DNA of 64,000 nucleotides from a virus. A program made the position numbers and the translations under genes. Positions 1-64,000 of the stretch are shown one piece after another (the stretch's first letter is position 1; each line of letters opens with the position of its first letter). The notes under the pieces are model-generated. The model had not been told where the DNA came from, did no database searches, and was given only the letters and a program-made list of their open reading frames with translations. The stretch spans positions 31,572 through 95,571 of IMG/VR virus record IMGVR_UViG_3300032288_004022. One strand, given 5' to 3'.

Positions 1-327
1 TTGGGACAAAAACTTGGTGTCACAGAAAATCTTATTGCTCCCATGGCCATGCCAGTAACTACCGAAAGTGGCTCATGCAACATGACCATGGAAGGCGAGT
101 ATTGCCCCGAACACGGGCTTGCTGAATGTGGTTACATGGAAACAGCAGGTGACATGGGCTCTGGAGACATAGCACCAGTCATGGGAGAAGAAAAGCAAGA
201 AGCGTTTGTTAACAAACATCATGATGACCCAATGAACTACAATGCCGCAATCACTGGCAGTTACTACGAATCCCGGGAAGGCGATGCCACTTTGGCAAGA
301 ATAAAATCACTAGCTCTGCTCAGATAA
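1..327 (+). CDS. Hypothetical protein, C-terminal part (cut by window start)
   Basis: The frame is open from the first base, so the TTG at base 1 is probably internal and only the last 108 residues are visible. The visible part has a Cys/His-rich segment (EYCPEHGLAECGY) that could bind a metal, followed by a Met/Asp/Glu-rich tail. I do not recognise a family. It ends 5 bases before the next gene and is probably co-transcribed with it. The true start lies outside the window. Confidence 0.5.
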   Translation: MGQKLGVTENLIAPMAMPVTTESGSCNMTMEGEYCPEHGLAECGYMETAGDMGSGDIAPVMGEEKQEAFVNKHHDDPMNYNAAITGSYYESREGDATLARIKSLALLR

Positions 328-332
328 TATCC

Positions 333-902
333 TTGAAGGCACAACAAATACTAGAAACAGTTTGGGAAGTGGACAACTTCTTCCCAGACTTCCAACATGT
401 AAAAAGTCTATATAGAACCAGCCACACTCCTTGGCACAGTGAGTACCCCAATAGGCTGCTTACTCCCTACAGCAATACCCCCGATCTGCAAACTCAACTG
501 GACAAATTTCTGCCAGATATACAAAACATTGTTGGGCAAGAGTTGACAACACAAGTGGCGTATGCCAGTTTGGATCTGTCGGGCAGTCGTATCATGATGC
601 ATCGATTACATCCAGATATAAGATGTTTTGTGCAGGTGTGCATGAGCGACGCCGAGTGTGTTGAACTGGCAACACATTTTTGTATTGATGACGAGTTCAA
701 CGCCAACCACAATCAAGATTACGAAGCCATTGAAAAATTTAAATCTGGAAAACTGCAGGCAGTGAATTACCGGCCAAACACAGCCTATATTTTGCTGAAT
801 CACCCAAGAATATTCATGGGCACCAGAAACACAGTGCCACCAAACATGGCAAGAGAAACTGTGAATTTACATTTTGGCTTGCCATTGAAAACAAATACTT
901 GA
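333..902 (+). CDS. 2OG-Fe(II) oxygenase-like protein (copy A)
   Basis: A protein of 189 residues starting at TTG; no clear ribosome binding site is visible, so the start is uncertain. The second half has the layout of a double-stranded beta-helix 2-oxoglutarate/Fe(II) oxygenase: an H-x-D candidate (LHPDIR), then a strand of the type PNTAYILLNHPR that would carry the distal His and Arg. It shares IVGQ-LTT, the H-x-D strand and the PNT-YI-LN strand with the convergent gene at 867-1394, so the two look like diverged paralogs. The substrate is unknown. In phages this fold is often linked to hydroxylation of protein, nucleic acid or sugar. The family call rests on motifs only. Confidence 0.55.
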   Translation: MKAQQILETVWEVDNFFPDFQHVKSLYRTSHTPWHSEYPNRLLTPYSNTPDLQTQLDKFLPDIQNIVGQELTTQVAYASLDLSGSRIMMHRLHPDIRCFVQVCMSDAECVELATHFCIDDEFNANHNQDYEAIEKFKSGKLQAVNYRPNTAYILLNHPRIFMGTRNTVPPNMARETVNLHFGLPLKTNT

Positions 903-1394
903 TCTCCCCCCACCTGAACGAGGCAGAGCAAAGTGTATTTTTCTGTCTGTGTTCAAATTGATGTATCCGGTATTGGGCTCAAACGGAACAACAACATGTG
1001 GATACACGTGAGTAAAGGTAGTTCCAGGAACCGTATCCCCGTGTCGCCAAAGATACACTTGATATGTGATCAATAACAATTCAGCATCAACATGCCTGGG
1101 ACAATGAAAATCCGGTAAATCCAGCCACACTTTTGTATCCACAGTTGTTAAGGGCTGACCAACTATTTTCTCTATAGACTCAGTCAAATTATTGTGAAGA
1201 TTTTGAATTGCACCGTGTGATTTGCTTTCCGAAGACAACTCCAGACGGTACTCCAAACAATCCTGTGGCCGGGACCATATTTCATTGTGTGCTAGGTGCA
1301 ATTGACTCAGCCAATCCAATGTTGATTGATCGAAGCAGTTGGACACTGTCCAGAGATTGGGAGCTACGGGCTCACAGATTGAATGATCGTGCAT
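867..1394 (-). CDS. 2OG-Fe(II) oxygenase-like protein (copy B)
   Basis: A minus-strand protein of 175 residues starting at ATG 1394. It has a clearer oxygenase pattern than its neighbour: H-x-D in CPRHVDAELL, then PNTGYINLNTDRKIHFALP supplying a distal His, and a following Arg. It shares IVGQPLTT and the overall order of motifs with the gene at 333-902, and the two coding ends overlap convergently by 36 bases. Target unknown. An alternative reading is a structural cupin-like fold without enzyme activity. Confidence 0.6.
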   Translation of the reverse strand: MHDHSICEPVAPNLWTVSNCFDQSTLDWLSQLHLAHNEIWSRPQDCLEYRLELSSESKSHGAIQNLHNNLTESIEKIVGQPLTTVDTKVWLDLPDFHCPRHVDAELLLITYQVYLWRHGDTVPGTTFTHVYPHVVVPFEPNTGYINLNTDRKIHFALPRSGGGRSSICFQWQAKM

Positions 1395-1443
1395 GCCAAT
1401 ATTTAACAGTATGGCAAAAAAATTTTAAATTTTGCTTGTGTTG

Positions 1444-1450
1444 CTAAATA
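1444..1450 (+). promoter_or_regulatory. Possible T4-like late promoter box (CTAAATA)
   Basis: CTAAATA lies in the non-coding gap about 95 bases upstream of the gp32 gene. The same heptamer precedes several virion genes here, but it also occurs inside coding regions, so this one may be chance. Confidence 0.3.
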
Positions 1451-1545
1451 GACTAGTATACAATACAACTTGTATGCACAGGCAACAAACATCTAAATTT
1501 TTAGATAGGCATATAACATAGGCAACTTTTTAAGGAGAATATACT

Positions 1546-2535
1546 ATGGCATCTTTAGCAGAAATTCGAGCACGACTACAGGCAGCAGAATCAAAAGGTG
1601 GGCAATCCACCGAACGCGGCGATAATTCAATTTATCCGCACTGGAACATGGAAGAAGGCCAATCGGCTACACTGCGCTTCCTCCCTGATGGTAACTCTAA
1701 AAACACTTTCTTTTGGCAAGAACGAGCAATGATTCGTTTGCCTTTCAACGGTATCAAAGGAGAGATGGAATCCAAACAAGTTATGGTACAAGTACCTTGC
1801 GTGGAAATGTGGGGTGAGGCATGTCCCATTCTAGCAGAAGTACGCACTTGGTTCAAGGACAAGAGCCTTGAAGAAATGGGTCGTAAGTACTGGAAGAAAC
1901 GCAGTTACATTTTCCAAGGCTTTGTTCGCGAAAACCCCTTGAGCGATGACAAAACACCCGACAATCCAATCCGTCGCTTTATCATTGGTCCTCAGATCTT
2001 TACCACCATCAAAGGTGCCTTGATGGATCCTGAACTGGAAGAATTGCCAACTGACTACCTGCGTGGTCTAGACTTCCGTATCAGCAAAGGTGCCAAAGGC
2101 GGTTTTGCTGACTACAATGGAAGCAAATGGGCACGTAAAGAGTCCGCATTGACCGAAGCAGAACAAGCCGCAGTTGATGCACATGGTTTGTTTGATTTGA
2201 GCACATTTTTGCCCAAAAAACCCACAGATGTTGAGTTGAAAGTTATCAAAGAGATGTTTGAAGCAAGTGTTGATGGCCAGCCATACGACACAGAGCGTTG
2301 GGGTCAATACTTCCGTCCTGCTGGCGTACAAGCACCTGCCGGTGCTACTTCGGCACCAGCCGCAGATGAAAATATTTCCGCTCCAGCAGCAAAACCAGCA
2401 CTCAAAGTAACTGCACCTGCAAGTGATTTTGATGATGAAGAAGTGCCAGCTGCTTCGGCACCAGTTGCGGCCGCAAAGCCAGCACAAAAGGCTGAAGATA
2501 TCTTGGCAATGATTCGCGCTAGACAACAAAAATAA
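1546..2535 (+). CDS. 32: gp32-like single-stranded DNA-binding protein
   Basis: A protein of 329 residues with a strong ribosome binding site (AAGGAG) before ATG 1546. It matches T4-like gp32. A basic N-terminal region (EIRARLQAAESK) corresponds to the cooperativity segment. The core OB-type domain spans roughly residues 25-250. The C-terminal linker is Ala/Pro-rich with an acidic patch (DFDDEEVP), and the end is a short helix (AEDILAMIRARQQK). Cys85 and Cys93 lie where T4 gp32 has its zinc site, but the full His-Cys3 set is not obvious. It coats ssDNA during replication and recombination and recruits partners through the acidic tail. UvsX and the UvsY-like gene follow directly. Confidence 0.93.
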   Translation: MASLAEIRARLQAAESKGGQSTERGDNSIYPHWNMEEGQSATLRFLPDGNSKNTFFWQERAMIRLPFNGIKGEMESKQVMVQVPCVEMWGEACPILAEVRTWFKDKSLEEMGRKYWKKRSYIFQGFVRENPLSDDKTPDNPIRRFIIGPQIFTTIKGALMDPELEELPTDYLRGLDFRISKGAKGGFADYNGSKWARKESALTEAEQAAVDAHGLFDLSTFLPKKPTDVELKVIKEMFEASVDGQPYDTERWGQYFRPAGVQAPAGATSAPAADENISAPAAKPALKVTAPASDFDDEEVPAASAPVAAAKPAQKAEDILAMIRARQQK

Positions 2536-2544
2536 TCTAGTGTT

Positions 2545-2573
2545 ACGCACAGTGGGTCGAGCTCACTGTGCGT
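2545..2573 (+). terminator. Hairpin after gp32, probable terminator
   Basis: A 10-bp inverted repeat (ACGCACAGTG / CACTGTGCGT, 2545-2554 with 2564-2573) follows the gp32 stop by ten bases and is followed by a moderately T-rich run. It could terminate transcription or stabilise the abundant gp32 mRNA. Confidence 0.55.
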
Positions 2574-2601
2574 TCATATCTTTTCTATACATAGGTGATC
2601 T

Positions 2602-3657
2602 GTGGGCAAACCATTCGACGTAAGCAAATTTCGTAAAGAAATTACAAAAAGTATTGATGGCCTTTCAATAGGCTTTAACGATCCAACTGACTGGATCAGC
2701 ACTGGCAATTATGCCTTGAACTATTTGATCAGCGGCGACTTTAATCGTGGCATTCCTTTGGGCAAGGTCACTGTGTTTGCTGGTGACTCGGGCGCCGGCA
2801 AAAGCTACATCTGTAGTGGCAACATCATCAAACATGCACAAGAGCAAGGCATCTTTGTGGTGCTGATTGATTCAGAAAACGCATTAGACGAAGACTGGCT
2901 CAAGGCCTTGGGGGTGGACACCAGTGATGGCAAACTGCTCAAACTCAGTATGGCCATGATCGATGACGTAGCCAAGACTATCTCAACATTCATGAGTGAC
3001 TACAAAGGCCTAGCTGATGGCGAGCGCCCCAAGGTGTTGTTTGTTATTGACTCACTGGGCATGTTGCTGACCCCAACTGATATCAACCAGTTTGATTCGG
3101 GCGACCTCAAAGGTGATCTGGGTCGCAAGCCCAAGGCGCTGACTGCACTGGTTCGTAACTGTGTCAACATGTTTGGTAGCTACAATGTGGGCTTGGTGTG
3201 CACCAACCACACATACGCAAGTCAAGACATGTTTGACCCCGATGACAAGATTTCAGGCGGGCAGGGCTTCATTTATGCCAGCTCAATTGTGGTGGCCATG
3301 AAGAAGCTCAAACTCAAAGAAGACGAAGACGGCAACAAGATTTCCGATGTCATGGGCATTCGTGCTGCCTGCAAGGTCATGAAAACACGCTATGCCAAAC
3401 CCTTTGAAGGTGTGCAGGTCAAGATTCCTTACGAAACAGGCATGAGTCCTTATTCGGGTCTTGTAGACTTGATTGAGAAAAAAGGCATGCTCAAACGCGA
3501 AGGCAACAGCCTGGTGTTTACCACAAGCGATGGTGAGATCATCAAGAAGTTCCGCAAAGCCTGGGAAAAGAACGATGACAACTGCCTTGACACTGTAATG
3601 AAAGACTTTGCAAATCACAAAGACGAGGTAACTACAGTCGAGGAGGAAACCGAATGA
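2602..3657 (+). CDS. uvsX: UvsX RecA-like recombinase
   Basis: A protein of 351 residues starting at GTG. It has Walker A GDSGAGKS at residues 61-68, Walker B VLFVID at 145-150, and a RecA-type glycine-rich ISGGQGF segment further on. It is somewhat shorter than T4 UvsX (391). It forms the presynaptic filament on gp32-covered ssDNA and drives strand exchange for recombination-dependent replication and repair. It overlaps the next gene by 4 bases (ATGA), and a UvsY-like mediator lies two genes downstream, so recombinase and mediator are probably co-expressed. Confidence 0.95.
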   Translation: MGKPFDVSKFRKEITKSIDGLSIGFNDPTDWISTGNYALNYLISGDFNRGIPLGKVTVFAGDSGAGKSYICSGNIIKHAQEQGIFVVLIDSENALDEDWLKALGVDTSDGKLLKLSMAMIDDVAKTISTFMSDYKGLADGERPKVLFVIDSLGMLLTPTDINQFDSGDLKGDLGRKPKALTALVRNCVNMFGSYNVGLVCTNHTYASQDMFDPDDKISGGQGFIYASSIVVAMKKLKLKEDEDGNKISDVMGIRAACKVMKTRYAKPFEGVQVKIPYETGMSPYSGLVDLIEKKGMLKREGNSLVFTTSDGEIIKKFRKAWEKNDDNCLDTVMKDFANHKDEVTTVEEETE

Positions 3658-3917
3658 GTGAAACTATCGCAGCAGAAATTTGGGGCGAGCTCAAGCGTTA
3701 CATAAACACTGTGGATCGCAATGAGGCTGCTGAAACTGTGGTTCAAATTTTAATGGACAACGACTCGGATGTTGACGATATTCGTGATGCCTTCAAGGGC
3801 GATTCGGATATCAAACGTGCATTGACTGCATACCTTGACAACGACAAGGACTATGCGGAAGAGGACGACGAAGAAGACGAAGACGAAGAGTACGAAGACG
3901 AAGACTGGGAAAACTAA
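3654..3917 (+). CDS. Small, extremely acidic protein between uvsX and uvsY
   Basis: A protein of 87 residues that I do not recognise. The N-terminal two thirds look helical. The last 27 residues are almost all Asp and Glu with scattered Tyr. It overlaps uvsX by 4 bases and its last base is the first base of the next start codon, so the three genes are translationally coupled. The context suggests a role in recombination. The polyacidic tail recalls gp32-type protein-interaction tails or DNA mimicry, but that is inference. Confidence 0.75.
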   Translation: MSETIAAEIWGELKRYINTVDRNEAAETVVQILMDNDSDVDDIRDAFKGDSDIKRALTAYLDNDKDYAEEDDEEDEDEEYEDEDWEN

Positions 3918-4369
3918 TGTGGTATAGTCGCGTGGTCGCTGACCTCGGCAATATTCCAGATTTTATAGCACACTACGAGCGCGAGCTTGAGGACGCTAAA
4001 AAAGAATGTAAAATTAGCGGCTTAATTGAGCGCCATTTGAAAGAGTTGCCCGGCGCAACCGAGCAACGATTTTATCAGTTGCAGGAAATTGAAGCAGTGT
4101 TGAATTACCTCAATATTCAATTGCGTAAAATTCGCCGCCGCCATTTTCAAAAATATCTTGAAGCATATGCACGAGCTCTTACTAGTCGTGATGCTGAAAA
4201 ATATGTTGACGGTGAAGACGAAGTTGTTGACTTTGAAACAATCATCAACGAAGTGGCTCTGTTGCGCAATCGTTGGTTGGGCATTATGAAAGGCCTTGAA
4301 GCCAAGCAGTGGCAAATGGGGCACATTGTTCGACTGCGCACAGCCGGCATGGAAGATATTACAGTTTAA
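3917..4369 (+). CDS. uvsY: UvsY-like recombination mediator
   Basis: A protein of 150 residues, largely helical and rich in charged residues. The C-terminal segment (GIMKGLEAKQWQMGHIVRLRTAG) has the same pattern as the end of T4 UvsY, where a K-x-x-x-F-x-I-K-H-I-x-x-M-R motif is found, and the size is close (T4 UvsY 137). UvsY loads UvsX on gp32-covered ssDNA. The position directly after gp32 and uvsX supports the call. Overall similarity is low and the assignment rests on pattern, length and context. Confidence 0.6.
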   Translation: MWYSRVVADLGNIPDFIAHYERELEDAKKECKISGLIERHLKELPGATEQRFYQLQEIEAVLNYLNIQLRKIRRRHFQKYLEAYARALTSRDAEKYVDGEDEVVDFETIINEVALLRNRWLGIMKGLEAKQWQMGHIVRLRTAGMEDITV

Positions 4370-4376
4370 GGAAAAT

Positions 4377-5477
4377 ATGAGTTATTTGTTTACAAGTGAG
4401 TCGGTGAGTGAAGGACATCCCGACAAAGTGGCTGATGCCATCAGTGATGCTGTTCTTGATATCATCATGGAAAAGCAAGATCCTGCACTGCGTTGTGCAT
4501 GCGAAACCTTGGTTACCACCAATCGTGTTGTGATTGCTGGTGAATACAAAGGTGTTTTGCATGACCAAGAAGTTGAAAGTGCTGTGCGCAGAACCATTAA
4601 AAATATTGGCTATCAACAATCAGGATTTGATTGGAGCACAGTAGAGATAACCAATTTATTGCACGGACAATCAGCAGACATTGCCTTGGGCACAGACACA
4701 TTTGGTGCCGGCGATCAGGGCTTGATGTTTGGTTATGCCTGCGATGAAACTGAAAATCACATGCCCAGTGCAATTTACTGGAGTCATAGAATTGTAGAGA
4801 CTCTGACTCGAGTGCGGAAAAGCATGGCGCTGCCTTGGCTGGGGCCCGATGCCAAAAGCCAAGTAACATTTGAGTATGATGACAAAAATCGCCCAGTTCG
4901 AATTGCCAAAGTGGTTTGTAGCACACAGCATCACGAAGACACTGACATTGAAAGGGTTAGACAGTCAGTTGAATCTGTGATTCGCGGCATATTGCCTGAA
5001 AAATATGTTGATAATCGCACTGAGTTTTTTATCAATCCCACTGGTCGCTTTGTTATTGGCGGCCCTGATGGCGATACTGGGTTGACTGGTCGCAAGATCA
5101 TTGTTGACACCTATGGTGGATACAGCCCCCACGGCGGTGGCGCATTCTCGGGCAAAGATCCCACCAAGGTGGACAGATCGGCTGCTTATATGATGCGTTA
5201 TATCGCCAAGAATATTGTGGCTTCGGGTCAAGCGCCCCGGGCGACCTGTCAAATCAGTTACGCCATTGGTATGAAGGATCCCATGAGTTTCTATGTTGAA
5301 ACACCAGATCAAGACTTGAGTCGCCGACTCACGTTGAAAATTCAAGACCTGATTGACTTGACACCCATGGGCATTATTCGACATTTTGATCTATTCCGAC
5401 CCATCTACAGTTCTACAACTAACTATGGACATTTTGGTAAAGCAGATTTGCCCTGGGAAAAGATAGACCTGTTCTGA
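4377..5477 (+). CDS. metK: S-adenosylmethionine synthetase
   Basis: A protein of 366 residues from ATG 4377, chosen because AAGGAAA precedes it and MSYLFTSESVSEGHPDK matches the family start; an in-frame ATG at 4296 lies inside the previous gene. The signatures are GAGDQG at residues 110-115 and GGGAFSGKD at 253-261. It makes S-adenosylmethionine from methionine and ATP. It is slightly shorter than bacterial MetK (about 384) but appears complete. SAM could feed the several methyltransferase-like proteins and the radical-SAM protein in this window, or restore pools drained during infection. Confidence 0.95.
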   Translation: MSYLFTSESVSEGHPDKVADAISDAVLDIIMEKQDPALRCACETLVTTNRVVIAGEYKGVLHDQEVESAVRRTIKNIGYQQSGFDWSTVEITNLLHGQSADIALGTDTFGAGDQGLMFGYACDETENHMPSAIYWSHRIVETLTRVRKSMALPWLGPDAKSQVTFEYDDKNRPVRIAKVVCSTQHHEDTDIERVRQSVESVIRGILPEKYVDNRTEFFINPTGRFVIGGPDGDTGLTGRKIIVDTYGGYSPHGGGAFSGKDPTKVDRSAAYMMRYIAKNIVASGQAPRATCQISYAIGMKDPMSFYVETPDQDLSRRLTLKIQDLIDLTPMGIIRHFDLFRPIYSSTTNYGHFGKADLPWEKIDLF

Positions 5478-5496
5478 ACCGCTTGTAAATACAGGT

Positions 5497-6255
5497 ATGA
5501 AAATCGTACTTGTTACAGGTGGATTTGATCCACTACACTCTGGACACATCTCTTATCTCAATCATGCGGATCATTTAGGTGATCACTTGATCGTGGGTCT
5601 AAATTCAGATGAGTGGCTCTCACGTAAAAAAGGTCGTCCGTTCATGACTTGGCGTGAACGCATGGTTGTTCTAGACAACTTACACATGGTCGGCGAGGTA
5701 ATTGAGTTTGACGACAGAGATGGCACAGCCTGTGATGCCATACGCCGAGTTCGGGAAAAGTACCCCAACGATGAAATCATCTTTGCCAACGGAGGTGATC
5801 GTACAGCAAACAACATTCCAGAAATGGTGTTCAATGATGTGGAATTTGTGTTTGGTGTAGGTGGCGAAGATAAGAAAAACAGTAGTAGCTGGATTCTTGA
5901 AGATTGGAAAAAGCCCAAGACCGAACGTAGTTGGGGTTACTACCGTGTGTTACACGAAGTGGGTGCCAACACCAAACTCAAAGAGCTCACAGTACAGCCT
6001 AAGACTTGTTTGAGCATGCAACGACATGATCAACGTGCAGAGTTTTGGTTTGTGGCCGAAGGCACAGCCACAGTATACACCTTGGACCAAGCCAGCACAG
6101 ACATCGATGTCAAATGTCAGCTGGAAATGCATCAACATACTTTTATTAGTTGCAAGGAGTGGCACCAACTGTGTAACGAAACTGATCAGCCCTTGAAACT
6201 GATCGAAATTCAGTACGGTGAAAACTGTGTTGAGGAAGATATAGAACGCCGATGA
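5497..6255 (+). CDS. Cytidylyltransferase-like / cupin fusion protein
   Basis: A 252-residue two-domain protein. Residues 1-130 are a nucleotidyltransferase of the RfaE/TagD type with GGFDPLHSGH and the HxGH catalytic motif at 14-17. Residues 145-245 are a cupin with the run SMQRHDQRAEFW (173-184), typical of the isomerase cupin attached to mannose-1-phosphate guanylyltransferases. The family roles suggest NDP-sugar or NDP-alditol activation with sugar isomerisation, feeding the glycosyltransferases that follow. The next gene overlaps by 4 bases. The combination of these two domains is unusual; the substrate cannot be named. Confidence 0.75.
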   Translation: MKIVLVTGGFDPLHSGHISYLNHADHLGDHLIVGLNSDEWLSRKKGRPFMTWRERMVVLDNLHMVGEVIEFDDRDGTACDAIRRVREKYPNDEIIFANGGDRTANNIPEMVFNDVEFVFGVGGEDKKNSSSWILEDWKKPKTERSWGYYRVLHEVGANTKLKELTVQPKTCLSMQRHDQRAEFWFVAEGTATVYTLDQASTDIDVKCQLEMHQHTFISCKEWHQLCNETDQPLKLIEIQYGENCVEEDIERR

Positions 6256-6938
6256 AAGCCATACCAGTTTATATTGGCTACGATCCTCGTGAGGCCATTG
6301 CCTATCATACCTGTGTCAACAGCATCATAAGAAACGCCAGTCAGCCAGTGGCCATCATACCTGTGGCCTTGAATTTGTTTGGCGACTACAGCGAAACTCA
6401 CACCGATGGCAGCAACCACTTTATCTACACTAGATTTCTAGTTCCCTATCTTCAAGAATACACAGGTCATGCCATATTCATTGACGGCGACATGATTGTG
6501 CGTGGTGATATTGCAGAACTTTGGAACTTGCGCGACTTATACAAGGATGTTCAAGTGGTCAAACATGACTACAAAACTCGAATGCCTGTGAAATATCTTG
6601 GTTCAAGGAACGAAGACTACCCTAGGAAAAATTGGAGCAGTGTGATATTATGGAACTGCAACAGTTACCCTAATCGAAAACTCACTCCAGAATTTGTTCA
6701 ACGAGCCACAGGTGCTGAACTTCATCGCTTCTCGTGGCTGGATGATGATCGCATAGGCGAGTTACCACCTGAATGGAATTGGTTGCCCGATGAATACGGG
6801 TCAAACCCCGCGGCCAAGCTCTTGCACTATACCTTGGGCACTCCATGCTTTCATGAGTTCGCCGACACCCCCATGGCGGATGAGTGGCACCGTGAGCGCA
6901 TGCTTACTGAGTATTGTTTGCAACACAACTCTCAATGA
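6252..6938 (+). CDS. Glycosyltransferase, GT8-like
   Basis: A protein of 228 residues. The N-terminus (PVYIGYDPREAIAYHTCVNS) is typical of GT-A enzymes of family 8 type, and IFIDGDMIV provides the D-x-D metal/nucleotide-sugar site. A second acidic motif (DDDRIGELPPEWNW) and HYTLGTPCF near the end also fit the family. It starts in an ATGA overlap with the nucleotidyltransferase-cupin gene and ends in an ATGA overlap with the next gene. It probably transfers a sugar to a surface glycan of the host. The acceptor is unknown. Confidence 0.75.
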   Translation: MKAIPVYIGYDPREAIAYHTCVNSIIRNASQPVAIIPVALNLFGDYSETHTDGSNHFIYTRFLVPYLQEYTGHAIFIDGDMIVRGDIAELWNLRDLYKDVQVVKHDYKTRMPVKYLGSRNEDYPRKNWSSVILWNCNSYPNRKLTPEFVQRATGAELHRFSWLDDDRIGELPPEWNWLPDEYGSNPAAKLLHYTLGTPCFHEFADTPMADEWHRERMLTEYCLQHNSQ

Positions 6939-7729
6939 CCGACTGGATTTTTCTCAGTAAAAATTCCGAGGACGAATATATCAACATGTTTGCCCGTGGC
7001 TGCGGTGCAGAACCAGTTGCAGATTTTGATTATAATTCAACCAATCAGCCCATAGTTCTACGAGGCATACTCAAACACAAAATAATGAAACAGTGTTGGG
7101 TTGATTGTAGAGATTTCTATTACATTGATTCAGGGTATTTTGGTAACAATCCCAATCCGTTGAATCCCCAAGGATGGAAAGTGTGGCATAGAATTGTAAA
7201 AAACAATCTACAACATGGAGATATTGTTTTGCGTCCTGATGATAGGTGGAAACGGTTCAACATTGATCTACAGAAAAAACGCACAGGCTCAAAAATCATT
7301 GTGGCTGCACCTGATGAAAAACCCTGCAAGTTCTACGGCATAGATCAACAACAGTGGGTCACTGATACTGTAAACACCATTAAAAAATACACAGATCGTC
7401 CCGTGGTGGTCAGACAACGATCACCCAACAGAATAGATCGAATACAAAGTGATCCACTCAGCAAAGTGTTGCTGGATGATACACATGCCTTGGTCACTTT
7501 CAACAGCGTGGCCGCTGTTGAAAGTATATTACTGGGTGTGCCGGCATTTGCACTATCGCCCAGCCATGCTGCTGCACCGGTGGCCAATCAGGACCTAAGT
7601 CTAATAGAAACTCCGTATTGGCCAGATCAAGATAAATTATATGCATGGGCTTGTCATTTGGCCTATGGACAGTTTCATGTTTCGGAACTACAAAATGGCA
7701 CTGCTTATAGGATATTAAATGCTGGTTAA
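6935..7729 (+). CDS. KpsC/KpsS-like capsule-type transferase, paralog 1
   Basis: A protein of 264 residues; ATG 6935 is chosen because it forms an ATGA overlap with the preceding stop. It has the two hallmarks of the local paralog family: a strand-loop RPVVVRQR near residue 155 and a C-terminal nucleotide-binding-like segment VTFNSVAAVESILLGVPAF. It ends with the shared motif W-(8)-QFHVSELQNGTAY. This matches the general layout of capsule polysaccharide GT-B enzymes (KpsC/KpsS: HP motif, then NS-x-x-x-EAL-x-G-P). Catalytic activity is not proven. Confidence 0.6.
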   Translation: MTDWIFLSKNSEDEYINMFARGCGAEPVADFDYNSTNQPIVLRGILKHKIMKQCWVDCRDFYYIDSGYFGNNPNPLNPQGWKVWHRIVKNNLQHGDIVLRPDDRWKRFNIDLQKKRTGSKIIVAAPDEKPCKFYGIDQQQWVTDTVNTIKKYTDRPVVVRQRSPNRIDRIQSDPLSKVLLDDTHALVTFNSVAAVESILLGVPAFALSPSHAAAPVANQDLSLIETPYWPDQDKLYAWACHLAYGQFHVSELQNGTAYRILNAG

Positions 7730-8660
7730 AGTCTTTTTGGAAACCGCTGGAAATTTTGAAGAACGAGAAATTCTCACCAAGTTCTACAACGGCATTGTCA
7801 ACGCTGCCAATAACAATACACAAGCCGCACTGGGTCTGTATAATTCATACAGCCCATGCGACGTAGGAGTTATACTGGGTAGTTGGAAACCTCGAGATAA
7901 AAATCATCACAATGTACGCAACGATATTGTGGAAAATGTCTCAACGTTTATTGTGATTGAAACTCCGTTGCTTGGCAGAGTGGTCAATCAACAAAACACT
8001 CAACATAGAATTGGTATCAACGGGTTTCTGAATCAAAGCGGAATATTCAATCACGGCAATCACAATGACAGCAGAGTAAAAAAACTTGGAATCGAGTGGA
8101 ACGGATGGAAGCATGATCCCAACGGACATATTCTTCTCATGTTACAGTTGCCTGGTGATGCAAGTCTACGCGGAATCAACTTGTATGAATGGGTTGATTA
8201 TGCAATTAAAAAAATTAGATCAGTGACCGATCGCCCCATTGTGATTAGAACTCATCCGGCACATGGTATTAAAAATTCAGACGAATTTCATAATCTTGTG
8301 TCGTCGGTCGCGCTGTCAAGTCTTAAATCTAATATATCTTTTAGCATAGGCAGACACAAATCGTTTGAGGATGATGTGTTGGGGGCGTATTGTTCAGTGG
8401 CCTACTCCAGCGGCAGTAGTATCGACAGTGTATTGCATGGCATACCCACAGTGGCTGTTGATCCGGGAAATTTTGCATGGGACATATCAACCAACTATCT
8501 TGATGAAATTGAAACTGTCAAACTGGCCACACAAGATGAAATCAATCAGTGGTTAAACAATTTGAGCTACAGTCAATGGTCTCCTGAGGAAATGTACAAC
8601 GGAACAGCATGGAAGCATCTAGCATCAATGATAAGACGAATTGCCAATAATAAAAAATGA
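7719..8660 (+). CDS. KpsC/KpsS-like capsule-type transferase, paralog 2
   Basis: A protein of 313 residues. Its start overlaps the previous gene by 11 bases and its stop overlaps the next start (ATGA). Family marks: TDRPIVIRTHPAHG about two thirds in, AYSSGSSIDSVLHGIPTVAVD, and the C-terminal QWSPEEMYNGTAWKHL. These are the conserved positions shared by all five paralogs. The His-Pro after the RPIVIR strand is the same position as in KpsC-type enzymes. It probably acts on a cell-surface polysaccharide. Confidence 0.6.
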   Translation: MLVKVFLETAGNFEEREILTKFYNGIVNAANNNTQAALGLYNSYSPCDVGVILGSWKPRDKNHHNVRNDIVENVSTFIVIETPLLGRVVNQQNTQHRIGINGFLNQSGIFNHGNHNDSRVKKLGIEWNGWKHDPNGHILLMLQLPGDASLRGINLYEWVDYAIKKIRSVTDRPIVIRTHPAHGIKNSDEFHNLVSSVALSSLKSNISFSIGRHKSFEDDVLGAYCSVAYSSGSSIDSVLHGIPTVAVDPGNFAWDISTNYLDEIETVKLATQDEINQWLNNLSYSQWSPEEMYNGTAWKHLASMIRRIANNKK

Positions 8661-9568
8661 AAGTGGCAGTTTATCATCGCAGTGTGCCCAATGCAAAAAA
8701 TCAGGAAAAGATCGATGTGTTACGATATTTTGCACAAGGAGTTCAATGCACTGGAGACCAACTGATTGATGTGCAAGATTACAGTTATCAGGCATCGCAG
8801 GTGGGAGTCATACAGGGTTGGATTGGACCTGCAAAAGTCACCAGTCAACATCAGCAATTGAGAAACACTGTTATAAACAACCAGATACAATTCAACAAGT
8901 ATGTGGTGGCTATTGACAGTAATTTGTTCTTGTATGCCACACCCGGAAACCCTGACCACTATCTTCGATACAGTTTCAATGGTGTATTCCCTAACACCGG
9001 CATCTACTGTGACACCACAGTGGATCCTGTAAGATGGCAAAAAATCAGTGCAACATTAAATATCAGATTAAAAGATTATAGAACACAAGGCAATCATATC
9101 TTGTTGTGTCTTCAACGCAATGGTGGGTGGAGCATGGGAAATTATGACGTGATTGCTTGGTCACACAATACCATTGCTGAACTTAGAAAGCACACCAACA
9201 GGCCCATTGTGATCCGTGCGCATCCAGGAGACAAAGCAGCCAGAGTGTATGTGAACAGTATCACAGGGCCCGGTGTAACAATCAGTGGAAATGCCAATCT
9301 TGCAGATGATTTAAAAAATTGTTGGGCAGTGGTCAATCACAATTCCAGCCCAGTAGTGGGCGCAGCCATTGAAGGTTACCCAATTTTTGTGACTGACACT
9401 GCTCGTAGTCAATGCAGAGAGATTGCCAATACTGATTTATCCATGATTGAAAATCCACAGTTGCCGGATAGACAATCTTGGATCAATCGAATTTCGATGT
9501 TTCATTGGAATTTTGAAGAACTAAAATCTGGCCAGTGTTGGCAACACATGCGAAGATATATAATGTGA
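8657..9568 (+). CDS. KpsC/KpsS-like capsule-type transferase, paralog 3
   Basis: A protein of 303 residues. Key segments are TNRPIVIRAHPGDKAAR, WAVVNHNSSPVVGAAIEGYPIFVTD and the C-terminal HWNFEELKSGQCWQHM. The spacing of these is the same as in the two preceding genes, which supports tandem duplication. It is coupled to the next gene by an overlap at TGATG (9566-9570). No signal peptide or membrane segment is visible, so it should act in the cytoplasm on a lipid- or nucleotide-linked intermediate. Confidence 0.6.
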   Translation: MKVAVYHRSVPNAKNQEKIDVLRYFAQGVQCTGDQLIDVQDYSYQASQVGVIQGWIGPAKVTSQHQQLRNTVINNQIQFNKYVVAIDSNLFLYATPGNPDHYLRYSFNGVFPNTGIYCDTTVDPVRWQKISATLNIRLKDYRTQGNHILLCLQRNGGWSMGNYDVIAWSHNTIAELRKHTNRPIVIRAHPGDKAARVYVNSITGPGVTISGNANLADDLKNCWAVVNHNSSPVVGAAIEGYPIFVTDTARSQCREIANTDLSMIENPQLPDRQSWINRISMFHWNFEELKSGQCWQHMRRYIM

Positions 9569-10389
9569 TGCAACAACTACAAGTACTCACAGAAGAATTC
9601 AAAGACCATCCATGGATCCCAGGATGGATTGAGGCTGGGTACGATATTAAATTTGTTACCAATCACACTGATGTTGTTGACTCTATTCCAGTGGTGTGCG
9701 GATCTGATTTATCTCACAACTATGTGTGTCGCTGGTTGAATATGAAACAACCAGCAGTGTACATTGGCCGAGGATACGTGGGCAATCACACTTCAAAAAA
9801 GCGGCGGCTTTGGAGAGCCAGTGTGAATGGGTGGGCAAATACAAAATTAATGCCGGTTCCGCACAGTAGATGGAACACAATGATGTTGTCCAGACATCCA
9901 TGGAAAGTCAAACAAGTTCAAAAAGTATTGATTGCCCCAAGCAAGATGGTCAGCAACGTTTGGAGTCAAGTGGGAGCACGTACCTGGGCTGAGAATATGT
10001 TGGACAAATTTCCTGGAGCCGAAGTCAAAATTAGATACAAAGCCAGCACTCCTTGGGAACGATGGGCCACATTGTGGGAAGATTTAGACTGGTGCGACTT
10101 AGTGGTAACACAGAGTTCGGCAATAACTTGCGAAGCACTTTGGTACGGTAAAAAAGTCATCAGCATAGAACCTTGCCCCACTTGGGCCGCTGAACACACC
10201 ACGTTAGAAGATTGGCAAAATCCGCACGAACCTGAACTAAGAGATGCCTGGCACGAACACCTGGCCTGGAGCCAATTTACTGTGGATGAATGGACGTCGG
10301 GCGAAGCATTGAGTTTGATCGAACAGTACATGGGACCTGTACTGGATTATGATGCCCAACACCAGTACAATTTACCAATTTTGTATTAG
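9568..10389 (+). CDS. KpsC/KpsS-like capsule-type transferase, paralog 4 (divergent)
   Basis: A protein of 273 residues from ATG 9568, the start that touches the preceding stop; a further upstream ATG is inside the previous gene. It lacks the RPIVIR-HP strand in clear form but keeps LVVTQSSAITCEALWYGKKVISIEP and the C-terminal HLAWSQFTVDEWTSGEAL, so it belongs to the same family as a diverged member. It ends convergently against the minus-strand cassette, sharing the four bases TTAG. Confidence 0.55.
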   Translation: MQQLQVLTEEFKDHPWIPGWIEAGYDIKFVTNHTDVVDSIPVVCGSDLSHNYVCRWLNMKQPAVYIGRGYVGNHTSKKRRLWRASVNGWANTKLMPVPHSRWNTMMLSRHPWKVKQVQKVLIAPSKMVSNVWSQVGARTWAENMLDKFPGAEVKIRYKASTPWERWATLWEDLDWCDLVVTQSSAITCEALWYGKKVISIEPCPTWAAEHTTLEDWQNPHEPELRDAWHEHLAWSQFTVDEWTSGEALSLIEQYMGPVLDYDAQHQYNLPILY

Positions 10390-11180
10390 TAATTTTTAAG
10401 TTCAAGCAACATGGTATCGTAATCGGGGATACCAAAGTCAATTTCTTTGCGAGTGTCAACCAGCACTTTGTTCACTGCCTTGGGACCTTGTGTCTGCACA
10501 ATGTGTTTGCCCAGTGCATACACATCATTGATCTTGCACAGCAAATCAAATTTGTTGATTTGATTGTGATTACTGACCAGATGATACACTCCGGCAACAG
10601 TGGGATCGTTGATGTACTGATTGACACACTTGGCCAACTGCAACGTGGTGATGCCATTCCACCAGGCATTTGACCAACCGGGCAGTTCAGAATCCGGGTT
10701 GGTCAACACCCAATTAAGCAATCCAGTACCGTTCTTTAGTTCGGGACCAATTATGCTCATTCTAAAGGTAATGTCTTTGGCATTGTTGACTTCACCAAAA
10801 CTCTTGCTACGTCCATAAGCATTGGTTTCTGTGTGGTAGTCGCTTTCGACGTAGTTGCCACGAGCACCGTCAAACACACAATCAGTTGACAGATGTATCA
10901 GGCGTGTGTTGGTATTTTTTAACCGATGAGCACAATACTGTGGCCACCAGGCATTGACAACAGCGGCTCGATCGGGCCGATCCGTGCAATCTTTTACCAA
11001 CAAACCAACCGCATTGACTAAAAAATCTGCGTCTAGTGAATCAAAAAAACTGTCAACTGATTGCTGTTCAATATCAAGCTGTGTTCTATCCACCATGGTC
11101 ACAGCATGTCCGCAACGTTGAAGATAATCCGCGATCATGTGCCCAGCCATGCCGCGACTGCCAACCACAGTTACTTTCAT
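10386..11180 (-). CDS. RmlD-like NAD(P)-dependent sugar reductase
   Basis: A protein of 264 residues. The start at 11180 (MKVTVVGSRGMAGH) is chosen because it gives a 4-base overlap with the upstream gene and puts the Rossmann motif at the N-terminus; a longer frame to 11273 exists. Motifs: GSRGMAGH dinucleotide-binding loop, LIHLSTDCVFDG, and Y-x-x-x-K (YGRSK). The family reduces 4-keto-6-deoxy nucleotide sugars such as dTDP-4-keto-rhamnose. The directly upstream 4,6-dehydratase would supply such a keto sugar. It is the last gene of the minus-strand glycan cassette. Confidence 0.85.
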   Translation of the reverse strand: MKVTVVGSRGMAGHMIADYLQRCGHAVTMVDRTQLDIEQQSVDSFFDSLDADFLVNAVGLLVKDCTDRPDRAAVVNAWWPQYCAHRLKNTNTRLIHLSTDCVFDGARGNYVESDYHTETNAYGRSKSFGEVNNAKDITFRMSIIGPELKNGTGLLNWVLTNPDSELPGWSNAWWNGITTLQLAKCVNQYINDPTVAGVYHLVSNHNQINKFDLLCKINDVYALGKHIVQTQGPKAVNKVLVDTRKEIDFGIPDYDTMLLELKNY

Positions 11181-12157
11181 ATGAAATTGCCTTTCTTCAA
11201 CATTTCTTTGATTTCTTTCTTGTTCATAATTTTGGTCTTTGACGAAAATTCCTTGTGTGGGAAAGATTTGCAATCTTGATAACGCACCGCTAGAGCTTGA
11301 TTGTAATTGCTGGGCAGTGTCAAAAAGTAGTTGTCATCGTAGCAGTAGGACAATTTAGATTCATGATGCGAGATCAACATTTCATCTAGCTTTTCGCCAG
11401 GCCGCATGCCAGTTTCTTTGATTTCAACTTGTCCATAAACATCCATCAGCACTTGGGCTAGATCCTTGATGTAACAAGCAGGCATGTTCATCACAAATGT
11501 TTCCCCACCAATGCTGTCAATGCTGGCCTTGAACAACAACTGTATGGCTTCTTCTAGGGTCAAGAAGAATCTGGTCATGTCATGGTCAGTCAACGTGATA
11601 GGGCCGCCTGATTTGATTTGTTCAATAAAAAACGGAATAACTGACCCACTTGATCCCATGACATTGCCGCCTCGAATGCACACAAATTTGGTGTAGTCAG
11701 TTAGGTCGTTGGCTTGTACAATGATCTTTTCACCCACAGCCTTGGTCATGCCGTACAAGTTGATTGGCTCCACGGCCTTGTCGCTGGACACGTCAATGAC
11801 CTTGCGCACACGATTTTCAATGGCAGCATTCACAATGTTTGTTGTGCCGTCAATGTTGGTTTTGATAGTTTCTTGCACATTCTCTTCGCACACAGGCACA
11901 TGCTTGAGAGCTGCCAGGTGAAAAATGTAATCCACGTTTCGAGTTGCCAATTTGACAGCATCATAGTCTCTGACATCACCAATGACAAATTTAAGTCTAG
12001 GGTCGTTGAACCGTCGCTTCATTAGTACCTGTTGCAACTCACCTCGACTGAAGCATATAATTTCTTTCACATTGTATTTTTTCAACAACATGGTGATCAA
12101 GGTTTGTCCCCATGATCCAGTTGCACCGCTGACAAAAATTCTTGTTCCGTTAAACAT
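11177..12157 (-). CDS. UDP-N-acetylhexosamine 4,6-dehydratase (PseB/CapE/FnlA type)
   Basis: A 326-residue short-chain dehydrogenase of the extended type. The N-terminal Rossmann motif is GATGSWGQ. HLAALKHVPVCE, SSDKAVEPINLYGMTKAVGEK (Y-x-x-x-K) and a C-terminal MRPGEKLDE are characteristic of the inverting dehydratases PseB, CapE/WbjB and FnlA. It converts UDP-GlcNAc to a 4-keto-6-deoxy sugar, which the overlapping RmlD-like reductase could complete, for example toward a FucNAc or QuiNAc-like product. Start ATG 12157 is preceded by AAAGGG. Confidence 0.88.
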   Translation of the reverse strand: MFNGTRIFVSGATGSWGQTLITMLLKKYNVKEIICFSRGELQQVLMKRRFNDPRLKFVIGDVRDYDAVKLATRNVDYIFHLAALKHVPVCEENVQETIKTNIDGTTNIVNAAIENRVRKVIDVSSDKAVEPINLYGMTKAVGEKIIVQANDLTDYTKFVCIRGGNVMGSSGSVIPFFIEQIKSGGPITLTDHDMTRFFLTLEEAIQLLFKASIDSIGGETFVMNMPACYIKDLAQVLMDVYGQVEIKETGMRPGEKLDEMLISHHESKLSYCYDDNYFLTLPSNYNQALAVRYQDCKSFPHKEFSSKTKIMNKKEIKEMLKKGNFI

Positions 12158-12158
12158 T

Positions 12159-12710
12159 TTAACCCTTTAGCAAGTTGATTATTTCTTGATCTGAATACAG
12201 TTTTACAGTGGCAATGAATTCTGAAAACTCTGCATATGATGTGTTGGCATAGGATTCGTCAGGATAAATTTTGTTGGCCGGCATGCGTATCAGAGTAAAT
12301 CCAAAATTGTTGTTCATTGGATAGAGTTCAAAATTCTGCTCTTTGAGCATGTAATATAGAATTTTGTAAGAGTCAGAACAAAATTTAGGCGAAGTGTGTT
12401 TCAACGATGGCGGCACCATGTCGTGCATCAAGATCCAGTCTGTGGCGCGATCAACTGAATTATTGAAATCTCGCAACACATATTCGTAGTCATGACAAGC
12501 GTCAATGAATATGATATTGAATTTTGTGTCAGGAGTCAAACTGGCAAAGTACTCGTCGGTGGTGCCGTTGAACATGGCAGCACCATTGATATCCACTGAC
12601 ACCTTGGACTTGGCATTGATTTTGTCAAAGTTGATGTTGTCTCTTACCCCTAGTTCCAGGTAAGAACATTCGTGTATGTTTTTTAAATTGTTGATTATTT
12701 CACTGCTCAT
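12159..12710 (-). CDS. Class I SAM methyltransferase-like protein (Methyltransf_24 type)
   Basis: A protein of 183 residues. SYLELGVRDNIN corresponds to motif I, and FNIIFIDACHDYEYVLRDF to the FIDG-H motif typical of Methyltransf_24 proteins often found in glycan clusters. It stops one base before the dehydratase start. The likely role is methylation of a sugar in the glycan built by this cassette. The glycine-rich loop is weak, so activity is not certain. It is relatively AT-rich compared with its neighbours. Confidence 0.65.
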   Translation of the reverse strand: MSSEIINNLKNIHECSYLELGVRDNINFDKINAKSKVSVDINGAAMFNGTTDEYFASLTPDTKFNIIFIDACHDYEYVLRDFNNSVDRATDWILMHDMVPPSLKHTSPKFCSDSYKILYYMLKEQNFELYPMNNNFGFTLIRMPANKIYPDESYANTSYAEFSEFIATVKLYSDQEIINLLKG

Positions 12711-12725
12711 GATATTCCTTTGATG

Positions 12726-13355
12726 TTACTCGGTCACTAGATATTGTGTGTATTTTTTTACCTTGGTTGTTAACAGCACACTTTTGTCCCATGGCAAAAA
12801 CTCCGCGGGCACCGATGGTCCCAGGTCGTATTGATATTGTTCTTCTTCTAATGTTCTTTTTATTTGGCCTGTTTGTGCAACGTCGCCCCACTTGTTGACA
12901 AAATGCCCCCGTGCAAGACTGTAATTCCACCCCGAACCGCTCTTGGCATAGGGAATTTCGTGCGAAATATACACGCCCAGGTCAGCTTCTTTGAGTCTAA
13001 TGTAAAAGTCATCGTCTTCAAATCCGCCGCCCACAAAACGTTCGTCAAACATGCCTATGTTTCTCAACAGTTGTTTTTTAAATCCAAAAAATGCCAAACG
13101 ATAAAATGCCACCATGGCGTACCCTTGATCCAACAGCTCAAGCAATCGTGTCACATCAGCGTTGCTGGGCATGACTTTGTCCGACATCAAAATCACTGTT
13201 TCGGTATCAGCCGACGCAACACATGAGTTTACCAATTTGGAAAAACTGGGATATCCAGTGCCATCAAAATATTGAACTGGTTCTGGAGCAATGCTTTTTT
13301 GAATTGGTTCAAACAAGTGAGGGCGGTTTGATATCACAAAACTGCTATGATTCAT
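12726..13355 (-). CDS. Glycosyltransferase with GGGFEDDDF motif
   Basis: A protein of 209 residues. The strongest signal is MFDERFVGGGFEDDDFYIRL, the acceptor/catalytic segment of galactosyltransferase-type GT-A enzymes (Glyco_transf_7C-like). The upstream part resembles the end of a GT2-type domain, with VILMSDKVMPS in the place of a D-x-D strand, so it may be a short form. It overlaps the upstream gene by 11 bases. The predicted role is a sugar transfer in the surface-glycan cassette. Confidence 0.65.
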   Translation of the reverse strand: MNHSSFVISNRPHLFEPIQKSIAPEPVQYFDGTGYPSFSKLVNSCVASADTETVILMSDKVMPSNADVTRLLELLDQGYAMVAFYRLAFFGFKKQLLRNIGMFDERFVGGGFEDDDFYIRLKEADLGVYISHEIPYAKSGSGWNYSLARGHFVNKWGDVAQTGQIKRTLEEEQYQYDLGPSVPAEFLPWDKSVLLTTKVKKYTQYLVTE

Positions 13356-14034
13356 TGAGCCGGTCCCAGTAACTTGTTCTTGTTAGACTTTTCTTTATGC
13401 CTTTACCAACCAATGCTGTGCCCATGATATAGTTGTGTATTTCAATTGTGACATGATACTGATTGATGGCATTGTCAGCTGGCAAATAGGTATTGGCATA
13501 CGTTGCCACCAGTTTTCGGGCTGCGTGTGGTTTCAACGCATAGCCACAACAGCCGGGCATGCTGGAATTCCTATATGGCATGGCCTTTGGTTCTCCAGTG
13601 GGGTCAGTAAGATAATCCAAGTAACGATCACTTTTCTTGGGATGACCCAGCGCCACCACCAGCACATCTTGCCAGTCAACTGGTATGTAGGGCCTAGATA
13701 GAACAATGTCGTCCTCCCAGATAATAATAGGTTCGTCAAGCTCGGCGCATTTTTGCCACAGTCTATAGTGACTCAAAAAACATCCTTTGATGCCGGGTGC
13801 TGAAATTTTGCCATGCTCCTGTACAGGGTCATCACTTTTGACAGCATCTGGGCCTTTGATTCCAAAAGGATGTACTGTGCGGCCCGATTCAGCCATGATG
13901 CCAACTGCATCGTTGCCGTAGGTGCCTTCAAACAATTCAGCTGTCATACCAAATTCTTCAAGACGTTGCTTTAGGTTGGTGGCTGTGGTCAATGATGCTT
14001 CAATTTTTGAAAGACAAATGATATAACTTTTCAT
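13345..14034 (-). CDS. Glycosyltransferase family 25 (LPS type)
   Basis: A protein of 229 residues with the GT25 signature: GIKGCFLSHYRLWQKCAEL followed by IIIWEDDIVL. The N-terminus (SYIICLSKIEA) and the SMPGCCGYALKPHAARKL segment also match LPS glycosyltransferases such as the LgtB/Lex2B group. It starts by a 4-base overlap with the upstream gene. It probably adds a hexose to LPS core or O-antigen. Confidence 0.8.
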   Translation of the reverse strand: MKSYIICLSKIEASLTTATNLKQRLEEFGMTAELFEGTYGNDAVGIMAESGRTVHPFGIKGPDAVKSDDPVQEHGKISAPGIKGCFLSHYRLWQKCAELDEPIIIWEDDIVLSRPYIPVDWQDVLVVALGHPKKSDRYLDYLTDPTGEPKAMPYRNSSMPGCCGYALKPHAARKLVATYANTYLPADNAINQYHVTIEIHNYIMGTALVGKGIKKSLTRTSYWDRLNES

Positions 14035-14831
14035 TGCCAGTATGCCTCTGTTCGTGATACCAATAAGTCCTTGGCCGGGCTTCGACCAGCTTGTTTGCGT
14101 TTGCCTTTGAGATGGTCTAGATAAGCACCCCAGTCGCTGTTGATCAAGGGATGCCCTTCGCCAGTTACCAGACCCCGGCTCCAGTCTAGCTCATTCAACA
14201 CACACTGTTTTCTCACAGCATCAAACACAAACGAATCGTGCCACTCTTCTAACGTGAATATTCCGTTCTCGGCATCATCATACCAGCGTTGAAACTTTTG
14301 TAAAAAGGTTTTTGTGTTGGTGTTGTTGAGATTCATAGCATACAGGCCACATTCTGAGTACTTGCCCTGACGTCCCAGATAACACAAGTCTCGGCCCGGG
14401 GGACACAAACGATCTAGATCTGGCAACGTTATCGCACTGTGGCACACAGTGTCTGCGTCCATCCATATCAACCAGTCGGTGCTGATAGATCTAGCACAGT
14501 GAAATATACTGTAAACCTTGTGCGCGAATCTCACAGCATTCCATTTGAATCCTTTGCCGGCATCGCGTCGGCGTGATCTCACAGGATCGGTACTGACATC
14601 TCCATTGGCACGGGGCACATCTTTCCACACAGATTTGAATGTTGTGAGCGCATCTACAACAGTGATATCATGTACTATGAGATTGCTAGCGGATTCTGCA
14701 ACAGCACAATCTTCTGCATATACCACAAGGGCAACTTCAGCAGGCCAGTTTTTCAAAAAGGTTTGAATCATGCGCTGGCCGTATTGTTTATAGCCAGATT
14801 CGTTAAACGTGGTACATACAGTGTATTTCAT
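14031..14831 (-). CDS. Glycosyltransferase, GT-A fold with DAD motif
   Basis: A 266-residue protein and first gene of the minus-strand cassette. WLIWMDADTVCH supplies the D-x-D metal site, and the N-terminus (YTVCTTFNESGYKQYG) and AVRFAHKVYSIFHC fit a GT-A enzyme. The family is not certain. It starts at ATG 14831, only 11 bases from the divergent ATG at 14843, so any promoter for it must lie inside the neighbouring gene or in that tiny gap. I saw no clear one. Confidence 0.65.
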   Translation of the reverse strand: MKYTVCTTFNESGYKQYGQRMIQTFLKNWPAEVALVVYAEDCAVAESASNLIVHDITVVDALTTFKSVWKDVPRANGDVSTDPVRSRRRDAGKGFKWNAVRFAHKVYSIFHCARSISTDWLIWMDADTVCHSAITLPDLDRLCPPGRDLCYLGRQGKYSECGLYAMNLNNTNTKTFLQKFQRWYDDAENGIFTLEEWHDSFVFDAVRKQCVLNELDWSRGLVTGEGHPLINSDWGAYLDHLKGKRKQAGRSPAKDLLVSRTEAYWQ

Positions 14832-14842
14832 GAAAAATACTT

Positions 14843-15700
14843 ATGATAGAAAACATAGCCTATTTTCCTTTGCAGTGTGCCAAGAACTCCCAACCTGTGA
14901 TGAGTGCAGTGCTGGGGTGTTTGCAGTCACGCGGCATTCAAACACAAGCAAATTCTTGGACCGCAGATGCAGCCATAATCTGGAGTGTGCTTTGGAACGG
15001 GCGCATGGCTGCTAATCAGCAGGTATACCAGCACTATCGTGCTCAAGGTCTCCCAGTGATTGTGATTGAAATAGGCACACTACATCGCGGCGTCACCTGG
15101 AAAGTGGCAGTAAACAACATCACAGCAGATGGCTATTATGGGCATCAGGATCAGCTGGACTGGGATCGTCCCAGCAAACTAAAAGTCAATCTGGTCACAC
15201 AGTCAGTTTCCCGACCCAATATTGTGGTTGCATTGCAACACACTCGCAGTTTACAGCTACAAGGTATAGACATCAATAACTGGTTGATTGATACTGTGCA
15301 ACACATAAGAACCCACAGTGACCGTCCCATTACCGTGCGACCGCACCCACGTTGTAAATTTGCACCGCCCAGTTTGCCCAAAGACGTTGTAATTGAAAAC
15401 CCCAAACCGCTGGCACAAACCTACGACAGTTTTGACCTGCACTACGACTGCCATGCTGTGGTGAATTTTAACTCGGGGCCCGGGACCCAAGCAGCCCTGG
15501 CTGGAGTACGTCCCTTGGTAGATGCCAGCAGTTTGGCAGCACCTGTGGGCATTGATTTTGCACAAATTGAACGCCCGTATCAAAAAGACCGCGAATCATG
15601 GCTGGTGCAAATTTGCCACACAGAATACACTGTGGAGGAACTGGCACAAGGCACCTGGTTAGATAGAATAGCCCCGGCTTTGGCCAGCATGGCCAATTAA
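14843..15700 (+). CDS. KpsC/KpsS-like capsule-type transferase, paralog 5
   Basis: A protein of 285 residues carrying all marks of the local paralog family: SDRPITVRPHPRCKF, AVVNFNSGPGTQAALAGVRPLVD and the C-terminal YTVEELAQGTW. It is separated from the other four copies by the minus-strand cassette, suggesting that the cassette was inserted into, or shuffled within, the tandem array. Divergently oriented from the cassette. Confidence 0.6.
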   Translation: MIENIAYFPLQCAKNSQPVMSAVLGCLQSRGIQTQANSWTADAAIIWSVLWNGRMAANQQVYQHYRAQGLPVIVIEIGTLHRGVTWKVAVNNITADGYYGHQDQLDWDRPSKLKVNLVTQSVSRPNIVVALQHTRSLQLQGIDINNWLIDTVQHIRTHSDRPITVRPHPRCKFAPPSLPKDVVIENPKPLAQTYDSFDLHYDCHAVVNFNSGPGTQAALAGVRPLVDASSLAAPVGIDFAQIERPYQKDRESWLVQICHTEYTVEELAQGTWLDRIAPALASMAN

Positions 15701-15736
15701 TCACACTTGTGGCCCAGAGCCAGGTATATAATTGTT

Positions 15737-16375
15737 ATGAACGCATGGCTTGATCATTATCGTAGAATCTACTATCCCTTGCTGAACATTCAGTTTACTC
15801 AAGCTCAAGGCATCCTGGCCGACGGCATCTACAACAGAGCTGTGGGCTTTGATGTTATTTTTAGACTGCTGTTGAGCCACAAGCAAACTGATTTCAGCAT
15901 TGTAGAAACTGGTACGTTGAGAACACCGGGCAACTGGATGGACGGGCAAAGTGCTAGGCTGTTTACAGAATTTGTTGATGTATACAATGGACGAGTTCGC
16001 AGTGTGGACATAGACTCCACAGCCTGTGAAGCCGCTAGAAACAGTATTGCAAGCTTGAACTTTTCGGTTGATCTAAGCGACAGTGTGGCCTGGTTGGCAG
16101 CTCAAAAGGACCTGGACACAGTTGACTTGTTTTATCTTGACAGCTACGATGTGGATTGGAACGATGACACAGCATCGGCTCAGCATCATTTGGAAGAGTT
16201 CAAGATTATTGAACCATATCTGCGTACCGGGACAGTGGTAGCAATAGATGACAATTCTCGCTGGATCAACAACTCTCGACGAACTGGCAAAGGTCGAGCC
16301 ATTGTGGAATATCTTGAGCTGACTCGAAACAAACTGCCCATCTACGACGAATATCAAATTATTTTTCAGTTCTAA
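15737..16375 (+). CDS. Class I methyltransferase-like protein
   Basis: A protein of 212 residues from ATG 15737. FSIVETGTLR looks like motif I, VRSVDIDSTACEAA like motif II, and VDLFYLDSYD like the acidic motif after strand 4, so a Rossmann-fold methyltransferase is likely. A TATAAT box at 15727-15732 lies only four bases before the start, with a poor -35. It shares its last base with the start codon of the next gene (TAATG). The substrate is probably a sugar given the surroundings. Confidence 0.55.
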   Translation: MNAWLDHYRRIYYPLLNIQFTQAQGILADGIYNRAVGFDVIFRLLLSHKQTDFSIVETGTLRTPGNWMDGQSARLFTEFVDVYNGRVRSVDIDSTACEAARNSIASLNFSVDLSDSVAWLAAQKDLDTVDLFYLDSYDVDWNDDTASAQHHLEEFKIIEPYLRTGTVVAIDDNSRWINNSRRTGKGRAIVEYLELTRNKLPIYDEYQIIFQF

Positions 16376-17100
16376 TGGCAAAGAAATTGGTCAAGCATAT
16401 CGACTGTGCATGTGTGATTCACGGAAAAGCCTACGATTGGCAGTACGTGGAACGACTGTACAACATGTTGAGCCGAAATCTTGGCGCAGAAGTTCGCATG
16501 CATGTGTACACCGAACATGATAGAAGTGTGCCACCGCACATGGTCAAACACATACTTGATGATTGGGGTATAAGTGGTCCCAAACAAGGTTGGTGGTACA
16601 AGATGCAGTTGTTCAACTCTCAACACTTTGATGGCAATTTGTTGTACTTTGACTTGGACGTGGTGATTGCCAATCACCTGGACTGGGTACTTGGCCACCC
16701 CACTGACCTCTTTTGGACCATACGCGATTTCAAGTACCTACAGCGTCGTGACTCAGTGTCAATAAACTCCAGCATGATGTGGTTCAACGTTGAAAAATTC
16801 AACTGGATATGGCAGCAGTTTGGTCAGCAAGATCTCAATACTGTTGTAAAAACTTACCCAGGTGACCAAGACTACTTGAATGCAGTGCTGAATGTGAATC
16901 AACGGCGATTTTTTGATGATGGGTTTTTTGAAAGTTTTCGTTGGCAGTGCTTGGATGGCGGGTTTGACTTTGCACGCCGGAAACACCGCTGCCCGGGCAC
17001 AGGAGTCAAAATTGAACCTGGCACCAGTGTAGTGGTGTTCCACGGCCGTCCCAAGCCAGCTGAAGTACATGATCCCATCATACAAAAACTCTGGCAATAA
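16375..17100 (+). CDS. Glycosyltransferase, GT-A type with DLD motif
   Basis: A protein of 241 residues. LLYFDLDVVI is the D-x-D strand; GPKQGWWYKMQLFN and VSINSSMMWFN match GT-A glycosyltransferases of the kind seen in phage and LPS clusters. GDQDYLNAV near residue 165 is the second conserved acidic motif. It closes the glycan region. No membrane segment seen, so it is cytoplasmic. Sugar and acceptor unknown. Confidence 0.65.
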   Translation: MAKKLVKHIDCACVIHGKAYDWQYVERLYNMLSRNLGAEVRMHVYTEHDRSVPPHMVKHILDDWGISGPKQGWWYKMQLFNSQHFDGNLLYFDLDVVIANHLDWVLGHPTDLFWTIRDFKYLQRRDSVSINSSMMWFNVEKFNWIWQQFGQQDLNTVVKTYPGDQDYLNAVLNVNQRRFFDDGFFESFRWQCLDGGFDFARRKHRCPGTGVKIEPGTSVVVFHGRPKPAEVHDPIIQKLWQ

Positions 17101-17120
17101 AACTAGTACTTTGCTGCTAC

Positions 17121-17149
17121 TTGACCAAAAATAAGCCTTTTGCTATAAT
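17121..17149 (+). promoter_or_regulatory. Host-type promoter, cassette copy 1
   Basis: TTGACC (17121-17126), a 17-base spacer, then TATAAT (17144-17149) with an extended TGC. The spacer resembles those of the other five copies. The leader ends in AACAAGGAGCC before the start codon at 17175. Confidence 0.88.
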
Positions 17150-17174
17150 TGGGACTTAACAACAAGGAGCCCCG

Positions 17175-17384
17175 ATGGGATATCGCGTTTTGGATACTGT
17201 GGACAACATGCGTCAAAAATACGGTGCCCGTGCTGGGCTTGAAGGCCCGTTCAATTTCTCAGGCCGAGTGTTGTATTATGACAACAAAGAAGGTGCATAC
17301 TACGATCCCACTACAGATTTCTACGTCAGCCGCGAAGAAATGGACGCGATCAACGCTGATTTCTACAAAATCCTCAAAAAGTAA
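17175..17384 (+). CDS. Small early protein, unknown function
   Basis: A protein of 69 residues, rich in Tyr and Asp, with VLYYDNKEGAYYDPTTDFYV in the middle. I do not recognise it. It stands alone between its own strong promoter and the next promoter, and it uses the leader GGAGCC shared by the six cassette genes. Single-gene units with host-type promoters suggest an early, highly expressed host-takeover protein. Confidence 0.8.
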   Translation: MGYRVLDTVDNMRQKYGARAGLEGPFNFSGRVLYYDNKEGAYYDPTTDFYVSREEMDAINADFYKILKK

Positions 17385-17407
17385 TACTTTTTAGTACTAC
17401 TTTTTGG

Positions 17408-17436
17408 TTGACCAATATTTCCCGATCTGCTATACT
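17408..17436 (+). promoter_or_regulatory. Host-type promoter, cassette copy 2
   Basis: TTGACC (17408-17413), a 17-base spacer, TATACT (17431-17436) with TGC just before. The stretch just upstream (17384-17404) contains AGTAATACT and AGTACT repeats with T-runs that may end the previous transcript. Confidence 0.85.
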
Positions 17437-17465
17437 GTAGTCATAGTGAGCAAAAAGGAGCCGAA

Positions 17466-17690
17466 ATGATTCGCAGTGAGTACGAAGCACGAATTCCCGC
17501 AACTGAGATCTACAGCTACAGTGGTGTGATCACTGTGGAAGACAGCGGCGGCGAGTTGGTGCGTTTCACAATCCAACGCGAAACTGCATGCGATCGTCGC
17601 TGGGATGTGGTCAGTGACGCCATGATCCCCCGCGCAATGGCTGCTGGTCTCTTGGTCGATAAGCCCCTGTTGAGCCAAGAATTGGCTTGA
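17466..17690 (+). CDS. Small early protein, unknown function
   Basis: A protein of 74 residues starting at ATG 17466, after an AAAAAGGAGCC ribosome binding site. The sequence suggests a small beta-rich N-terminal half (YSGVITVEDSGGELVRFTIQ) and a helical end. No family recognised. Its TGA stop lies within the -35 box of the next promoter, showing how tightly the cassette is packed. Confidence 0.8.
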   Translation: MIRSEYEARIPATEIYSYSGVITVEDSGGELVRFTIQRETACDRRWDVVSDAMIPRAMAAGLLVDKPLLSQELA

Positions 17691-17715
17691 CCAAAAATTC
17701 CCATTTTGCTATAAT
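17687..17715 (+). promoter_or_regulatory. Host-type promoter, cassette copy 3
   Basis: TTGACC (17687-17692) overlaps the stop codon of the previous gene; a 17-base spacer; TATAAT (17710-17715) with TGC. The 29-base core appears identical to the copy at 53661. Confidence 0.9.
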
Positions 17716-17745
17716 AGAAGCATAGACAGTAACAAGGAGCCAGAA

Positions 17746-17922
17746 ATGAACTTTGAACAAGCCATTGAAATCGTCCAAGAATACAAACAAGATTGGGCCT
17801 TGCCCGGATTGCTGGAGACCCTGCAGCAGATGCAGGATTGCTACGACGATCTCAGCGGCCAGGAAGCCCGTGCATATCGTGTGGTTTTTCGTGAAATGGG
17901 CCGACTGTTTGCCCCGGCCTAA
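17746..17922 (+). CDS. Short early protein, unknown function
   Basis: A 58-residue reading frame from ATG 17746 (preceded by AACAAGGAGCC) to TAA 17922. It is below common length cut-offs but sits exactly in the cassette layout, with its own promoter and the shared ribosome binding site, so it is a real gene. The product is helical with a Gln/Asp-rich centre (LLETLQQMQDCYDDL). No family recognised. Confidence 0.75.
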   Translation: MNFEQAIEIVQEYKQDWALPGLLETLQQMQDCYDDLSGQEARAYRVVFREMGRLFAPA

Positions 17923-17926
17923 ACGG

Positions 17927-17955
17927 TTGACCAATAAATCCCCTTCTGCTATAAT
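17927..17955 (+). promoter_or_regulatory. Host-type promoter, cassette copy 4
   Basis: TTGACC (17927-17932), a 17-base spacer, TATAAT (17950-17955) with TGC, starting 4 bases after the stop of the short gene. It drives the AAA+ ATPase gene. Confidence 0.88.
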
Positions 17956-17985
17956 ATGTTTTTAACGCACAAAAAGGAGCCAACT

Positions 17986-19008
17986 ATGAGTGCAATTCGT
18001 GTTTTGCGTGGTGTGTATCGCAATCAGCCTGTGCAAGATGTTTCGTTTACTCTTGTCAAAGGGTTTCAGACTGGTGCCAAAGGCGGGTTTGTTACGGTAA
18101 AAAATGAGGGACAGTTCCCCGGTTTTGCACCCACCATCCGTATTACCATTGACAACATCGCTGACATCGAGTATACTAACGGCATGACACAAGACAATAC
18201 CGTACATTTTGAGAAGCCCGCCCCTGTTGCGGAGTCCGATGAAGAAGCAATGACTCGTATCCGCGAGCGTTTTGAAATCCTGACTGAAATGACCAAGGCC
18301 ACTGTGAGCGGCGACATCCGTGCCATGATTGTGTCGGGGCCCCCTGGCGTTGGCAAGAGCTTTGGCGTTGAAACCGAAATTGAAAAGGCTTGCCTTTTTG
18401 ACAAACTGGCCGGCAAGCGACTGCGTGCCGAAGTTGTCAAAGGCTCGGCTACCCCGATTGGCTTGTTCCAAACCCTGTACAAATACTCGGATGAGAATTG
18501 TGTTATTGTGTTTGACGACTGTGATAGCATTTTGCTGGACGACGTGGCTCTTAACTTACTGAAGGGTGCTCTTGACTCCGGCAAAAAGCGTACCATTTCG
18601 TGGTTGAGTGAGAGCAGTGCTCTGCGCCGCGAAGGTATCCCGGATCGTTTTGAATTCAAAGGCTCGGTGATCTTTATCACCAACTTGAAGTTTGACAAAA
18701 TGAAATCGCAGAAATTGCGTGATCACTTGGACGCACTGCAATCGCGCTGTCATTATCTGGACCTGACCTTGGACACCATGCGTGACAAACTGTTGCGCAT
18801 CAAGCAGATTGCCAAGGACGGTGTGCTGTTTGCAGACTATGACTTTGAAGAAGCTGTGCAAGACGACATCATTGACTTCATGCATGTCAACAAGGATCGA
18901 CTGCGTGAAGTGAGCCTGCGCATGGCGCTGAAGATTGCAGACTTGCGTAAGCTGTCTGTGCTGAACTGGAAGCGCCTGGCAGAAACCACTTGCATGAAGA
19001 CTGCCTAA
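17986..19008 (+). CDS. AAA+ ATPase
   Basis: A protein of 340 residues from ATG 17986, chosen because AAAAAGGAGCC precedes it as in the other cassette genes; a frame extension to 17956 covers the promoter. Walker A GPPGVGKS is at residues 118-125 and Walker B VIVFDDCD at 173-180, followed by a sensor-1-like FITNL and an arginine-rich end. Residues 1-90 form a separate N-terminal domain that may bind substrate. It resembles phage AAA ATPases of unknown role. With its own host-type promoter and a strong terminator it forms a single-gene early unit. Confidence 0.85.
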   Translation: MSAIRVLRGVYRNQPVQDVSFTLVKGFQTGAKGGFVTVKNEGQFPGFAPTIRITIDNIADIEYTNGMTQDNTVHFEKPAPVAESDEEAMTRIRERFEILTEMTKATVSGDIRAMIVSGPPGVGKSFGVETEIEKACLFDKLAGKRLRAEVVKGSATPIGLFQTLYKYSDENCVIVFDDCDSILLDDVALNLLKGALDSGKKRTISWLSESSALRREGIPDRFEFKGSVIFITNLKFDKMKSQKLRDHLDALQSRCHYLDLTLDTMRDKLLRIKQIAKDGVLFADYDFEEAVQDDIIDFMHVNKDRLREVSLRMALKIADLRKLSVLNWKRLAETTCMKTA

Positions 19009-19054
19009 ACACGATAGAGTTATACTGGGCATTGGTTGGCTCCGGCCCAGTTTT

Positions 19055-19087
19055 AACAGGTACCCCTAAAAAGGTACCTGTTTTTTT
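19055..19087 (+). terminator. Rho-independent terminator after the AAA+ gene
   Basis: Perfect 10-bp stem AACAGGTACC / GGTACCTGTT (19055-19064 with 19073-19082) followed by a run of seven T. It ends the early cassette. Confidence 0.92.
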
Positions 19088-19114
19088 GACTTTGTCCAGC
19101 AATAAGTATATAAT
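19086..19114 (+). promoter_or_regulatory. Promoter placed for a leaderless transcript
   Basis: TTGACT (19086-19091), a 17-base spacer and TATAAT (19109-19114). The ATG of the next gene begins 7 bases after the -10 box, the usual transcription start distance, so the mRNA would begin at or next to its start codon. No ribosome binding site is visible. Confidence 0.75.
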
Positions 19115-19120
19115 AATAAC

Positions 19121-19660
19121 ATGTCTGAACAAATACTAGGAAAATCTGTAACCGTGATTGCCCCAACCAATCTTTACAAGTGGGCAAGAGTCTGGGGAAG
19201 AATCCAAAAAGGATATTATCAAGATACTGTTTATCTTCGTAGAGAAAAACAGATAGAAGATTTTGTGATCCTTAATCAGTTTGCAAATCTCTACATCGAA
19301 AAAGACACTGACATTTTAGAAAATTTAACCTCGGTAGCACAGCCCAACCAAGCCGATTTGATCATAATCACCGATCAAAAGTTCAGCAGATTGCCATGTC
19401 CTGCATTAATTGACAAGATTGAATCCTTGCTTGATCAGTGCCCGAGAATGTTTGTTTGCCTGAACAGGCACTACATCAACATTGACAGTAGTTTTGTTGA
19501 TCCAACAGTTGATGATCATTACCCATTGGCAATTACTCAATGGCTTGTTAAAAATCTACCCACAGCTAGAGTATTAGATTTAAGCTTGGATTATTTAGAC
19601 TGTGGCGATTGGTTCACTTGGGTAGTGCCTGACAGAATGTATTTTATAGAACGCACATGA
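19121..19660 (+). CDS. Hypothetical protein, possibly translated from leaderless mRNA
   Basis: A protein of 179 residues that I do not recognise. Its N-terminus (VTVIAPTNLYKWARVWGRI) and ADLIIITDQKF suggest an alternating beta/alpha fold. It begins directly after a promoter with no room for a ribosome binding site. It and the next two genes are AT-rich relative to the flanks and overlap each other, forming a small operon between the AAA+ unit and uvsW. Confidence 0.7.
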   Translation: MSEQILGKSVTVIAPTNLYKWARVWGRIQKGYYQDTVYLRREKQIEDFVILNQFANLYIEKDTDILENLTSVAQPNQADLIIITDQKFSRLPCPALIDKIESLLDQCPRMFVCLNRHYINIDSSFVDPTVDDHYPLAITQWLVKNLPTARVLDLSLDYLDCGDWFTWVVPDRMYFIERT

Positions 19661-20340
19661 GATTGGTTGAACAAATATATTCGTCGGAGCACAAAGAAAA
19701 TTTTCAAACACGATATATCAAGTATCGTGCTGGAAGATTAAAGCATCAGTATTGGTTATGGAATCGAAAAAGATCCAACAAAGTAATTGATCAATATGAT
19801 GCTAAAATTTTAAAAAATTGCAAACCGGGAACCATTGCATTTTTTGCAAGCGCCGGATACTACCTCAAAGAAATTTGGCCGCATATAGACTCGTTAGAAA
19901 CACACCCAGTAGTCAAAGAGTTTTGTCCCAATGTAATCTTGATCAAATCAAGGCAAAAACTTTTACTAGATACGCCAAACAAATATGATAATTTTGCTGT
20001 GGTAAACAATCGCGGTGATCATTGGGTCAATATTGATGGTCTTACACAGCATCTGTTGGCTTATACACAGATTCTCAATCCTGGTGCCAGAGTATTTTAC
20101 AGTTTTAGAGACACACAAATACAATACAATAGATTAAAAGTAGACAGTGTTGAATACTTTATGTCTTGGGCCAAGAGTCTTGACAAGATTGGATTAACTC
20201 TGGCCCGGTCTGACATTGCTTTTAAAAAGAAAGTCAAGGACGGGGCCGGGAATTATGATGCCTTCGAAAATCCCGATACTGTCAACGGCAATTTGAAATT
20301 CTGGTTTGTGTATAAGGGACAGCCGTGGAACATCCAGTAA
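19657..20340 (+). CDS. Hypothetical protein, Rossmann-like
   Basis: A protein of 227 residues that overlaps the previous gene by 4 bases. The basic N-terminal third has many Lys, Arg and Tyr. GTIAFFASAGYYLKEIWPHI could be the first strand-loop of a nucleotide or SAM-binding fold and LNPGARVFYSFRDTQIQYN a later strand, but no clear motif is present. The AT-rich composition matches the neighbouring genes. No function is assigned. Confidence 0.7.
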   Translation: MRLVEQIYSSEHKENFQTRYIKYRAGRLKHQYWLWNRKRSNKVIDQYDAKILKNCKPGTIAFFASAGYYLKEIWPHIDSLETHPVVKEFCPNVILIKSRQKLLLDTPNKYDNFAVVNNRGDHWVNIDGLTQHLLAYTQILNPGARVFYSFRDTQIQYNRLKVDSVEYFMSWAKSLDKIGLTLARSDIAFKKKVKDGAGNYDAFENPDTVNGNLKFWFVYKGQPWNIQ

Positions 20341-20843
20341 TAGTTTGTTTTGTTGGTGGCACTGCTGGTGATATAGTTACCCAAATTTTAGATCCAGCCG
20401 AATTATGTTTGTCCAGACAAAAATTAAAAAAACCTCATTTGTTTGTGAATGACCAAGACAAAGATTTGTTTCTTAACACAGCAAAATGGAACAGTGTCCC
20501 TAGTCATGATTTTGATTATCACCGAACACACAATCACAATGTGCTGGGCATAGTATGCCGATACATGCCTGACGCTGTATGGGCGGCAACAAGATTCAAA
20601 AAACTACACAGGCCTCATGTGTGGAAAGAAATGACTGTATTTTGCGGAGCAGACACAGTGGAAGCGTATGCTCAAGCAATCTTGGATTTTGGTAACATGC
20701 TTGCAGACTACACCAGTAATGTGTTATATTTAGATGATGTCATCAACGGCAACGCAGTGCATCGCATTCAAGAATTGGGATATCAAACTCCAGGTCAAGA
20801 TTGCTACGACGAATGGATCAACAAAATCAAAAATCTTTGTTAA
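20325..20843 (+). CDS. Hypothetical protein with N-terminal GGTAGD loop
   Basis: A protein of 172 residues overlapping the previous gene by 16 bases. The N-terminus (VIVCFVGGTAGDIVTQIL) has a strand followed by a glycine-rich loop, as in P-loop or sulfotransferase-like folds, but lacks a canonical GKS/T. The remainder is helical, with several His and Trp. It is the last gene of an AT-rich trio upstream of uvsW. Function unknown. Confidence 0.7.
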   Translation: MEHPVIVCFVGGTAGDIVTQILDPAELCLSRQKLKKPHLFVNDQDKDLFLNTAKWNSVPSHDFDYHRTHNHNVLGIVCRYMPDAVWAATRFKKLHRPHVWKEMTVFCGADTVEAYAQAILDFGNMLADYTSNVLYLDDVINGNAVHRIQELGYQTPGQDCYDEWINKIKNLC

Positions 20844-20861
20844 AGTTACAAGAAGCAACTC

Positions 20862-22331
20862 ATGAAAACGTGTACCATAATATTAAAAGATGAAGTAAAT
20901 ATCCGACTGGAAGGACTAGATCTAGATGCTCGCAAGGCCTTGGTCACGGCTTTTAAATATGATGTACCTTATGCTAGATATCTTCCGGCAGTGAGACTGG
21001 GACGCTGGGACGGAAAGGTCTCGTACTTCCAACTTGGTGGTAGCAGTTATACAAACTTGCTGCCCGAGATTGTTCCCATACTTGAGAAGTTCAATTACGA
21101 CATTGAACTGGATGATCAAAGAGATTACTCCACCACATTTGAGTTTGAACAGGTGCGTGAAGACTCATTTGCACATGTGAAATGGCCCAAAGGACATCCT
21201 GCCGCTGGTGAACCCATCATGATGCGCGACTATCAAGTTGAGATTGTCAACAACTTCTTGGCCAATCCGCAATGCCTGCAGGAAGTGGCCACAGGTGCAG
21301 GTAAAACCATAATGACAGCGGCCTTGAGCAATGCTGTTGCGCCGTATGGACGCTCAATCGTTATTGTGCCCAACAAGAGTCTTGTGACACAGACAGAAAA
21401 AGACTACATCAACATGGAGCAGGATGTGGGTGTGTTCTTTGGCGACAGAAAAGAGTGGGGTCGTACACATACTATTTGTACTTGGCAGAGTTTGAATGTG
21501 CTGTTGAAGAATACCAAGGCCGGGGTTGGTGATTGTACCATTGACGAGTTCCTAGAAGGGGTGGTGTGCGTTATTGTAGACGAAGTACACATGGCCAAGG
21601 CAGATGCGCTGAAAACCTTGTTGACTGGGGTGATGTCTAGAGTGCCAATTCGCTGGGGTTTGACTGGAACCATACCCAAAGAGAAGTTTGAAAGCCAGGC
21701 CCTGTTGGTGGGCCTAGGTCCTGTGATTGGGCGCCTTAGCGCCAACGAATTGCAACAACAAGGTGTTTTGGCCAACTGTCACGTGAATATTGTGCAGTTG
21801 GTGGATCACGTGGAGTACAAAGAGTACCAATCAGAACTCAAATACTTGCTGGAAGAGTCGGGCCGATTGGATACCATGGCTGACCTCATACGCCGAGTAA
21901 ATGAAACAGGTAATACTTTGGTGCTCGTGGACCGAGTGGCCGCAGGACACGCATTAGTAGAACGCCTGGGTGATCGCGCTGTGTTTGTATCGGGCGCAAC
22001 CAAAGCAAAAGACAGACAAGATGAATATGATGAAGTTGCAGACAGCACTGACAAGATTATTGTGGCTACCTATGGTGTTGCCGCTGTGGGTATTAATATC
22101 CCTAGGATTTTTAATCTGGTTCTTATTGAGCCCGGAAAAAGTTTTGTCCGTGTTATCCAGAGCATTGGCCGCGGCATAAGAAAAGCAGAAGACAAAGATC
22201 ATGTTCAAATTTGGGACATTACTAGCACCTGTAAGTTTGCCAAACGACATCTGACCAAACGCAAGCAGTTCTACCGAGAAGCCAACTATCCATTCTCAGC
22301 AGAAAAGTTGGAGTGGATGAAAATTGCTTGA
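20862..22331 (+). CDS. uvsW: UvsW-like SF2 helicase
   Basis: A protein of 489 residues. Motif I is ATGAGKT (143-149), motif II DEVH (240-243), motif III LTGT, and motif VI QSIGRGIRK. The N-terminal 100 residues form the small DNA-binding domain seen in T4 UvsW. It acts on branched DNA: it reverses stalled forks, unwinds R-loops and helps switch from origin-dependent to recombination-dependent replication. The length is close to T4 UvsW. AAGAAG precedes the ATG. Confidence 0.93.
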   Translation: MKTCTIILKDEVNIRLEGLDLDARKALVTAFKYDVPYARYLPAVRLGRWDGKVSYFQLGGSSYTNLLPEIVPILEKFNYDIELDDQRDYSTTFEFEQVREDSFAHVKWPKGHPAAGEPIMMRDYQVEIVNNFLANPQCLQEVATGAGKTIMTAALSNAVAPYGRSIVIVPNKSLVTQTEKDYINMEQDVGVFFGDRKEWGRTHTICTWQSLNVLLKNTKAGVGDCTIDEFLEGVVCVIVDEVHMAKADALKTLLTGVMSRVPIRWGLTGTIPKEKFESQALLVGLGPVIGRLSANELQQQGVLANCHVNIVQLVDHVEYKEYQSELKYLLEESGRLDTMADLIRRVNETGNTLVLVDRVAAGHALVERLGDRAVFVSGATKAKDRQDEYDEVADSTDKIIVATYGVAAVGINIPRIFNLVLIEPGKSFVRVIQSIGRGIRKAEDKDHVQIWDITSTCKFAKRHLTKRKQFYREANYPFSAEKLEWMKIA

Positions 22332-22356
22332 CTTTCCAAGATCAAAACTGTAAAAT
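22328..22356 (+). promoter_or_regulatory. Promoter placed for a leaderless transcript
   Basis: TTGACT (22328-22333), overlapping the uvsW stop, a 17-base spacer and TAAAAT (22351-22356). The start codon at 22363 follows after exactly six bases, as at 19121, leaving no space for a ribosome binding site. Confidence 0.65.
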
Positions 22357-22362
22357 ACAACA

Positions 22363-22863
22363 ATGAGAATACTTACTCTTGACAACGTCTATTATGATTT
22401 AAATCAACTGCCCGAAGAAGTTGATGACATGCGTTTTGCTATCTTGGACAACAGCAATCCACTGGACCCCGACTATCATTTCATCCCACTGATTTTTCTG
22501 GAATCGTTCAATGCTCCGGCCCTGGTACTGCGCATAGGATCAGACACAATCAAAATGCCCATGGATTGGCAAATCTTGATTGGTGAGCCCGACATTGGTG
22601 ATCTAGAAGTGCTGCCACTGACTTCAATAAACGATCGCGGCTTCAAGGTATTTCAATTCAATCCACTCAGCAGCTACAGACCCAGTTTCCCCAGTATTGA
22701 AATCTTGGATGTGTACCATGAAGTCAACTGGTACGCACCCAAACTAAAGAACGGGCAGATGTTGGCAGTGCCGCTCAATGATGATCCCGAACCTGACTGT
22801 GTGTACTTTGTGAAAGATGTGAGTCGCAATTGTGAAATAGTCAACTACAACAAGGCTTGGTAA
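22363..22863 (+). CDS. Hypothetical protein
   Basis: A protein of 166 residues, acidic and beta-rich, with a regular alternation of hydrophobic and Pro/Asp segments. I do not recognise a family. It is the first gene of a tightly packed run (22363-25723) that holds several candidates for replication accessory proteins. A promoter ends six bases before its ATG, so its mRNA may be leaderless. Confidence 0.75.
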   Translation: MRILTLDNVYYDLNQLPEEVDDMRFAILDNSNPLDPDYHFIPLIFLESFNAPALVLRIGSDTIKMPMDWQILIGEPDIGDLEVLPLTSINDRGFKVFQFNPLSSYRPSFPSIEILDVYHEVNWYAPKLKNGQMLAVPLNDDPEPDCVYFVKDVSRNCEIVNYNKAW

Positions 22864-22864
22864 C

Positions 22865-23212
22865 ATGGAAAACCTAATAGTCAACACAAACGACGTTGGC
22901 GGAGTCGTGGTCAAGGACAACGACACCTACATGCTCAAAGACAACACCACTTTGAAACATCTTGTGCTCAGTAGTACCAAGCTTTATCGTGGGCAGCAGA
23001 CTCGGGGGCACAGACATCAGGGTCAAGAAGAAGTGTATTTCTTTGTTCAAGGACACGGACGCATGATTGTGGGCAACGAAGATAGTGAGCCGTTTCAGGT
23101 AATGCCAGGAGCAATTGTGCTGATTCCCGATGGTGCATTTCACAGAGTGATCAACGACGGTGACATCAACATGATCTTTAACTGTGTGTTTCAAGGCACA
23201 AGGAATCACTAA
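22865..23212 (+). CDS. Cupin-domain protein
   Basis: A protein of 115 residues, a single cupin barrel. Cupin motif 1 is GHRHQGQEEVYFFVQGHGRM with two His and a Glu as metal ligands, and motif 2 is PDGAFHRVIND with the final His. Such small cupins are often sugar isomerases or epimerases, or metal-dependent sensors. It starts one base after the previous gene and shares its last base with the next start codon. No specific substrate can be given. Confidence 0.8.
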   Translation: MENLIVNTNDVGGVVVKDNDTYMLKDNTTLKHLVLSSTKLYRGQQTRGHRHQGQEEVYFFVQGHGRMIVGNEDSEPFQVMPGAIVLIPDGAFHRVINDGDINMIFNCVFQGTRNH

Positions 23213-23484
23213 TGGGCAGTCTCCGGCCTGGCGCCACATACATCTATGAGCGAGCAGATGGTGTTGTGTATGCTCGAGAGTCAGGTGCAGACCCCAGCAC
23301 AAGACAGGTAATTGGAATGGATTACGATCCAAGAACCCCTGACCGACGTCCTTTGCATGATCACATCTCTGAAGACAAATTGTGGGGAGAAATACGGCGA
23401 GCTGCCCGCACCAATCCCACTTTACAGGATGCACTGAACCGCGCTATAATGATTTACCAACTGAGTAAAACCAATGATGCCTGA
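23212..23484 (+). CDS. Hypothetical protein
   Basis: A protein of 90 residues with a beta-rich first half (ATYIYERADGVVYARE) and a helical second half rich in Arg. The DPRTPDRRPLHDH linker is strongly charged. No family recognised. It overlaps its upstream neighbour by one base and its downstream neighbour by 11 bases, and is therefore part of the same transcription unit as the cupin gene. Confidence 0.7.
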   Translation: MGSLRPGATYIYERADGVVYARESGADPSTRQVIGMDYDPRTPDRRPLHDHISEDKLWGEIRRAARTNPTLQDALNRAIMIYQLSKTNDA

Positions 23485-23716
23485 AGAACAGGAAGCACAC
23501 AATGAGTGGAACGATGGCCGCACAAGGTGGAAATACAAGACCTTGACTTTGCACGAGGGTGAGCTGACTGACCAACTCACCACACATGGAGTGTTTGGAT
23601 GGGAACTGGCAGCAATGCACCCTGACAAAAGAAACAATTCTTCTGTAAATTGTTTTATTGTGGTAATGAAACGCCCTTTTTGGTTCGAACAGCCGCCGGA
23701 GCCATCCAATGAGTGA
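23474..23716 (+). CDS. Small DUF4177-like protein
   Basis: An 80-residue protein. The sequence WKYKTLTLHEGELTDQLTTHG followed by GWELAAMHPDKR and IVVMKRP matches the general pattern of DUF4177 proteins, short beta-alpha-beta proteins of unknown role (strand, then LN-x-xG-x-xGWEL, then a final strand). It may start at ATG 23474 or the next codon's ATG. It overlaps both flanking genes. Confidence 0.55.
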   Translation: MMPEEQEAHNEWNDGRTRWKYKTLTLHEGELTDQLTTHGVFGWELAAMHPDKRNNSSVNCFIVVMKRPFWFEQPPEPSNE

Positions 23717-24155
23717 TCGACTAAGCATTGCCAATGAAATGCGACAGTTTGACCGCAAGGCAAGATCATTCTATGACGACTTGACTCCAGAAGAGCGCAA
23801 AAAGTTTTCAAACTACTTGATGATACGTTGGGGATCATCTGTGGAAGGATCACGTGAACTACAAGAGTTCTATGTGATTGCCACCAACGAGCGACTGAAC
23901 AAATACTTCTTTGATGTCAGCCGGCATCCCAAACTACAATGGCTCATGGCCACTAGTGTGAGTCCTGGTATGGGCACGCCAAGACATCCGTGGATTGCGC
24001 CAAAGAAAAAAGAAGCAGGACTCAGCGCCAAACGCAAGGCCTTGATGGCCATGTATCCCACCTACAAAGATGATGAGATTGATGTCATGGCGCAAATAAC
24101 AACTCAAAAAGAAATTGACGCATACAACCGAGCTGCGGGCAACGACAAGAAATGA
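23709..24155 (+). CDS. Possible clamp-loader small subunit (gp62-like)
   Basis: A protein of 148 residues, helical, with a run (SNYLMIRWGSS, then a long helix with NERLNKYFF, then GMGTPRHPWI) that recalls gp62-type clamp loader subunits of T4-like phages, which have a short pre-helix, an N-x-x-N helix and a conserved P-x-x-x-W-I. The position within a run of replication-type genes agrees. gp44, the usual partner, is not in this window. The assignment is tentative; otherwise it is a conserved hypothetical. Confidence 0.45.
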   Translation: MSDRLSIANEMRQFDRKARSFYDDLTPEERKKFSNYLMIRWGSSVEGSRELQEFYVIATNERLNKYFFDVSRHPKLQWLMATSVSPGMGTPRHPWIAPKKKEAGLSAKRKALMAMYPTYKDDEIDVMAQITTQKEIDAYNRAAGNDKK

Positions 24156-24826
24156 CATTCACGTGCGAGTTTTGCAAAAAAGAATTTGCTAGAGAAACGT
24201 CAATAGCAGTTCACATGTGTGAGCCCAAACGCAGACGCTTGGCTCGAGATGAACCCGGAGTGCGCATGGGTTTCCAAGCCTACATTCGATTCTATGAGAC
24301 CATGCAAGGCAGTGCAAAAAACAAAACACACGATGATTTTTGTGAAAGTTCATACTACCGGGCATTTGTGAAATTTGGAAACTATTGTGTAAACACCAAT
24401 GTTGTTGCACCTCAACGTTTCATGACCTGGCTGCTGAAAGCACAAAAGAAAATTGATCACTGGTGCAGTGACAAAGTTTACACAGAATACTTGATTGAAT
24501 ACCTGCGTGTGGAAGCAGTGGACGATGCCCTGGCCCGTGCAATAGAACACAGCATGCGTTGGGCAGAAGAAACAGGTAACCCTGCACATGACTGGATGCG
24601 GTATGGCAACACCAATAGTCTATGTTATGCTGTCACAGCCGGACGCATAAGTCCCTGGGTGATTTACAATTCAGAATCAGGACAAAAGTTTCTAAGCGAA
24701 CTCAGCACAGAACAAGTAGCCATGGTATGGCCCTACATTGATAGTGACGCCTGGCAAAAAAAGTTTGTTAACTACCCAGCAGATCAAGAGTACGTGAAAG
24801 ATATATTAAACAAGGCAGGATGGTAA
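24152..24826 (+). CDS. Zinc-finger protein, possible helicase loader-like
   Basis: A protein of 224 residues. Residues 5-27 form a zinc finger of the C-x2-C type with a following His and Cys (CEFCKKEF, then HMC). The rest is helical. The second half (LCYAVTAGRISPWVIYNSESG, then VWPYIDSDAWQKKF) weakly recalls the C-terminal domain of T4 gp59, the helicase loader, and the size is close (217). It overlaps the gp62-like gene by 4 bases. The zinc finger suggests nucleic-acid binding; the gp59 link is only a suggestion. Confidence 0.5.
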   Translation: MTFTCEFCKKEFARETSIAVHMCEPKRRRLARDEPGVRMGFQAYIRFYETMQGSAKNKTHDDFCESSYYRAFVKFGNYCVNTNVVAPQRFMTWLLKAQKKIDHWCSDKVYTEYLIEYLRVEAVDDALARAIEHSMRWAEETGNPAHDWMRYGNTNSLCYAVTAGRISPWVIYNSESGQKFLSELSTEQVAMVWPYIDSDAWQKKFVNYPADQEYVKDILNKAGW

Positions 24827-24827
24827 C

Positions 24828-25175
24828 ATGATTAGAAACATCACAGCAGGCCTGGGCATTCACATTTCAGGCAATAATTACAGCACACCTTACGTTGACA
24901 TGGCTCGACCCAGTGCGGGCATGGTTCGATGCAACGGATCAAGTATTGAAGTATACGATGGATCAACCTGGTTAATGCTGAGTTCAAATATTCCACAGAT
25001 TGAACTAGACGGAGTGACACAGGAAGCTATTCAGTGGGTTCGGCGTAAAATGGAAGAAGAAAAACGAATGTTGGAGTTGGCAAAAAAACATCCAAGTGTA
25101 GCAGATGCATTGGCAGCGGTGACTCATGCTGAAGAACAAGTTCGAATTGTGGCGGCATTGGTAGACACAGCATGA
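24828..25175 (+). CDS. Hypothetical protein, possibly virion-associated
   Basis: A protein of 115 residues. The first 50 residues (GLGIHISGNNYSTPYVDM, then GMVRCNGSSIEVYDGSTW) resemble the short beta modules of phage fibre or neck proteins. The second half is a long charged helix, possibly a coiled coil. It starts one base after the zinc-finger gene and overlaps the DnaE-like gene by 4 bases. Its role is not clear. Confidence 0.6.
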   Translation: MIRNITAGLGIHISGNNYSTPYVDMARPSAGMVRCNGSSIEVYDGSTWLMLSSNIPQIELDGVTQEAIQWVRRKMEEEKRMLELAKKHPSVADALAAVTHAEEQVRIVAALVDTA

Positions 25176-25723
25176 GTGCAGACATTGACATTGACTTTGC
25201 CAACAGAGAAACTGTGTTGAAATTGATTCAGCATGTTCCTGCACGACAAAGCAACGGAAGACGTCACAATTCTGGTGTGTATGTCACAGATATTCCTGTA
25301 GACCCTGTAAATGGCTGTGCAGCCATAGACTATGAATCAGCCGAACAGCGCGGCTACTTCAAACTGGACTTTTTGAACATGAGTGTGTATCAGTTGATTC
25401 GTGATCAACAGCACTATGACGAAATGTTAAACACAACACCTCCATGGTCAAGACTGTGGACAGATGGACCTTGGGCCTCTCAACTGGTACACGTGGGCAA
25501 TTATACAGACTTGCTACGAATGATGAAACCAGATTCGATACCCAGGATGGCTGCTTTTATCTCAATCATTCGCCCGGGCAAAGCACATCTACAAATGAAA
25601 CCCTGGGCCGAAGTATTTGCCACGGTATGGGACGGCGATGACTCACAGGGCTACACATTTAAGAAAAGCCACGCAGTTTCCTACGCGGCTCTTGTGGCCT
25701 TGCACATGAATCTCACCAACTGA
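25172..25723 (+). CDS. Miniature DnaE-like (polymerase III alpha) protein
   Basis: A protein of 183 residues whose motifs follow the catalytic core of bacterial DnaE in order. ADIDIDF (3-9) matches PDxDVDF and holds the two palm aspartates (D6, D8). RRHNSGVYV (30-38) matches KHAGGVVI. GYFKLDFLNM (61-70) matches VKFDFLGL and holds the third aspartate (D66). LLRMMKPDSIPRM with IRPGK (114-136) matches LIKRLQPDCFEDM with RPGPL. YTFKKSHAVSYA (161-172) matches YGFNKSHSAAYA. DnaE proteins are about 1,000 residues or more; here PHP, thumb, OB and tau-binding parts are absent and the inter-motif loops are drastically shortened. The palm aspartates are retained, so activity is possible, but it may equally act as a regulator or decoy. 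It ends one base from a convergent gene. Confidence 0.8.
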   Translation: MSADIDIDFANRETVLKLIQHVPARQSNGRRHNSGVYVTDIPVDPVNGCAAIDYESAEQRGYFKLDFLNMSVYQLIRDQQHYDEMLNTTPPWSRLWTDGPWASQLVHVGNYTDLLRMMKPDSIPRMAAFISIIRPGKAHLQMKPWAEVFATVWDGDDSQGYTFKKSHAVSYAALVALHMNLTN

Positions 25724-25724
25724 T

Positions 25725-26102
25725 TCAGTCCATTCTTCGCACCAGCGTGATTGATTTGCGTTTGGATTTTTTTCGCACAATGTCCAGCAAACTGCATGCC
25801 GGACCGTGCAGGATTTCTAGATCTTTGTTGACAAAAGTGCGTAAGGTGTAGCGGAACTGTTCCCAGTCATTGCGCAGGAATATGTTGATGGGGATTGAGC
25901 GATTGCTCTCCCACCACCATGTGCTGGCCAGTTCTAAAAACAGAATCTTGGAATTCTGATCCACCACAGTCCCAAAATCGTAGATCGTGGTCACAATGTC
26001 ATCTCTGTTTTGCACAATGCCCACGTATTCTGTGTTGGCGTACACACAGAGTGTGATAAAGGGATATTTTTCTGTCAATTTTTCAAATATATTGTTACCC
26101 AT
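25725..26102 (-). CDS. Hypothetical protein
   Basis: A minus-strand protein of 125 residues, the only reverse gene in this part of the genome. It has an alpha/beta pattern (FITLCVYANTEYVGIVQNRDDIV, then KILFLELASTWWW) and a strongly basic end (RKKSKRKSITLVRR) that could bind nucleic acid. It ends one base from the DnaE-like gene. No family recognised; the presence of IVTTIYDFG and the size recall small conserved proteins of T4-like phages, possibly regulatory. Confidence 0.65.
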   Translation of the reverse strand: MGNNIFEKLTEKYPFITLCVYANTEYVGIVQNRDDIVTTIYDFGTVVDQNSKILFLELASTWWWESNRSIPINIFLRNDWEQFRYTLRTFVNKDLEILHGPACSLLDIVRKKSKRKSITLVRRMD

Positions 26103-26124
26103 GCCGCGTCTATTTTAATTCTTA

Positions 26125-26131
26125 CTAAATA
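26125..26131 (+). promoter_or_regulatory. T4-like late promoter box (CTAAATA)
   Basis: CTAAATATAGG in the gap between the convergent pair and the GIY-YIG gene, 61 bases upstream of its start. It matches the heptamer found at other late genes in this window. Confidence 0.45.
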
Positions 26132-26191
26132 TAGGTGTAGTTCGCGATACTGGAAATATCCAACTACTCTATGATTGAAAGGAATCACAGC

Positions 26192-26710
26192 ATGACTACT
26201 TATACCAGAAACAGTCCGCCGGTTGGATACTATGTATACGCTTACCTGAGAGAAGATGCCACGCCTTACTACATTGGAAAAGGCACAGGATCACGTGCAT
26301 GGGCAGATCATAATTTAATCGCTGTTCCACCAAACAACAGAATAGTAATAGTTGAACAAAATCTAACAGATCTTGGTGCCCTAGCGATTGAAAGACGACT
26401 AATACGCTGGTACGGCAGAAAAAATATTAAGACAGGAATTTTACGAAATTTCACAGACGGAGGAGATGGATCTGAAGGAAGAATAACGTCGGACACCACA
26501 AAACAAAAAATCACTAGTGCAAAATCTGGCAAGAAACGAACAGATACTGTTTGGAACAAAGGTGTTAAGTATGGCCTCGAAATTAAGCGTAAACTTGATA
26601 TTTCAGGATTGGCAAAAGGACAGGGGTGGAACAAGGGAAAATCACTAAGCGAAGAGCATAAAGCAAACCTCAAGAAGGCATGGGAACGACGCAAGGCAAC
26701 CGCTAAATAA
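26192..26710 (+). CDS. GIY-YIG homing endonuclease (Seg-like) with NUMOD3-type tail
   Basis: A protein of 172 residues from ATG 26192 (AAAGGA lies 8 bases upstream; an in-frame ATG at 26171 precedes that site). The N-terminus has the GIY-YIG layout: [21 protein letters not shown], then a conserved Arg and Glu in the following helices ([10 protein letters not shown]). The C-terminus has repeated G-x-x-WNKG motifs (VWNKG, GWNKG) and a KKAWERRK helix typical of NUMOD3-type DNA binding. Free-standing GIY-YIG endonucleases of T4-like phages spread by cutting unoccupied alleles. It sits between two CTAAATA boxes. Confidence 0.88.
26703..26709 (+). promoter_or_regulatory. T4-like late promoter box (CTAAATA)
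   Basis: CTAAATAATAG overlaps the stop codon of the GIY-YIG gene and lies 5 bases upstream of the annotated ATG of the following virion gene. The spacing suggests either a nearly leaderless mRNA or a start further downstream. Confidence 0.55.
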
Positions 26711-26713
26711 TAG

Positions 26714-27784
26714 ATGTATTCAACTACAGTATATCTATACCAACAAATTGTCCGGGTGCTCTTGATAGACACCAGCGGCGGTTATTTTACAAAAAGGTAC
26801 GACCCAGTGTACGCAAAACAACTAACTATCAACAAGGGAGTAGACAACGTCATACTCTTTGAATTTATCAATCAAGACCAAAAGCCTGTGAACATTGCAG
26901 GTTCAAGTTTTGTTTTTCGTGTGGTAAATCAAGCCGGAGACGAACTCTTGATCACCAAGCCCATGGAAATATTGAGTTCGACCCTGGGCAGAGTCAAGGT
27001 GGTTCTCAACAACGAAGACACCATCAATATCCAAGCACAGCCTGCCAGTTACAGCATACAACGCACAGCCGGCAACTATGTGCAGGCAGCATATACCGAT
27101 GCCAACTCGCAAGCACGAGCAGATTGTAACATTGTGGATTCGGTGTTGCCGCAACATATACCGGCCGCGGAATGCACGGTGCCTGACATGTATGGAAAAA
27201 ACAATTACTTTGGAGTGGGCCCAACACAATGGCCAGATTGGGCATTGACTCCACAGCCACAAAACGCCATTCAAATGACCGAATTCTACTCCAGTTACAT
27301 GCCCACCAACGGTGCAAGTTTGACCACAGTCAAGTATGATCTTGTGACCTATACTGGTACTGTAAAAGTACAGGCCGCACAAAACTACGAATCAGTTTGG
27401 TATGATGTAACAGAGTCAAGACAGTATCTCAGTGAGACTGTGAGCGATTATTTCAATGTTGTGGGATTCCATCCCTTGTTACGCCTGGCGTTCAACAACT
27501 CCATTGGTTACGGTGCTCAAGCCAATGTTGTGGTTTCTAACGGAGTGGTGACTTCGATCAACATAACCAATGCTGGTGTGCAATATGTTGCACCACCATT
27601 TATCCAAATCTTGGGCAACGGTGCGGGAGCCCGAGCAACCTGTACAATTGATCCCAACGGTGGTGTGGCATCGGTAACAATCACCAATGGTGGTTCCGGA
27701 TATTTGCCAATTCAATTTCAAAGCAACATATCTGCCACCGCACTTTTTACCAATGGTTTGGTCCAAAACGTTCAATATCGTTGA
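26714..27784 (+). CDS. Virion protein (baseplate or fibre-like)
   Basis: A protein of up to 356 residues. LTINKGVDNVILFEFINQDQKPVNIAG and the following beta-rich region resemble the N-terminal domain of structural proteins of T4-like phages. The C-terminal third has beta-repeat segments such as VVSNGVVTSINITNAGVQYV and ATCTIDPNGGVASVTITNGGSGYL, as in phage fibre or collar proteins. The real start may be later, for example at the GTG or TTG codons around 26757-26763, since the ATG is only 5 bases from the late box. Expressed late and placed in the virion is the likely role. Confidence 0.7.
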   Translation: MYSTTVYLYQQIVRVLLIDTSGGYFTKRYDPVYAKQLTINKGVDNVILFEFINQDQKPVNIAGSSFVFRVVNQAGDELLITKPMEILSSTLGRVKVVLNNEDTINIQAQPASYSIQRTAGNYVQAAYTDANSQARADCNIVDSVLPQHIPAAECTVPDMYGKNNYFGVGPTQWPDWALTPQPQNAIQMTEFYSSYMPTNGASLTTVKYDLVTYTGTVKVQAAQNYESVWYDVTESRQYLSETVSDYFNVVGFHPLLRLAFNNSIGYGAQANVVVSNGVVTSINITNAGVQYVAPPFIQILGNGAGARATCTIDPNGGVASVTITNGGSGYLPIQFQSNISATALFTNGLVQNVQYR

Positions 27785-27809
27785 TTTAGTGTAGCTGATC
27801 TGTTACACT
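27781..27809 (+). promoter_or_regulatory. Promoter for the primase gene, placed for a leaderless transcript
   Basis: TTGATT (27781-27786), a 17-base spacer, TACACT (27804-27809) with extended TGT. The ATG at 27816 follows after six bases, the same spacing as at 19121 and 22363. The -10 box also lies in an 8-bp inverted repeat (TTAGTGTA / TACACTAA, 27786-27793 and 27804-27811), which may bind a regulator. Confidence 0.55.
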
Positions 27810-27815
27810 AACAAG

Positions 27816-28805
27816 ATGCTTGACATCCTTGCTTATCTGCCTGCCAAAAGAAAACCCAGCCCTCAAGGCTGGCTGAGTTTCAATGCAGTTTGTTGTCAGC
27901 ACAATGGACAAAGTCCAGACCGCCGCGGACGTGGTGGCATCAAGGTCACAGAATCGGGTTGGAGCTATCACTGCTTCAACTGCTCTTATACTGCCAGTTT
28001 CACACTCGGACGAACACTCAGCTTCAAGGCACGCAGACTTCTTGGGTGGATGGGTGTGCCAGACAATGAGATTGAAATGCTCAATCTTGAAAGCCTACGT
28101 CATCGCAACATGCACGGCATCCTGGAAGATCGTCAACGTGTTGCCAACATAGTTTCAGGAATTGAGTTTGCGGAGTCAGATGACTTCCCGCCATACACAG
28201 AAGTGGTCACACCTGAATTTCCTTTGTATTGGAATTATATTCGTCAGCGTCGAGTGCCCGAAGACTTTCCAGTGATGACATCGATCAAAACTGATGGTGC
28301 AAATTGGACTAGACCCTATGTGTTGATTCCGTTTACATATGACAATCAAGTAATAGGCTGGACTGCTAGATTTTTAGATAACAAGATTCCCAAGTATATC
28401 AATCACAGTCAACCCGGCTATGTGTTTGGCACAGATCTGCAACAGCCCGACTGGCGATATGTGATTGTCACAGAAGGCATTTTTGATGCACTCAGCATTG
28501 GTGGACTTGCACTGATGCACAACACCATCAGCGATGGCCAAGCAAAACTAATTCGCAGTCTGGGTCGAGAAGTCATTGTTGTGCCTGATCAGGACCTGCC
28601 CGGTACTGAATTGATTGATCGTGCAGTTGAACTAGGATACAGCGTGAGCATTCCGGCCTGGCCCGATCATGTCAAGGATGTCAACGATGCCGTGATAGAA
28701 TATGGTCGACTTGGAGCCTTGCTAACTATAATGGCAGCACGAGAAACCAGCCGAATTAAAATTGAAATAAGGAAGAAGCAACTTGTTAAAAGAATACGGA
28801 CTTGA
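27816..28805 (+). CDS. 61: DNA primase (gp61-like)
   Basis: A protein of 329 residues. The N-terminal zinc domain has CCQH (26-29) and HCFNC (52-56) as probable metal ligands. The TOPRIM domain has VTEGIFDALS and, about 35 residues on, VPDQDLPG, the acidic pairs needed for primer synthesis. The size and domain order fit T4-like gp61 (342). It makes RNA primers for lagging-strand synthesis together with gp41. The helicase gene starts inside its last 23 bases, coupling both subunits of the primosome. Confidence 0.9.
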   Translation: MLDILAYLPAKRKPSPQGWLSFNAVCCQHNGQSPDRRGRGGIKVTESGWSYHCFNCSYTASFTLGRTLSFKARRLLGWMGVPDNEIEMLNLESLRHRNMHGILEDRQRVANIVSGIEFAESDDFPPYTEVVTPEFPLYWNYIRQRRVPEDFPVMTSIKTDGANWTRPYVLIPFTYDNQVIGWTARFLDNKIPKYINHSQPGYVFGTDLQQPDWRYVIVTEGIFDALSIGGLALMHNTISDGQAKLIRSLGREVIVVPDQDLPGTELIDRAVELGYSVSIPAWPDHVKDVNDAVIEYGRLGALLTIMAARETSRIKIEIRKKQLVKRIRT

Positions 28806-30252
28806 TGTCCAACGACTGTTTCTAGAAATGATGTTGGAGGACGCACAAAGTTATGTGCGTGTTCAAAACATCTACAACCCGCAGAACTTTGATAGAAGTT
28901 TGAGACCTGCCGCTGAGTTTGTCAAAGAACACAGCGACAAGTTCAAGACCATGCCGGATCGCGCACAGATTGCGGCTGCCACAGGCATCAAACTACAGTC
29001 TGTGCCGGACTTGAACGAGGGGCACTTTGACTGGTTCATGAACGAATTTGAAGCATTTACCAAACGTCAAGAACTAGAACGTGCAATTTTGAAATCTGCA
29101 GACTTGCTGGAAAAAGGCGACTTTGAACCAGTTGAAAAACTCATCAAAGATGCAGTGCAAATATCACTCACCAAAGACATGGGCACAGACTACTTTGCTG
29201 ACCCTGCAGCTCGCATCAACAAGTATTTCAACTCGGGCGGCCAAGTATCAACGGGCTGGCCGCAACTGGACAGATTGCTGTATGGTGGATTCAGTCGTGG
29301 TGAGCTCAACATCTTTGCAGGCGGATCGGGTTCAGGTAAATCCTTGGTCATGATGAACATTGCACTGAACTGGTTACAACAAGGATTGAGTGGGGTGTAC
29401 ATTACACTGGAACTGTCAGAAGAACTCACAAGTTTACGAACAGATGCCATGTTGACCAATATGAGCACCAAGGACATTCGTCGAGACATTGACACAACAG
29501 AACTCAAGGTCAAACTTGTGGCCAAGAAGTCTGGACAGTATCGTGTGAAAGCACTGCCGGCACAAAGCAACATCAATGATATTCGCAGCTACATCAAGGA
29601 AGTACAGATTCAAACAGGAATCCGTGTGGACTTTATCATGGTGGACTATCTGGACTTGTTGATGCCGGTGAGTGCCAAGGTTTCGCCCAATGACCTGTTT
29701 GTGAAAGACAAGTATGTTTCGGAAGAACTACGTAACTTGGCCAAAGAGCTAGGGTTGTTGATGGTTACTGCGTCGCAGTTGAACCGTAGTGCAGTGGAAG
29801 AAATTGAATTTGACCACAGCCATATTTCAGGTGGTATCTCCAAGATTAACACAGCAGACAACGTGTTTGGTATTTTTACAAGTCGTGCCATGAAAGAGCG
29901 CGGCAAGTATCAGATCCAGTGCATGAAGAGTCGTAGTTCAACAGGTGTTGGGCAAAAGATTGACCTGGAATACAATATTGAAACCATGCGTATCACAGAC
30001 GAAGGCGGCGATGAAGGGACAGGTTACCAGAAGCCACAAAGCAGCATCATGGATTCAATCAAGGCTCGGAGTCAGGTCAAGACTGCCGATACCACAGAAG
30101 ATAGCACACCTACTCAGTGGGAAAAGCCGATTGGTGGAACTCATGCATGGGACAAACCAATGGCCAAACTTGATGACAGCCCAAAAGTAACAGCAGATGT
30201 TCAAAGTGCAAAACTAAAACAATTGTTAGGACAAATTAGATCATCACAATGA
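28783..30252 (+). CDS. 41: Replicative DnaB-type helicase (gp41-like)
   Basis: A protein of 489 residues starting at TTG 28783, 8 bases after AAGGAAG. The N-terminal helical domain is followed by the RecA-like motor: Walker A GGSGSGKS (180-187), VDFIMVDYLDL for Walker B, and ASQLNRSA for motif H3/H4. It is close in length to T4 gp41 (475). It forms a ring hexamer that unwinds the lagging strand template and activates the primase. It overlaps the primase gene and shares an ATGA with the radical-SAM gene. Confidence 0.93.
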   Translation: MLKEYGLDVQRLFLEMMLEDAQSYVRVQNIYNPQNFDRSLRPAAEFVKEHSDKFKTMPDRAQIAAATGIKLQSVPDLNEGHFDWFMNEFEAFTKRQELERAILKSADLLEKGDFEPVEKLIKDAVQISLTKDMGTDYFADPAARINKYFNSGGQVSTGWPQLDRLLYGGFSRGELNIFAGGSGSGKSLVMMNIALNWLQQGLSGVYITLELSEELTSLRTDAMLTNMSTKDIRRDIDTTELKVKLVAKKSGQYRVKALPAQSNINDIRSYIKEVQIQTGIRVDFIMVDYLDLLMPVSAKVSPNDLFVKDKYVSEELRNLAKELGLLMVTASQLNRSAVEEIEFDHSHISGGISKINTADNVFGIFTSRAMKERGKYQIQCMKSRSSTGVGQKIDLEYNIETMRITDEGGDEGTGYQKPQSSIMDSIKARSQVKTADTTEDSTPTQWEKPIGGTHAWDKPMAKLDDSPKVTADVQSAKLKQLLGQIRSSQ

Positions 30253-31220
30253 CATGTATTGATATTTTTAAAAATATAAACATTGTTGTTCAACAAAACA
30301 AATTAGCACTTTCGCCGTGTTGTATTTCGCCAGCTCGCCCAACAGAATTTATTGATTTTGCAAACAACAAATATCTTGTTGGGTTACGTGATGAAATGAA
30401 CCGTGGGCAATTTCCAACAGCATGTAGCAGTTGTAAAAATGCTGAAGATTCTGGATTGGATAGTAGACGAAAAGGTAGTAATGCGTGGTACACTGCACAG
30501 GGTATTAACAACAATACAGTTGAGTTAGTCCGCATGGATTACTGGACTGGCGATACGTGCAATTTGGCTTGTGTGATATGCGGTCCAGACAACAGTAGTA
30601 CTTGGAAACAAGAACTCGGTCTTCCTGTTGAGTTAAAAAAAGTAGTCAGCAATCAGTTTTGGAAAACTCTTGATCTCAGTAAGATAAAATTTATACATTT
30701 CAACGGTGGGGAACCGTTGTTGAGCAAAGAACATGTAAAATTTTTACATGCGGTTGAAAACAAAAATCAAGTACATCTAAATTACAACACCAATGGTACA
30801 ATACTACCAAGCGAAGAGTTATTAAACTTATGGGAACAATTCCGTTTAGTGCAGGTTGATTTTAGTATTGATGACATCGGAGAACGATTTGAATACCAAC
30901 GATTTCCTGCAAAGTGGAATCAAGTAGCTTCTAATTTGCAATGGTACATTGATAACGCACCGCATAATTGTATGTTTGCAGTTAACACATCAGTTGGCAT
31001 TTTAAATCACAGCAATTTGCAATTGTTAACAGCATGGCTGCAAACTAACTTTCACACCACTAGGTTTACAGATCCTATAGAGCATAGACAGCAACTAACC
31101 ATGGGAATATTTGCGTTACAAGATGCAGATAAAAGAAAGTCCAGGATAGAAATTATCCTGGACCAGATTGATCAAAGACGTGGCACAAACTGGCGTGCTA
31201 CATTTCCAGAATTAGTTTAA
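30249..31220 (+). CDS. Radical SAM protein (twitch-type)
   Basis: A protein of 323 residues. The cluster motif is CNLACVIC (C-x3-C-x2-C) near residue 102, followed by NGGEPLL (the GGE motif) and VDFSIDDIGERF for strand 5. An N-terminal region with CCISP and CSSCKNAE contains further cysteines that may hold a second cluster. Phages of this type often carry such twitch-domain radical SAM proteins of unknown substrate. It overlaps the helicase gene by 4 bases, is AT-rich relative to it, and ends sharing TTAA with a convergent gene. Confidence 0.8.
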   Translation: MTCIDIFKNINIVVQQNKLALSPCCISPARPTEFIDFANNKYLVGLRDEMNRGQFPTACSSCKNAEDSGLDSRRKGSNAWYTAQGINNNTVELVRMDYWTGDTCNLACVICGPDNSSTWKQELGLPVELKKVVSNQFWKTLDLSKIKFIHFNGGEPLLSKEHVKFLHAVENKNQVHLNYNTNGTILPSEELLNLWEQFRLVQVDFSIDDIGERFEYQRFPAKWNQVASNLQWYIDNAPHNCMFAVNTSVGILNHSNLQLLTAWLQTNFHTTRFTDPIEHRQQLTMGIFALQDADKRKSRIEIILDQIDQRRGTNWRATFPELV

Positions 31221-32134
31221 GCAGCTACACCTTTGATCACAACAAAGTTGAACACAGGTGCGTCAGATGCTGTGCCGCTCACAGAAGAAAATGTGATTCT
31301 AAAACTTCCATCTGCTACAGCAGTCACAAATGTCAGGTACGTGTTGGTACCTGATTTTTGATTCACAATCACAGTGTCAGTGGCAGCAACCAAGGTGTTG
31401 GTCACAGTAAAACTGGTGTATGCCGAAGTACCAGCAGCAGTGAACAAGGTAATAGCACCTGAACGTTTGCTGAGTGTGACTCCTGTGGTGCGACTGGTAC
31501 CTTGAGTTACTGTACCACCAGCACCGGCAGCGTAACCAACAGCAGTTCCTGCATCAGCCAACAACGGACGATTGAGATCATAAATGGTGATTGTGGTGCC
31601 ACCGTCTACACTGCTGAAACCAAATCTAAACGTTCCTGTGACGCCAAAGGTCAGTACATTGCTGCTCAAACCTTGTACGCCGGCAGTGCCCAGGCTCACT
31701 GCCGCAGGCAATGTCACGGTGTAGGCAGTGTTGGTAACAACAAAGTCAACGTATAGCATGCCAGCAGAACCTGTGGCCGGCCAGTTTGAAAAGCTCAAGC
31801 TCACATTGGCAGTTGGCGCAATCAACTGATACTGTGCAGCACTGTAGTCCACTGTGATCGACCCCGCAGTGGTGGTTTGTTGTAGATATGTGCAACTTAC
31901 ATCATTTAATTTAACGGCGTATATTAAGTTATCCGCCATGTTGTTGTCCAGTGTGGTACCTGTAAGCGCAGCCTTGAAAACGCCTTTGTTTTCCAAGTCA
32001 GTGATTTCCGTAGCAGCAATTTGAAAGTTGGTTTTGGTGTTTGTAAAATTGTCTCTAAAACCTTGGGTGTTGTTCTGTTGGCCAGCCACGGGATATGTGC
32101 CGTCTATGTTGTTGGGGTTGATTTGACTTGTCAT
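31217..32134 (-). CDS. Tail fibre-type virion protein
   Basis: A minus-strand protein of 305 residues. The N-terminus (PNNIDGTYPVAGQQNNTQGFRDNF) is a typical attachment motif of phage structural proteins. Residues 210-305 form a Thr/Ser/Ala-rich beta domain (SRTTGVTLSKRSGAITLF, then TDTVIVNQKSGTN) found at the tip of many tail proteins. It has its own late promoter and an AGGAA ribosome binding site. It is probably a receptor-binding or decoration protein. Confidence 0.75.
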   Translation of the reverse strand: MTSQINPNNIDGTYPVAGQQNNTQGFRDNFTNTKTNFQIAATEITDLENKGVFKAALTGTTLDNNMADNLIYAVKLNDVSCTYLQQTTTAGSITVDYSAAQYQLIAPTANVSLSFSNWPATGSAGMLYVDFVVTNTAYTVTLPAAVSLGTAGVQGLSSNVLTFGVTGTFRFGFSSVDGGTTITIYDLNRPLLADAGTAVGYAAGAGGTVTQGTSRTTGVTLSKRSGAITLFTAAGTSAYTSFTVTNTLVAATDTVIVNQKSGTNTYLTFVTAVADGSFRITFSSVSGTASDAPVFNFVVIKGVAA

Positions 32135-32154
32135 AGATATTCCTGTATAGTAGA

Positions 32155-32162
32155 TATTTATT
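32155..32162 (-). promoter_or_regulatory. T4-like late promoter (AATAAATA, minus strand)
   Basis: AATAAATA on the minus strand, 20 bases upstream of the fibre gene start at 32134 and back to back with the plus-strand CTAAATA at 32178. Confidence 0.7.
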
Positions 32163-32177
32163 CTAGCCTGTTGTACA

Positions 32178-32184
32178 CTAAATA
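32178..32184 (+). promoter_or_regulatory. T4-like late promoter box (CTAAATA)
   Basis: CTAAATA 19 bases upstream of the ATG at 32204, forming a divergent pair with the minus-strand AATAAATA box 15 bases away. Confidence 0.65.
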
Positions 32185-32203
32185 ATCCAAAGGCCCAGAT
32201 CGA

Positions 32204-32452
32204 ATGCAGAAAAAGACCCGAAGTTTACTTGAAGAACTGGATTCAATGTATGTAGAGCGTGACCGACGCCTGATCATTGAAACCCGAGCTGACAGTGTGA
32301 TTGCAAGTGCCATAAGACTAATTGAACAGATAGAATCTGAATTTGGTCCCGAGCAAGCAGAGAACCTCACAAGAAAATTGCTCAATGCAATACGCACCAA
32401 AGATGCCGGTAAATTTTCACGATCTGTTAGGAGAACAAATGCAGATACATGA
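32204..32452 (+). CDS. Small helical protein of the virion block
   Basis: An 82-residue, highly charged helical protein (LLEELDSMYVERDRRLIIET and onward). It is the first gene after a late promoter and overlaps the next coding start by 14 bases. Such short helical proteins at the beginning of late operons of T4-like phages are usually assembly-related, but I do not recognise a family. Confidence 0.7.
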   Translation: MQKKTRSLLEELDSMYVERDRRLIIETRADSVIASAIRLIEQIESEFGPEQAENLTRKLLNAIRTKDAGKFSRSVRRTNADT

Positions 32453-33173
32453 AATAACACACAAGCGGGTTGACGAAGCCATGCTCGGCGTTGCTGGTGC
32501 AATTGGCAGACAGATATCGGGAGCTTTGCAGAGAAAAGCCTTTGGTGGGGTAATAAGTCCAACTGGTGGTGCCACCATGGATCGTGCTCAGGCACTAAAA
32601 TTGGGGCAACAACTAGCAAACACACTGACGCCTGTGATGATGAAACAATGGGGCGCTGCTGTGCAGGCTGCCATGGCAAATAGCAAGAATCCCACCACCG
32701 GTGCTCCTGTTACCAGCGTGGCTGAGTTGACCCCGGACAGCAGAAACACTCTAAAAGCCGAGTTAGATGCCATGATCAGTCAAGCCATTCAACCTCGTGG
32801 TGGATTTGACTACAACAACTTAAAAAATTCCGCAGCAAAAGATACACTGTCACAAAATCAAGCCCAAGCCGTTACCGACAAAATCAGTCAGGCAGCGGAT
32901 CAAATATTCAAAGCCACTGTGGACCCTGCAGCCGGAATCAACACGGCACAAGCCTGGAAAAGTCTCGTGCAGGATGGAATTGCTGCGGCGCAAGGCATAA
33001 TAGCTTTTGAAGCCGGCGGCGGCTCCGGCGATGCAGCAGCAAAAACCAGAATGGATACTGATGATATGGGACGAATGATAATCAGCATCAAGGGAGGTCC
33101 TTTCCAACTCTATGACAACAGTAACCCTCAACACAAGGCTGCTGCTCAAGCCGCAGGGATACCAGTCTCATGA
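32439..33173 (+). CDS. Hypothetical late protein
   Basis: A protein of 244 residues from ATG 32439, preceded by TAGGAG; an in-frame ATG at 32343 lies inside the previous gene. The start MQIHEI has the M-x-(I/L)-x-E pattern also seen in MKLQEL and MKIFEV proteins later in the block, possibly a shared assembly or processing signal. The sequence is Ala/Gln-rich and helical with a beta end (GRMIISIKGGPFQLYD). It couples to the next gene through ATGA. Confidence 0.7.
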   Translation: MQIHEITHKRVDEAMLGVAGAIGRQISGALQRKAFGGVISPTGGATMDRAQALKLGQQLANTLTPVMMKQWGAAVQAAMANSKNPTTGAPVTSVAELTPDSRNTLKAELDAMISQAIQPRGGFDYNNLKNSAAKDTLSQNQAQAVTDKISQAADQIFKATVDPAAGINTAQAWKSLVQDGIAAAQGIIAFEAGGGSGDAAAKTRMDTDDMGRMIISIKGGPFQLYDNSNPQHKAAAQAAGIPVS

Positions 33174-35074
33174 TGAAATTACTAGAAGGCGGCAACGTTT
33201 TTAAAAATGCCGACGGTTCACCGGCAACTCGTCGTATCCGTCAGGCCGAGATCCCTGGCACTGTGGCCTGGCTGGAGAAGCTAACCGGCCTGGATTTGTC
33301 AAAAGAAAAAGACGAAAACGGTGTTCCCATCAAGTGGTTGGGATCAACTGGTAAAAAGCCCGATTCAGGCGACCTAGATCTTGCAGTGGATGCCAACGAA
33401 ATTACCAAGGCCGAACTCAAGGGCCGACTGGATGCCTGGGCCACAAAGCACAAACAGGATCCCCGAGACTGGTGTAGACTCACAGGCGAAGCTGTGCATT
33501 TCAAAACACCCATACAAGGTGATCCCAAGAGTGGTTATGCACAAACAGATTTCATGTTCATGCCCAATTTGGAATGGGGTACATTCTGGTTGGGCAGTGC
33601 ACCTGGTTCAGCCTACAAAGGCGTGTTCCGCAATGTGTTGATGAGCAGTATTGCCAAGTCCCTGGGACTCAAAGCATCGGCTAAAGGTATCACAAGTCGC
33701 CAAACTGATCGCCTGGTCACCATGGATCCAGACGAGGCCGCAGGCCTATTGTTGAGCCCTGGACTCAAACGCAACCAACTGATGTCAGTCGAAAGCATCT
33801 ACAAAGCCTTGGCCATGGATCCTGATCGTGACGCCAAATTGGCAGACTTCCGTGATTATATTGCACGTGAAGGCGTCAAAGAGCCTGAACTTGGTGTGGC
33901 GGAAAGTGATGTCAGCTTCCTGGCACGTCTGCGTGATCGCATTGTCAACAAAGGTTATGTTGCCCTGGTGGAAGCCGAACAAGCCGGTGTTGGCGGCAGA
34001 GCCAAAGGCATTGAACACCTGGAAGATCTTGTGTTCCGCCGTGGCACACAAGGCATCCGAGATGCTCTTGCTATTGTGCAACATGCCACAGAACAACCTA
34101 AAACAACCACAGCCAAATGGGACGGCAAACCTGCTGTGATATTTGGACGCAAGCCCAGTACCGGAGAGTTTGTGCTCACAGATGGTGCAGGTTTTGAAGC
34201 CAAGGGTTACGATGGACTGGCCACCAGTCCCCAAATGATGGCAGATATACAAAGCAAACGTTCGGGTGACAGAACTGAATTGATACAGATTTACTCCACG
34301 TTGTTCCCAATACTGGAAGCATCGTTGCCGCCCAACTTTCGCGGATATGTCAAAGGTGATTTGTTGTACATGGACACACCACCCTTGATTTCCGGCAACT
34401 ATGTTTTCCAGCCCAACACTGTGGAATACAAGATTCCCGCAAAGTCTGCGCTGGGTCAGCGCATTGGCAACAGCAAGATTGGCATTGCCATACACTCGAT
34501 GTATGCTGATCAAGGTGATGAACGCCAACCGCTCAGCGGCGTGGGGTTTAACGAAGTTCCTGGCTTGATGTTAGAAAAGCCAGCAAGCCCCCGGCAACTA
34601 CAAACTGAAACCAACACAGAGAAACAACTCAAACAGCTGATCAAAACTCATGGACGAGACATTGATGTGTTGTTCAACCCTGCTGAATTACGAGCACACA
34701 AGATCACAGATCTAGCCAAACTGTGTGTGGATTTTATCAACACCAAGGTAGGCTCACCGCTCAACGGTGCTACACTATTGCCTGAGTTTGGAGATTGGTT
34801 GCAGACCAAGGTAACGCCACAAAAGTTCCGAAATATTGTGGAATATCTAAACAGCCCTACATCTAATACCCCAGCCCTGGCGGCAGCATTCACTGCATTT
34901 GTACTGCTGCATGATTTAAAAATGCACATTTTACGCCAAGCAGACACAGAGCACCCGGGACAAGAAGGCTGGGTCATGGCCACTCCTGCTGGCTACGCCA
35001 AAGCGGTAAATAGGTTTGATCCCCAAGCATTTGCAGCTCAAAATCGTCAGAGAAACAATCCGCAACAGGCGTGA
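33170..35074 (+). CDS. Two-domain nucleotidyltransferase-like protein (Pol-beta fold plus ligase-like KxDG)
   Basis: A protein of 634 residues. The N-terminal part has WLGST (57-61), then SGDLDLAVDA (66-75) and a later QTDFMFM with Asp127: this is the G-S, D-x-D and third-acid layout of Pol-beta-type nucleotidyltransferases. The C-terminal part has TAKWDGKPAVIFGR (314-327), a K-x-D-G motif like motif I of DNA/RNA ligases, followed by GYVKGDLLYMD (392-402) and TVEYKIP (417-423), in the order of ligase motifs III-V. Homologs occur in T4-like phages of aquatic bacteria as unassigned late proteins. A role in nucleic acid or protein nucleotidylation is inference. Confidence 0.65.
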   Translation: MMKLLEGGNVFKNADGSPATRRIRQAEIPGTVAWLEKLTGLDLSKEKDENGVPIKWLGSTGKKPDSGDLDLAVDANEITKAELKGRLDAWATKHKQDPRDWCRLTGEAVHFKTPIQGDPKSGYAQTDFMFMPNLEWGTFWLGSAPGSAYKGVFRNVLMSSIAKSLGLKASAKGITSRQTDRLVTMDPDEAAGLLLSPGLKRNQLMSVESIYKALAMDPDRDAKLADFRDYIAREGVKEPELGVAESDVSFLARLRDRIVNKGYVALVEAEQAGVGGRAKGIEHLEDLVFRRGTQGIRDALAIVQHATEQPKTTTAKWDGKPAVIFGRKPSTGEFVLTDGAGFEAKGYDGLATSPQMMADIQSKRSGDRTELIQIYSTLFPILEASLPPNFRGYVKGDLLYMDTPPLISGNYVFQPNTVEYKIPAKSALGQRIGNSKIGIAIHSMYADQGDERQPLSGVGFNEVPGLMLEKPASPRQLQTETNTEKQLKQLIKTHGRDIDVLFNPAELRAHKITDLAKLCVDFINTKVGSPLNGATLLPEFGDWLQTKVTPQKFRNIVEYLNSPTSNTPALAAAFTAFVLLHDLKMHILRQADTEHPGQEGWVMATPAGYAKAVNRFDPQAFAAQNRQRNNPQQA

Positions 35075-35088
35075 TTTTTCCAAACTGG

Positions 35089-35095
35089 CTAAATA
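35089..35095 (+). promoter_or_regulatory. T4-like late promoter box (CTAAATA)
   Basis: CTAAATA 43 bases upstream of a single-gene unit that has a good ribosome binding site (AAAGGAAAA) and its own terminator. Confidence 0.7.
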
Positions 35096-35137
35096 AAAGC
35101 AGACCCGCTGAGGTCACTAACTTAAAGGAAAATTAAA

Positions 35138-35578
35138 ATGGCAACATTTACAAGAGTAAACGGTACTACACAACCAGTATTTGCACTGGACGTAGCAAAC
35201 GGTTCTATCGCTGGTACAGCTAACGTTGCGGCCCAAGGCCCAGTGATGTTGTCTGGCCCCAAGCTGGACTTCTTCAGCTTGACAGCCAACGCAGCACTCA
35301 CAAACGCTGGTAACGTCAATGGTTATCTGAACAACGTGTTCCAGGCTATCCAGTCTGGCGCAGGCATTGTTGACGGTGGCGCTGGTGGAACAATTGCGTT
35401 CTACGACATTGGACCTGCAGCAGGTTTGATCAGCTTGGCTATCTACCCAAGTGGTGCTTATACAACAGCAACATTGGTAGCGGCAGCTCAAACAGCCAAC
35501 GCAACTGGTGGTTTGAACATTGGTATCCCAACTGGTAACGTTTCCAACGTTGCTACATTCACTGGCTTGCAGACCTAA
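35138..35578 (+). CDS. Small, probably abundant virion protein
   Basis: A protein of 146 residues, Ala/Gly/Thr/Asn-rich and beta-type (MATFTRVNGTTQPVFALD). It is monocistronic, between a late promoter and a strong terminator, a layout typical of major virion components. Codons use the preferred C-ending forms (AAC, GGT, GCT) more than the neighbours, in line with high expression. It could be a capsid decoration or tail protein; I cannot tell which. Confidence 0.7.
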   Translation: MATFTRVNGTTQPVFALDVANGSIAGTANVAAQGPVMLSGPKLDFFSLTANAALTNAGNVNGYLNNVFQAIQSGAGIVDGGAGGTIAFYDIGPAAGLISLAIYPSGAYTTATLVAAAQTANATGGLNIGIPTGNVSNVATFTGLQT

Positions 35579-35600
35579 TAACTAATTTTAGGTTAATAAC

Positions 35601-35633
35601 ACCCTGGAGGTAAAAACTCCAGGGTTTCTTTTT
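35601..35633 (+). terminator. Rho-independent terminator
   Basis: A 9-bp stem ACCCTGGAG / CTCCAGGGT (35601-35609 with 35617-35625) followed by TTCTTTTT. Confidence 0.92.
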
Positions 35634-35637
35634 GGCA

Positions 35638-35644
35638 TTAAATA
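35638..35644 (+). promoter_or_regulatory. T4-like late promoter variant (TTAAATA)
   Basis: TTAAATAATCC just after the terminator and 8 bases before the ATG at 35653. It is a late-box variant at the expected place for a new unit. Confidence 0.5.
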
Positions 35645-35652
35645 ATCCTAGC

Positions 35653-36084
35653 ATGAAAATCATATGCCGAACCTTTTTTGATTGCAGCGCCACTGGTGTA
35701 ACCGGACATTTCAGATCCAGCGAAATACCGTTTGTGGATCAGGCGGGTCAACAGATAAAAAATCAACAAGATTGGAATCACTCGCGTAATCAACAACGCA
35801 ATTGGGAAACCTTGTTGCAACTCATCAGCCTGCGAACACAACCTGTGGATATCACTATTCCTGTGCAACAAAACGGCATTTGGGAATTTGAATTCAAAAG
35901 TGAATCTCAAGGTGTGTTTGAAGTTTACAACAATCCTGATCTCTTGGCTGGGCTAAAAACTGATTGTGAAGGCGTTCCTATGATGTTGAATCTCAAAGAA
36001 CAACCCGAGTTATCTCCCACTATAACCACCAACGGTGATGATCAAAATATTTGGTTCACTGCGGTAAATACATCATTGGAGTAA
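35653..36084 (+). CDS. Conserved late protein of T4-like phages
   Basis: A protein of 143 residues from ATG 35653; a longer frame begins in the terminator region. TFFDCSATGVTGHFR at the N-terminus and NQQRNWETLLQLISLRTQP in the middle look like a family common in T4-like phages of aquatic bacteria, with unknown function. It opens a six-gene operon (35653-38122) in which the spacing between genes is minimal. Structural or assembly role is likely from context. Confidence 0.7.
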   Translation: MKIICRTFFDCSATGVTGHFRSSEIPFVDQAGQQIKNQQDWNHSRNQQRNWETLLQLISLRTQPVDITIPVQQNGIWEFEFKSESQGVFEVYNNPDLLAGLKTDCEGVPMMLNLKEQPELSPTITTNGDDQNIWFTAVNTSLE

Positions 36085-36086
36085 CC

Positions 36087-36350
36087 ATGGTTGATACCAC
36101 CGACATCGAAAAGAAAAGTCTAGAAGCGCATGTAGAGCTCTGCGCCGAGCGTTATAAGTTTTTAGAAACCAAACTTGACTCAGTTGAGGAAAAAATAGTT
36201 GCCGTAGCCGAATCAGTTGCCACAGTAAAAAGCACAGTTGATGTCATGGCAACAAAAAATAATGATCGACTCATACAGTGGGGTGTTGGCATCATCGGGT
36301 TCTTGGTGGCCACTGTGGCTTACCTAGTGAACCAATACGTATTCAAATGA
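36087..36350 (+). CDS. XhlA-like coiled-coil protein with C-terminal membrane anchor
   Basis: A protein of 87 residues from ATG 36087. Residues 5-60 form a charged coiled coil (AERYKFLETKLDSVEEKIVA). Residues 62-84 are one hydrophobic segment (WGVGIIGFLVATVAYLVNQYV). This is the pattern of hemolysin XhlA-type proteins that assist holins in cell lysis. In T4-like phages small proteins of this type also occur in the virion block. The next start overlaps the stop (ATGA). Confidence 0.7.
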   Translation: MVDTTDIEKKSLEAHVELCAERYKFLETKLDSVEEKIVAVAESVATVKSTVDVMATKNNDRLIQWGVGIIGFLVATVAYLVNQYVFK

Positions 36351-36832
36351 ACAAAGAACAAAAGCTTGAACAGTGGGCTGAACGTGAACTAAAACGTAAT
36401 TTACCGTCCATCATTCTAGAAGATGATAATGGTGGCGTAGTTGTGTTTGGAAAGTATTTTATTCAACCTCGTGACACAGAATATGTGGTCAGTACCTGGG
36501 ATCAAGAAATAAATTGTTTCAGCAGCAAAAAAACAGCAATGAGCTGGTGCACTGCCGATCATCAAGGACACTACAAATTAAGCAATTTAATTTTGGTGTT
36601 GGACCGTAAAAAACAAACATTGGCAGCAGACATCTACTGCCGTAAAAAAATAGGCGAGCACGGCCGGCACGAAAATTTCAATGAAATAATAAACATGAAA
36701 ATCCAGCCCAAGATTAACTGCTACAATGCAGTTAACTCAGAATTGGAAAAATGTGTAAATCAGGCTAAATATCTACAGATTAGAGGATTCAATAATGAAA
36801 CTGCAAGAACTATCGGCCACCAAGCCAAGTAA
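36347..36832 (+). CDS. Hypothetical late protein
   Basis: A protein of 161 residues from ATG 36347, which forms an ATGA overlap with the previous stop. The first part (GGVVVFGKYFIQPRDTEYVVSTWDQ) is beta-rich and the second is charged and helical (NSELEKCVNQAKYL). No family recognised. A CTAAATA box at 36763-36769 lies inside its 3' end and could serve the next gene. Confidence 0.7.
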   Translation: MNKEQKLEQWAERELKRNLPSIILEDDNGGVVVFGKYFIQPRDTEYVVSTWDQEINCFSSKKTAMSWCTADHQGHYKLSNLILVLDRKKQTLAADIYCRKKIGEHGRHENFNEIINMKIQPKINCYNAVNSELEKCVNQAKYLQIRGFNNETARTIGHQAK

Positions 36833-37766
36833 GCAAATTGCCAAAGTATTTGAAAGTTACTTTGGTTCGCGTATTCCCTTCAACCAACTAACATCCAAAC
36901 AAGCCGCTGTTATGTTGGAAAAAGTACAGGGTGTGCTCCGGGAGCATCGCTCAACGGTGGCACGTCATCACAGTGAAAAGAATCCAAAATATCTGCAACT
37001 GGTCATGATGGAACAGGCTCTTGTGGGCAGGCTCAAAGAGGCCATGGCTCCCGTGGCTGGTACCAGCGGAACTGGCGCTGTTGGTGGTGCAGCTCCTGCA
37101 GGCGGCACAGGAAGTGCAGCCCCAGCAACACCACAAGCTGCTGTGGCTGGTGGAAAGCCTGCTGTGGCTGGTGCAGTGGCAAAAGATCCCAAGTTGGCTG
37201 CGGCCCTTAAAAAGAGTAGTGCTGGTCAAAGTTTGACCCCCGAAGAACAAAAACTGGTAGCTGGCGCTGCCATGATGCAAGCTGAAAGTCGTTTACGTCG
37301 TTTCATGAAGCGTCTAAACGAGAGTGAAGTACAACAAGCTCAAGTTGTGCTGGCTGCTCAAGACATGGTTGACAAAATGCAAGGCATGTTGGAAGATGTC
37401 AGCGAATTGCAGTTCAAAGAATTACCAGCCTTGGTTGATTCGATCAAGAACCAGGTTGGTGTTGATCAAGCCAGCCAATTCAATGCAGACGCCACCGCCG
37501 CACTCACAGGCCTGTTGCAAAATATTCAAGGCGCCAAGCAACAACTTGATGCCGCCCTTGGGGTGGTAACTGGGCAAGCACCAAGTGGCGCTGCCGCTGC
37601 TGGCGCAATGGGCGCTGATATTGCTGCTGGCGCCGCTGACATGAATGCTGCTGCTGGTGACATGGCTGCTGCTGGTGACATGGGTGCCGATACTGCTTTA
37701 GATACAGCCGCTGCCGAAGCTGGCGCAGAAGCTCCTGCTGCTGCACTAGGTCGAGCCAAGAGATAA
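36795..37766 (+). CDS. Late protein with Ala/Gly-rich segments, possibly head scaffold-related
   Basis: A protein of 323 residues starting with MKLQEL. It has a helical N-terminal domain (1-85), an Ala/Gly/Pro-rich linker (about 85-135), a conserved helical domain with ESEVQQAQVVLAAQDMVDKM (around 176-195), and a second low-complexity tail with repeated AAGDM units. Related proteins occur in T4-like phages of aquatic bacteria in the late region. A role as internal scaffold or core protein is plausible from composition but not proven. It overlaps the previous gene by 38 bases. Confidence 0.6.
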   Translation: MKLQELSATKPSKQIAKVFESYFGSRIPFNQLTSKQAAVMLEKVQGVLREHRSTVARHHSEKNPKYLQLVMMEQALVGRLKEAMAPVAGTSGTGAVGGAAPAGGTGSAAPATPQAAVAGGKPAVAGAVAKDPKLAAALKKSSAGQSLTPEEQKLVAGAAMMQAESRLRRFMKRLNESEVQQAQVVLAAQDMVDKMQGMLEDVSELQFKELPALVDSIKNQVGVDQASQFNADATAALTGLLQNIQGAKQQLDAALGVVTGQAPSGAAAAGAMGADIAAGAADMNAAAGDMAAAGDMGADTALDTAAAEAGAEAPAAALGRAKR

Positions 37767-38122
37767 TGAAAATATTTGAAGTTGATGCTGGCCAGGCACC
37801 AACTCCTGACCCAGAACAACTGTCAGGGTTGGTTCAGTTTCTCAATGGTCGAGCCAACAACACCAATGCCAAGAAAGAAATCAGCCAGGATGCATTTGTC
37901 AAACTGGCCAATGATTTAGACATCAATATAACTCCACAAAATCTAGCTGATGTTGTGAGCCAACCACCACTCAGCAACTTATTGGAACCCATGGATCCAA
38001 ACACAGGTATGTTGATGTTCAAAGGTGCTGGACAACCAGATGTTGGTATGCCTGTAAATCGAGCACAGGACATTGTGGCAGCCGCAGCCAAATCAGCAGC
38101 CAAAAAAGACCGCGGGGTCTAA
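37766..38122 (+). CDS. Hypothetical late protein
   Basis: A protein of 118 residues starting with MKIFEV and sharing its first base with the last base of the previous stop. Helical, with an ordered central part (SQDAFVKLANDLDINITPQNLADVV) and a Lys-rich end. A small hairpin (AGACC / GGTCT, 38107-38120) lies at its stop. It ends the operon before the sigma70-type promoter of the glycine-zipper gene. Confidence 0.65.
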   Translation: MKIFEVDAGQAPTPDPEQLSGLVQFLNGRANNTNAKKEISQDAFVKLANDLDINITPQNLADVVSQPPLSNLLEPMDPNTGMLMFKGAGQPDVGMPVNRAQDIVAAAAKSAAKKDRGV

Positions 38123-38142
38123 CCAATTTAGTCAACTAATGG

Positions 38143-38171
38143 TTGACCTAAAACGTTAATTAGTGTATAGT
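38143..38171 (+). promoter_or_regulatory. Host-type promoter for the glycine-zipper gene
   Basis: TTGACC (38143-38148), a 17-base spacer, TATAGT (38166-38171), then a leader with CTAGGAG before ATG 38199. Confidence 0.8.
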
Positions 38172-38198
38172 CTACAAACTAAACCCTAGGAGAATCCT

Positions 38199-38618
38199 AT
38201 GACACGCCTGGCAATTTTGTTCGCACTGTTTGCAGCCACTGCACCATCAGCAATGGCTCAATACAACAGTTTCAGCACTGTGGAGATTGTGAGAGTTGAA
38301 CCACGCATGATCACCACATATCAACAACAATGTCGCGAAGTGGCTGTTCAAACTCCTGCCACTTCGGGCAATACAGCAGGCGGCGTTTTGGGAGCCATTG
38401 CAGGTGCTGCAATTGGCAACCAAATTGGTGGTGGTTCTGGTCGCGACATTGCCACAGTGGTGGGCGGTGTAGTAGGCTATCAAGCCGGACGTGGTGAATC
38501 ACAGCCTGGCGGAATCAGTTATCGCACTGTGTGCGAATCTGTACCGGTTATGACACAGCGAGGCGAAACAGTGACTTTTAGATATCGCGGTCGACTATTC
38601 AGCCAGACGTTTGACTAA
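38199..38618 (+). CDS. Secreted glycine-zipper (2TM, SlyB/17-kDa-like) envelope protein
   Basis: A protein of 139 residues. Residues 1-20 are a signal peptide ending AMA, with no lipobox cysteine. Residues about 60-95 form a glycine zipper (GGVLGAIAGAAIGNQIGGGSG, then VVGGVVGYQAG) as in SlyB and rickettsial 17-kDa surface antigens of the outer membrane. Such bacterial proteins respond to envelope stress. A phage copy with its own host-type promoter may strengthen or alter the envelope early in infection, for example against superinfection. It overlaps the longer iscU frame start by 8 bases but ends before the preferred iscU ATG. Confidence 0.8.
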   Translation: MTRLAILFALFAATAPSAMAQYNSFSTVEIVRVEPRMITTYQQQCREVAVQTPATSGNTAGGVLGAIAGAAIGNQIGGGSGRDIATVVGGVVGYQAGRGESQPGGISYRTVCESVPVMTQRGETVTFRYRGRLFSQTFD

Positions 38619-38631
38619 CACAATAAACTCT

Positions 38632-39024
38632 ATGGCCTATTCAGAAAAAGTAGTTGATCATTATGAAAATCCCAGAAACGTGGGATCGTTTTCCAAAGAC
38701 GATCCCGATGTGGGCACCGGCATGGTAGGGGCACCTGCTTGCGGAGATGTAATGAAACTTCAAATAAAGGTAGACCATGATACAGGCATTATTACAGACG
38801 CTCGCTTTAAGACGTATGGCTGCGGCTCGGCGATTGCAAGCTCAAGCCTTGTCACAGAATGGGTCAAAGGAAAAACCCTTGACCAAGCCGCTGAACTCAA
38901 AAACAGTGAAATCGCCGAAGAACTAGCATTGCCTCCGGTCAAAATACATTGTTCAATCCTTGCTGAAGACGCTATCAAAGCCGCGGTAGAAGATTATCGA
39001 AAACGGCATGATATCGTTCACTGA
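38632..39024 (+). CDS. iscU: IscU-like Fe-S cluster scaffold
   Basis: A protein of 130 residues from ATG 38632, chosen because MAYSEKVVDHYENPRNVGSF is the standard family start. The three cluster cysteines Cys37, Cys64 and Cys107 and Asp39 are in place, and the LPPVK motif (100-104) bound by the HscA chaperone is kept. It should accept sulfur from a host cysteine desulfurase; no iscS is visible here. It overlaps the iscA gene by 17 bases, so scaffold and carrier are co-expressed. Confidence 0.95.
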   Translation: MAYSEKVVDHYENPRNVGSFSKDDPDVGTGMVGAPACGDVMKLQIKVDHDTGIITDARFKTYGCGSAIASSSLVTEWVKGKTLDQAAELKNSEIAEELALPPVKIHCSILAEDAIKAAVEDYRKRHDIVH

Positions 39025-39331
39025 CACAGCCCGAAACAAGATCTCTAAACTAGTTGCGGCCAAAGGCTATGCAGGAATTCGGCTTGGCGTAAAAACCACT
39101 GGTTGCTCTGGCCTGGCTTATGTGTTAGAATACGTGAACAAATACACACCCCAAGATGGCAGCATCAACTATGCGCAACCTGAATTTGTTGTGATTGTGG
39201 ATCAAAAGCATGACGTGTATTTGCAAGGAATGATTGTTGACTATGTTAGACAAGGCCTCAACGAGGGGTTTGAATTTCGCAATCCCAATGAGCGTGATCG
39301 TTGTGGGTGTGGAGAAAGTTTTAGAGTTTGA
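39008..39331 (+). CDS. iscA: A-type Fe-S carrier (IscA/ErpA family)
   Basis: A protein of 107 residues. The conserved cysteines are Cys33 (TTGCSGLAYVLEY) and Cys99/Cys101 (CGCGESF), the exact layout of E. coli IscA. It carries clusters from IscU to target proteins. Its stop overlaps the TTG start of the deaminase gene. Phage or host Fe-S proteins (for example the radical-SAM protein) could be the clients. Confidence 0.95.
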   Translation: MISFTDTARNKISKLVAAKGYAGIRLGVKTTGCSGLAYVLEYVNKYTPQDGSINYAQPEFVVIVDQKHDVYLQGMIVDYVRQGLNEGFEFRNPNERDRCGCGESFRV

Positions 39332-39756
39332 AACAAAAATACATTGACTTATACATGGACTGGGCTCGGCGTGCCGCCGAACTCAGTCATGCTCGACGTC
39401 TACATGTGGGCGCAGTGGTGGTCAAAGACGACACTGTGATCAGCTATGGCTACAACGGTATGCCTGCAGGTTGGGACAACAACTGCGAAGATGAAATCTA
39501 TCAACAAGACGGCACAGTGGGGTTGAAAACCAAGCCTGAGGTTTTGCACGCCGAGTCAAACGCTATTGCCAAGTTGGCTCGAGGACTCAACAGTGGTTTG
39601 GGCGCAGACATTTTTATCACTCATGCTCCGTGCTTGGAGTGTGCAAAACTGATCTATCAGTCAGGAATTCGTCGTGTTTATTTTGGTGAAAACTATCGCG
39701 ACTCGGCTGGCACTGAATTTTTACAAAAATCTGGAATTGAAGTAAACAAATTATGA
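39328..39756 (+). CDS. dCMP deaminase
   Basis: A protein of 142 residues starting at TTG 39328 within a TTGA overlap. Zinc motifs: HAESNAIAKL (H-A-E) and PCLECAKLI (P-C-x-x-C). An additional N-terminal His (RRLHVGAVVV) and the length fit the T4 Cd group. It deaminates dCMP to dUMP for dTMP synthesis. With the NrdAB genes downstream it forms the nucleotide supply of the phage. No thymidylate synthase is visible in the window. Confidence 0.9.
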   Translation: MKQKYIDLYMDWARRAAELSHARRLHVGAVVVKDDTVISYGYNGMPAGWDNNCEDEIYQQDGTVGLKTKPEVLHAESNAIAKLARGLNSGLGADIFITHAPCLECAKLIYQSGIRRVYFGENYRDSAGTEFLQKSGIEVNKL

Positions 39757-40463
39757 TCACTCAACGTTACAACTACGCACCCCTTGACCGCACCACCATT
39801 GATGGCAAGCGACATTATTGCTTGCCCGACGGCAGCAAGGTTCCCAGTGTCACAACTATACTTGATAAAACAAAGCCAGCTGAAAAAGTACAAGCTCTGC
39901 AGAATTGGAAAAAACGTGTGGGCGAGCAACGGGCACAAGAGATCACCACAGAAGCTGCAAATCGCGGCACACGTATGCATGCCTACTTGGAGCACTATGT
40001 TTTGCAACAAGACATGAAACCTTTGCCATCAAATCCATTTGCTCACCCCAGCTGGTTTATGGCTGCAGAAGTTATTCTCAAAGGACTAGGCAATGTCGAC
40101 GAATTTTGGGGCGTTGAAGTTCCTTTGTACTACTCGGGACTTTATGCAGGCACCACAGACTGCATTGGGCTATGGAAAGGACGTCCTGCAATCATGGACT
40201 TCAAGCAGACCAATCGGCCCAAAAAGAGAGAGTGGATCGATGATTATTTCTTACAACTTGCAGCCTATGCTGCTGCTCACAACGAAATGCATGGAACCAC
40301 CATTGATCAGGGTGTTATTTTAATGGCCTGCCAGCCCAAGTTGCTGGAAGATGGTACTTATTCTACCCCAGAATATTTTGAATTTGAAGTTTTGCCCAAT
40401 GAATTTGCTCATTGGGCCAATGAGTGGATGAAACGAGTGGAGCTATACTATTTGATACGCTAA
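39753..40463 (+). CDS. PD-(D/E)XK exonuclease (Cas4/RecB-like)
   Basis: A protein of 236 residues. The nuclease core is YAGTTDCIGLWKGRPAIMDFKQTN: an Asp in GTTD, and D-x-K in the next strand (MDFKQ), preceded by a helix with NRGTRMHAYLE (motif with His). A conserved QLAAYAAAH helix follows. This set is typical of RecB/Cas4-like exonucleases of T4-like phages of aquatic bacteria. It may process DNA ends or degrade host DNA. It overlaps the deaminase gene by 4 bases. Confidence 0.85.
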   Translation: MITQRYNYAPLDRTTIDGKRHYCLPDGSKVPSVTTILDKTKPAEKVQALQNWKKRVGEQRAQEITTEAANRGTRMHAYLEHYVLQQDMKPLPSNPFAHPSWFMAAEVILKGLGNVDEFWGVEVPLYYSGLYAGTTDCIGLWKGRPAIMDFKQTNRPKKREWIDDYFLQLAAYAAAHNEMHGTTIDQGVILMACQPKLLEDGTYSTPEYFEFEVLPNEFAHWANEWMKRVELYYLIR

Positions 40464-40466
40464 ATA
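40460..40466 (+). promoter_or_regulatory. T4-like late promoter box (CTAAATA)
   Basis: CTAAATATG overlaps the stop codon of the nuclease gene and precedes the tail-spike gene by 24 bases. Confidence 0.65.
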
Positions 40467-40490
40467 TGTGATATCGCAAGGACTATCACT

Positions 40491-42272
40491 GTGGCAATAG
40501 TACAAATTTCAAGAATTACCCAACGCAAGGGTCTAGCACAAGATTTACCTCAACCCCTGGCCGGCGCAGAGCTGGGTTGGTGTACCGACACTCGTCAACT
40601 TTTTATTGGCAATGGCACCCTAGTAGATGGTGCGCCAGTGGTGGGTAATACCGAAATACTTACTGAATTCAGCGATGTTCTTGCAGCCTCCACAGCCTAT
40701 ACCTACAAAGGTCAAGCCGCCGGTTATGTTGTACAAACTGGAATCAGCGCCAGCACACCCATCAGTCAAAGTTTGCAGTCAAGACTGGACAGCATAGCAA
40801 TTATTACAGATTTTGGGGCCACCGGCGATGGCGTTACTGATGTCACTGCCCACATCAACAATGCACTGTATCAATTGTACTGCCGTGATGTCAACACACA
40901 GATACGTCGCAGTTTGTATTTTCCTGCTGGCACCTATGTCATCAGTGACACATTGAACATTCCGCCATATTGCAATCTATATGGCGATGGCCCCGAAAGC
41001 ACCATTATATCATTTACTGCATTGACTTGGACCAATGCAGTTTCCTACAGCAGTGGTGTCCTGGTCAAGAACGGTGCCTCCTACTACAGAAGTGCAGCCG
41101 CAGTGCCTATTGGTATCTCTATTTCCAACACATCGTACTGGACGCCTACCACTCTGCCCAGTTACATTTTTAGAACCGCCGACAGCCTGCAACAAACTGG
41201 TGCCAACATTGGTACCAATGGTGCAACACCACCGGGTGATTTTGAGATGTCCAACATGAAATTTGTGACCGATCAAGTTCATGATGGTTGCTACATTGAA
41301 GCAGCCAGGGATTGTTCTTTCCAAAGCATAAACATACAAGGTCCTGAAACCACAGCGTCACTGACAACCCCAGTCAACAACACTGCCTGTGTGAGCTGGA
41401 ATACCACCCCGGGATACACCTGTAGCAATATAGAATGGAATCATTGTAAATTTTCAGGCATGATATGGGGCACAAACACAGCCGAACAAATTGAATCGGT
41501 GACATTTAGCAATGGTTTATTTGATACATTGTATCAAGGTGTGTACCTGGGAGCCACACTGGCGCCAGCAGTGGGCCCAACTGGATTCCGCATTGTTGAA
41601 AACCAGTTTGACAATATCTATGGCGAAGGTATAGTAATTGAGAACGTGGGTCTTAACTGCTCGGCATACAATGCATTTTATGATGTAGGCAATCACTTTA
41701 ATGGTGCTAACTTGCCATCCACACCAGTAATTGACATCAACGGTTTAAACAATGTCAGCGTTGGCGACATGTTCGAGCGCACTACTCAATTTGCTGATGG
41801 TTCAACACCAAGAATTAGACTGAACAATTTGAATGGTATTGCACTGGGCATGAATGTCAGCAATATCACATTTTATCAAAACAACAGTGCCGGCGCAACG
41901 CCCTACAACTATGCCAATCAATTGGGTCTGGGCACATATCAACGCACAGCTGGTATCACTGACACCTTGGCCGACAATGCCAGCAGCGCAAGAACTCTAC
42001 TGACATTTGATGCCGGATACATAAAAGCAGTGAAAATTGATTATACCATTGTTCGTGGAGTTGATGTACAATCTGGATCCTATATCATTATCGCTGGAAC
42101 TGATGCTTCGGGCACGGGTCTAGCCGGACAAGATACCAGTTTGGACAACGGTACCGGACCCGGAGTGACGTTCAGTCAAAGCGAAACTGCCAGTGTGGTT
42201 AGTTGGACCTACACAACCACCAACACCGGTAATGCTGGAACCATTTATTATTCTGTAACAAAACTAGCCTGA
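40491..42272 (+). CDS. Tail spike/fibre with pectate-lyase-like beta helix
   Basis: A protein of 593 residues starting at GTG, after AAGGA. Residues 1-60 (SRITQRKGLAQDLPQPLAGAE, split from DTRQLFIGNG) are the virion-attachment module shared by many tail fibres. From residue 104 a right-handed beta helix begins with ITDFGATGDGVTDVTAHIN, as in pectate lyase-like tail spikes. Residues 190-223 hold a short insert also found in the 680-residue tail protein at 49959. The C-terminus is a beta-rich tip. It probably binds and may cleave a host surface polysaccharide. Confidence 0.85.
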   Translation: MAIVQISRITQRKGLAQDLPQPLAGAELGWCTDTRQLFIGNGTLVDGAPVVGNTEILTEFSDVLAASTAYTYKGQAAGYVVQTGISASTPISQSLQSRLDSIAIITDFGATGDGVTDVTAHINNALYQLYCRDVNTQIRRSLYFPAGTYVISDTLNIPPYCNLYGDGPESTIISFTALTWTNAVSYSSGVLVKNGASYYRSAAAVPIGISISNTSYWTPTTLPSYIFRTADSLQQTGANIGTNGATPPGDFEMSNMKFVTDQVHDGCYIEAARDCSFQSINIQGPETTASLTTPVNNTACVSWNTTPGYTCSNIEWNHCKFSGMIWGTNTAEQIESVTFSNGLFDTLYQGVYLGATLAPAVGPTGFRIVENQFDNIYGEGIVIENVGLNCSAYNAFYDVGNHFNGANLPSTPVIDINGLNNVSVGDMFERTTQFADGSTPRIRLNNLNGIALGMNVSNITFYQNNSAGATPYNYANQLGLGTYQRTAGITDTLADNASSARTLLTFDAGYIKAVKIDYTIVRGVDVQSGSYIIIAGTDASGTGLAGQDTSLDNGTGPGVTFSQSETASVVSWTYTTTNTGNAGTIYYSVTKLA

Positions 42273-42697
42273 TGTGGCCACGCACTTTTGCCGAGAGGCT
42301 GGCGAGTTGGAATCAACTCAGAAATCAAGCCGCCACTGCTGATCTTGAAACTGCCCTGCGCCAAATCAATAGTTGGTGGTTTCAAACCCCCTGGCGCGCC
42401 TATCATTTACATTGGGATGATCGGGATTCCTGGCCCGATCCTTGGCAATTATTGAGCGACGATATCTACTGCCCACTTGCTCGTGCCCTGGGAATCATGT
42501 ATACTATAACTTTATTGGATCGTGAAGATTTGCAAGATGCTGTGTTGGTCGAGGTCGCCAGCGACAATTTAGTCCTGGTGCACAAAAAGAAATATATATT
42601 GAATTGGGACACGGATACCATCTTAAATATCAATCCAACCGGATCAAAAATCCAACACAGCATTGCGCAACAGCAACTAAAACAACAAATTAGGTAA
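42272..42697 (+). CDS. Hypothetical protein following the tail spike
   Basis: A protein of 141 residues whose first base is the last base of the tail-spike stop. Trp-rich N-terminal part (INSWWFQTPWRAYHLHWDD), then an alpha/beta part (LQDAVLVEVASDNLVLVHKKK). Not recognised. A chaperone role for the spike is possible from position, but the nrdA gene follows after 2 bases and it could belong with either. Confidence 0.65.
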   Translation: MWPRTFAERLASWNQLRNQAATADLETALRQINSWWFQTPWRAYHLHWDDRDSWPDPWQLLSDDIYCPLARALGIMYTITLLDREDLQDAVLVEVASDNLVLVHKKKYILNWDTDTILNINPTGSKIQHSIAQQQLKQQIR

Positions 42698-42699
42698 CA

Positions 42700-45021
42700 A
42701 TGAAACAAATTACAGTGGAAAAACGCAACGGAACTCGCGAGCCGTTGGCGTTGGAAAAGTGGCAAGCGCAGATCGCCAAGGTTTGTTCGGGCATCGCGGA
42801 CGTCAGTCAGAGCATGATTGAAATCAAGGCCCAACTGCATTTTTATGATGGAATTACCACAAAAGAAATTGATGGAATAACCTTGCGTGCCATAGTGGAC
42901 CTAATTGATGTAGAGTCAAATCCCGATGTAGGACACACCAACTATCAGTATGTGGCTGGCAAACAGCGTCTCAGTATGCTGCGCAAGGATGTCTACGGCA
43001 CTTATGATCCCCCTCATTTGTATGAAATTGTCAAAAGAAACGTAAAAGTTGGACTCTATACGCCAGAGCTTCTTGAATGGTATTCAGAAGATGATTGGAA
43101 CCGCATGAATGACATGATCGATCATGCCAAGGACGAGCAGTATTCTTATGCAGCGGTAGAACAGTTGATTGAAAAGTATCTTGTTCGCAATCGTAGCACC
43201 AAGGAAATTTACGAAACTCCGCAAGTACGATACATGATTGCGGCAGCCACAGTGTTTCACAAAGAAGAGCCCAACTCGGCTCGTATGCGCTATATCAAGG
43301 AATATTACAATGCGGCTTCTGACGGCTTATTTACTCTCGCTACTCCTGTTCTTGCTGGGCTTGGCACTCCCACTAAGCAGTTCAGTAGTTGTGTGCTCAT
43401 ACGCAGTGATGATGATCTTGACTCCATTTTTGCTAGCGGCGAAATGATGGCCAAGTATGCCAGCAAACGTGCTGGCATTGGTTTAGAGATTGGTCGCCTG
43501 CGTCCCTTGGGCTCGCCCATTCGTGGCGGCGAAATCATGCACACTGGCATGATTCCTTTTTTAAAGAAATGGTTTGGTGATCTACGATCATGTTCACAAG
43601 GCGGTATTCGTAATGCAAGTGCCACTGTGTTTTATCCCATATGGCATCATCAGTTCGATGATCTCATTGTTCTCAAGAACAATCAAGGCACCGAGGAGAC
43701 TCGAGTCCGACACATGGACTATGGAGTGGTACTATCTGCTTTCTTTTGGCGTAGATTTAAACGCAAAGAGCATATCACTTTCTTTGACCCCAATGAAGTG
43801 CCGGATCTTTACGAGGCATTCTACAGAAACACTGAGCTCTTTGAAAAACTTTATGTGCAGTATGAAGCACGATCTGATCTTCGCAAGAAAACTATGTCTG
43901 CGGAAGAAGTATTCAAGTCGGGCATACTCAAGGAGCGAACAGACACTGGTCGTATCTATCTAGTGTTCATTGACAATGTGATGAATCAAGGTCCCTTTGA
44001 TTCTGAGTACCATACAATCTATCAAAGTAATCTCTGCTGTGAAATTCTCTTACCCACAAAACCATTTAAAAGATTGGATGATGCTGATGGGCGAATCGCG
44101 CTCTGTACGCTTGGAAGTATTAACTGGGGTGCATTCCGGAATCCCGAAGACATGCGCAGAGCTTGTAGAATTCTGCAGAGATCCTTGTGTAATATCCTTG
44201 ACTACCAAGACTTCCTCTCAATCCAAAGCCAGTTATCGAATGACGAAATTCAGCCGCTTGGTATCGGCATTACTAACCTTGCTTACTGGCATGCCAAGCG
44301 CGGACTGCAATACGGTGACAAAGACGCTCTGGCCGAGGTTAAGTCGTGGATGGAGCACCAGGCCTATTACCTCACCGAGGCCACAGTCGAACTTGCCAAA
44401 GAGCGAGGCCCTTGCAAAGATTCGGACCGCACCTGGTATGGTCGTGGTGTCTTTCCTTGGGAACGACGTGCCACCGGGGTCAACGAACTCGCGGACTTTT
44501 CGCCTGAACTAGATTGGGAACCATTGCGTAAGGAGATGAAAGAACATGGTGTAAGAAATGCTACTCTTATGGCTATTGCTCCAGTTGAGTCTAGTAGTGT
44601 TGTTATTAATAGTACCAATGGTATTGAAATGCCAATGAGCTTGATCTCTGTGAAAGAAAGCAAAGCAGGAAGTCTCACACAGGTTGTTCCTGAGTATCAC
44701 AAACTCAAGAACCGGTATCAAATGATGTGGGCGCAGAAAGACTGTGACGGATATTTGAAAACTGCGGCTGTGTTGGCAGCTTACGTTGATCAAAGCATTT
44801 CGACAAACACATTCTACAACCCAGCACACTTTGCAGATCGCAAGGTTCCAACCACCCTGATTGCAAAAAATCTAATGCAAGCACACTACTGGGGATTGAA
44901 AACATTTTATTATAGTCTAATCAACAAACAAGGCGCCAAGGCCCGCGACGAAGAACTTATCGATTTGCCACACAGCACTGAAATTCTTGATGAAGAAGAC
45001 TGCGAAGCCTGTAAACTTTAA
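42700..45021 (+). CDS. nrdA: Ribonucleotide reductase class Ia, large subunit
   Basis: A protein of 773 residues. The N-terminal ATP-cone (KRNGTREPLALEKWQAQI) gives allosteric control. Active-site motifs are FSSCVL for the first redox Cys, SNLCCEILLP with the Asn, Cys and Glu of catalysis, and the C-terminal CEACKL with the C-x-x-C that passes electrons from glutaredoxin. It reduces ribonucleoside diphosphates with NrdB. The partner gene is separated from it by aceA and dadA, which is unusual. Confidence 0.96.
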   Translation: MKQITVEKRNGTREPLALEKWQAQIAKVCSGIADVSQSMIEIKAQLHFYDGITTKEIDGITLRAIVDLIDVESNPDVGHTNYQYVAGKQRLSMLRKDVYGTYDPPHLYEIVKRNVKVGLYTPELLEWYSEDDWNRMNDMIDHAKDEQYSYAAVEQLIEKYLVRNRSTKEIYETPQVRYMIAAATVFHKEEPNSARMRYIKEYYNAASDGLFTLATPVLAGLGTPTKQFSSCVLIRSDDDLDSIFASGEMMAKYASKRAGIGLEIGRLRPLGSPIRGGEIMHTGMIPFLKKWFGDLRSCSQGGIRNASATVFYPIWHHQFDDLIVLKNNQGTEETRVRHMDYGVVLSAFFWRRFKRKEHITFFDPNEVPDLYEAFYRNTELFEKLYVQYEARSDLRKKTMSAEEVFKSGILKERTDTGRIYLVFIDNVMNQGPFDSEYHTIYQSNLCCEILLPTKPFKRLDDADGRIALCTLGSINWGAFRNPEDMRRACRILQRSLCNILDYQDFLSIQSQLSNDEIQPLGIGITNLAYWHAKRGLQYGDKDALAEVKSWMEHQAYYLTEATVELAKERGPCKDSDRTWYGRGVFPWERRATGVNELADFSPELDWEPLRKEMKEHGVRNATLMAIAPVESSSVVINSTNGIEMPMSLISVKESKAGSLTQVVPEYHKLKNRYQMMWAQKDCDGYLKTAAVLAAYVDQSISTNTFYNPAHFADRKVPTTLIAKNLMQAHYWGLKTFYYSLINKQGAKARDEELIDLPHSTEILDEEDCEACKL

Positions 45022-45030
45022 CGGAACAAC

Positions 45031-46236
45031 ATGAAAAAACGTAATTACACACCAGAAACAGTTTGTCGTCTTCAAGGCTCAGTGCAAGTTGATCACACCT
45101 TGGCCCGCCTGGGCGCCAAGAAACTTCGTGAACTCTTGGCCACTGAGCCATATATCAACACCCTGGGAGCCTACAATGGTCAACAGGCAGTGCAACACGC
45201 CAAGGCCGGACTGAAAGCAATTTATCTATCAGGCTGGCAAGTGGCCGCAGCCAACAACACAGCACTACAAACCTACCCCGATCAAAGCTTGTATCCTGTG
45301 AACTCAGTGCCACAGGTTGTGCGTGGCATCAACAATGCTTTCCGTCGAGCAGATCAGATTGAATACAGCGAAGGTGAGGTAACCACTGACTACTTCTTGC
45401 CCATTGTGGCCGATGCTGAAGCTGGCTTTGGTGGTGCACTCAACGCATATGAGCTCATGATGGCCATGATCGAGGCTGGCGCTGCTGGTGTGCACTTTGA
45501 AGATCAACTGAGTTCAGAAAAGAAGTGCGGCCACCTGGGCGGCAAGGTGCTGATTCCCACCAGCCAGGCCATTCGCAACCTCAATGCCGCACGTTTGGCT
45601 GCCGACGTAGCCGGTGTAGACACAGTGATCATGGCTCGCACCGATGCAGAAGCTGCCACACTGATCACATCGGACCATGATCCACTTGACAAGGAGTTTG
45701 TAATCGATGAACGCACAGAAGAAGGATTCTACAAATTTAACAACGGTATCGATGCTTGTATTGCTAGGGGTCTTGCTTACGCCCCTTATGCTGATCTCTT
45801 ATGGTTCGAAACTAGCACCCCCGATATCCAACAGGCCAAACGATTTGCAGACGCAATCCATGCTGAATTCCCAGATCAAATGTTGGCCTATAACTGCTCA
45901 CCCAGTTTCAACTGGCGCAAATTTTTGTCTGAAGCAGAATGCGAATCCTTCCAGCGCGAACTAGGTGAGCTGGGATTCCGGTTTCAGTTCATTACACTTG
46001 CGGGGTTCCATTCAGTGAACCTTGCTACCTTTGAACTTGCAGAAGCATATCGGGCACGTGGCATGGCTGGTTACAGCGAGATGCAACAACGTGAGTTTGC
46101 TGCACAACAACGTGGCTTTACCACCGTGAAACATCAACGCGAAGTTGGCGTCAGCTACTTTGACTTGATCTCGGAAGCCGTGGGCGCCACATCTACTGTG
46201 GCCAATAAAACAAGTACAGAACACGATCAATTCTAA
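45031..46236 (+). CDS. aceA: Isocitrate lyase
   Basis: A protein of 401 residues. The family signature [10 protein letters not shown] is at 164-173 with catalytic Cys166. [10 protein letters not shown] (127-136), GVHFEDQ and YNCSPSFNW also match. It cleaves isocitrate to glyoxylate and succinate, the first step of the glyoxylate shunt. It is about 30 residues shorter than E. coli AceA (434) at the N-terminus and ends, but appears complete in the catalytic core. It lies between nrdA and nrdB, 9 bases after nrdA, with its stop overlapping the dadA start. No malate synthase is visible in the window. Composition is like the neighbours. Confidence 0.95.
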
Positions 46237-47411
46237 TGAAGACCGTTGCTGTTATTGGTGCAGGCATCACCGGACTTGCCACTGCCTATTACTTGGCAAA
46301 AGAAGGATATCAAGTATCTGTATTTGAAGCAGAACGTTATCCAGCCATGAAGACCAGCTTTGCCAATGGGGGACAAATCTCTGTCAGCAACAGTGAAGTT
46401 TGGACCAGCTGGAGCAACGTCAAGAAGGGCCTCCGGTGGATGTTTACAAAGGATGCACCTTTGCTTATTCCTTTGCGCTGGGATTGGGCACAGTGGAAGT
46501 GGATTGTTAAATTTTTGTTCTATACCATTCGAGGTGATTACAACAAAAACACCGCATGGACCATCCGCACTGGCATCGAGAGTCGCAAACTGTACGACGA
46601 GATTCGACAGGAAGAAAACATTGACTTTGATTACACCAAGTGTGGCATCCTGCATTTCTATAAAGATCAAGAATATTGGGACAATGCAAAAGCAGTTAAA
46701 AAAATTTACAATGACAACGGTTGTAAATGGGATTTGTTGGTCAGTGCTGCTGATGTCAAGGCTGTAGATCCGTCTCTAGCTGGAATTACAAATGTCATTG
46801 GCGGCGCCTGGACGCCAAGTGATGCAACCGGTGATATCCATGCATTCTGTTACGAGCTTGCAGAAATCTTAAAGACCAAGTATGGGGTAGCATTTCATTA
46901 CAACACAAAGATCAACGATCTTCGCGCTCTGTGTTATGATGCCACAGTTGTTTGCAATGGCGTTGGCAGCACAGCGTTGGCAAAAAGCATTGGCGATGAT
47001 TTACCAGTATATCCAGTTAAAGGATACTCGATCACCATCAACGACGTTGATCCTGCACATTTGCCCCGGGTAAGTTTGTTGGATGATCAATCCAAAATTG
47101 TTACTGCAAGCCTAGGTAATCGTTTCCGTGTGGCAGGCACAGCTGAACTGGCCGGCGAGAATTATGATATCAGGCGTGATCGTATACAACCATTATTGGA
47201 TTGGGTACACACAAACTTTCCCAATATCAACACACACAGTTACACACAATGGGCATGTTTGCGTCCAATGACACCAAACATGATGCCAATAATCAAGCAA
47301 AGTAAATCCAATCCCAAAGTTTTTTACCACACTGGACATGGCCATTTAGGTTGGACATTGAGCCCAGCTACTGCTAAAATAGCAGTGAATCTTGTCAAGG
47401 AAACAATATGA
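46236..47411 (+). CDS. dadA: D-amino-acid dehydrogenase (DadA-like flavoprotein)
   Basis: A protein of 391 residues. The FAD-binding motif GAGITG is at 8-13, with an acidic residue ending strand 2 (VFEAERYP). NGGQISVSNSEVW is typical of DadA. GHGHLGWTLSPATAKIA near the end is the second flavin-contacting motif. DadA oxidises D-amino acids, mainly D-alanine, to keto acids and passes electrons to the respiratory chain at the membrane. The gene overlaps aceA by one base and nrdB by four. It could use D-Ala released from the cell wall. Another D-amino acid oxidase-like activity is possible. Confidence 0.88.
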   Translation: MKTVAVIGAGITGLATAYYLAKEGYQVSVFEAERYPAMKTSFANGGQISVSNSEVWTSWSNVKKGLRWMFTKDAPLLIPLRWDWAQWKWIVKFLFYTIRGDYNKNTAWTIRTGIESRKLYDEIRQEENIDFDYTKCGILHFYKDQEYWDNAKAVKKIYNDNGCKWDLLVSAADVKAVDPSLAGITNVIGGAWTPSDATGDIHAFCYELAEILKTKYGVAFHYNTKINDLRALCYDATVVCNGVGSTALAKSIGDDLPVYPVKGYSITINDVDPAHLPRVSLLDDQSKIVTASLGNRFRVAGTAELAGENYDIRRDRIQPLLDWVHTNFPNINTHSYTQWACLRPMTPNMMPIIKQSKSNPKVFYHTGHGHLGWTLSPATAKIAVNLVKETI

Positions 47412-48508
47412 GCAGAGAACAATACAATTTAAAAACAAAAACAGACTATCTCAATAGAAAAATGTTCTTGGATCCTGCGGGTCCTGTGACTGTTCAACGT
47501 TTTGAAGAAGTCAAATACAACAAACTGGTCAAGTACGAACAAGAAGCACGTGGCTTCTTTTGGGTACCAGAAGAAATCTCCTTGACCAAAGATGCACAAG
47601 ACTTCAAAGACGCCAGTGAAACAGTCCGGCATATCTTTACATCAAACCTGTTGCGTCAAACAGCCCTAGACAGTTTGCAAGGTCGTGGCCCCAGTCAGAT
47701 CTTCACACCTGTGATTTCAATTCCTGAGCTTGAGAGTCTGGTGTACAACTGGACATTCTTTGAAACCAACATCCACAGTCGCAGTTACAGCCACATCATT
47801 CGTAACATCTACAATGTACCCAAGGATGTGTTCAACACCATCCACGATACTACAGAAATTGTGGACATGGCATCAAGTGTGGGCAACTATTATGATCGTT
47901 TGCACATGATCAATTGCCGTAAAGAACTGCTGGAAAAGTTCCCCGAGCATGAACATATCCGAGCAATATGGCTTGCGCTGAATGCTAGCTATGCACTAGA
48001 GGCATTCCGCTTCATGGTATCATTTGCCACCAGCTTGGCCATGGTAGAGAACAAGATCTTTATTGGCAACGGCAACATCATCAGTCTGATCTTACAAGAC
48101 GAAATGCTGCACAAAGAGTGGACTGCTTGGTTGATCAATCAAGTGGTCAAAGAAGACTCACGCTTTGCTGCTGTCAAAGTCGAATGCGAAGCTGAAGTAT
48201 ATCAAATGTTCGCGGACGTGATTCGCGAAGAAAAAGCCTGGGCTGACTATTTGTTCCAGAAGGGCCCTGTGATTGGTCTCAACTCGCAGATTCTCAAAGA
48301 CTTTGTGGACTTTACAGCATTCAATGCGCTCAAAGAAATTGGGATTAAATACACCGCAAGCTACCCACGTTCAACACCGATTCCTTGGTTCACCAAGCAT
48401 GTAGACACCAGCAAAAAACAAACTGCATTGCAAGAAAACGAATCAACAAACTATGTGATTGGTGTAATGAGTGACAGCATTGATTACGATAAACTACCCA
48501 ACCTATAA
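47408..48508 (+). CDS. nrdB: Ribonucleotide reductase class Ia, small subunit
   Basis: A protein of 366 residues. Diiron-binding helices include FFETNIHSRSYSHIIRNIY (Glu and His) and LQDEMLHKEW (Glu and His). It hosts the radical cofactor used by NrdA. The size agrees with class Ia NrdB (375-388). It starts in an ATGA overlap with dadA and is followed by the glutaredoxin gene. Confidence 0.95.
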   Translation: MSREQYNLKTKTDYLNRKMFLDPAGPVTVQRFEEVKYNKLVKYEQEARGFFWVPEEISLTKDAQDFKDASETVRHIFTSNLLRQTALDSLQGRGPSQIFTPVISIPELESLVYNWTFFETNIHSRSYSHIIRNIYNVPKDVFNTIHDTTEIVDMASSVGNYYDRLHMINCRKELLEKFPEHEHIRAIWLALNASYALEAFRFMVSFATSLAMVENKIFIGNGNIISLILQDEMLHKEWTAWLINQVVKEDSRFAAVKVECEAEVYQMFADVIREEKAWADYLFQKGPVIGLNSQILKDFVDFTAFNALKEIGIKYTASYPRSTPIPWFTKHVDTSKKQTALQENESTNYVIGVMSDSIDYDKLPNL

Positions 48509-48528
48509 TCAACAAAAAGGAAAATAAA

Positions 48529-48750
48529 ATGAAAGCTACTGTATGGAGCAAGTACCACTGCCCTTACTGCGATCAGGCCAAGGCCTTGCTCACACAAAAG
48601 GGTATTGAGTTTGAAGAAAAAAAGATTGGTGATGGATACACCAAAGAAGACCTATTAGAAGCAGTTCCAAATGCTCGCACCGTGCCACAAATATTTCTTG
48701 GCGAAGAGCTAGTGGGAGGCTTCAATGAGCTTAGACAACGCCTCGCTTGA
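48529..48750 (+). CDS. Glutaredoxin
   Basis: A protein of 73 residues. The redox motif CPYC is at 11-14, followed by the cis-Pro loop RTVPQIFLGEE and GGFNEL, the glutathione-binding end. It should act as electron donor to NrdAB, its operon partners, as T4 NrdC does. AAAGGAAAA precedes its ATG. The end overlaps the next gene by 26 bases. Confidence 0.93.
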   Translation: MKATVWSKYHCPYCDQAKALLTQKGIEFEEKKIGDGYTKEDLLEAVPNARTVPQIFLGEELVGGFNELRQRLA

Positions 48751-49390
48751 CAGTATCACCATTGACTGGTTCAAAGAAAAAATACCAGACTTTGAAAACA
48801 ATAAATTTTTCACTGCTGATTGGTTTTCAAACGGCTTGATAAATTTTGAGTATGTCAAACAGCAGATGGGCGCACTACCGCAGTCGATATTGGAAATCGG
48901 ATGCCACGAAGGGCGCAGTACATGTTGGATGTTGGAAAATTTTCTAGCTGACAACGGAACCATTACTTGCATAGATCCCTTTGCTCATGACCCACTAAGT
49001 GCGTTCAGAAACGAACGTCCACCTGAAAATAGAATCATTGAGCAAATATTTAGACACAACACTGATTTAGCCAAAGGTCCAGATCAGACAATTCAACTGA
49101 TGCCAACCTTGAGTTTCTACGCTCTAGCTGATCTGATCACTAAAAATGCGCAATTTGATTTCATCTATGTTGATGGCAGTCACAGTGCAGATGAAGTACT
49201 GGCAGATGCTGTGATGGCGTTTGGATTGTTGAAAAAGAACGGGTACATGATTTTTGACGACTACCTTTGGAAAGAGGCAGCCGACTCATTGGATCGTCCC
49301 AAAATGTCTATTGATGCTTTTGTAAACATGTTTCAAAAGCACATAGACGTTAAAATGATTAACTATCAACTTGTTATACAGAAAGTTTAA
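48725..49390 (+). CDS. Class I SAM methyltransferase (Methyltransf_24 type)
   Basis: A protein of 221 residues. SILEIGCHEGRST is motif I with the glycine-rich loop, ITCIDPFAHD is motif II, and FDFIYVDGSHSADEVLAD is the VDG-H motif of Methyltransf_24 proteins. YMIFDDYLW follows. It is a better conserved member of the family than the gene at 12159. The ATG is inside the glutaredoxin gene. Substrate unknown: such phage proteins often methylate sugars or small molecules. Confidence 0.82.
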   Translation: MSLDNASLDSITIDWFKEKIPDFENNKFFTADWFSNGLINFEYVKQQMGALPQSILEIGCHEGRSTCWMLENFLADNGTITCIDPFAHDPLSAFRNERPPENRIIEQIFRHNTDLAKGPDQTIQLMPTLSFYALADLITKNAQFDFIYVDGSHSADEVLADAVMAFGLLKKNGYMIFDDYLWKEAADSLDRPKMSIDAFVNMFQKHIDVKMINYQLVIQKV

Positions 49391-49391
49391 A

Positions 49392-49697
49392 ATGCAATTA
49401 ATCGCAACACCCGGTCAAGTTTACACCTTTAAGTTGAACTCAGGAGAAGAACTCATTGCCAAGGTCAAAATGGCCGGCAGCGAGTGGGTCGAGATCGAGC
49501 ATCCTGTGAGCGTGGCCCCGGGCCCACAGGGCATGGGCCTGGTACCCAGTATGTTTACCGCAGATCCTGACGCAGAAATCAAGCTAAATACAGCCAGCGT
49601 GGCAGTTTATGCATTGACTGACGATCCTGTCAAAATGAAATACATTGAAGCCACCACTGGTATCAAGGTGCCAGAGAAGAAACTAATACTAGGATAA
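49392..49697 (+). CDS. Small Sm-like/beta-barrel protein
   Basis: A protein of 101 residues from ATG 49392, one base after the previous stop. VYTFKLNSGEELIAKVKMAG at the start resembles the first strands of an Sm/LSm-like barrel, and the later MKYIEATTGIKVPEKK is a helical tail. Proteins of this type are common in T4-like phages without known function. It could bind RNA or be structural. It precedes the PAAR gene by one base. Confidence 0.6.
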   Translation: MQLIATPGQVYTFKLNSGEELIAKVKMAGSEWVEIEHPVSVAPGPQGMGLVPSMFTADPDAEIKLNTASVAVYALTDDPVKMKYIEATTGIKVPEKKLILG

Positions 49698-49698
49698 A

Positions 49699-49959
49699 AT
49701 GCCAGCAGTTCAACGTGACGGGGATTTAGATAACGGAGGGGGCATAGCTCAAGGTGGTGTCGGCACGGTTCGTGTGAACGGTAAAGCAATAATGGTTGCT
49801 GGCCAGCCTGTAACAGCGCATCCTAAGAAACACAGTGGCCAAACCACAGGCGGTAGCTCTACAGTCAAAGCTGGTGGTCTTCCGGTTATCAGAACCAACG
49901 ATGTTGATAGCTGTGGACACATTCGTGTGGGCGGTAGTCCTGATGTGAGGGCTGGTTAA
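49699..49959 (+). CDS. PAAR-domain tail spike tip
   Basis: A protein of 86 residues made of Gly-rich beta turns with His-rich ends (AHPKKHSG, then DSCGHIRVGGSPDVRAG), the repeating pattern of PAAR proteins that cap the tail tube spike and bind a metal at the tip. T4 gp5.4 is the counterpart. It shares its last base with the start of the large tail gene. Confidence 0.88.
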   Translation: MPAVQRDGDLDNGGGIAQGGVGTVRVNGKAIMVAGQPVTAHPKKHSGQTTGGSSTVKAGGLPVIRTNDVDSCGHIRVGGSPDVRAG

Positions 49960-52001
49960 TGGCTCAAAGCATTGTGTCACCGTTGCAGCTAACCGCGACT
50001 GCATCCTTGTTACAAAATCAAGGAATCAAGCCGTTTCCATCCGCTCTGGCCACAGCTATCCAAAACTTCAATGCCACCACAGTGATCAGTAATTTTATTG
50101 CTGCGGTAAATGCGTACAAGGCTCAATCATATGCCACAGAATCCACGTTGGATCTTTTGCTACGTATTGGTGCCACTGTGTGCCCGGCTCTGGGAAACAG
50201 TATTCCTGAGAATCCTGTTGGAAGTTACCCGTATCTTGACAGTGAGTACCTGATCAATTATCTAGGTGCCACAGACGGATCCACGCTTGACCCATCGGGA
50301 TTTTCCAATCTTGTAGAACAAACCTGCGCAGCTTATCTTGGCAATGGGGATGCCAGTAAATTTTGCCAAGGGTTTATGTCAGTGCAAGGCTATATTGCCA
50401 CCACCAATCAGTATATCAATAGTGGTGTCAATGCCAATCAGTATCTAGGTCCGCTGTTTACCGACATGGATGACATTGTGACCGGCGGTATTTCTAAAGT
50501 CACAACCGACTTACCTAATTTTGGTGTAGACTTGTTCAAGCAGGGAAATTTGTGGAACCCCAACAAATTGGACCTATATGGCACACCGGCGGGATTGATA
50601 CAACAAATTTCAGCCTTGGCCGGAATTCGAGGTCGAACTGTGCCTGCATTACAGAATGCCATGATCAGCATGGGTCTCACAGCCAACAACATAGCTGACT
50701 TGACGAACGACAATCGTGTGGGTTTGAACCGACCCAACGGACTCACGCAGAATGAATTTGACAAACTGCAACTCATGGCCTACAAAGCAATTAGCATGAT
50801 CTCGGGTGATGACCTGCAACAGATCTTGGACATCTTGGGAGTTACTACCCCGGGAGTAGACAGCCTTGATGATTTGCTGAATCCGGTAATCATGTTCCCA
50901 TTGAGCTATTCATCCTTGCAGACACCTAGCCCCAATGGTCCTGTACTGATTTTTAATTCAACTGGTGCAGTGAATTCCAGCATCGCCCCCATAGTCAACA
51001 GTTACTTGCCCACAGCGTCTGGCTGTGACGAGCTAGGCAAAGTGATTCCGCCTGCACAGGCTGTGGCCAACAAAGCCATACAGGTGGCTCTGCAACAAGT
51101 CAACAACGTGCCCAATATCGTGTTGCCAAAGTTGGCTGAAATTGTGATAGGTGGGTTAGATAATCCTTGGACAATAACACAGCCCTATTTGGCCAACACA
51201 GTGGTGAGCTTGGGTATACCGGTGGCCAGTTATTATAGAGCTGTTGCTGACGTTCCTGCTGGGATAGATATCAACAATACCGCCTACTGGGAACCGACCA
51301 CCCTGGGTGGTCTTAGTACCATGGCCGGGTTGCCACTGATACAAGCGCAAACCACTCCGGTAGATAGTTCAGTCACAAATTATATCGCAAACACCTTGGC
51401 CACCGGCACCGGTCCCAACGGTACAATCACCACATATGATGTGCTGGGTCTGGCACTCGATGCAGATGACTTTGCTGCACAATTGAACACCGCCACCGCA
51501 GCCGTCAATGCTTTGCAAACCGCGGGCAGTTTGGCCACTCTAAACACTGCCTACAACAACATTGCTACTGCGCCCAATGATGCCAATGCATTGGTGCACA
51601 TTGGTCAAGCCAATGCAGCCATTGCTGCACTCAGTGCCAGTCCCTACGTGACCACACTCAACACAGCTTGGAATTACATGGCCAATCTTATGAACCTGAG
51701 TGCCAAGTACACCAGTGAAGCCGGTGTAGACTACTTCAATTTGCAAGCTGGTATAATAACCAATGTGTACAGTTTTGTTCAGAACTTGCCGCGTTATGGT
51801 TTGCTCACGGCCTTGGACGATGCTGCTGAGTTCATGGAAAACATTGCCGATACCACTACCCTGGGAGGCCAGGCCATTGTTGCCGTTATGCGGGAAGGTC
51901 GCAATGATTCAAGATTGGCTGCTGGCAGCTTGTACAACACCAACCAAATACCCAGCGATCCAGAAGTTACGCCAGTCCCGGTGATTGTGCCGGTGACTTG
52001 A
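49959..52001 (+). CDS. Large tail/baseplate protein
   Basis: A protein of 680 residues starting in a TAATG overlap with the PAAR gene, which suggests a baseplate or tail-tip location. It is Ala/Asn/Thr-rich, largely helical with no clear transmembrane segments, and has a Pro-rich C-terminal end. Residues 417-450 contain a module (ASYYRAVADVPAGIDINNTA, then YWEPTTL) that is closely like one in the tail spike at 40491. That module is of the small carbohydrate-binding kind. The rest is unknown. Confidence 0.75.
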   Translation: MAQSIVSPLQLTATASLLQNQGIKPFPSALATAIQNFNATTVISNFIAAVNAYKAQSYATESTLDLLLRIGATVCPALGNSIPENPVGSYPYLDSEYLINYLGATDGSTLDPSGFSNLVEQTCAAYLGNGDASKFCQGFMSVQGYIATTNQYINSGVNANQYLGPLFTDMDDIVTGGISKVTTDLPNFGVDLFKQGNLWNPNKLDLYGTPAGLIQQISALAGIRGRTVPALQNAMISMGLTANNIADLTNDNRVGLNRPNGLTQNEFDKLQLMAYKAISMISGDDLQQILDILGVTTPGVDSLDDLLNPVIMFPLSYSSLQTPSPNGPVLIFNSTGAVNSSIAPIVNSYLPTASGCDELGKVIPPAQAVANKAIQVALQQVNNVPNIVLPKLAEIVIGGLDNPWTITQPYLANTVVSLGIPVASYYRAVADVPAGIDINNTAYWEPTTLGGLSTMAGLPLIQAQTTPVDSSVTNYIANTLATGTGPNGTITTYDVLGLALDADDFAAQLNTATAAVNALQTAGSLATLNTAYNNIATAPNDANALVHIGQANAAIAALSASPYVTTLNTAWNYMANLMNLSAKYTSEAGVDYFNLQAGIITNVYSFVQNLPRYGLLTALDDAAEFMENIADTTTLGGQAIVAVMREGRNDSRLAAGSLYNTNQIPSDPEVTPVPVIVPVT

Positions 52002-52032
52002 TCAAAAACACAACAAAAGTAGTCGTTTTGTG

Positions 52033-52061
52033 TTGACCTAGCACAAACACACATATATAAT
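52033..52061 (+). promoter_or_regulatory. Host-type promoter for the outer-membrane protein gene
   Basis: TTGACC (52033-52038), a 17-base spacer, TATAAT (52056-52061). The leader contains a small hairpin (GACATCTTGTC, with ATGACA/TGTCAT arms) and AAAAGGA before ATG 52105. Confidence 0.85.
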
Positions 52062-52104
52062 ACAGAATGACATCTTGTCATTCAACTTTTAAAAGGAATA
52101 TATA

Positions 52105-52554
52105 ATGAAAAAATTTGCAATTGCAACCGTGATCGCTCTTGCCGCTGGCGCAGCTTCTGCTCTGGAAGTTGGTGTTACAACTGGCCGCGATTATGCTGGA
52201 ACTGGTCGCAACGCCACTGGTTTAACTGTTGGTCAAAACTTGGGCCCTGTTAATGTCACCGCTGGTTTTGATCGCGCCACCCTGGGTACCAACGACCAAG
52301 ATCGTTACAGCCTGGTTGCTGGTTACAATGTTGCCAAACTGGGTCCTGTGACTGTTGCAGTCAAAGGCGGTGCTGCTTATCTCAACAATCAAACTGGTAA
52401 CGATGGTTACGCTGCCTTGGTTGGTGTGGGTGCCAGTGTCCCCGTTGCCAAGAAAGTTGCCTTGACCCTAGATGCTACTCGCCAGTACGGTCAAAGCAGT
52501 GTGAGCAGCTTCGACGGCAATCGTGTCACTGCCGGCGTCAAGTTCAGCTTCTAA
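52105..52554 (+). CDS. Phage-encoded outer-membrane beta-barrel protein
   Basis: A protein of 149 residues. A signal peptide (1-19, cleavage after ASA) is followed by amphipathic beta strands with aromatic girdles and a C-terminal strand ending in Phe (VTAGVKFSF), the sorting signal recognised by BamA. About eight strands can be seen, as in OmpX/OmpA-type barrels. It is a single-gene unit with its own host-type promoter and strong terminator. A role in changing the host surface, for example blocking adsorption by other phages, is inference. Confidence 0.85.
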   Translation: MKKFAIATVIALAAGAASALEVGVTTGRDYAGTGRNATGLTVGQNLGPVNVTAGFDRATLGTNDQDRYSLVAGYNVAKLGPVTVAVKGGAAYLNNQTGNDGYAALVGVGASVPVAKKVALTLDATRQYGQSSVSSFDGNRVTAGVKFSF

Positions 52555-52577
52555 AAAGTAATACTCGATCAAGTATT

Positions 52578-52605
52578 AAAAACCCTGCTCGAGGCAGGGT
52601 TTTTT
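52578..52605 (+). terminator. Rho-independent terminator
   Basis: AAAACCCTGC / GCAGGGTTTT-type stem (52578-52587 with 52594-52604) ending in a T-run. A second small inverted repeat, TAATACT / AGTATTA (52559-52565 with 52572-52578), lies just before. Confidence 0.92.
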
Positions 52606-52626
52606 AATGTAATTTAATATTATGTT

Positions 52627-53124
52627 TTAGACTGATGGTGGTGCACCCGGGCTCACAGTTACATTTTCGATAAATTGATCTCCAGACGATAGTTGCCACC
52701 ACCACATACCGTTTAAATCAGTGTGATCTATTTCCTGGGAATCTACCAACGTTCCGTTGATGTAAGTATTTCCAAACGGTTCCCATGGAAAAGTAACATA
52801 ATTATTGGGCCCAGAGGAGACATAAGTGTTGGCCGTATTTCCCGGTAACCAACTATAATTTGCCTTTAAATCAGCAACCAATAATTGTGCTGTACCGTTG
52901 CTCACTGTGATCTCAATTACTTGTGGACCCGAAAACTGAATATCAGCAGTCCAGGAAAAAAGTTCATTGGTAACAGAATAATTAATAGCAGGCAATTGAG
53001 GCATTGGCTCGTTTAATGTAACAACAGGTCCTTGATAAACAACAACATTGTCTACTTTTGCTGTTATTTCTAAATCTTGAGTGCCGTATGCAACACCCAT
53101 TTGCTTAAATGTTCTTGTGGTCAT
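52627..53124 (-). CDS. Virion-type protein under a late promoter
   Basis: A minus-strand protein of 165 residues, beta-rich with many Trp and Tyr (NELFSWTADIQFSGPQVIEI, then MWWWQLSSGDQ). It begins 20 bases after a perfect TATAAATA late box. Not recognised; composition and promoter suggest a small virion or fibre-related protein. The terminator at 52578 on the opposite strand faces it. Confidence 0.65.
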   Translation of the reverse strand: MTTRTFKQMGVAYGTQDLEITAKVDNVVVYQGPVVTLNEPMPQLPAINYSVTNELFSWTADIQFSGPQVIEITVSNGTAQLLVADLKANYSWLPGNTANTYVSSGPNNYVTFPWEPFGNTYINGTLVDSQEIDHTDLNGMWWWQLSSGDQFIENVTVSPGAPPSV

Positions 53125-53143
53125 GAATAATCTCCATCTCTGT

Positions 53144-53151
53144 TATTTATA
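53144..53151 (-). promoter_or_regulatory. Perfect T4 late promoter (TATAAATA, minus strand)
   Basis: TATAAATA on the minus strand, 19 bases upstream of the start codon at 53124, with AGGAG-type spacing thereafter (GGAGATTATTC). Confidence 0.85.
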
Positions 53152-53196
53152 TTAGATTCTCCATTGCCAATGCTGTAAAATCTGCACACCAAAACT

Positions 53197-53243
53197 GTAA
53201 TACTCAAGTATTACAATTGAGATCCCCGCAAGGGGCTCTTCTT
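53197..53243. terminator. Inverted repeat and terminator-like hairpin between divergent units
   Basis: GTAATACT / AGTATTAC (53197-53204 with 53207-53214), followed by a GAG-CCCC-GCAA-GGGG-CTC hairpin with T-run up to 53245. It sits just upstream of promoter cassette copy 5. As a terminator it would act on plus-strand readthrough. Confidence 0.6.
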
Positions 53244-53247
53244 TTGG

Positions 53248-53276
53248 TTGACCAAAAATTGCCATTTTGCTATAAT
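53248..53276 (+). promoter_or_regulatory. Host-type promoter, cassette copy 5
   Basis: TTGACC (53248-53253), a 17-base spacer, TATAAT (53271-53276) with TGC. One base differs from copies 3 and 6 in the 29-base core. Confidence 0.9.
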
Positions 53277-53308
53277 ATTGACATAGCGTAACAAAACAGG
53301 AGCCCAAC

Positions 53309-53659
53309 ATGGCATACATGAGTCAAGAGCACAAAGCACGTCTGGCCCCCACTATCAAGGCCATCTGCAAACGGTATGGCATCAAGGCCACGCTCAGTGT
53401 TCGCAATCACAGCAGCCTGGTGTTGACTGTGAAACAAGGCAACATTGACTTTGGCGGCAATCATGTTCAAGTCAATCCCTATTGGTATCACGAACACTTC
53501 ACTGGCCGTGCAAAAGATTTCCTCTCGGAAGTGATCCCTGCTATGAAAGGCCCAGAATTCTTTGACCATTCTGATGCCCAAACTGACTACTTTCATTGCA
53601 GTCACTACGTTGACGTCAACATTGGTCGCTGGAATCAACCCTACGCTCTAGTCAAGTAA
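53309..53659 (+). CDS. Conserved phage protein, unknown function
   Basis: A protein of 116 residues. MSQEHKARLAPTIKAICKRYG and LSVRNHSSLVLTVKQG at the start and YVDVNIGRWNQPYALVK at the end match a protein often seen in phages and plasmids of proteobacteria, without assigned function. It has its own cassette promoter and CAGGAGCC ribosome binding site. Early expression is likely. Confidence 0.75.
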   Translation: MAYMSQEHKARLAPTIKAICKRYGIKATLSVRNHSSLVLTVKQGNIDFGGNHVQVNPYWYHEHFTGRAKDFLSEVIPAMKGPEFFDHSDAQTDYFHCSHYVDVNIGRWNQPYALVK

Positions 53660-53660
53660 C

Positions 53661-53689
53661 TTGACCAAAAATTCCCATTTTGCTATAAT
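53661..53689 (+). promoter_or_regulatory. Host-type promoter, cassette copy 6
   Basis: TTGACC (53661-53666), a 17-base spacer, TATAAT (53684-53689) with TGC, beginning 1 base after the previous stop. The core appears identical to copy 3 at 17687, 36 kb away. Confidence 0.9.
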
Positions 53690-53719
53690 ATTGACATACC
53701 GCAACAAACAGGAGCCGCA

Positions 53720-53995
53720 ATGAGCACGATTCAAGACGTCAATTCCTCAATCATGTTTGGTGACTTCACCAACGACCAGCTCAACAGCATCATTGCTGCC
53801 ATCAAGTATCGGCGAGCACAAATCACCAAACAAAATAAACGCACCTTCCAACTTGGTGACTCTGTAAAGTTTACCAGTAACCGCAACGGCTTGACCTATG
53901 TTGGTACCGTGCGCAAAGTCAAAATTAAATTTGTGCTGGTTAACACACCTGGCGGTTTGTTCAACGTGCCTGCCAACATGCTGGAGGCTGTATGA
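53720..53995 (+). CDS. Small protein with KOW-like segment
   Basis: A protein of 91 residues. An N-terminal helix pair (TNDQLNSIIAAIKYRRAQI) is followed by LGDSVKFTSNRNGLTYVGTV and VLVNTPGGLFNVPANML, a small SH3/KOW-like barrel as seen in many phage proteins. It might bind nucleic acid or ribosomes. It starts after AACAGGAGCC and couples to the next small gene by ATGA. Confidence 0.7.
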   Translation: MSTIQDVNSSIMFGDFTNDQLNSIIAAIKYRRAQITKQNKRTFQLGDSVKFTSNRNGLTYVGTVRKVKIKFVLVNTPGGLFNVPANMLEAV

Positions 53996-54162
53996 CTGTC
54001 AAGCCGTTCAAGCAGTGGCTTGAAGACTTGTGGCGTACCAACTGTGACGAGGTCGACGGCTGGGGCCAACCCAGAATGACCATGTCGGAATATTTTCAAA
54101 AATACAAATGGTGGCTCAAGCGAGAGTACCAATATCAAAAAGGAGTTAGACGTGGGTCTTGA
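53992..54162 (+). CDS. Short protein, unknown function
   Basis: A 56-residue reading frame from ATG 53992, overlapping the previous stop (ATGA), to TGA 54162, overlapping the next start by 11 bases. Trp/Arg-rich (FKQWLEDLWRTNCDEVDG, then YKWWLKREY). Below common length limits but fits the packing and carries the ribosome binding site (AAAGGAG) of the next gene. Not recognised. Confidence 0.65.
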   Translation: MTVKPFKQWLEDLWRTNCDEVDGWGQPRMTMSEYFQKYKWWLKREYQYQKGVRRGS

Positions 54163-54595
54163 TCAATATGCATACGTGGCAGCTCGCAAAGGCCAAAACT
54201 CAGAGTGGTGGGATGGTGCCGAGCTGGATCCCGACACTCGCGACTATCGCAACAACAAAGTTGCCAGGCCGCGTGAGTTGGCCTACTGGCGCAAGCATCC
54301 TAATCTGCAGGGTTGGATGGAAAGTTTGTGGAAACGCCGACTTCACGAAGCCAACAAAGGAATTCCCGAAAACGACTGGGGCTCATCTTTCAATGGCATT
54401 GAACTTGAACTCACATTTGAAGATCTTGACGAACTAGAACAAGCCGTTCAGGCTCGGCGACTGCCCAAGACATCGGGATTCTTTTTTGGCGAGGACTCAG
54501 ATCAGTACTATTACAACCAGGATCTTGAGTTTGTCAAGAACGCTCGAGCAGAATTGTTCATGGGACTTAAAGTGTTCTATAACTCTTCATGGTAA
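54152..54595 (+). CDS. MGLDQYAY-type conserved phage protein
   Basis: A protein of 147 residues starting at GTG 54152, 8 bases after AAAAAGGAG. MGLDQYAYVA at the N-terminus, YWRKHPNLQGWMESLW, and the end FVKNARAELFMGLKVFYNSSW match a protein family widespread in phages and some bacteria, of unknown function. Its position upstream of DNA ligase suggests early or middle expression. Confidence 0.75.
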   Translation: MGLDQYAYVAARKGQNSEWWDGAELDPDTRDYRNNKVARPRELAYWRKHPNLQGWMESLWKRRLHEANKGIPENDWGSSFNGIELELTFEDLDELEQAVQARRLPKTSGFFFGEDSDQYYYNQDLEFVKNARAELFMGLKVFYNSSW

Positions 54596-54608
54596 GGATT
54601 TAAATAAT

Positions 54609-55982
54609 ATGAATGAAATCACTTTTGATCCCAGTCGTTGTGAGGCAGTGATGGCCGCAGGTTGGATTCGAGACCTGGAAAGTTCGGACAGTCGCATTCA
54701 CAAAGAGAAGGTGATTGAAAAAGCTCTCATGGCTGCACGACTGGGCAGCACTGACGCTCAATGTTTTTTGTTCAACTGCTATCAAGCCTATAATCCTTTC
54801 TACACATTCAATGTCAAGCAGGTTCCCGAAACTGAAGGTTTGACTGGTCGCAGTAATCCTTGGCCTCGATTCTGGGCACTGCTGGAGGACCTGCGTACTC
54901 GCGGCATTTCTGGACACCGTGCTAGAGATGCTATCCAAGAGTGTGCCGATGATTTTGACAGTGAAGAATGGAACAATCTAGCTCGACGTGTGTTGATCAA
55001 AGACCTACGTTGCGGCATCAGTGAAAAGACCTTGAACAAAATCCTCAGCAAAACCGAATGGCGAATTCCGGTGTTCACTTGTCAGCTGGCCCAGGACAGC
55101 ACTGACCAACCCAAAAAGTTGCGTGGCGTCAAGCGCCTGGAGTGCAAGCTGGATGGCGTGCGTGTGCTGGCAGTGGTATCTGGCAACAGTTGCACACTAT
55201 ACAGCCGCAATGGTAAAGAGTTTGAAAACTTCCCGCAGATTTCCGAAGCCATTCTTGACCAGCGCCGAGCATTCCAGTATGGTCGTGGCACCGGCGGGCA
55301 CTTTGTGCTGGATGGTGAGATTGTGGGCGAGAGCTTTCAAAAGCTCATGCGCCAAGCACATCGCAAGAATGATGCCCAAACTGCAGGCATGGTGTATCAT
55401 ATTTTTGATATTTTGCCCCTGGATGCCTTCAAAGAGGGACACTGGAATGCGCAACAATACAAACGGTTTGAGTGGCTGGAGTCTGCTCGCAGTCAGCTCC
55501 TGGAAACTGATTGCTTGCGCATCATGAATGGTTTGGATGTGGATCTGGACACTGCTGAAGGTCATGACATCATGCATCGCTATGCTGAAGATGCTGTGGC
55601 TGAAGGGTTTGAAGGCATCATGATCAAGAGCATGGATGCACCCTATGAGTGCAAACGCAGTGACTTTTGGATGAAATGGAAACCCACTATCACTGTGGAT
55701 TTGACCATTGTGGGTTTTGAGCAAGGCACAGGTCGCAATGCGGGCCGGTTGGGTGCTATAATTTACGAAGGAGTTGACAATGGACGTAATATTCGGGTTA
55801 ATGTTGGTACTGGTTATAGCGATGGCGATCGTGATGAGTTTTGGGCCGCACGGGATCAGCTACTTGGTGTCATCGGTGAAATTGAAGCTGATGCAGTTAC
55901 GCAAAACCAAGACGGAACATACTCGCTGAGATTCCCCCGTCACAAACGATTTCGTGGATTTGAACCAGGAGAAAAACTATGA
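54609..55982 (+). CDS. 30: ATP-dependent DNA ligase (gp30-like)
   Basis: A protein of 457 residues from ATG 54609, after AAGGA; a longer frame reaches into the previous gene. The adenylated Lys is Lys180 in ECKLDGVRVLAV. Motif III is HFVLDGEIVGE, motif IV EGFEGIMIK, motif V FWMKWKP. The N-terminal helical domain (1-160) matches T4 gp30 (487). It seals nicks during replication and repair. Confidence 0.93.
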   Translation: MNEITFDPSRCEAVMAAGWIRDLESSDSRIHKEKVIEKALMAARLGSTDAQCFLFNCYQAYNPFYTFNVKQVPETEGLTGRSNPWPRFWALLEDLRTRGISGHRARDAIQECADDFDSEEWNNLARRVLIKDLRCGISEKTLNKILSKTEWRIPVFTCQLAQDSTDQPKKLRGVKRLECKLDGVRVLAVVSGNSCTLYSRNGKEFENFPQISEAILDQRRAFQYGRGTGGHFVLDGEIVGESFQKLMRQAHRKNDAQTAGMVYHIFDILPLDAFKEGHWNAQQYKRFEWLESARSQLLETDCLRIMNGLDVDLDTAEGHDIMHRYAEDAVAEGFEGIMIKSMDAPYECKRSDFWMKWKPTITVDLTIVGFEQGTGRNAGRLGAIIYEGVDNGRNIRVNVGTGYSDGDRDEFWAARDQLLGVIGEIEADAVTQNQDGTYSLRFPRHKRFRGFEPGEKL

Positions 55983-56212
55983 GCAAGCGAGTTGGCCCCA
56001 TCACATTGGACGGTGAAGCCGCTGATCGCATCACTGTGCTGAACTTGAAAGAGTACCGCAGTTATCTCAAAAAAGAACTCCGCGACTGGAAAAAGAATCC
56101 CCGGTCAGATGGTAACCCAGGAGGTTATTGGTTGCACCCCGAAGATGTTGGTATCAACATGCGGGTGATTGAAGCTTTGAATCTTGTGCTCAAACAGTAC
56201 GGAAGTGAATAA
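55979..56212 (+). CDS. Small basic protein, unknown function
   Basis: A protein of 77 residues that begins in an ATGA overlap with the ligase gene and shares its last base with the next start. Charged, helical, with LKEYRSYLKKELRDWKKNP in the middle. The family is not recognised, but similar small proteins follow ligase or other replication genes in T4-like phages of aquatic bacteria. Confidence 0.7.
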   Translation: MSKRVGPITLDGEAADRITVLNLKEYRSYLKKELRDWKKNPRSDGNPGGYWLHPEDVGINMRVIEALNLVLKQYGSE

Positions 56213-56667
56213 TGAAAATTGGATTGAGTTACAGTCGTTGTGTTCGTGACATTGTTGACGGCCGAGTAGACATCAACGATGTGCTGGTCATTGTTGCTCG
56301 CACTGACTTTGATCCGCATGATGATGCACAGTGGTCGGGCATTTGGGCTGGCTATGGGGGCGGAACTGACAATGGTCACACCCGTGGCTTCTTTAGTCAT
56401 AGCAATCCAGAATGGGCTGGCTACAAAGACGAAGATCAGTTCCGTAGCATTACTATTGAACTACACAATACTGGTAGAATGCATCAACCACGACAGTTTG
56501 GCGCACATCCTCATCGACTGCCTTACTACTGGCTGGAATCAGTGTTGCCCAGTGAAGAACTTGAACAGCGACCAGCTGTGAAAGAAGCATGGGACCGATT
56601 TCAGGTCTTGGCTGGACTTAGCTCAATCAAAGTAGATCAACTTGAACATGAAAAAAATATTCTATGA
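56212..56667 (+). CDS. Hypothetical protein
   Basis: A protein of 151 residues. MKIGLSYSRCVRDIVDGRVDI and GGGTDNGHTRGFFSHSNPEW, with several conserved-looking Gly, His and Trp residues, resemble an alpha/beta enzyme or regulatory protein, but I recognise no family. It overlaps both neighbours slightly in an early gene run. Confidence 0.65.
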   Translation: MKIGLSYSRCVRDIVDGRVDINDVLVIVARTDFDPHDDAQWSGIWAGYGGGTDNGHTRGFFSHSNPEWAGYKDEDQFRSITIELHNTGRMHQPRQFGAHPHRLPYYWLESVLPSEELEQRPAVKEAWDRFQVLAGLSSIKVDQLEHEKNIL

Positions 56668-57106
56668 AAAACGTGGACGCCGGTATCATCCTGTATATGA
56701 GTACGATAGTGATCTTTTGGACAGTTTCCCTAAAGGTAGTCACCTTGTCATCGTATACCCCGGGGGTACATCCCGTAGGTTTAACATTCAACCTAACCAT
56801 GCCGCGCTGATTGCAGCCGGACGGGTGGCCGAAGATGCTATGTGTACAGCAATTCGCGAAGCCAGCGAAATGCGCCCGCAACGCACACCTATCACAGAAG
56901 GTCAGCAACGAGCTTGGAAAAAGTTGGCCCGAGAGTTTGGTAACGACCTGGCCACTTTAAATATAGGTAGCGCCCGGGACATTGCAGATGCAGGCCTGGC
57001 CGCATTGCAGGCGGAAGCAGATAAATTAATGCAACACGAGAGTGTGAGAAACGCATACGAACAATTCCTGTTGGTATGTGAATTAACCAAGAAGGAGAAA
57101 GAATGA
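56648..57106 (+). CDS. Hypothetical protein
   Basis: A protein of 152 residues from ATG 56648, which lies inside the end of the previous gene; a TTG two codons earlier is possible. A beta-type start (KIFYEKRGRRYHPVYEYD) and YPGGTSRRFNIQPNH are followed by a long helical part with Glu/Ala. The family is not recognised. It overlaps the membrane-protein gene by 4 bases. Confidence 0.65.
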   Translation: MKKIFYEKRGRRYHPVYEYDSDLLDSFPKGSHLVIVYPGGTSRRFNIQPNHAALIAAGRVAEDAMCTAIREASEMRPQRTPITEGQQRAWKKLAREFGNDLATLNIGSARDIADAGLAALQAEADKLMQHESVRNAYEQFLLVCELTKKEKE

Positions 57107-57795
57107 TGTACGCATCAACTATTGACAATTATAGAGACGCCGCCGGCGTAAACCAAGCCATGGGCCGTGTGTATGGACATATGGCGCTGGCTGTGCTGAC
57201 CAGCATGCTGGTGTCCATGTTTGTGGGCATGAGTCCAGAACTGGTTGAGTTTTTCTTTACCGGCATCATGAAGTGGGTAGTGATCTTTGCACCCTTGGTG
57301 GCAGTATTTGGTGTCACCATGGTGCTGGGCAACAACCCCAGCAAAGGTGTTGCACAACTGTGCCTACATGGTTTTGCGGCACTCATGGGCTTGAGCTTTG
57401 CAATGATCTTTGTGATCTTTACCATGGGATCAATCTTTACTGCGTTCATGGGTGCGGCTGTGTTGTTTGGCACCATGAGTGCGTATGGATACTTTACCAA
57501 ACAAAGTCTTGACTCAGTGGGCAAGTATGCCTTTGTTGCTTTGATCGCCATCTGCATTGCCAGTATCATTAATATCTTTATTGGCAGCACCGTGATGCAG
57601 ATGGTGATCTCCGCACTGGCAATCATTATCTTTCTAGCACTTACTGCATATGACACACAGCAAATACGCGAGATGGTGTCAAATGGCGATGCCACTGAGG
57701 CCGACGAAGTGTCTGGAGCACTGACACTGTATCTGGACTTTATTAACCTGTTCATTAATCTACTCCAGCTGTTTGGACTTAAAAAGGACGACTAA
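57103..57795 (+). CDS. BAX inhibitor-1 family membrane protein (YccA/YbhL-like)
   Basis: A protein of 230 residues with about seven hydrophobic segments spread over residues 25-225. The pattern of the family is clear: an N-terminal GRVYGHMALAVL, central GLSFAMIFVIFT, YGYFTKQSLDSVGKYAFVAL, and a final ALTAYDTQQIREM with acidic residues of the channel end. In bacteria YccA modulates the FtsH protease; other members are Ca2+ leak channels. A phage copy could protect from FtsH or lower membrane damage. AAGGAG precedes the ATG. Confidence 0.9.
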   Translation: MMYASTIDNYRDAAGVNQAMGRVYGHMALAVLTSMLVSMFVGMSPELVEFFFTGIMKWVVIFAPLVAVFGVTMVLGNNPSKGVAQLCLHGFAALMGLSFAMIFVIFTMGSIFTAFMGAAVLFGTMSAYGYFTKQSLDSVGKYAFVALIAICIASIINIFIGSTVMQMVISALAIIIFLALTAYDTQQIREMVSNGDATEADEVSGALTLYLDFINLFINLLQLFGLKKDD

Positions 57796-57796
57796 C

Positions 57797-58180
57797 ATGC
57801 CTACCTGGATTCTTCGCACTGCTGAAAAGAAAAACGTTGAAGAAGTTGAATTCTGGTCCAAGGACGGACAAACAATCAAACGTAGCACTGGATTTCGTTG
57901 GGGCACGGTTTATTGTGAAAGCGATGAAAGACCCGACATTGATTTAGAAAATCCAGATGGACTTGAAGTATTTGCCACCGACTATGATTTTGAACTTGAC
58001 AGTTTAGATGATGGTTGCTGGGCAGATGTTGAGTATCCCGACGGCATGAGTGAAGAAGAACAAGAACGCATGGACGAACTCTGGGATGAAGAGTCGTATG
58101 ATGGTTGGGAAAACGAAGGTTGGATCAATACTGACACAGAAACTTGGTTCTATGGTCCGCTGACTCTAGAGGAACAATGA
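57797..58180 (+). CDS. Acidic hypothetical protein
   Basis: A protein of 127 residues from ATG 57797, one base after the previous stop. After a short basic beta start it becomes very acidic (SEEEQERMDELWDEESYDGW). No family recognised. It forms an ATGA overlap with the next, also acidic, gene. DNA mimicry can be considered but has no direct support. Confidence 0.65.
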   Translation: MPTWILRTAEKKNVEEVEFWSKDGQTIKRSTGFRWGTVYCESDERPDIDLENPDGLEVFATDYDFELDSLDDGCWADVEYPDGMSEEEQERMDELWDEESYDGWENEGWINTDTETWFYGPLTLEEQ

Positions 58181-59088
58181 TGTCCAAAATTGAAGAACAG
58201 GAAAAACTGTTACAAGCACTCAAATTCACTCCGCGCACCTACAAGATTCAACTGTGGGGCTATGGTGGCGAGCATGTAATGGGCACAGTGGATCGCAAGA
58301 TATATGATTACTTCCGTGGTCGCAGACTCAGTGTGCCAGACTATGCCTGGGGAGGGTATGATGGGGAAGTGCCCGAAGACATGCAACCATTCTATCCTGG
58401 AGCGTGGCACGACTGCGATGACATGGGGCATGCATGGGGCGTGGATGTCAATGCTGGACATCTGCAGATTCTGGACGAAAATGAAAACATTGTTTATGAG
58501 CGTGAACTGTCGGATCTTGACGGTTGCGATGTGCAACTCAGCACCATAGAAGAAGTTTGGATTGATCAAAAAGAACCTGGCACTGTGGTGTTCTACGGAT
58601 ACACCTCTGACAAGGGCTCATTCTTTGAAGCAGACATTGAACTTCGACAACCGTTTGACCCTGAAAAACTACTGATAAAAATTTCAGATTTTGACAGCAA
58701 CGAGATTGTTGTGGGTGCAGAATACGACGGCGAAGAGCTGGACAATTATGGTGGCGACACCAACGGCAAAAGTTCTGAGTATGCGTTCTACGTTGCAGGG
58801 TCAAACCAAGGCAAGGGCTACGAACGCTATCGCGACATGGATGACATCCAGTATGGACTGACTGACTGGTTCCCGGCCAAAATTGATCCGGTAAGGCCGG
58901 GCAAATACAATGTTCACACTCAAGATGGACATGAGTATCAGGCCAGTTGGAATGGCACGTTTTGGTACAACGAATGGAACGATAAAGAGTCCTTGAAAAT
59001 TAAAAAATGGCAGGGTGTGGCCTATGATCCTGACGAACAAGATCTTCGCGAAGATTTAGACAAAATCATTTTAGAATTTAACAGTTAA
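58177..59088 (+). CDS. Acidic hypothetical protein, larger partner
   Basis: A protein of 303 residues from ATG 58177 (the ATG one codon later is also possible). Rich in Asp, Glu, Gly, Tyr and Trp with short beta repeats such as KIQLWGYGGEHVMGTV and ELQ-type turns. PGKYNVHTQDGHEYQASW near the end suggests a small beta domain. Widespread in this genome block but not assigned to a family. It ends the run before the structured-RNA region. Confidence 0.65.
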   Translation: MMSKIEEQEKLLQALKFTPRTYKIQLWGYGGEHVMGTVDRKIYDYFRGRRLSVPDYAWGGYDGEVPEDMQPFYPGAWHDCDDMGHAWGVDVNAGHLQILDENENIVYERELSDLDGCDVQLSTIEEVWIDQKEPGTVVFYGYTSDKGSFFEADIELRQPFDPEKLLIKISDFDSNEIVVGAEYDGEELDNYGGDTNGKSSEYAFYVAGSNQGKGYERYRDMDDIQYGLTDWFPAKIDPVRPGKYNVHTQDGHEYQASWNGTFWYNEWNDKESLKIKKWQGVAYDPDEQDLREDLDKIILEFNS

Positions 59089-59091
59089 TTC

Positions 59092-59120
59092 TTGACATCG
59101 CGCCGCGATCCATGTATAAT
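59092..59120 (+). promoter_or_regulatory. Full-consensus sigma70 promoter
   Basis: TTGACA (59092-59097), a 17-base spacer, TATAAT (59115-59120). Both hexamers match the bacterial consensus exactly, the only such promoter seen in the window. It points into a structured non-coding region rather than directly at a gene. Confidence 0.92.
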
Positions 59121-59126
59121 TACTGT

Positions 59127-59310
59127 GTGCATGGACAAAGAGATTGGGCTGTTCAATGGCCAGGTAGGGTGATTCGATAACCTAGGCCTACCAGGCACCG
59201 TGGCATGTGAACAGAAGTCCCGTAGGTTGCGACAAAGACCTCGGTCTGGCAACAGACCAAAACCCAGGCTGGAACCCCGGGGGTATGCCAAGAGGAAAAA
59301 ATCTAGTAAG
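59127..59310 (+). ncRNA. Candidate structured RNA (or structured leader)
   Basis: About 185 bases between the consensus promoter and the ATG at 59320 have several nested stems. An outer helix CTGTTCA / TGAACAG (59149-59155 with 59208-59214), possibly extended by GGG / CCC, encloses a 10-position helix (59159-59168 with 59187-59196, one A-A mismatch). A separate GGTCTG-GCAA-CAGACC hairpin with a GNRA tetraloop is at 59233-59248. GC-rich CCCAGG/CCGGGGG segments follow at 59252-59283. The frame that passes through it codes an implausible Arg/Lys/Pro-rich stretch. I recognise no known RNA family. It may be a stable small RNA, a regulatory 5' leader or a ribozyme-like element. Confidence 0.55.
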
Positions 59311-59319
59311 GTTGTGTAT

Positions 59320-59637
59320 ATGACTGTTAACATCGAGGCCTCTACGTCGAGTATGCCGACATCAATTGACTCGCTTAAAGAAACGCCTTTGCCCATGCAC
59401 AAATTATTTTTTGAACTGTCTACCATCAGTCAATGGTATGCTATCATGCGAGAAGCACGAGCACAGTTTGGCAAAAATTGGCGCAGTCAAAGTCATGTCA
59501 AACGCAGACTTGACCGTATACTGTATAAAGATAACCTGGCCACAGAGCGTGTTTGGTTTGAGGTGCCAGATCCCAAATTTGGTACCTGGGTCGCCATTAA
59601 ACATGCTGTTAGACAGGTAGCGGCCACTAATAAATAA
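59320..59637 (+). CDS. Hypothetical protein downstream of the structured region
   Basis: A protein of 105 residues from ATG 59320, chosen over an upstream GTG at 59200 because the extra 40 residues would be translated structured RNA. Helical, basic second half (SHVKRRLDRILYKDNLATERV). Ribosome binding site weak (TAAGG). Not recognised. If the leader is a riboregulator, this is its target. Confidence 0.65.
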   Translation: MTVNIEASTSSMPTSIDSLKETPLPMHKLFFELSTISQWYAIMREARAQFGKNWRSQSHVKRRLDRILYKDNLATERVWFEVPDPKFGTWVAIKHAVRQVAATNK

Positions 59638-59643
59638 ATTTCT

Positions 59644-61092
59644 ATGATATTTGGTTTTGCTATTTTGGCCACTGCTCTTTTATTGAGCGCGGTGGCTGCC
59701 TATTACTCTGTGGCTGGCCTGGTTGCTATATTTTCTGCGGCAACTATTCCTGTGATCATCATGGGTGGCTCATTGGAACTGGGCAAGATTGCAGCCACTG
59801 TGTGGTTGCACAACAATTGGCGCCGTGCAGGGTGGGCCTTCAAAGTGTATCTTGTGCCAGCAGTGGCATTTTTAATGCTGTTGACCAGCATGGGTATATT
59901 TGGATACCTATCAAAAGCACACAGTGATCAAAGCTTAGTAAGTGGAGATGTTGTTAGCAAAATTGCAATCTATGATGAAAAGATCAAGACCGAAAAAGAA
60001 AACATTGAAGCAAACCGTAAGGCACTTAAACAGATGGATGAAGGAGTGGACTCGGTACTGGGCCGCTCAACAGATGAAAAAGGTGCCGACAAAGCAGTGG
60101 CTCTGCGTCGCGCCCAGCAGAAAGAACGTGCTAGACTTCAAGCTGAAATATCACAGTCGCAAAAGTCTATTGCGGAACTTAACGATGCCCGTGCGCCTAT
60201 TGCCGCCGAAGTACGCAAAGTTGAAGCCGAAGTTGGTCCCATAAAATACATTGCGGCCCTGCTGTACGGGGACAACCCTGATGACAATCTACTAGAACGT
60301 GCAGTGCGTTGGATGATCATAATGATTGTGTTGGTGTTTGATCCCCTGGCCTTGACATTGATTCTGGCCGCCAACAAACAGTTTGAGTGGGCACGTCAAG
60401 GCACCGGTGGATTTATTCACGATGAGTCTGTGCCCAAGTACGAGCCCGATGATGGCCCACTAACCAAACAACAACTTGAAACCCTGCGCGAGGTCGCAAA
60501 GACAGAGCCTCCAACGCAGGAACCACCCCCACATAGTTCTGACACACATCCTTATTTGACACAGGGTTTTCAATATCCGCCGGGTTGGATGTTTCATCCA
60601 CCCATGGTGGCCAAATCTGACGAAGTGACACCATGGGAAGACCATGAAGAAATAGGATCTGAAAACCAGGAACTCAAAGCAGCCATCAAGCAATGGAAGG
60701 CTGACAACCCTGATGACACAATAAAAAATCAACGATCCAAATTTATACGAGGTGAAATTAACGAATTGCCTTGGATGCGTCTGGTAGCTGACAATGCCAA
60801 ACCAGAAAACCGCACTGGTTTTGGCACAAGTTTTCCAGAAACCGCCAACAAAGGCGATTCGTTTGTGCGAGTAGACATTGTGCCCAATGTTGTGTACAAA
60901 TTCAATGGGACAAACTGGATTGCGGTTGACAAAAACCTCAGCGACAGTTACACTTATGATTCAGCGTATATCGAACACCTGGTGAACAAAATAAGCACAG
61001 GCGAATATGATCCCGAATTGTTGAGCAACAGCGAACGTCAACAGTTAGAAAATTATCTACAAACCAACAAGGCAAACAATGAAATCAAATGA
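59644..61092 (+). CDS. Membrane protein with coiled coil, possible inner-membrane phage protein
   Basis: A protein of 482 residues. Hydrophobic segments near residues 1-22, 25-45 and 70-95, then a long coiled coil (about 110-205, rich in Lys, Glu and Ala), another membrane segment (about 218-245, WMIIMIVLVFDPLALTLILAA), and a soluble C-terminal half with FNGTNWIAVDKN. This arrangement is known from many phages of aquatic bacteria, where the function is not established. AATAAATA lies 8 bases before the start. Confidence 0.75.
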   Translation: MIFGFAILATALLLSAVAAYYSVAGLVAIFSAATIPVIIMGGSLELGKIAATVWLHNNWRRAGWAFKVYLVPAVAFLMLLTSMGIFGYLSKAHSDQSLVSGDVVSKIAIYDEKIKTEKENIEANRKALKQMDEGVDSVLGRSTDEKGADKAVALRRAQQKERARLQAEISQSQKSIAELNDARAPIAAEVRKVEAEVGPIKYIAALLYGDNPDDNLLERAVRWMIIMIVLVFDPLALTLILAANKQFEWARQGTGGFIHDESVPKYEPDDGPLTKQQLETLREVAKTEPPTQEPPPHSSDTHPYLTQGFQYPPGWMFHPPMVAKSDEVTPWEDHEEIGSENQELKAAIKQWKADNPDDTIKNQRSKFIRGEINELPWMRLVADNAKPENRTGFGTSFPETANKGDSFVRVDIVPNVVYKFNGTNWIAVDKNLSDSYTYDSAYIEHLVNKISTGEYDPELLSNSERQQLENYLQTNKANNEIK

Positions 61093-62293
61093 CACTATTG
61101 ACACATGCAGTTTTTGTGGCAAACACAAAGATGCGGTTGCTAAACTCATTGTTGGCGAAAGTGTTGCAATTTGTAATGAGTGTGTGGAACTTTGCGAAAC
61201 ACTGCTTGCAGATGAAAGCATAGTCAAACCAACAGACTCAGTTGAACTTGATCCACAAGCCATCAAAGAACATCTTGACCAGTATGTGGTCGGGCAAGAT
61301 CGAGCCAAACAGGTGTTGAGTGTGGCAGTGGTAAATCACTACAAACGTATTGCCAATCCTGATCCCAATGTAGAAATTGAAAAGTGTAACATTTTGATGT
61401 TTGGGCCCACTGGATCAGGAAAAACATTGTTGGCTCGCAGTGTGGCACGTTATCTTGATGTACCATTTGTGATTGCCGACGCCACCAGTTTGACCGAAGC
61501 AGGCTATGTGGGCGACGATGTTGAAAGTTTGATTTCGCGACTGTTTGCGGCCGCCAATGGTGACGTGGCCAAGACTCAACGTGGCATTGTGTTCATTGAC
61601 GAAATTGACAAAATTAGTCGTAGAAGTGAGAGTGCCAGTATCACACGCGACGTCTCAGGCGAAGGTGTGCAGCAGGCCCTGCTGAAATTGGTGGAGGGCA
61701 CCAAGTGCAGAGTCACCCCCACTGGTAATCGCAAGCACCCATCGGGCGAAATGATCGAAATTGACACCACAAACATTTTGTTCATTGCTGGTGGTGCATT
61801 TGTGGGACTGGAAGCTGTGGTCAAAAATCGAGTGCGCGGCACCAGCATTGGATTTGGAGCCAAGGTAAATTCTGATGTCAACACCAATTTGGATCAAGTT
61901 ACACCAGATGACTTGATCAAGTTTGGAATGATCCCGGAGTTTATTGGACGCTTCCCTGGCTGGGTAGCACTCAAGGAACTCAGCAAAGAAGATCTCATTC
62001 GTATTTTATTGGATGTCAAGCACAGTTACATCCAGCAGTATTCGTGGTTGTTTGGACAAGATCGAGTTGAACTAGAATTCAGTCCCGAAGCCTTGGAATT
62101 GATTGCTGATCGCACTATTTTAAACAAAACTGGCGCTAGGGGCCTGCACAGCGAACTAGAGCGGGTGCTGCTACCACACATGTTCTATTTGGCACAGTAT
62201 CGTCGGCAAGGAATTGACCGGGTGATCATTGATGCCGACCAGGTAAATACTCCTATAGAACTCAAGGAAGCAAATGCAAAAACTCAGGGGTAG
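61079..62293 (+). CDS. clpX: ClpX-like AAA+ unfoldase
   Basis: A protein of 404 residues. The N-terminal zinc domain has Cys10, Cys13, Cys32 and Cys35. Walker A GPTGSGKT is at 109-116, Walker B IVFIDEID at 170-177, the pore loop GYVG at 142-145, the RKH loop at 218-220, and the ClpP-binding IGF tripeptide at 257-259. With the IGF loop kept it can probably dock on host ClpP and redirect proteolysis. It overlaps the coiled-coil membrane gene by 14 bases. E. coli ClpX has 424 residues. Confidence 0.96.
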   Translation: MKSNDTIDTCSFCGKHKDAVAKLIVGESVAICNECVELCETLLADESIVKPTDSVELDPQAIKEHLDQYVVGQDRAKQVLSVAVVNHYKRIANPDPNVEIEKCNILMFGPTGSGKTLLARSVARYLDVPFVIADATSLTEAGYVGDDVESLISRLFAAANGDVAKTQRGIVFIDEIDKISRRSESASITRDVSGEGVQQALLKLVEGTKCRVTPTGNRKHPSGEMIEIDTTNILFIAGGAFVGLEAVVKNRVRGTSIGFGAKVNSDVNTNLDQVTPDDLIKFGMIPEFIGRFPGWVALKELSKEDLIRILLDVKHSYIQQYSWLFGQDRVELEFSPEALELIADRTILNKTGARGLHSELERVLLPHMFYLAQYRRQGIDRVIIDADQVNTPIELKEANAKTQG

Positions 62294-62498
62294 ATCAGTA
62301 CTGGTGCAAGACGGGCAAGTAGAAAAAGCCCTGCGCAAGTTCAAAAAGAAAATTCAAGATTCTGGAATTTTGAATGATGTTCGTGATCATGAGTTTTATG
62401 TCAAGCCCACCACTCGCCGCAAACTCAAGGCCAGTGCCGCTCGAAATCGCTGGCGTAAAAAACTAGCAGATCAACAGTTGCCCAAAAAACTCTACTGA
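62274..62498 (+). CDS. rpsU: Ribosomal protein bS21-like
   Basis: A protein of 74 residues, very basic. EKALRKFKKKIQDSGILNDVRDHEFYVKP (split here at IQDSG) and RRKLKASAARNRWRKK follow the bS21 pattern: an aLR-x-FK helix, a GI-L turn, then a K-P-(4)-RK-x-K helix. bS21 sits near the 3' end of 16S rRNA and helps initiation. Phage copies may replace the host protein and shift translation toward phage mRNA. It overlaps clpX by 20 bases. Confidence 0.88.
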   Translation: MQKLRGRSVLVQDGQVEKALRKFKKKIQDSGILNDVRDHEFYVKPTTRRKLKASAARNRWRKKLADQQLPKKLY

Positions 62499-62761
62499 TG
62501 TACATAGAATTCCAACTGCCCACGGGTGCAGGGGGAATGACTGCACAATACACAAACTCAGTACTCAACCGTAATCTTCATGCATGGAGTGATCGTTACG
62601 GCATTCCTTACAACAAGAAAATACACAAATGGACTGTGAGAGTCACGTTTGACAACGAAGAAAACTACAGTTTTTTCGCTCTGACCTGGAACCCCACAAG
62701 TGAAAATGTGTTGAGCTATCTTACCAATTATCGTTTGATAGAACCCATGAATCGTGTATAA
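62498..62761 (+). CDS. Small conserved protein
   Basis: A protein of 87 residues that shares its first base with the last base of the bS21 stop. A beta-alpha-beta pattern is visible (YIEFQLPTG, then AHRNL-like helix, then HKWTVRVTFDNEENYSFFALTW). Not assigned to a family, though it resembles short proteins common in T4-like phages of aquatic bacteria. A ribosome-related role is possible from position only. Confidence 0.65.
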   Translation: MYIEFQLPTGAGGMTAQYTNSVLNRNLHAWSDRYGIPYNKKIHKWTVRVTFDNEENYSFFALTWNPTSENVLSYLTNYRLIEPMNRV

Positions 62762-62767
62762 TAAATA
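62760..62767 (+). promoter_or_regulatory. Late promoter-like box (AATAAATA)
   Basis: AATAAATA in the 68-base gap upstream of the Hsp20 gene. It overlaps the end of the previous gene. A second possible reading is a chance AT-rich stop region. Confidence 0.5.
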
Positions 62768-62829
62768 ACTGTGTAGTGCCCATGGTGGGGCTACATTACA
62801 AGTCATCTTGCTTATAAAGGAGAAAACAA

Positions 62830-63288
62830 ATGACAAAAACTCTCACTCTTCGTAGTTTCGACATTCCCGCACTCACCAAATTTGGTATCGGTTTTGATAA
62901 CATGTTTGATGAACTCATGCGTGTGAGTGCTCAACAATCCAGCACAAACTATCCACCTTACGACATTGTACAAGTCAACGACGATGAGTACATGATCAGT
63001 GTAGCTGTGGCCGGATTTGGGCACGACGATCTCACAGTGACCAAGGACAAAAAGTTCTTGATCATTGAAGGCAAGCACAGCCGTGAAACTGTGGAGAATG
63101 AAGATAGCACTGCAAAATACTTGCACAAAGGTATTAGTGAAAGAAGTTTTCGCAGAGAATTCCAACTTGCAGACCATGTGGAAATCAGCAATGCTCACCT
63201 TGAGCTAGGCATTCTAAGCGTACATCTCAAGCGAGAAGTGCCCGAGGAAGCCAAGCCTAAAACTATTGCTATCACTTACGCTTCCTAA
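62830..63288 (+). CDS. Small heat-shock protein (Hsp20/IbpA-like)
   Basis: A protein of 152 residues with an N-terminal arm (1-35), an alpha-crystallin domain (about 38-130: PPYDIVQVNDDEYMISVAVAG, split, to LELGILSVHLKRE) with the conserved G-x-L-x-V motif (GILSV), and a short C-terminal extension. It holds unfolding proteins in soluble form. AAAGGAG precedes the ATG. Hsp20 genes are frequent in T4-like phages of aquatic bacteria, where they may aid capsid assembly. Confidence 0.93.
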   Translation: MTKTLTLRSFDIPALTKFGIGFDNMFDELMRVSAQQSSTNYPPYDIVQVNDDEYMISVAVAGFGHDDLTVTKDKKFLIIEGKHSRETVENEDSTAKYLHKGISERSFRREFQLADHVEISNAHLELGILSVHLKREVPEEAKPKTIAITYAS

Positions 63289-63304
63289 TATAATAGCGTA
63301 AATA

Positions 63305-63329
63305 CAGTAGCGGCACGGTGCCGCTACTG
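63305..63329 (+). promoter_or_regulatory. Strong hairpin between hsp20 and clpS
   Basis: An 11-bp perfect inverted repeat (CAGTAGCGGCA / TGCCGCTACTG, loop CGG) lies 17 bases after the Hsp20 stop and ends 17 bases before the clpS ATG. No T-run follows, so it is not a standard terminator. It may stabilise or separate the two mRNAs, or control clpS translation. Confidence 0.6.
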
Positions 63330-63346
63330 AACAACAAGGAACTGAA

Positions 63347-63658
63347 ATGGCACAGAGCGATACAAGAACACGAATCAAGCCTGCTGAAGACTTAAAAGAA
63401 CCACCAATGTACCGTGTTGTATATCTCAATGATAATCAAACAACCTACGAATTTGTGGTGGAAACACTGATGGAATATTTTGATTACAACGTAGAAACTG
63501 CTGAGACCATCACAAAAGACATCCATGAAGAAGGATCAGCTTGTGTGGCAGTGTTGCCTTACGAAATTGCCGAACAAAAAGGTGTTGAGGTAACCATGTT
63601 GGCACGAGCTCAAAACTACCCACTGCAGGTCAGAGTTGAGCCCGAAAGCGTAATTTAA
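63347..63658 (+). CDS. clpS: ClpS-like adaptor protein
   Basis: A protein of 103 residues close to bacterial ClpS (106): a flexible N-terminus, then PPMYRVVYLNDNQTTYEFVV with the substrate-binding Asn-Asp pair, HEEGSACVAVLPYEIAEQK with the His of the N-degron pocket, and LQVRVEPE. ClpS delivers N-end-rule substrates to ClpAP. Together with the phage ClpX it suggests active redirection of host proteolysis. It ends sharing TTAA with the convergent gene. Confidence 0.93.
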   Translation: MAQSDTRTRIKPAEDLKEPPMYRVVYLNDNQTTYEFVVETLMEYFDYNVETAETITKDIHEEGSACVAVLPYEIAEQKGVEVTMLARAQNYPLQVRVEPESVI

Positions 63659-64000
63659 AAATCCACAACTATTCTCTTGGGATAATACACCGATTTGGCA
63701 TGCGGTGTATTTCCTCGCCCGCGGCAGTTGTTGACAAAACGAATACCACCTCGAACCTGATCCACGTCACCATGATAGTGACCAAAGCACCAGGTATGTA
63801 ACTTGTTTTCGGTGTCTGCGGCAGCGGCCTGCATCATGAGTCGATTGCCCATGGTGTTGAATTTCATGCTTCCGTCGAGTTCTATATCATGTGCGATCAG
63901 CGCAGGATCAGGTACTGTGTGAGTGACCATGACGATCTTTTTTACATCTTTGTGAGTTTGTAACCTGCTGACACTGGACAACATGTAACTGGCATCGGTA
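63655..64000 (-). CDS. Calcineurin-like metallophosphoesterase (cut by window end)
   Basis: The C-terminal part of a minus-strand gene that runs to or past the last base. An in-frame ATG is at 63984 but the real start is probably outside. Two family motifs are visible: VMVTHTVP (GNH/H-type metal ligand) and WCFGHYHGD (G-H-x-H). The N-terminal D-x-H and GD motifs would lie beyond the window. Roles in phages vary, from nucleotide to protein or RNA phosphate removal. Confidence 0.8.
   Translation of the reverse strand, partial: TDASYMLSSVSRLQTHKDVKKIVMVTHTVPDPALIAHDIELDGSMKFNTMGNRLMMQAAAADTENKLHTWCFGHYHGDVDQVRGGIRFVNNCRGRGNTPHAKSVYYPKRIVVDF

What the first reader, a model, noticed from the sequence alone, without database searches (positions are those of the whole stretch)
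59092..59319. Consensus promoter driving a structured, non-coding region
The only exact TTGACA-17-TATAAT promoter in the window transcribes about 185 bases with nested stems, one GNRA tetraloop hairpin and GC-rich segments, unlike the flanking coding DNA. It does not match tRNA, tmRNA, 6S, SRP or RNase P patterns that I know. It may be a new phage small RNA or a regulatory leader controlling the 105-residue protein and the membrane-protein/clpX/bS21 genes downstream.
Basis: partly seen in the sequence, partly recalled or inferred. Interest (0 to 1): 0.72.

Follow-up and report, generated by a model that had tools for sequence, protein, structure and literature searches.

The report
Phage RNA fold spanning gene start
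In a large group of uncultivated phages, one strong promoter makes a messenger RNA whose first 275 bases fold into an elaborate, previously uncatalogued shape that includes the start of its own gene, so the protein code and the RNA shape have evolved together, probably to control when that gene is translated.

Summary
The promoter is real: TTGACA-17-TATAAT at 59092-59120 is the only exact match in the window (0.01 expected) and is exact in 47 of 61 distinct relatives. The structured RNA is real but larger than reported: 59127 to about 59400, not 59319. It runs through the Shine-Dalgarno sequence, the start codon (59320) and about 27 codons of the 105-residue gene. In 48 relatives a fully nested fold pairs in 91.7% of cells (at most 46% when slid), with compensatory changes in 46 of 71 pairs. 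A diverged set of 13 shows the same fold at 94.2%. The closing helix joins the RNA's 5' end to codons 23-27; compensating changes there alter the amino acid. Synonymous variation is suppressed in codons 1-28 (alignment numbering). The RNA is in no Rfam family, was found once per phage contig, and in all 97 untruncated loci lies directly upstream of this one gene. The gene's protein is basic, has a ferredoxin-like model and matches no known family. Best reading: a new family of cis-acting mRNA start domain that gates translation, most likely through binding of the gene's own product. Fold and location are shown; the regulator is inferred.

The parts
59092..59120 (+). Sigma-70 type promoter TTGACA-17-TATAAT; exact in 47 of 61 distinct relatives, one mismatch in 9 more; -10 box ends 6 or 8 nt before the conserved GCAUG in 60 of 61
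59127..59400 (+). Structured RNA domain, about 275 nt, from the expected transcription start to codon 27 of the ORF
59127..59140 (+). P1 5' strand (RNA 5' end), pairs with 59387-59400
   Evidence: 7 of 14 pairs with compensatory changes; in the diverged set
59146..59221 (+). P2 arm (P2a 59146-48:59219-21; P2b 59151-55:59208-12; P2c 59156-59:59198-201; P2d 59163-68:59187-92)
59229..59232 (+). P3 5' strand GCGA, pairs with UCGC at 59371-59374 (codons 18-19); 100% paired in 48 and in 13 sequences
   Evidence: (third-highest covariation in the matrix)
59233..59242 (+). P4 5' strand, pairs with 59292-59306 just upstream of the Shine-Dalgarno sequence
59243..59258 (+). P5 hairpin with GNRA loop (GCAA in the window), strong covariation
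59263..59281 (+). P6 hairpin, outer pairs supported, inner pairs uncertain
59283..59288 (+). Nearly invariant unpaired GUAUGC
59310..59325 (+). P7: Shine-Dalgarno GG[U/A] (59310-59312) paired with codon 2 [A/U]CU (59323-59325), start codon in the loop
   Evidence: A-U 33, U-A 13, G-U 2 of 48; homologous P7
59320..59637 (+). ORF1, 105 aa, basic (pI 8.9-10.5 in 24 homologues), no Pfam or PDB family; start codon and first 27 codons lie inside the RNA fold
59326..59370 (+). P8 (59326-30:59366-70, codons 3-4 with 16-17) enclosing P9 (59336-39:59355-58 and 59343-45:59351-53, codons 6-9 with 11-13)
59375..59386 (+). J3/1 UUAAANNAACGC, conserved across both sequence groups, inside codons 19-23
59387..59400 (+). 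P1 3' strand = codons 23-27; amino-acid changes here follow the RNA 5' strand
59644..61092 (+). ORF2, predicted membrane protein of 482 aa that follows ORF1 after 2-6 nt in most relatives (likely translational coupling)

Best explanation
This is a new family of cis-acting structured mRNA. A strong host-type promoter starts transcription at the base where helix P1 begins. The first 275 or so bases fold into a nested domain: a three-way junction P1/P2/P3, a four-way junction P3/P4/P7/P8, and arms P5, P6 and P9. The 5' end pairs with codons 23-27 of the gene, so the Shine-Dalgarno sequence and start codon are held inside the closed domain (in P7 in this group, in P9 in the diverged group). The closed fold most likely hinders ribosome loading, and loading or elongation opens it, so fold and translation exclude each other and the gene is gated. 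The most likely signal is the gene's own small basic protein binding the conserved junctions (autogenous control), with the membrane protein behind it controlled along with it. Shown: promoter, fold, overlap with coding sequence, one-gene linkage. Inferred: repression, direction of the switch, autogenous ligand.
For: Fold: 91.7% of 3316 cells paired, 46 of 71 pairs with compensatory changes, 422 double-changed cells against 138.5 in shuffles (0/500), slid controls 30-46%. Diverged set: 94.2% paired, 17 of 38 pairs compensatory. A covariation matrix computed without any long-range helix assumed put P2a, P1 and P3 in its first three places. G-U cells outnumber A-C cells 310 to 70, so the + strand is the folded one. 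Synonymous differences average 0.22 in codons 2-28 and 0.50 in the rest (p 8e-7). SD and AUG lie within P7 or P9. One copy in each of the 14 phage contigs with a hit. ORF1 is directly downstream in 97 of 97 untruncated viral loci. Relatives without the RNA keep ORF1, several with a -10 box about 6 nt before the ATG. All 24 homologues are basic.
Against: No expression or binding data. Single-sequence folding of the window RNA recovers P1, P2a, P2b and P5 (probability 0.8-1) but not P3, P4, P8 or P9 (about 0), and the covariation fold scores -65.8 against -88.2 kcal/mol for the minimum; it may need a partner, tertiary contacts or co-transcriptional folding. P7 in this group is three pairs, of which one varies on both sides. 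The ORF1 model has no significant structural match, so RNA binding is only suggested by charge and layout. A very strong promoter and a closed fold are also what a trans-acting RNA would show.
Confidence: 0.58

Rival explanations
1. A metabolite- or ion-sensing riboswitch: the conserved junction strands (GAGAU, AUAGGUU, UAAAUC, CUUAAANNAACG) form a ligand pocket, and P7/P9 are the expression platform.
For: Large fold with nearly invariant unpaired positions at junctions and a ribosome-binding site in a helix.
Against: Found before one gene family only, of unknown and not evidently metabolic function; no Rfam riboswitch match even at E 10.
Confidence: 0.15
2. A functional RNA acting in trans or as an RNP with ORF1 protein, processed out of the transcript near codon 27; the gene start overlaps it by evolution.
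For: 5' and 3' ends pair like a stand-alone RNA, the promoter is exact consensus in most relatives, the core is rich in conserved unpaired bases.
Against: No terminator-like site or separate 3' end seen; the reading frame and start codon are kept through the overlap, with indels of 3 nt; never found without ORF1, whereas ORF1 is found without it.
Confidence: 0.17
3. A kinetic translation timer: no ligand; nascent RNA is translated until the 3' strand of P1 is made and the domain closes, giving a burst of protein from each transcript.
For: The last helix strand lies about 260 nt from the 5' end inside the coding sequence.
Against: Does not explain the strong conservation of junction bases.
Confidence: 0.08
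4. A conserved self-processing RNA (ribozyme) or a remnant of one.
For: Size and complexity; unassigned conserved bases.
Against: No Rfam ribozyme match; the 5' end is at the expected transcription start, leaving no upstream product.
Confidence: 0.02

Closest known systems
T4 gene 32 and gene 43 autogenous leaders (PMC3014915)
   Same: Phage mRNA leader structure upstream of one gene that controls translation of that gene through its own product (for the present case, proposed).
   Different: gp32 uses a small pseudoknot 67 nt upstream and gp43 a short hairpin; here the domain is about 275 nt, nested, and includes the start codon and 27 codons. Binding by ORF1 protein is untested.
E. coli rpsO (uS15) and alpha-operon (uS4) mRNA operators (PMC10931766)
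   Same: A fold that contains the Shine-Dalgarno sequence and initiation codon and controls initiation.
   Different: Those are pseudoknots bound by ribosomal proteins; this one is nested, closes on codons 23-27 and belongs to an unknown gene.
manA and wcaG candidate cis-regulatory RNAs of cyanophages (PMC2864571)
   Same: Structured leaders found in phages and metagenomes by comparative analysis.
   Different: No Rfam match here, and those lie before metabolic genes of several kinds.
GOLLD and ROOL RNAs (PMC12286853)
   Same: Ornate phage RNAs of unknown function.
   Different: GOLLD often exceeds 800 nt; both often lie near tRNA islands. No tRNA is in this window and there is no Rfam match to them.

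Membership tests
Any Rfam 15 family (tRNA, tmRNA, 6S, SRP, RNase P, riboswitches, ribozymes) | Covariance-model match above gathering score, or even at E 10 | tested here: not met
   no match
Autogenous translational operator (T4 gp32 / rpsO type) | RNA structure at the 5' end of the mRNA of one particular gene | tested here: met
   97 of 97 untruncated viral loci have ORF1 directly downstream
Autogenous translational operator (T4 gp32 / rpsO type) | Structure overlaps or adjoins the ribosome-binding site | tested here: met
   SD and AUG in P7 or P9
Autogenous translational operator (T4 gp32 / rpsO type) | The gene product binds the RNA and represses | not testable with these tools
   ORF1 is basic with a ferredoxin-like model and no significant fold match
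Riboswitch | Conserved fold with conserved unpaired core plus an expression platform | tested here: met
Riboswitch | Specific small-molecule ligand | not testable with these tools
   none
Stand-alone small RNA | Own terminator or 3' end before the next gene | tested here: not met
   no + strand terminator-like site between promoter and ORF1
Stand-alone small RNA | Occurs apart from a fixed neighbouring gene | tested here: not met
Translated upstream reading frame (GTG 59200) | Frame kept open in relatives | tested here: not met
   stop in 41 of 48

The most novel reading that the evidence does not exclude
A new class of large RNA sensor whose recognition domain is built partly from coding sequence: the closing helix, one strand of the three-way junction and much of the four-way junction are made by codons 1-27, so each passing ribosome dismantles the sensor and some encoded amino acids are chosen by base pairing.
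Probability: 0.3. Interest if true: 0.85.

Novelty: new variant of a known kind. Interest (0 to 1): 0.72.

Why it matters
It adds an uncatalogued RNA family found on about a hundred phage contigs (up to 364 kb) and an unusually clear natural case of dual coding, where compensatory base changes force amino-acid changes. Because the fold and its mutants are now defined base by base, the question what large phages use elaborate mRNA folds for becomes directly testable with reporter fusions.

Tried and rejected
Rfam at gathering score and at E 10: nothing. blastn and tblastn against cultured phages: nothing. First model had P1 as GCAU with UAUGC at 59284-59288 plus a pseudoknot; dropped because in the diverged set that pairing does not covary, whereas the 5' end with codons 23-27 does; the 'pseudoknot' then becomes the nested helix P4. 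A conserved upstream ORF from the 5' AUG: frames differ between relatives (read). Coding by the GTG frame: rejected. Minus strand: the G-U/A-C asymmetry favours a + strand fold. RNA in bacterial genomes: 7 pattern hits, best model E 0.1, taken as chance; ORF1 in 200 genomes of one phylum: none (no positive control there). ORF1 identity: no Pfam family, only weak PHROG hits to families of unknown function, no PDB sequence match, no significant fold match. A resemblance of GGGGAGUA and CUUAAA to 16S rRNA was recalled from memory; no Rfam rRNA match, so not used. A tree of ORF1 needs about four gains or losses of the RNA, but most forks are unresolved.

Full report
What was checked. The promoter TTGACA-17-TATAAT lies at 59092-59120, is the only exact match in 64 kb, and 0.01 are expected by chance. 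The region behind it has no Rfam, tRNA or tmRNA match and no relative among cultured phage records. Its folding energy is unremarkable against shuffles (z -0.92), so the observation needed relatives.

Relatives. The 105-residue ORF at 59320-59637 has 64 relatives in IMG/VR by a plain search and 204 by a profile search, of which the best 80 were kept; a profile of the diverged members brought in further ones. They lie on contigs of up to 364 kb. In 61 distinct upstream stretches the promoter is exact in 47 and one mismatch off in 9, and its -10 box ends 6 or 8 bases before the conserved GCAUG in 60. Transcription should therefore start where the RNA fold starts.

First model. An alignment of 51 leaders up to the start codon gave 90.8% paired cells and compensatory changes in 25 of 41 pairs, slid controls 31-43%. 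A covariance model built from it finds exactly one copy in 14 of 16 phage contigs; the two without a hit, L051 and L056, carry diverged members. An RNA-only DNA pattern found 99 viral stretches. Of the loci, all 97 that are not cut off at a contig end have the ORF behind the RNA. The same pattern in 84,980 bacterial and archaeal genomes gave 7 stretches, none supported by the model.

The RNA runs into the gene. Synonymous differences between relatives are near zero at alignment codons 2, 7-9, 19, 20, 22, 25, 26 and 28 and average 0.22 in codons 2-28 against 0.50 in the rest (alignment codon 28 is codon 27 of the window gene, because of one inserted codon in some relatives). The reason became clear from the sequences: the first 14 bases of the RNA pair with codons 23-27. 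Relatives with 5' GGCGGG have codon UCG instead of UUG; those with 5' AUCGGGG have CCC CCG GUC; those with 5' UCUGGGG have CCC CCA GGC; L330 has 5' GCAUCACC and GGUGAUGC in the gene. The amino acid changes with the RNA partner.

Final model. On an alignment that includes these codons (48 sequences), a covariation matrix with no long-range helix assumed ranked P2a first, P1 second and P3 third, with P4, P8, P7 and P9 also among the top paired columns. The resulting nested structure pairs in 91.7% of cells; 46 of 71 pairs have compensatory changes; 422 cells are changed on both sides against 138.5 in shuffles (0 of 500); sliding the partners by one to three columns drops pairing to 30-46%. P3 and P7 are paired in every sequence and P8 in 99.2% of cells. 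One clade has changed codon 12 from AUG to AUC together with codon 7 from GCC to GGC, which keeps P9. G-U cells outnumber A-C cells 310 to 70, so the + strand is what folds. The sequences are related and some helices were chosen by eye on the same data, so the shuffle counts are not probabilities; the diverged set is the better control. There, 13 sequences with a different start codon position and longer P5 and P6 arms pair in 94.2% of cells, including P3 as GUGG:CCAC, GAGG:CCUC and GCGG:CCGC and P7 as GCAG:CUGU or GCAUU:AAUGU.

Anatomy. P1 encloses the whole domain. P1, P2 and P3 meet in a three-way junction with conserved strands GAGAU, AUAGGUU and CUUAAANNAACG. P3, P4, P7 and P8 meet in a four-way junction with about three unpaired bases, the AAA or UAA before the Shine-Dalgarno GG. 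P4 carries P5 (GNRA hairpin in the window) and P6. In this group the Shine-Dalgarno GG[U/A] pairs with codon 2 and the AUG is in the loop of P7. In the diverged group GGAG and AUG lie in P9. In both, the ribosome-binding site is inside the closed domain.

Relatives without the RNA. L061, L263, L267, L270 and L316 keep the protein but have a -10 box directly before a shortened ORF, which looks leaderless; L052 and L065 have other DNA there. None has a significant model match. The N-terminal extension of about 20-25 residues is present where the RNA is (and partly in L052), and the first 17 residues of the AlphaFold model have low confidence, as expected if that part is constrained by RNA more than by protein structure.

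Mechanism. The promoter, fold, coding overlap and one-gene linkage are shown. That the closed fold represses translation is inferred from the placement of the ribosome-binding site. That ORF1 protein is the regulator is inferred from exclusive linkage and from its basic charge (pI 8.9-10.5) with a ferredoxin-like order of strands and helices; fold searches gave nothing significant. A riboswitch, an RNP or processed RNA, and a purely kinetic timer remain possible.

Main weakness. Minimum-energy folding of the window RNA recovers P1, P2a, P2b and P5 but not P3, P4, P8 or P9; with the covariation fold enforced the energy is -65.8 against -88.2 kcal/mol. The native fold may depend on a partner, on tertiary contacts or on folding during transcription. 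The alternative could itself be the other state of a switch, but that is speculation.

Known relatives in kind. T4 gp32 and gp43 autogenous leaders (PMC3014915) and the rpsO and alpha-operon operators (PMC10931766) work in the way proposed here, but have other folds (a small pseudoknot, a hairpin, and two pseudoknots). manA and wcaG RNAs (PMC2864571) and GOLLD and ROOL (PMC12286853) are other phage RNAs; no Rfam model of any of them matches here. I know of no described RNA domain that closes on codons 23-27 of its own gene; that statement rests on the searches of the held library and on my own knowledge.

Noticed in passing
window 59644-63658: Downstream run of a membrane protein, ClpX with zinc finger and an IGFG motif, bS21, Hsp20 and ClpS: a phage-encoded proteolysis and translation set behind this promoter.
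   Followed up: partly
L061, L263, L267, L270, L316 (upstream of the ORF): Relatives lacking the RNA have a -10-like box about 6 nt before the ATG, which suggests a leaderless mRNA for the same gene.
   Followed up: partly
window 59629-59637: The last codons of ORF1 (AAU AAA UAA) are also frozen at synonymous sites in relatives, and ORF2 starts 2-6 nt later in most; a possible reinitiation signal.
   Followed up: no
window 4296-5474 and 42700-47408: Metabolic genes in a phage: S-adenosylmethionine synthetase, ribonucleotide reductase, an isocitrate lyase/PEP mutase family protein and an FAD-dependent oxidoreductase.
   Followed up: no
L056, L064, L256, L272, L273 (just upstream of the RNA promoter): A GC-rich hairpin followed by a T run ends just before the -10 box, as if upstream transcription is cut off before the RNA starts.
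   Followed up: no
window 57103-57795: Bax inhibitor-1 family membrane protein encoded by the phage.
   Followed up: no
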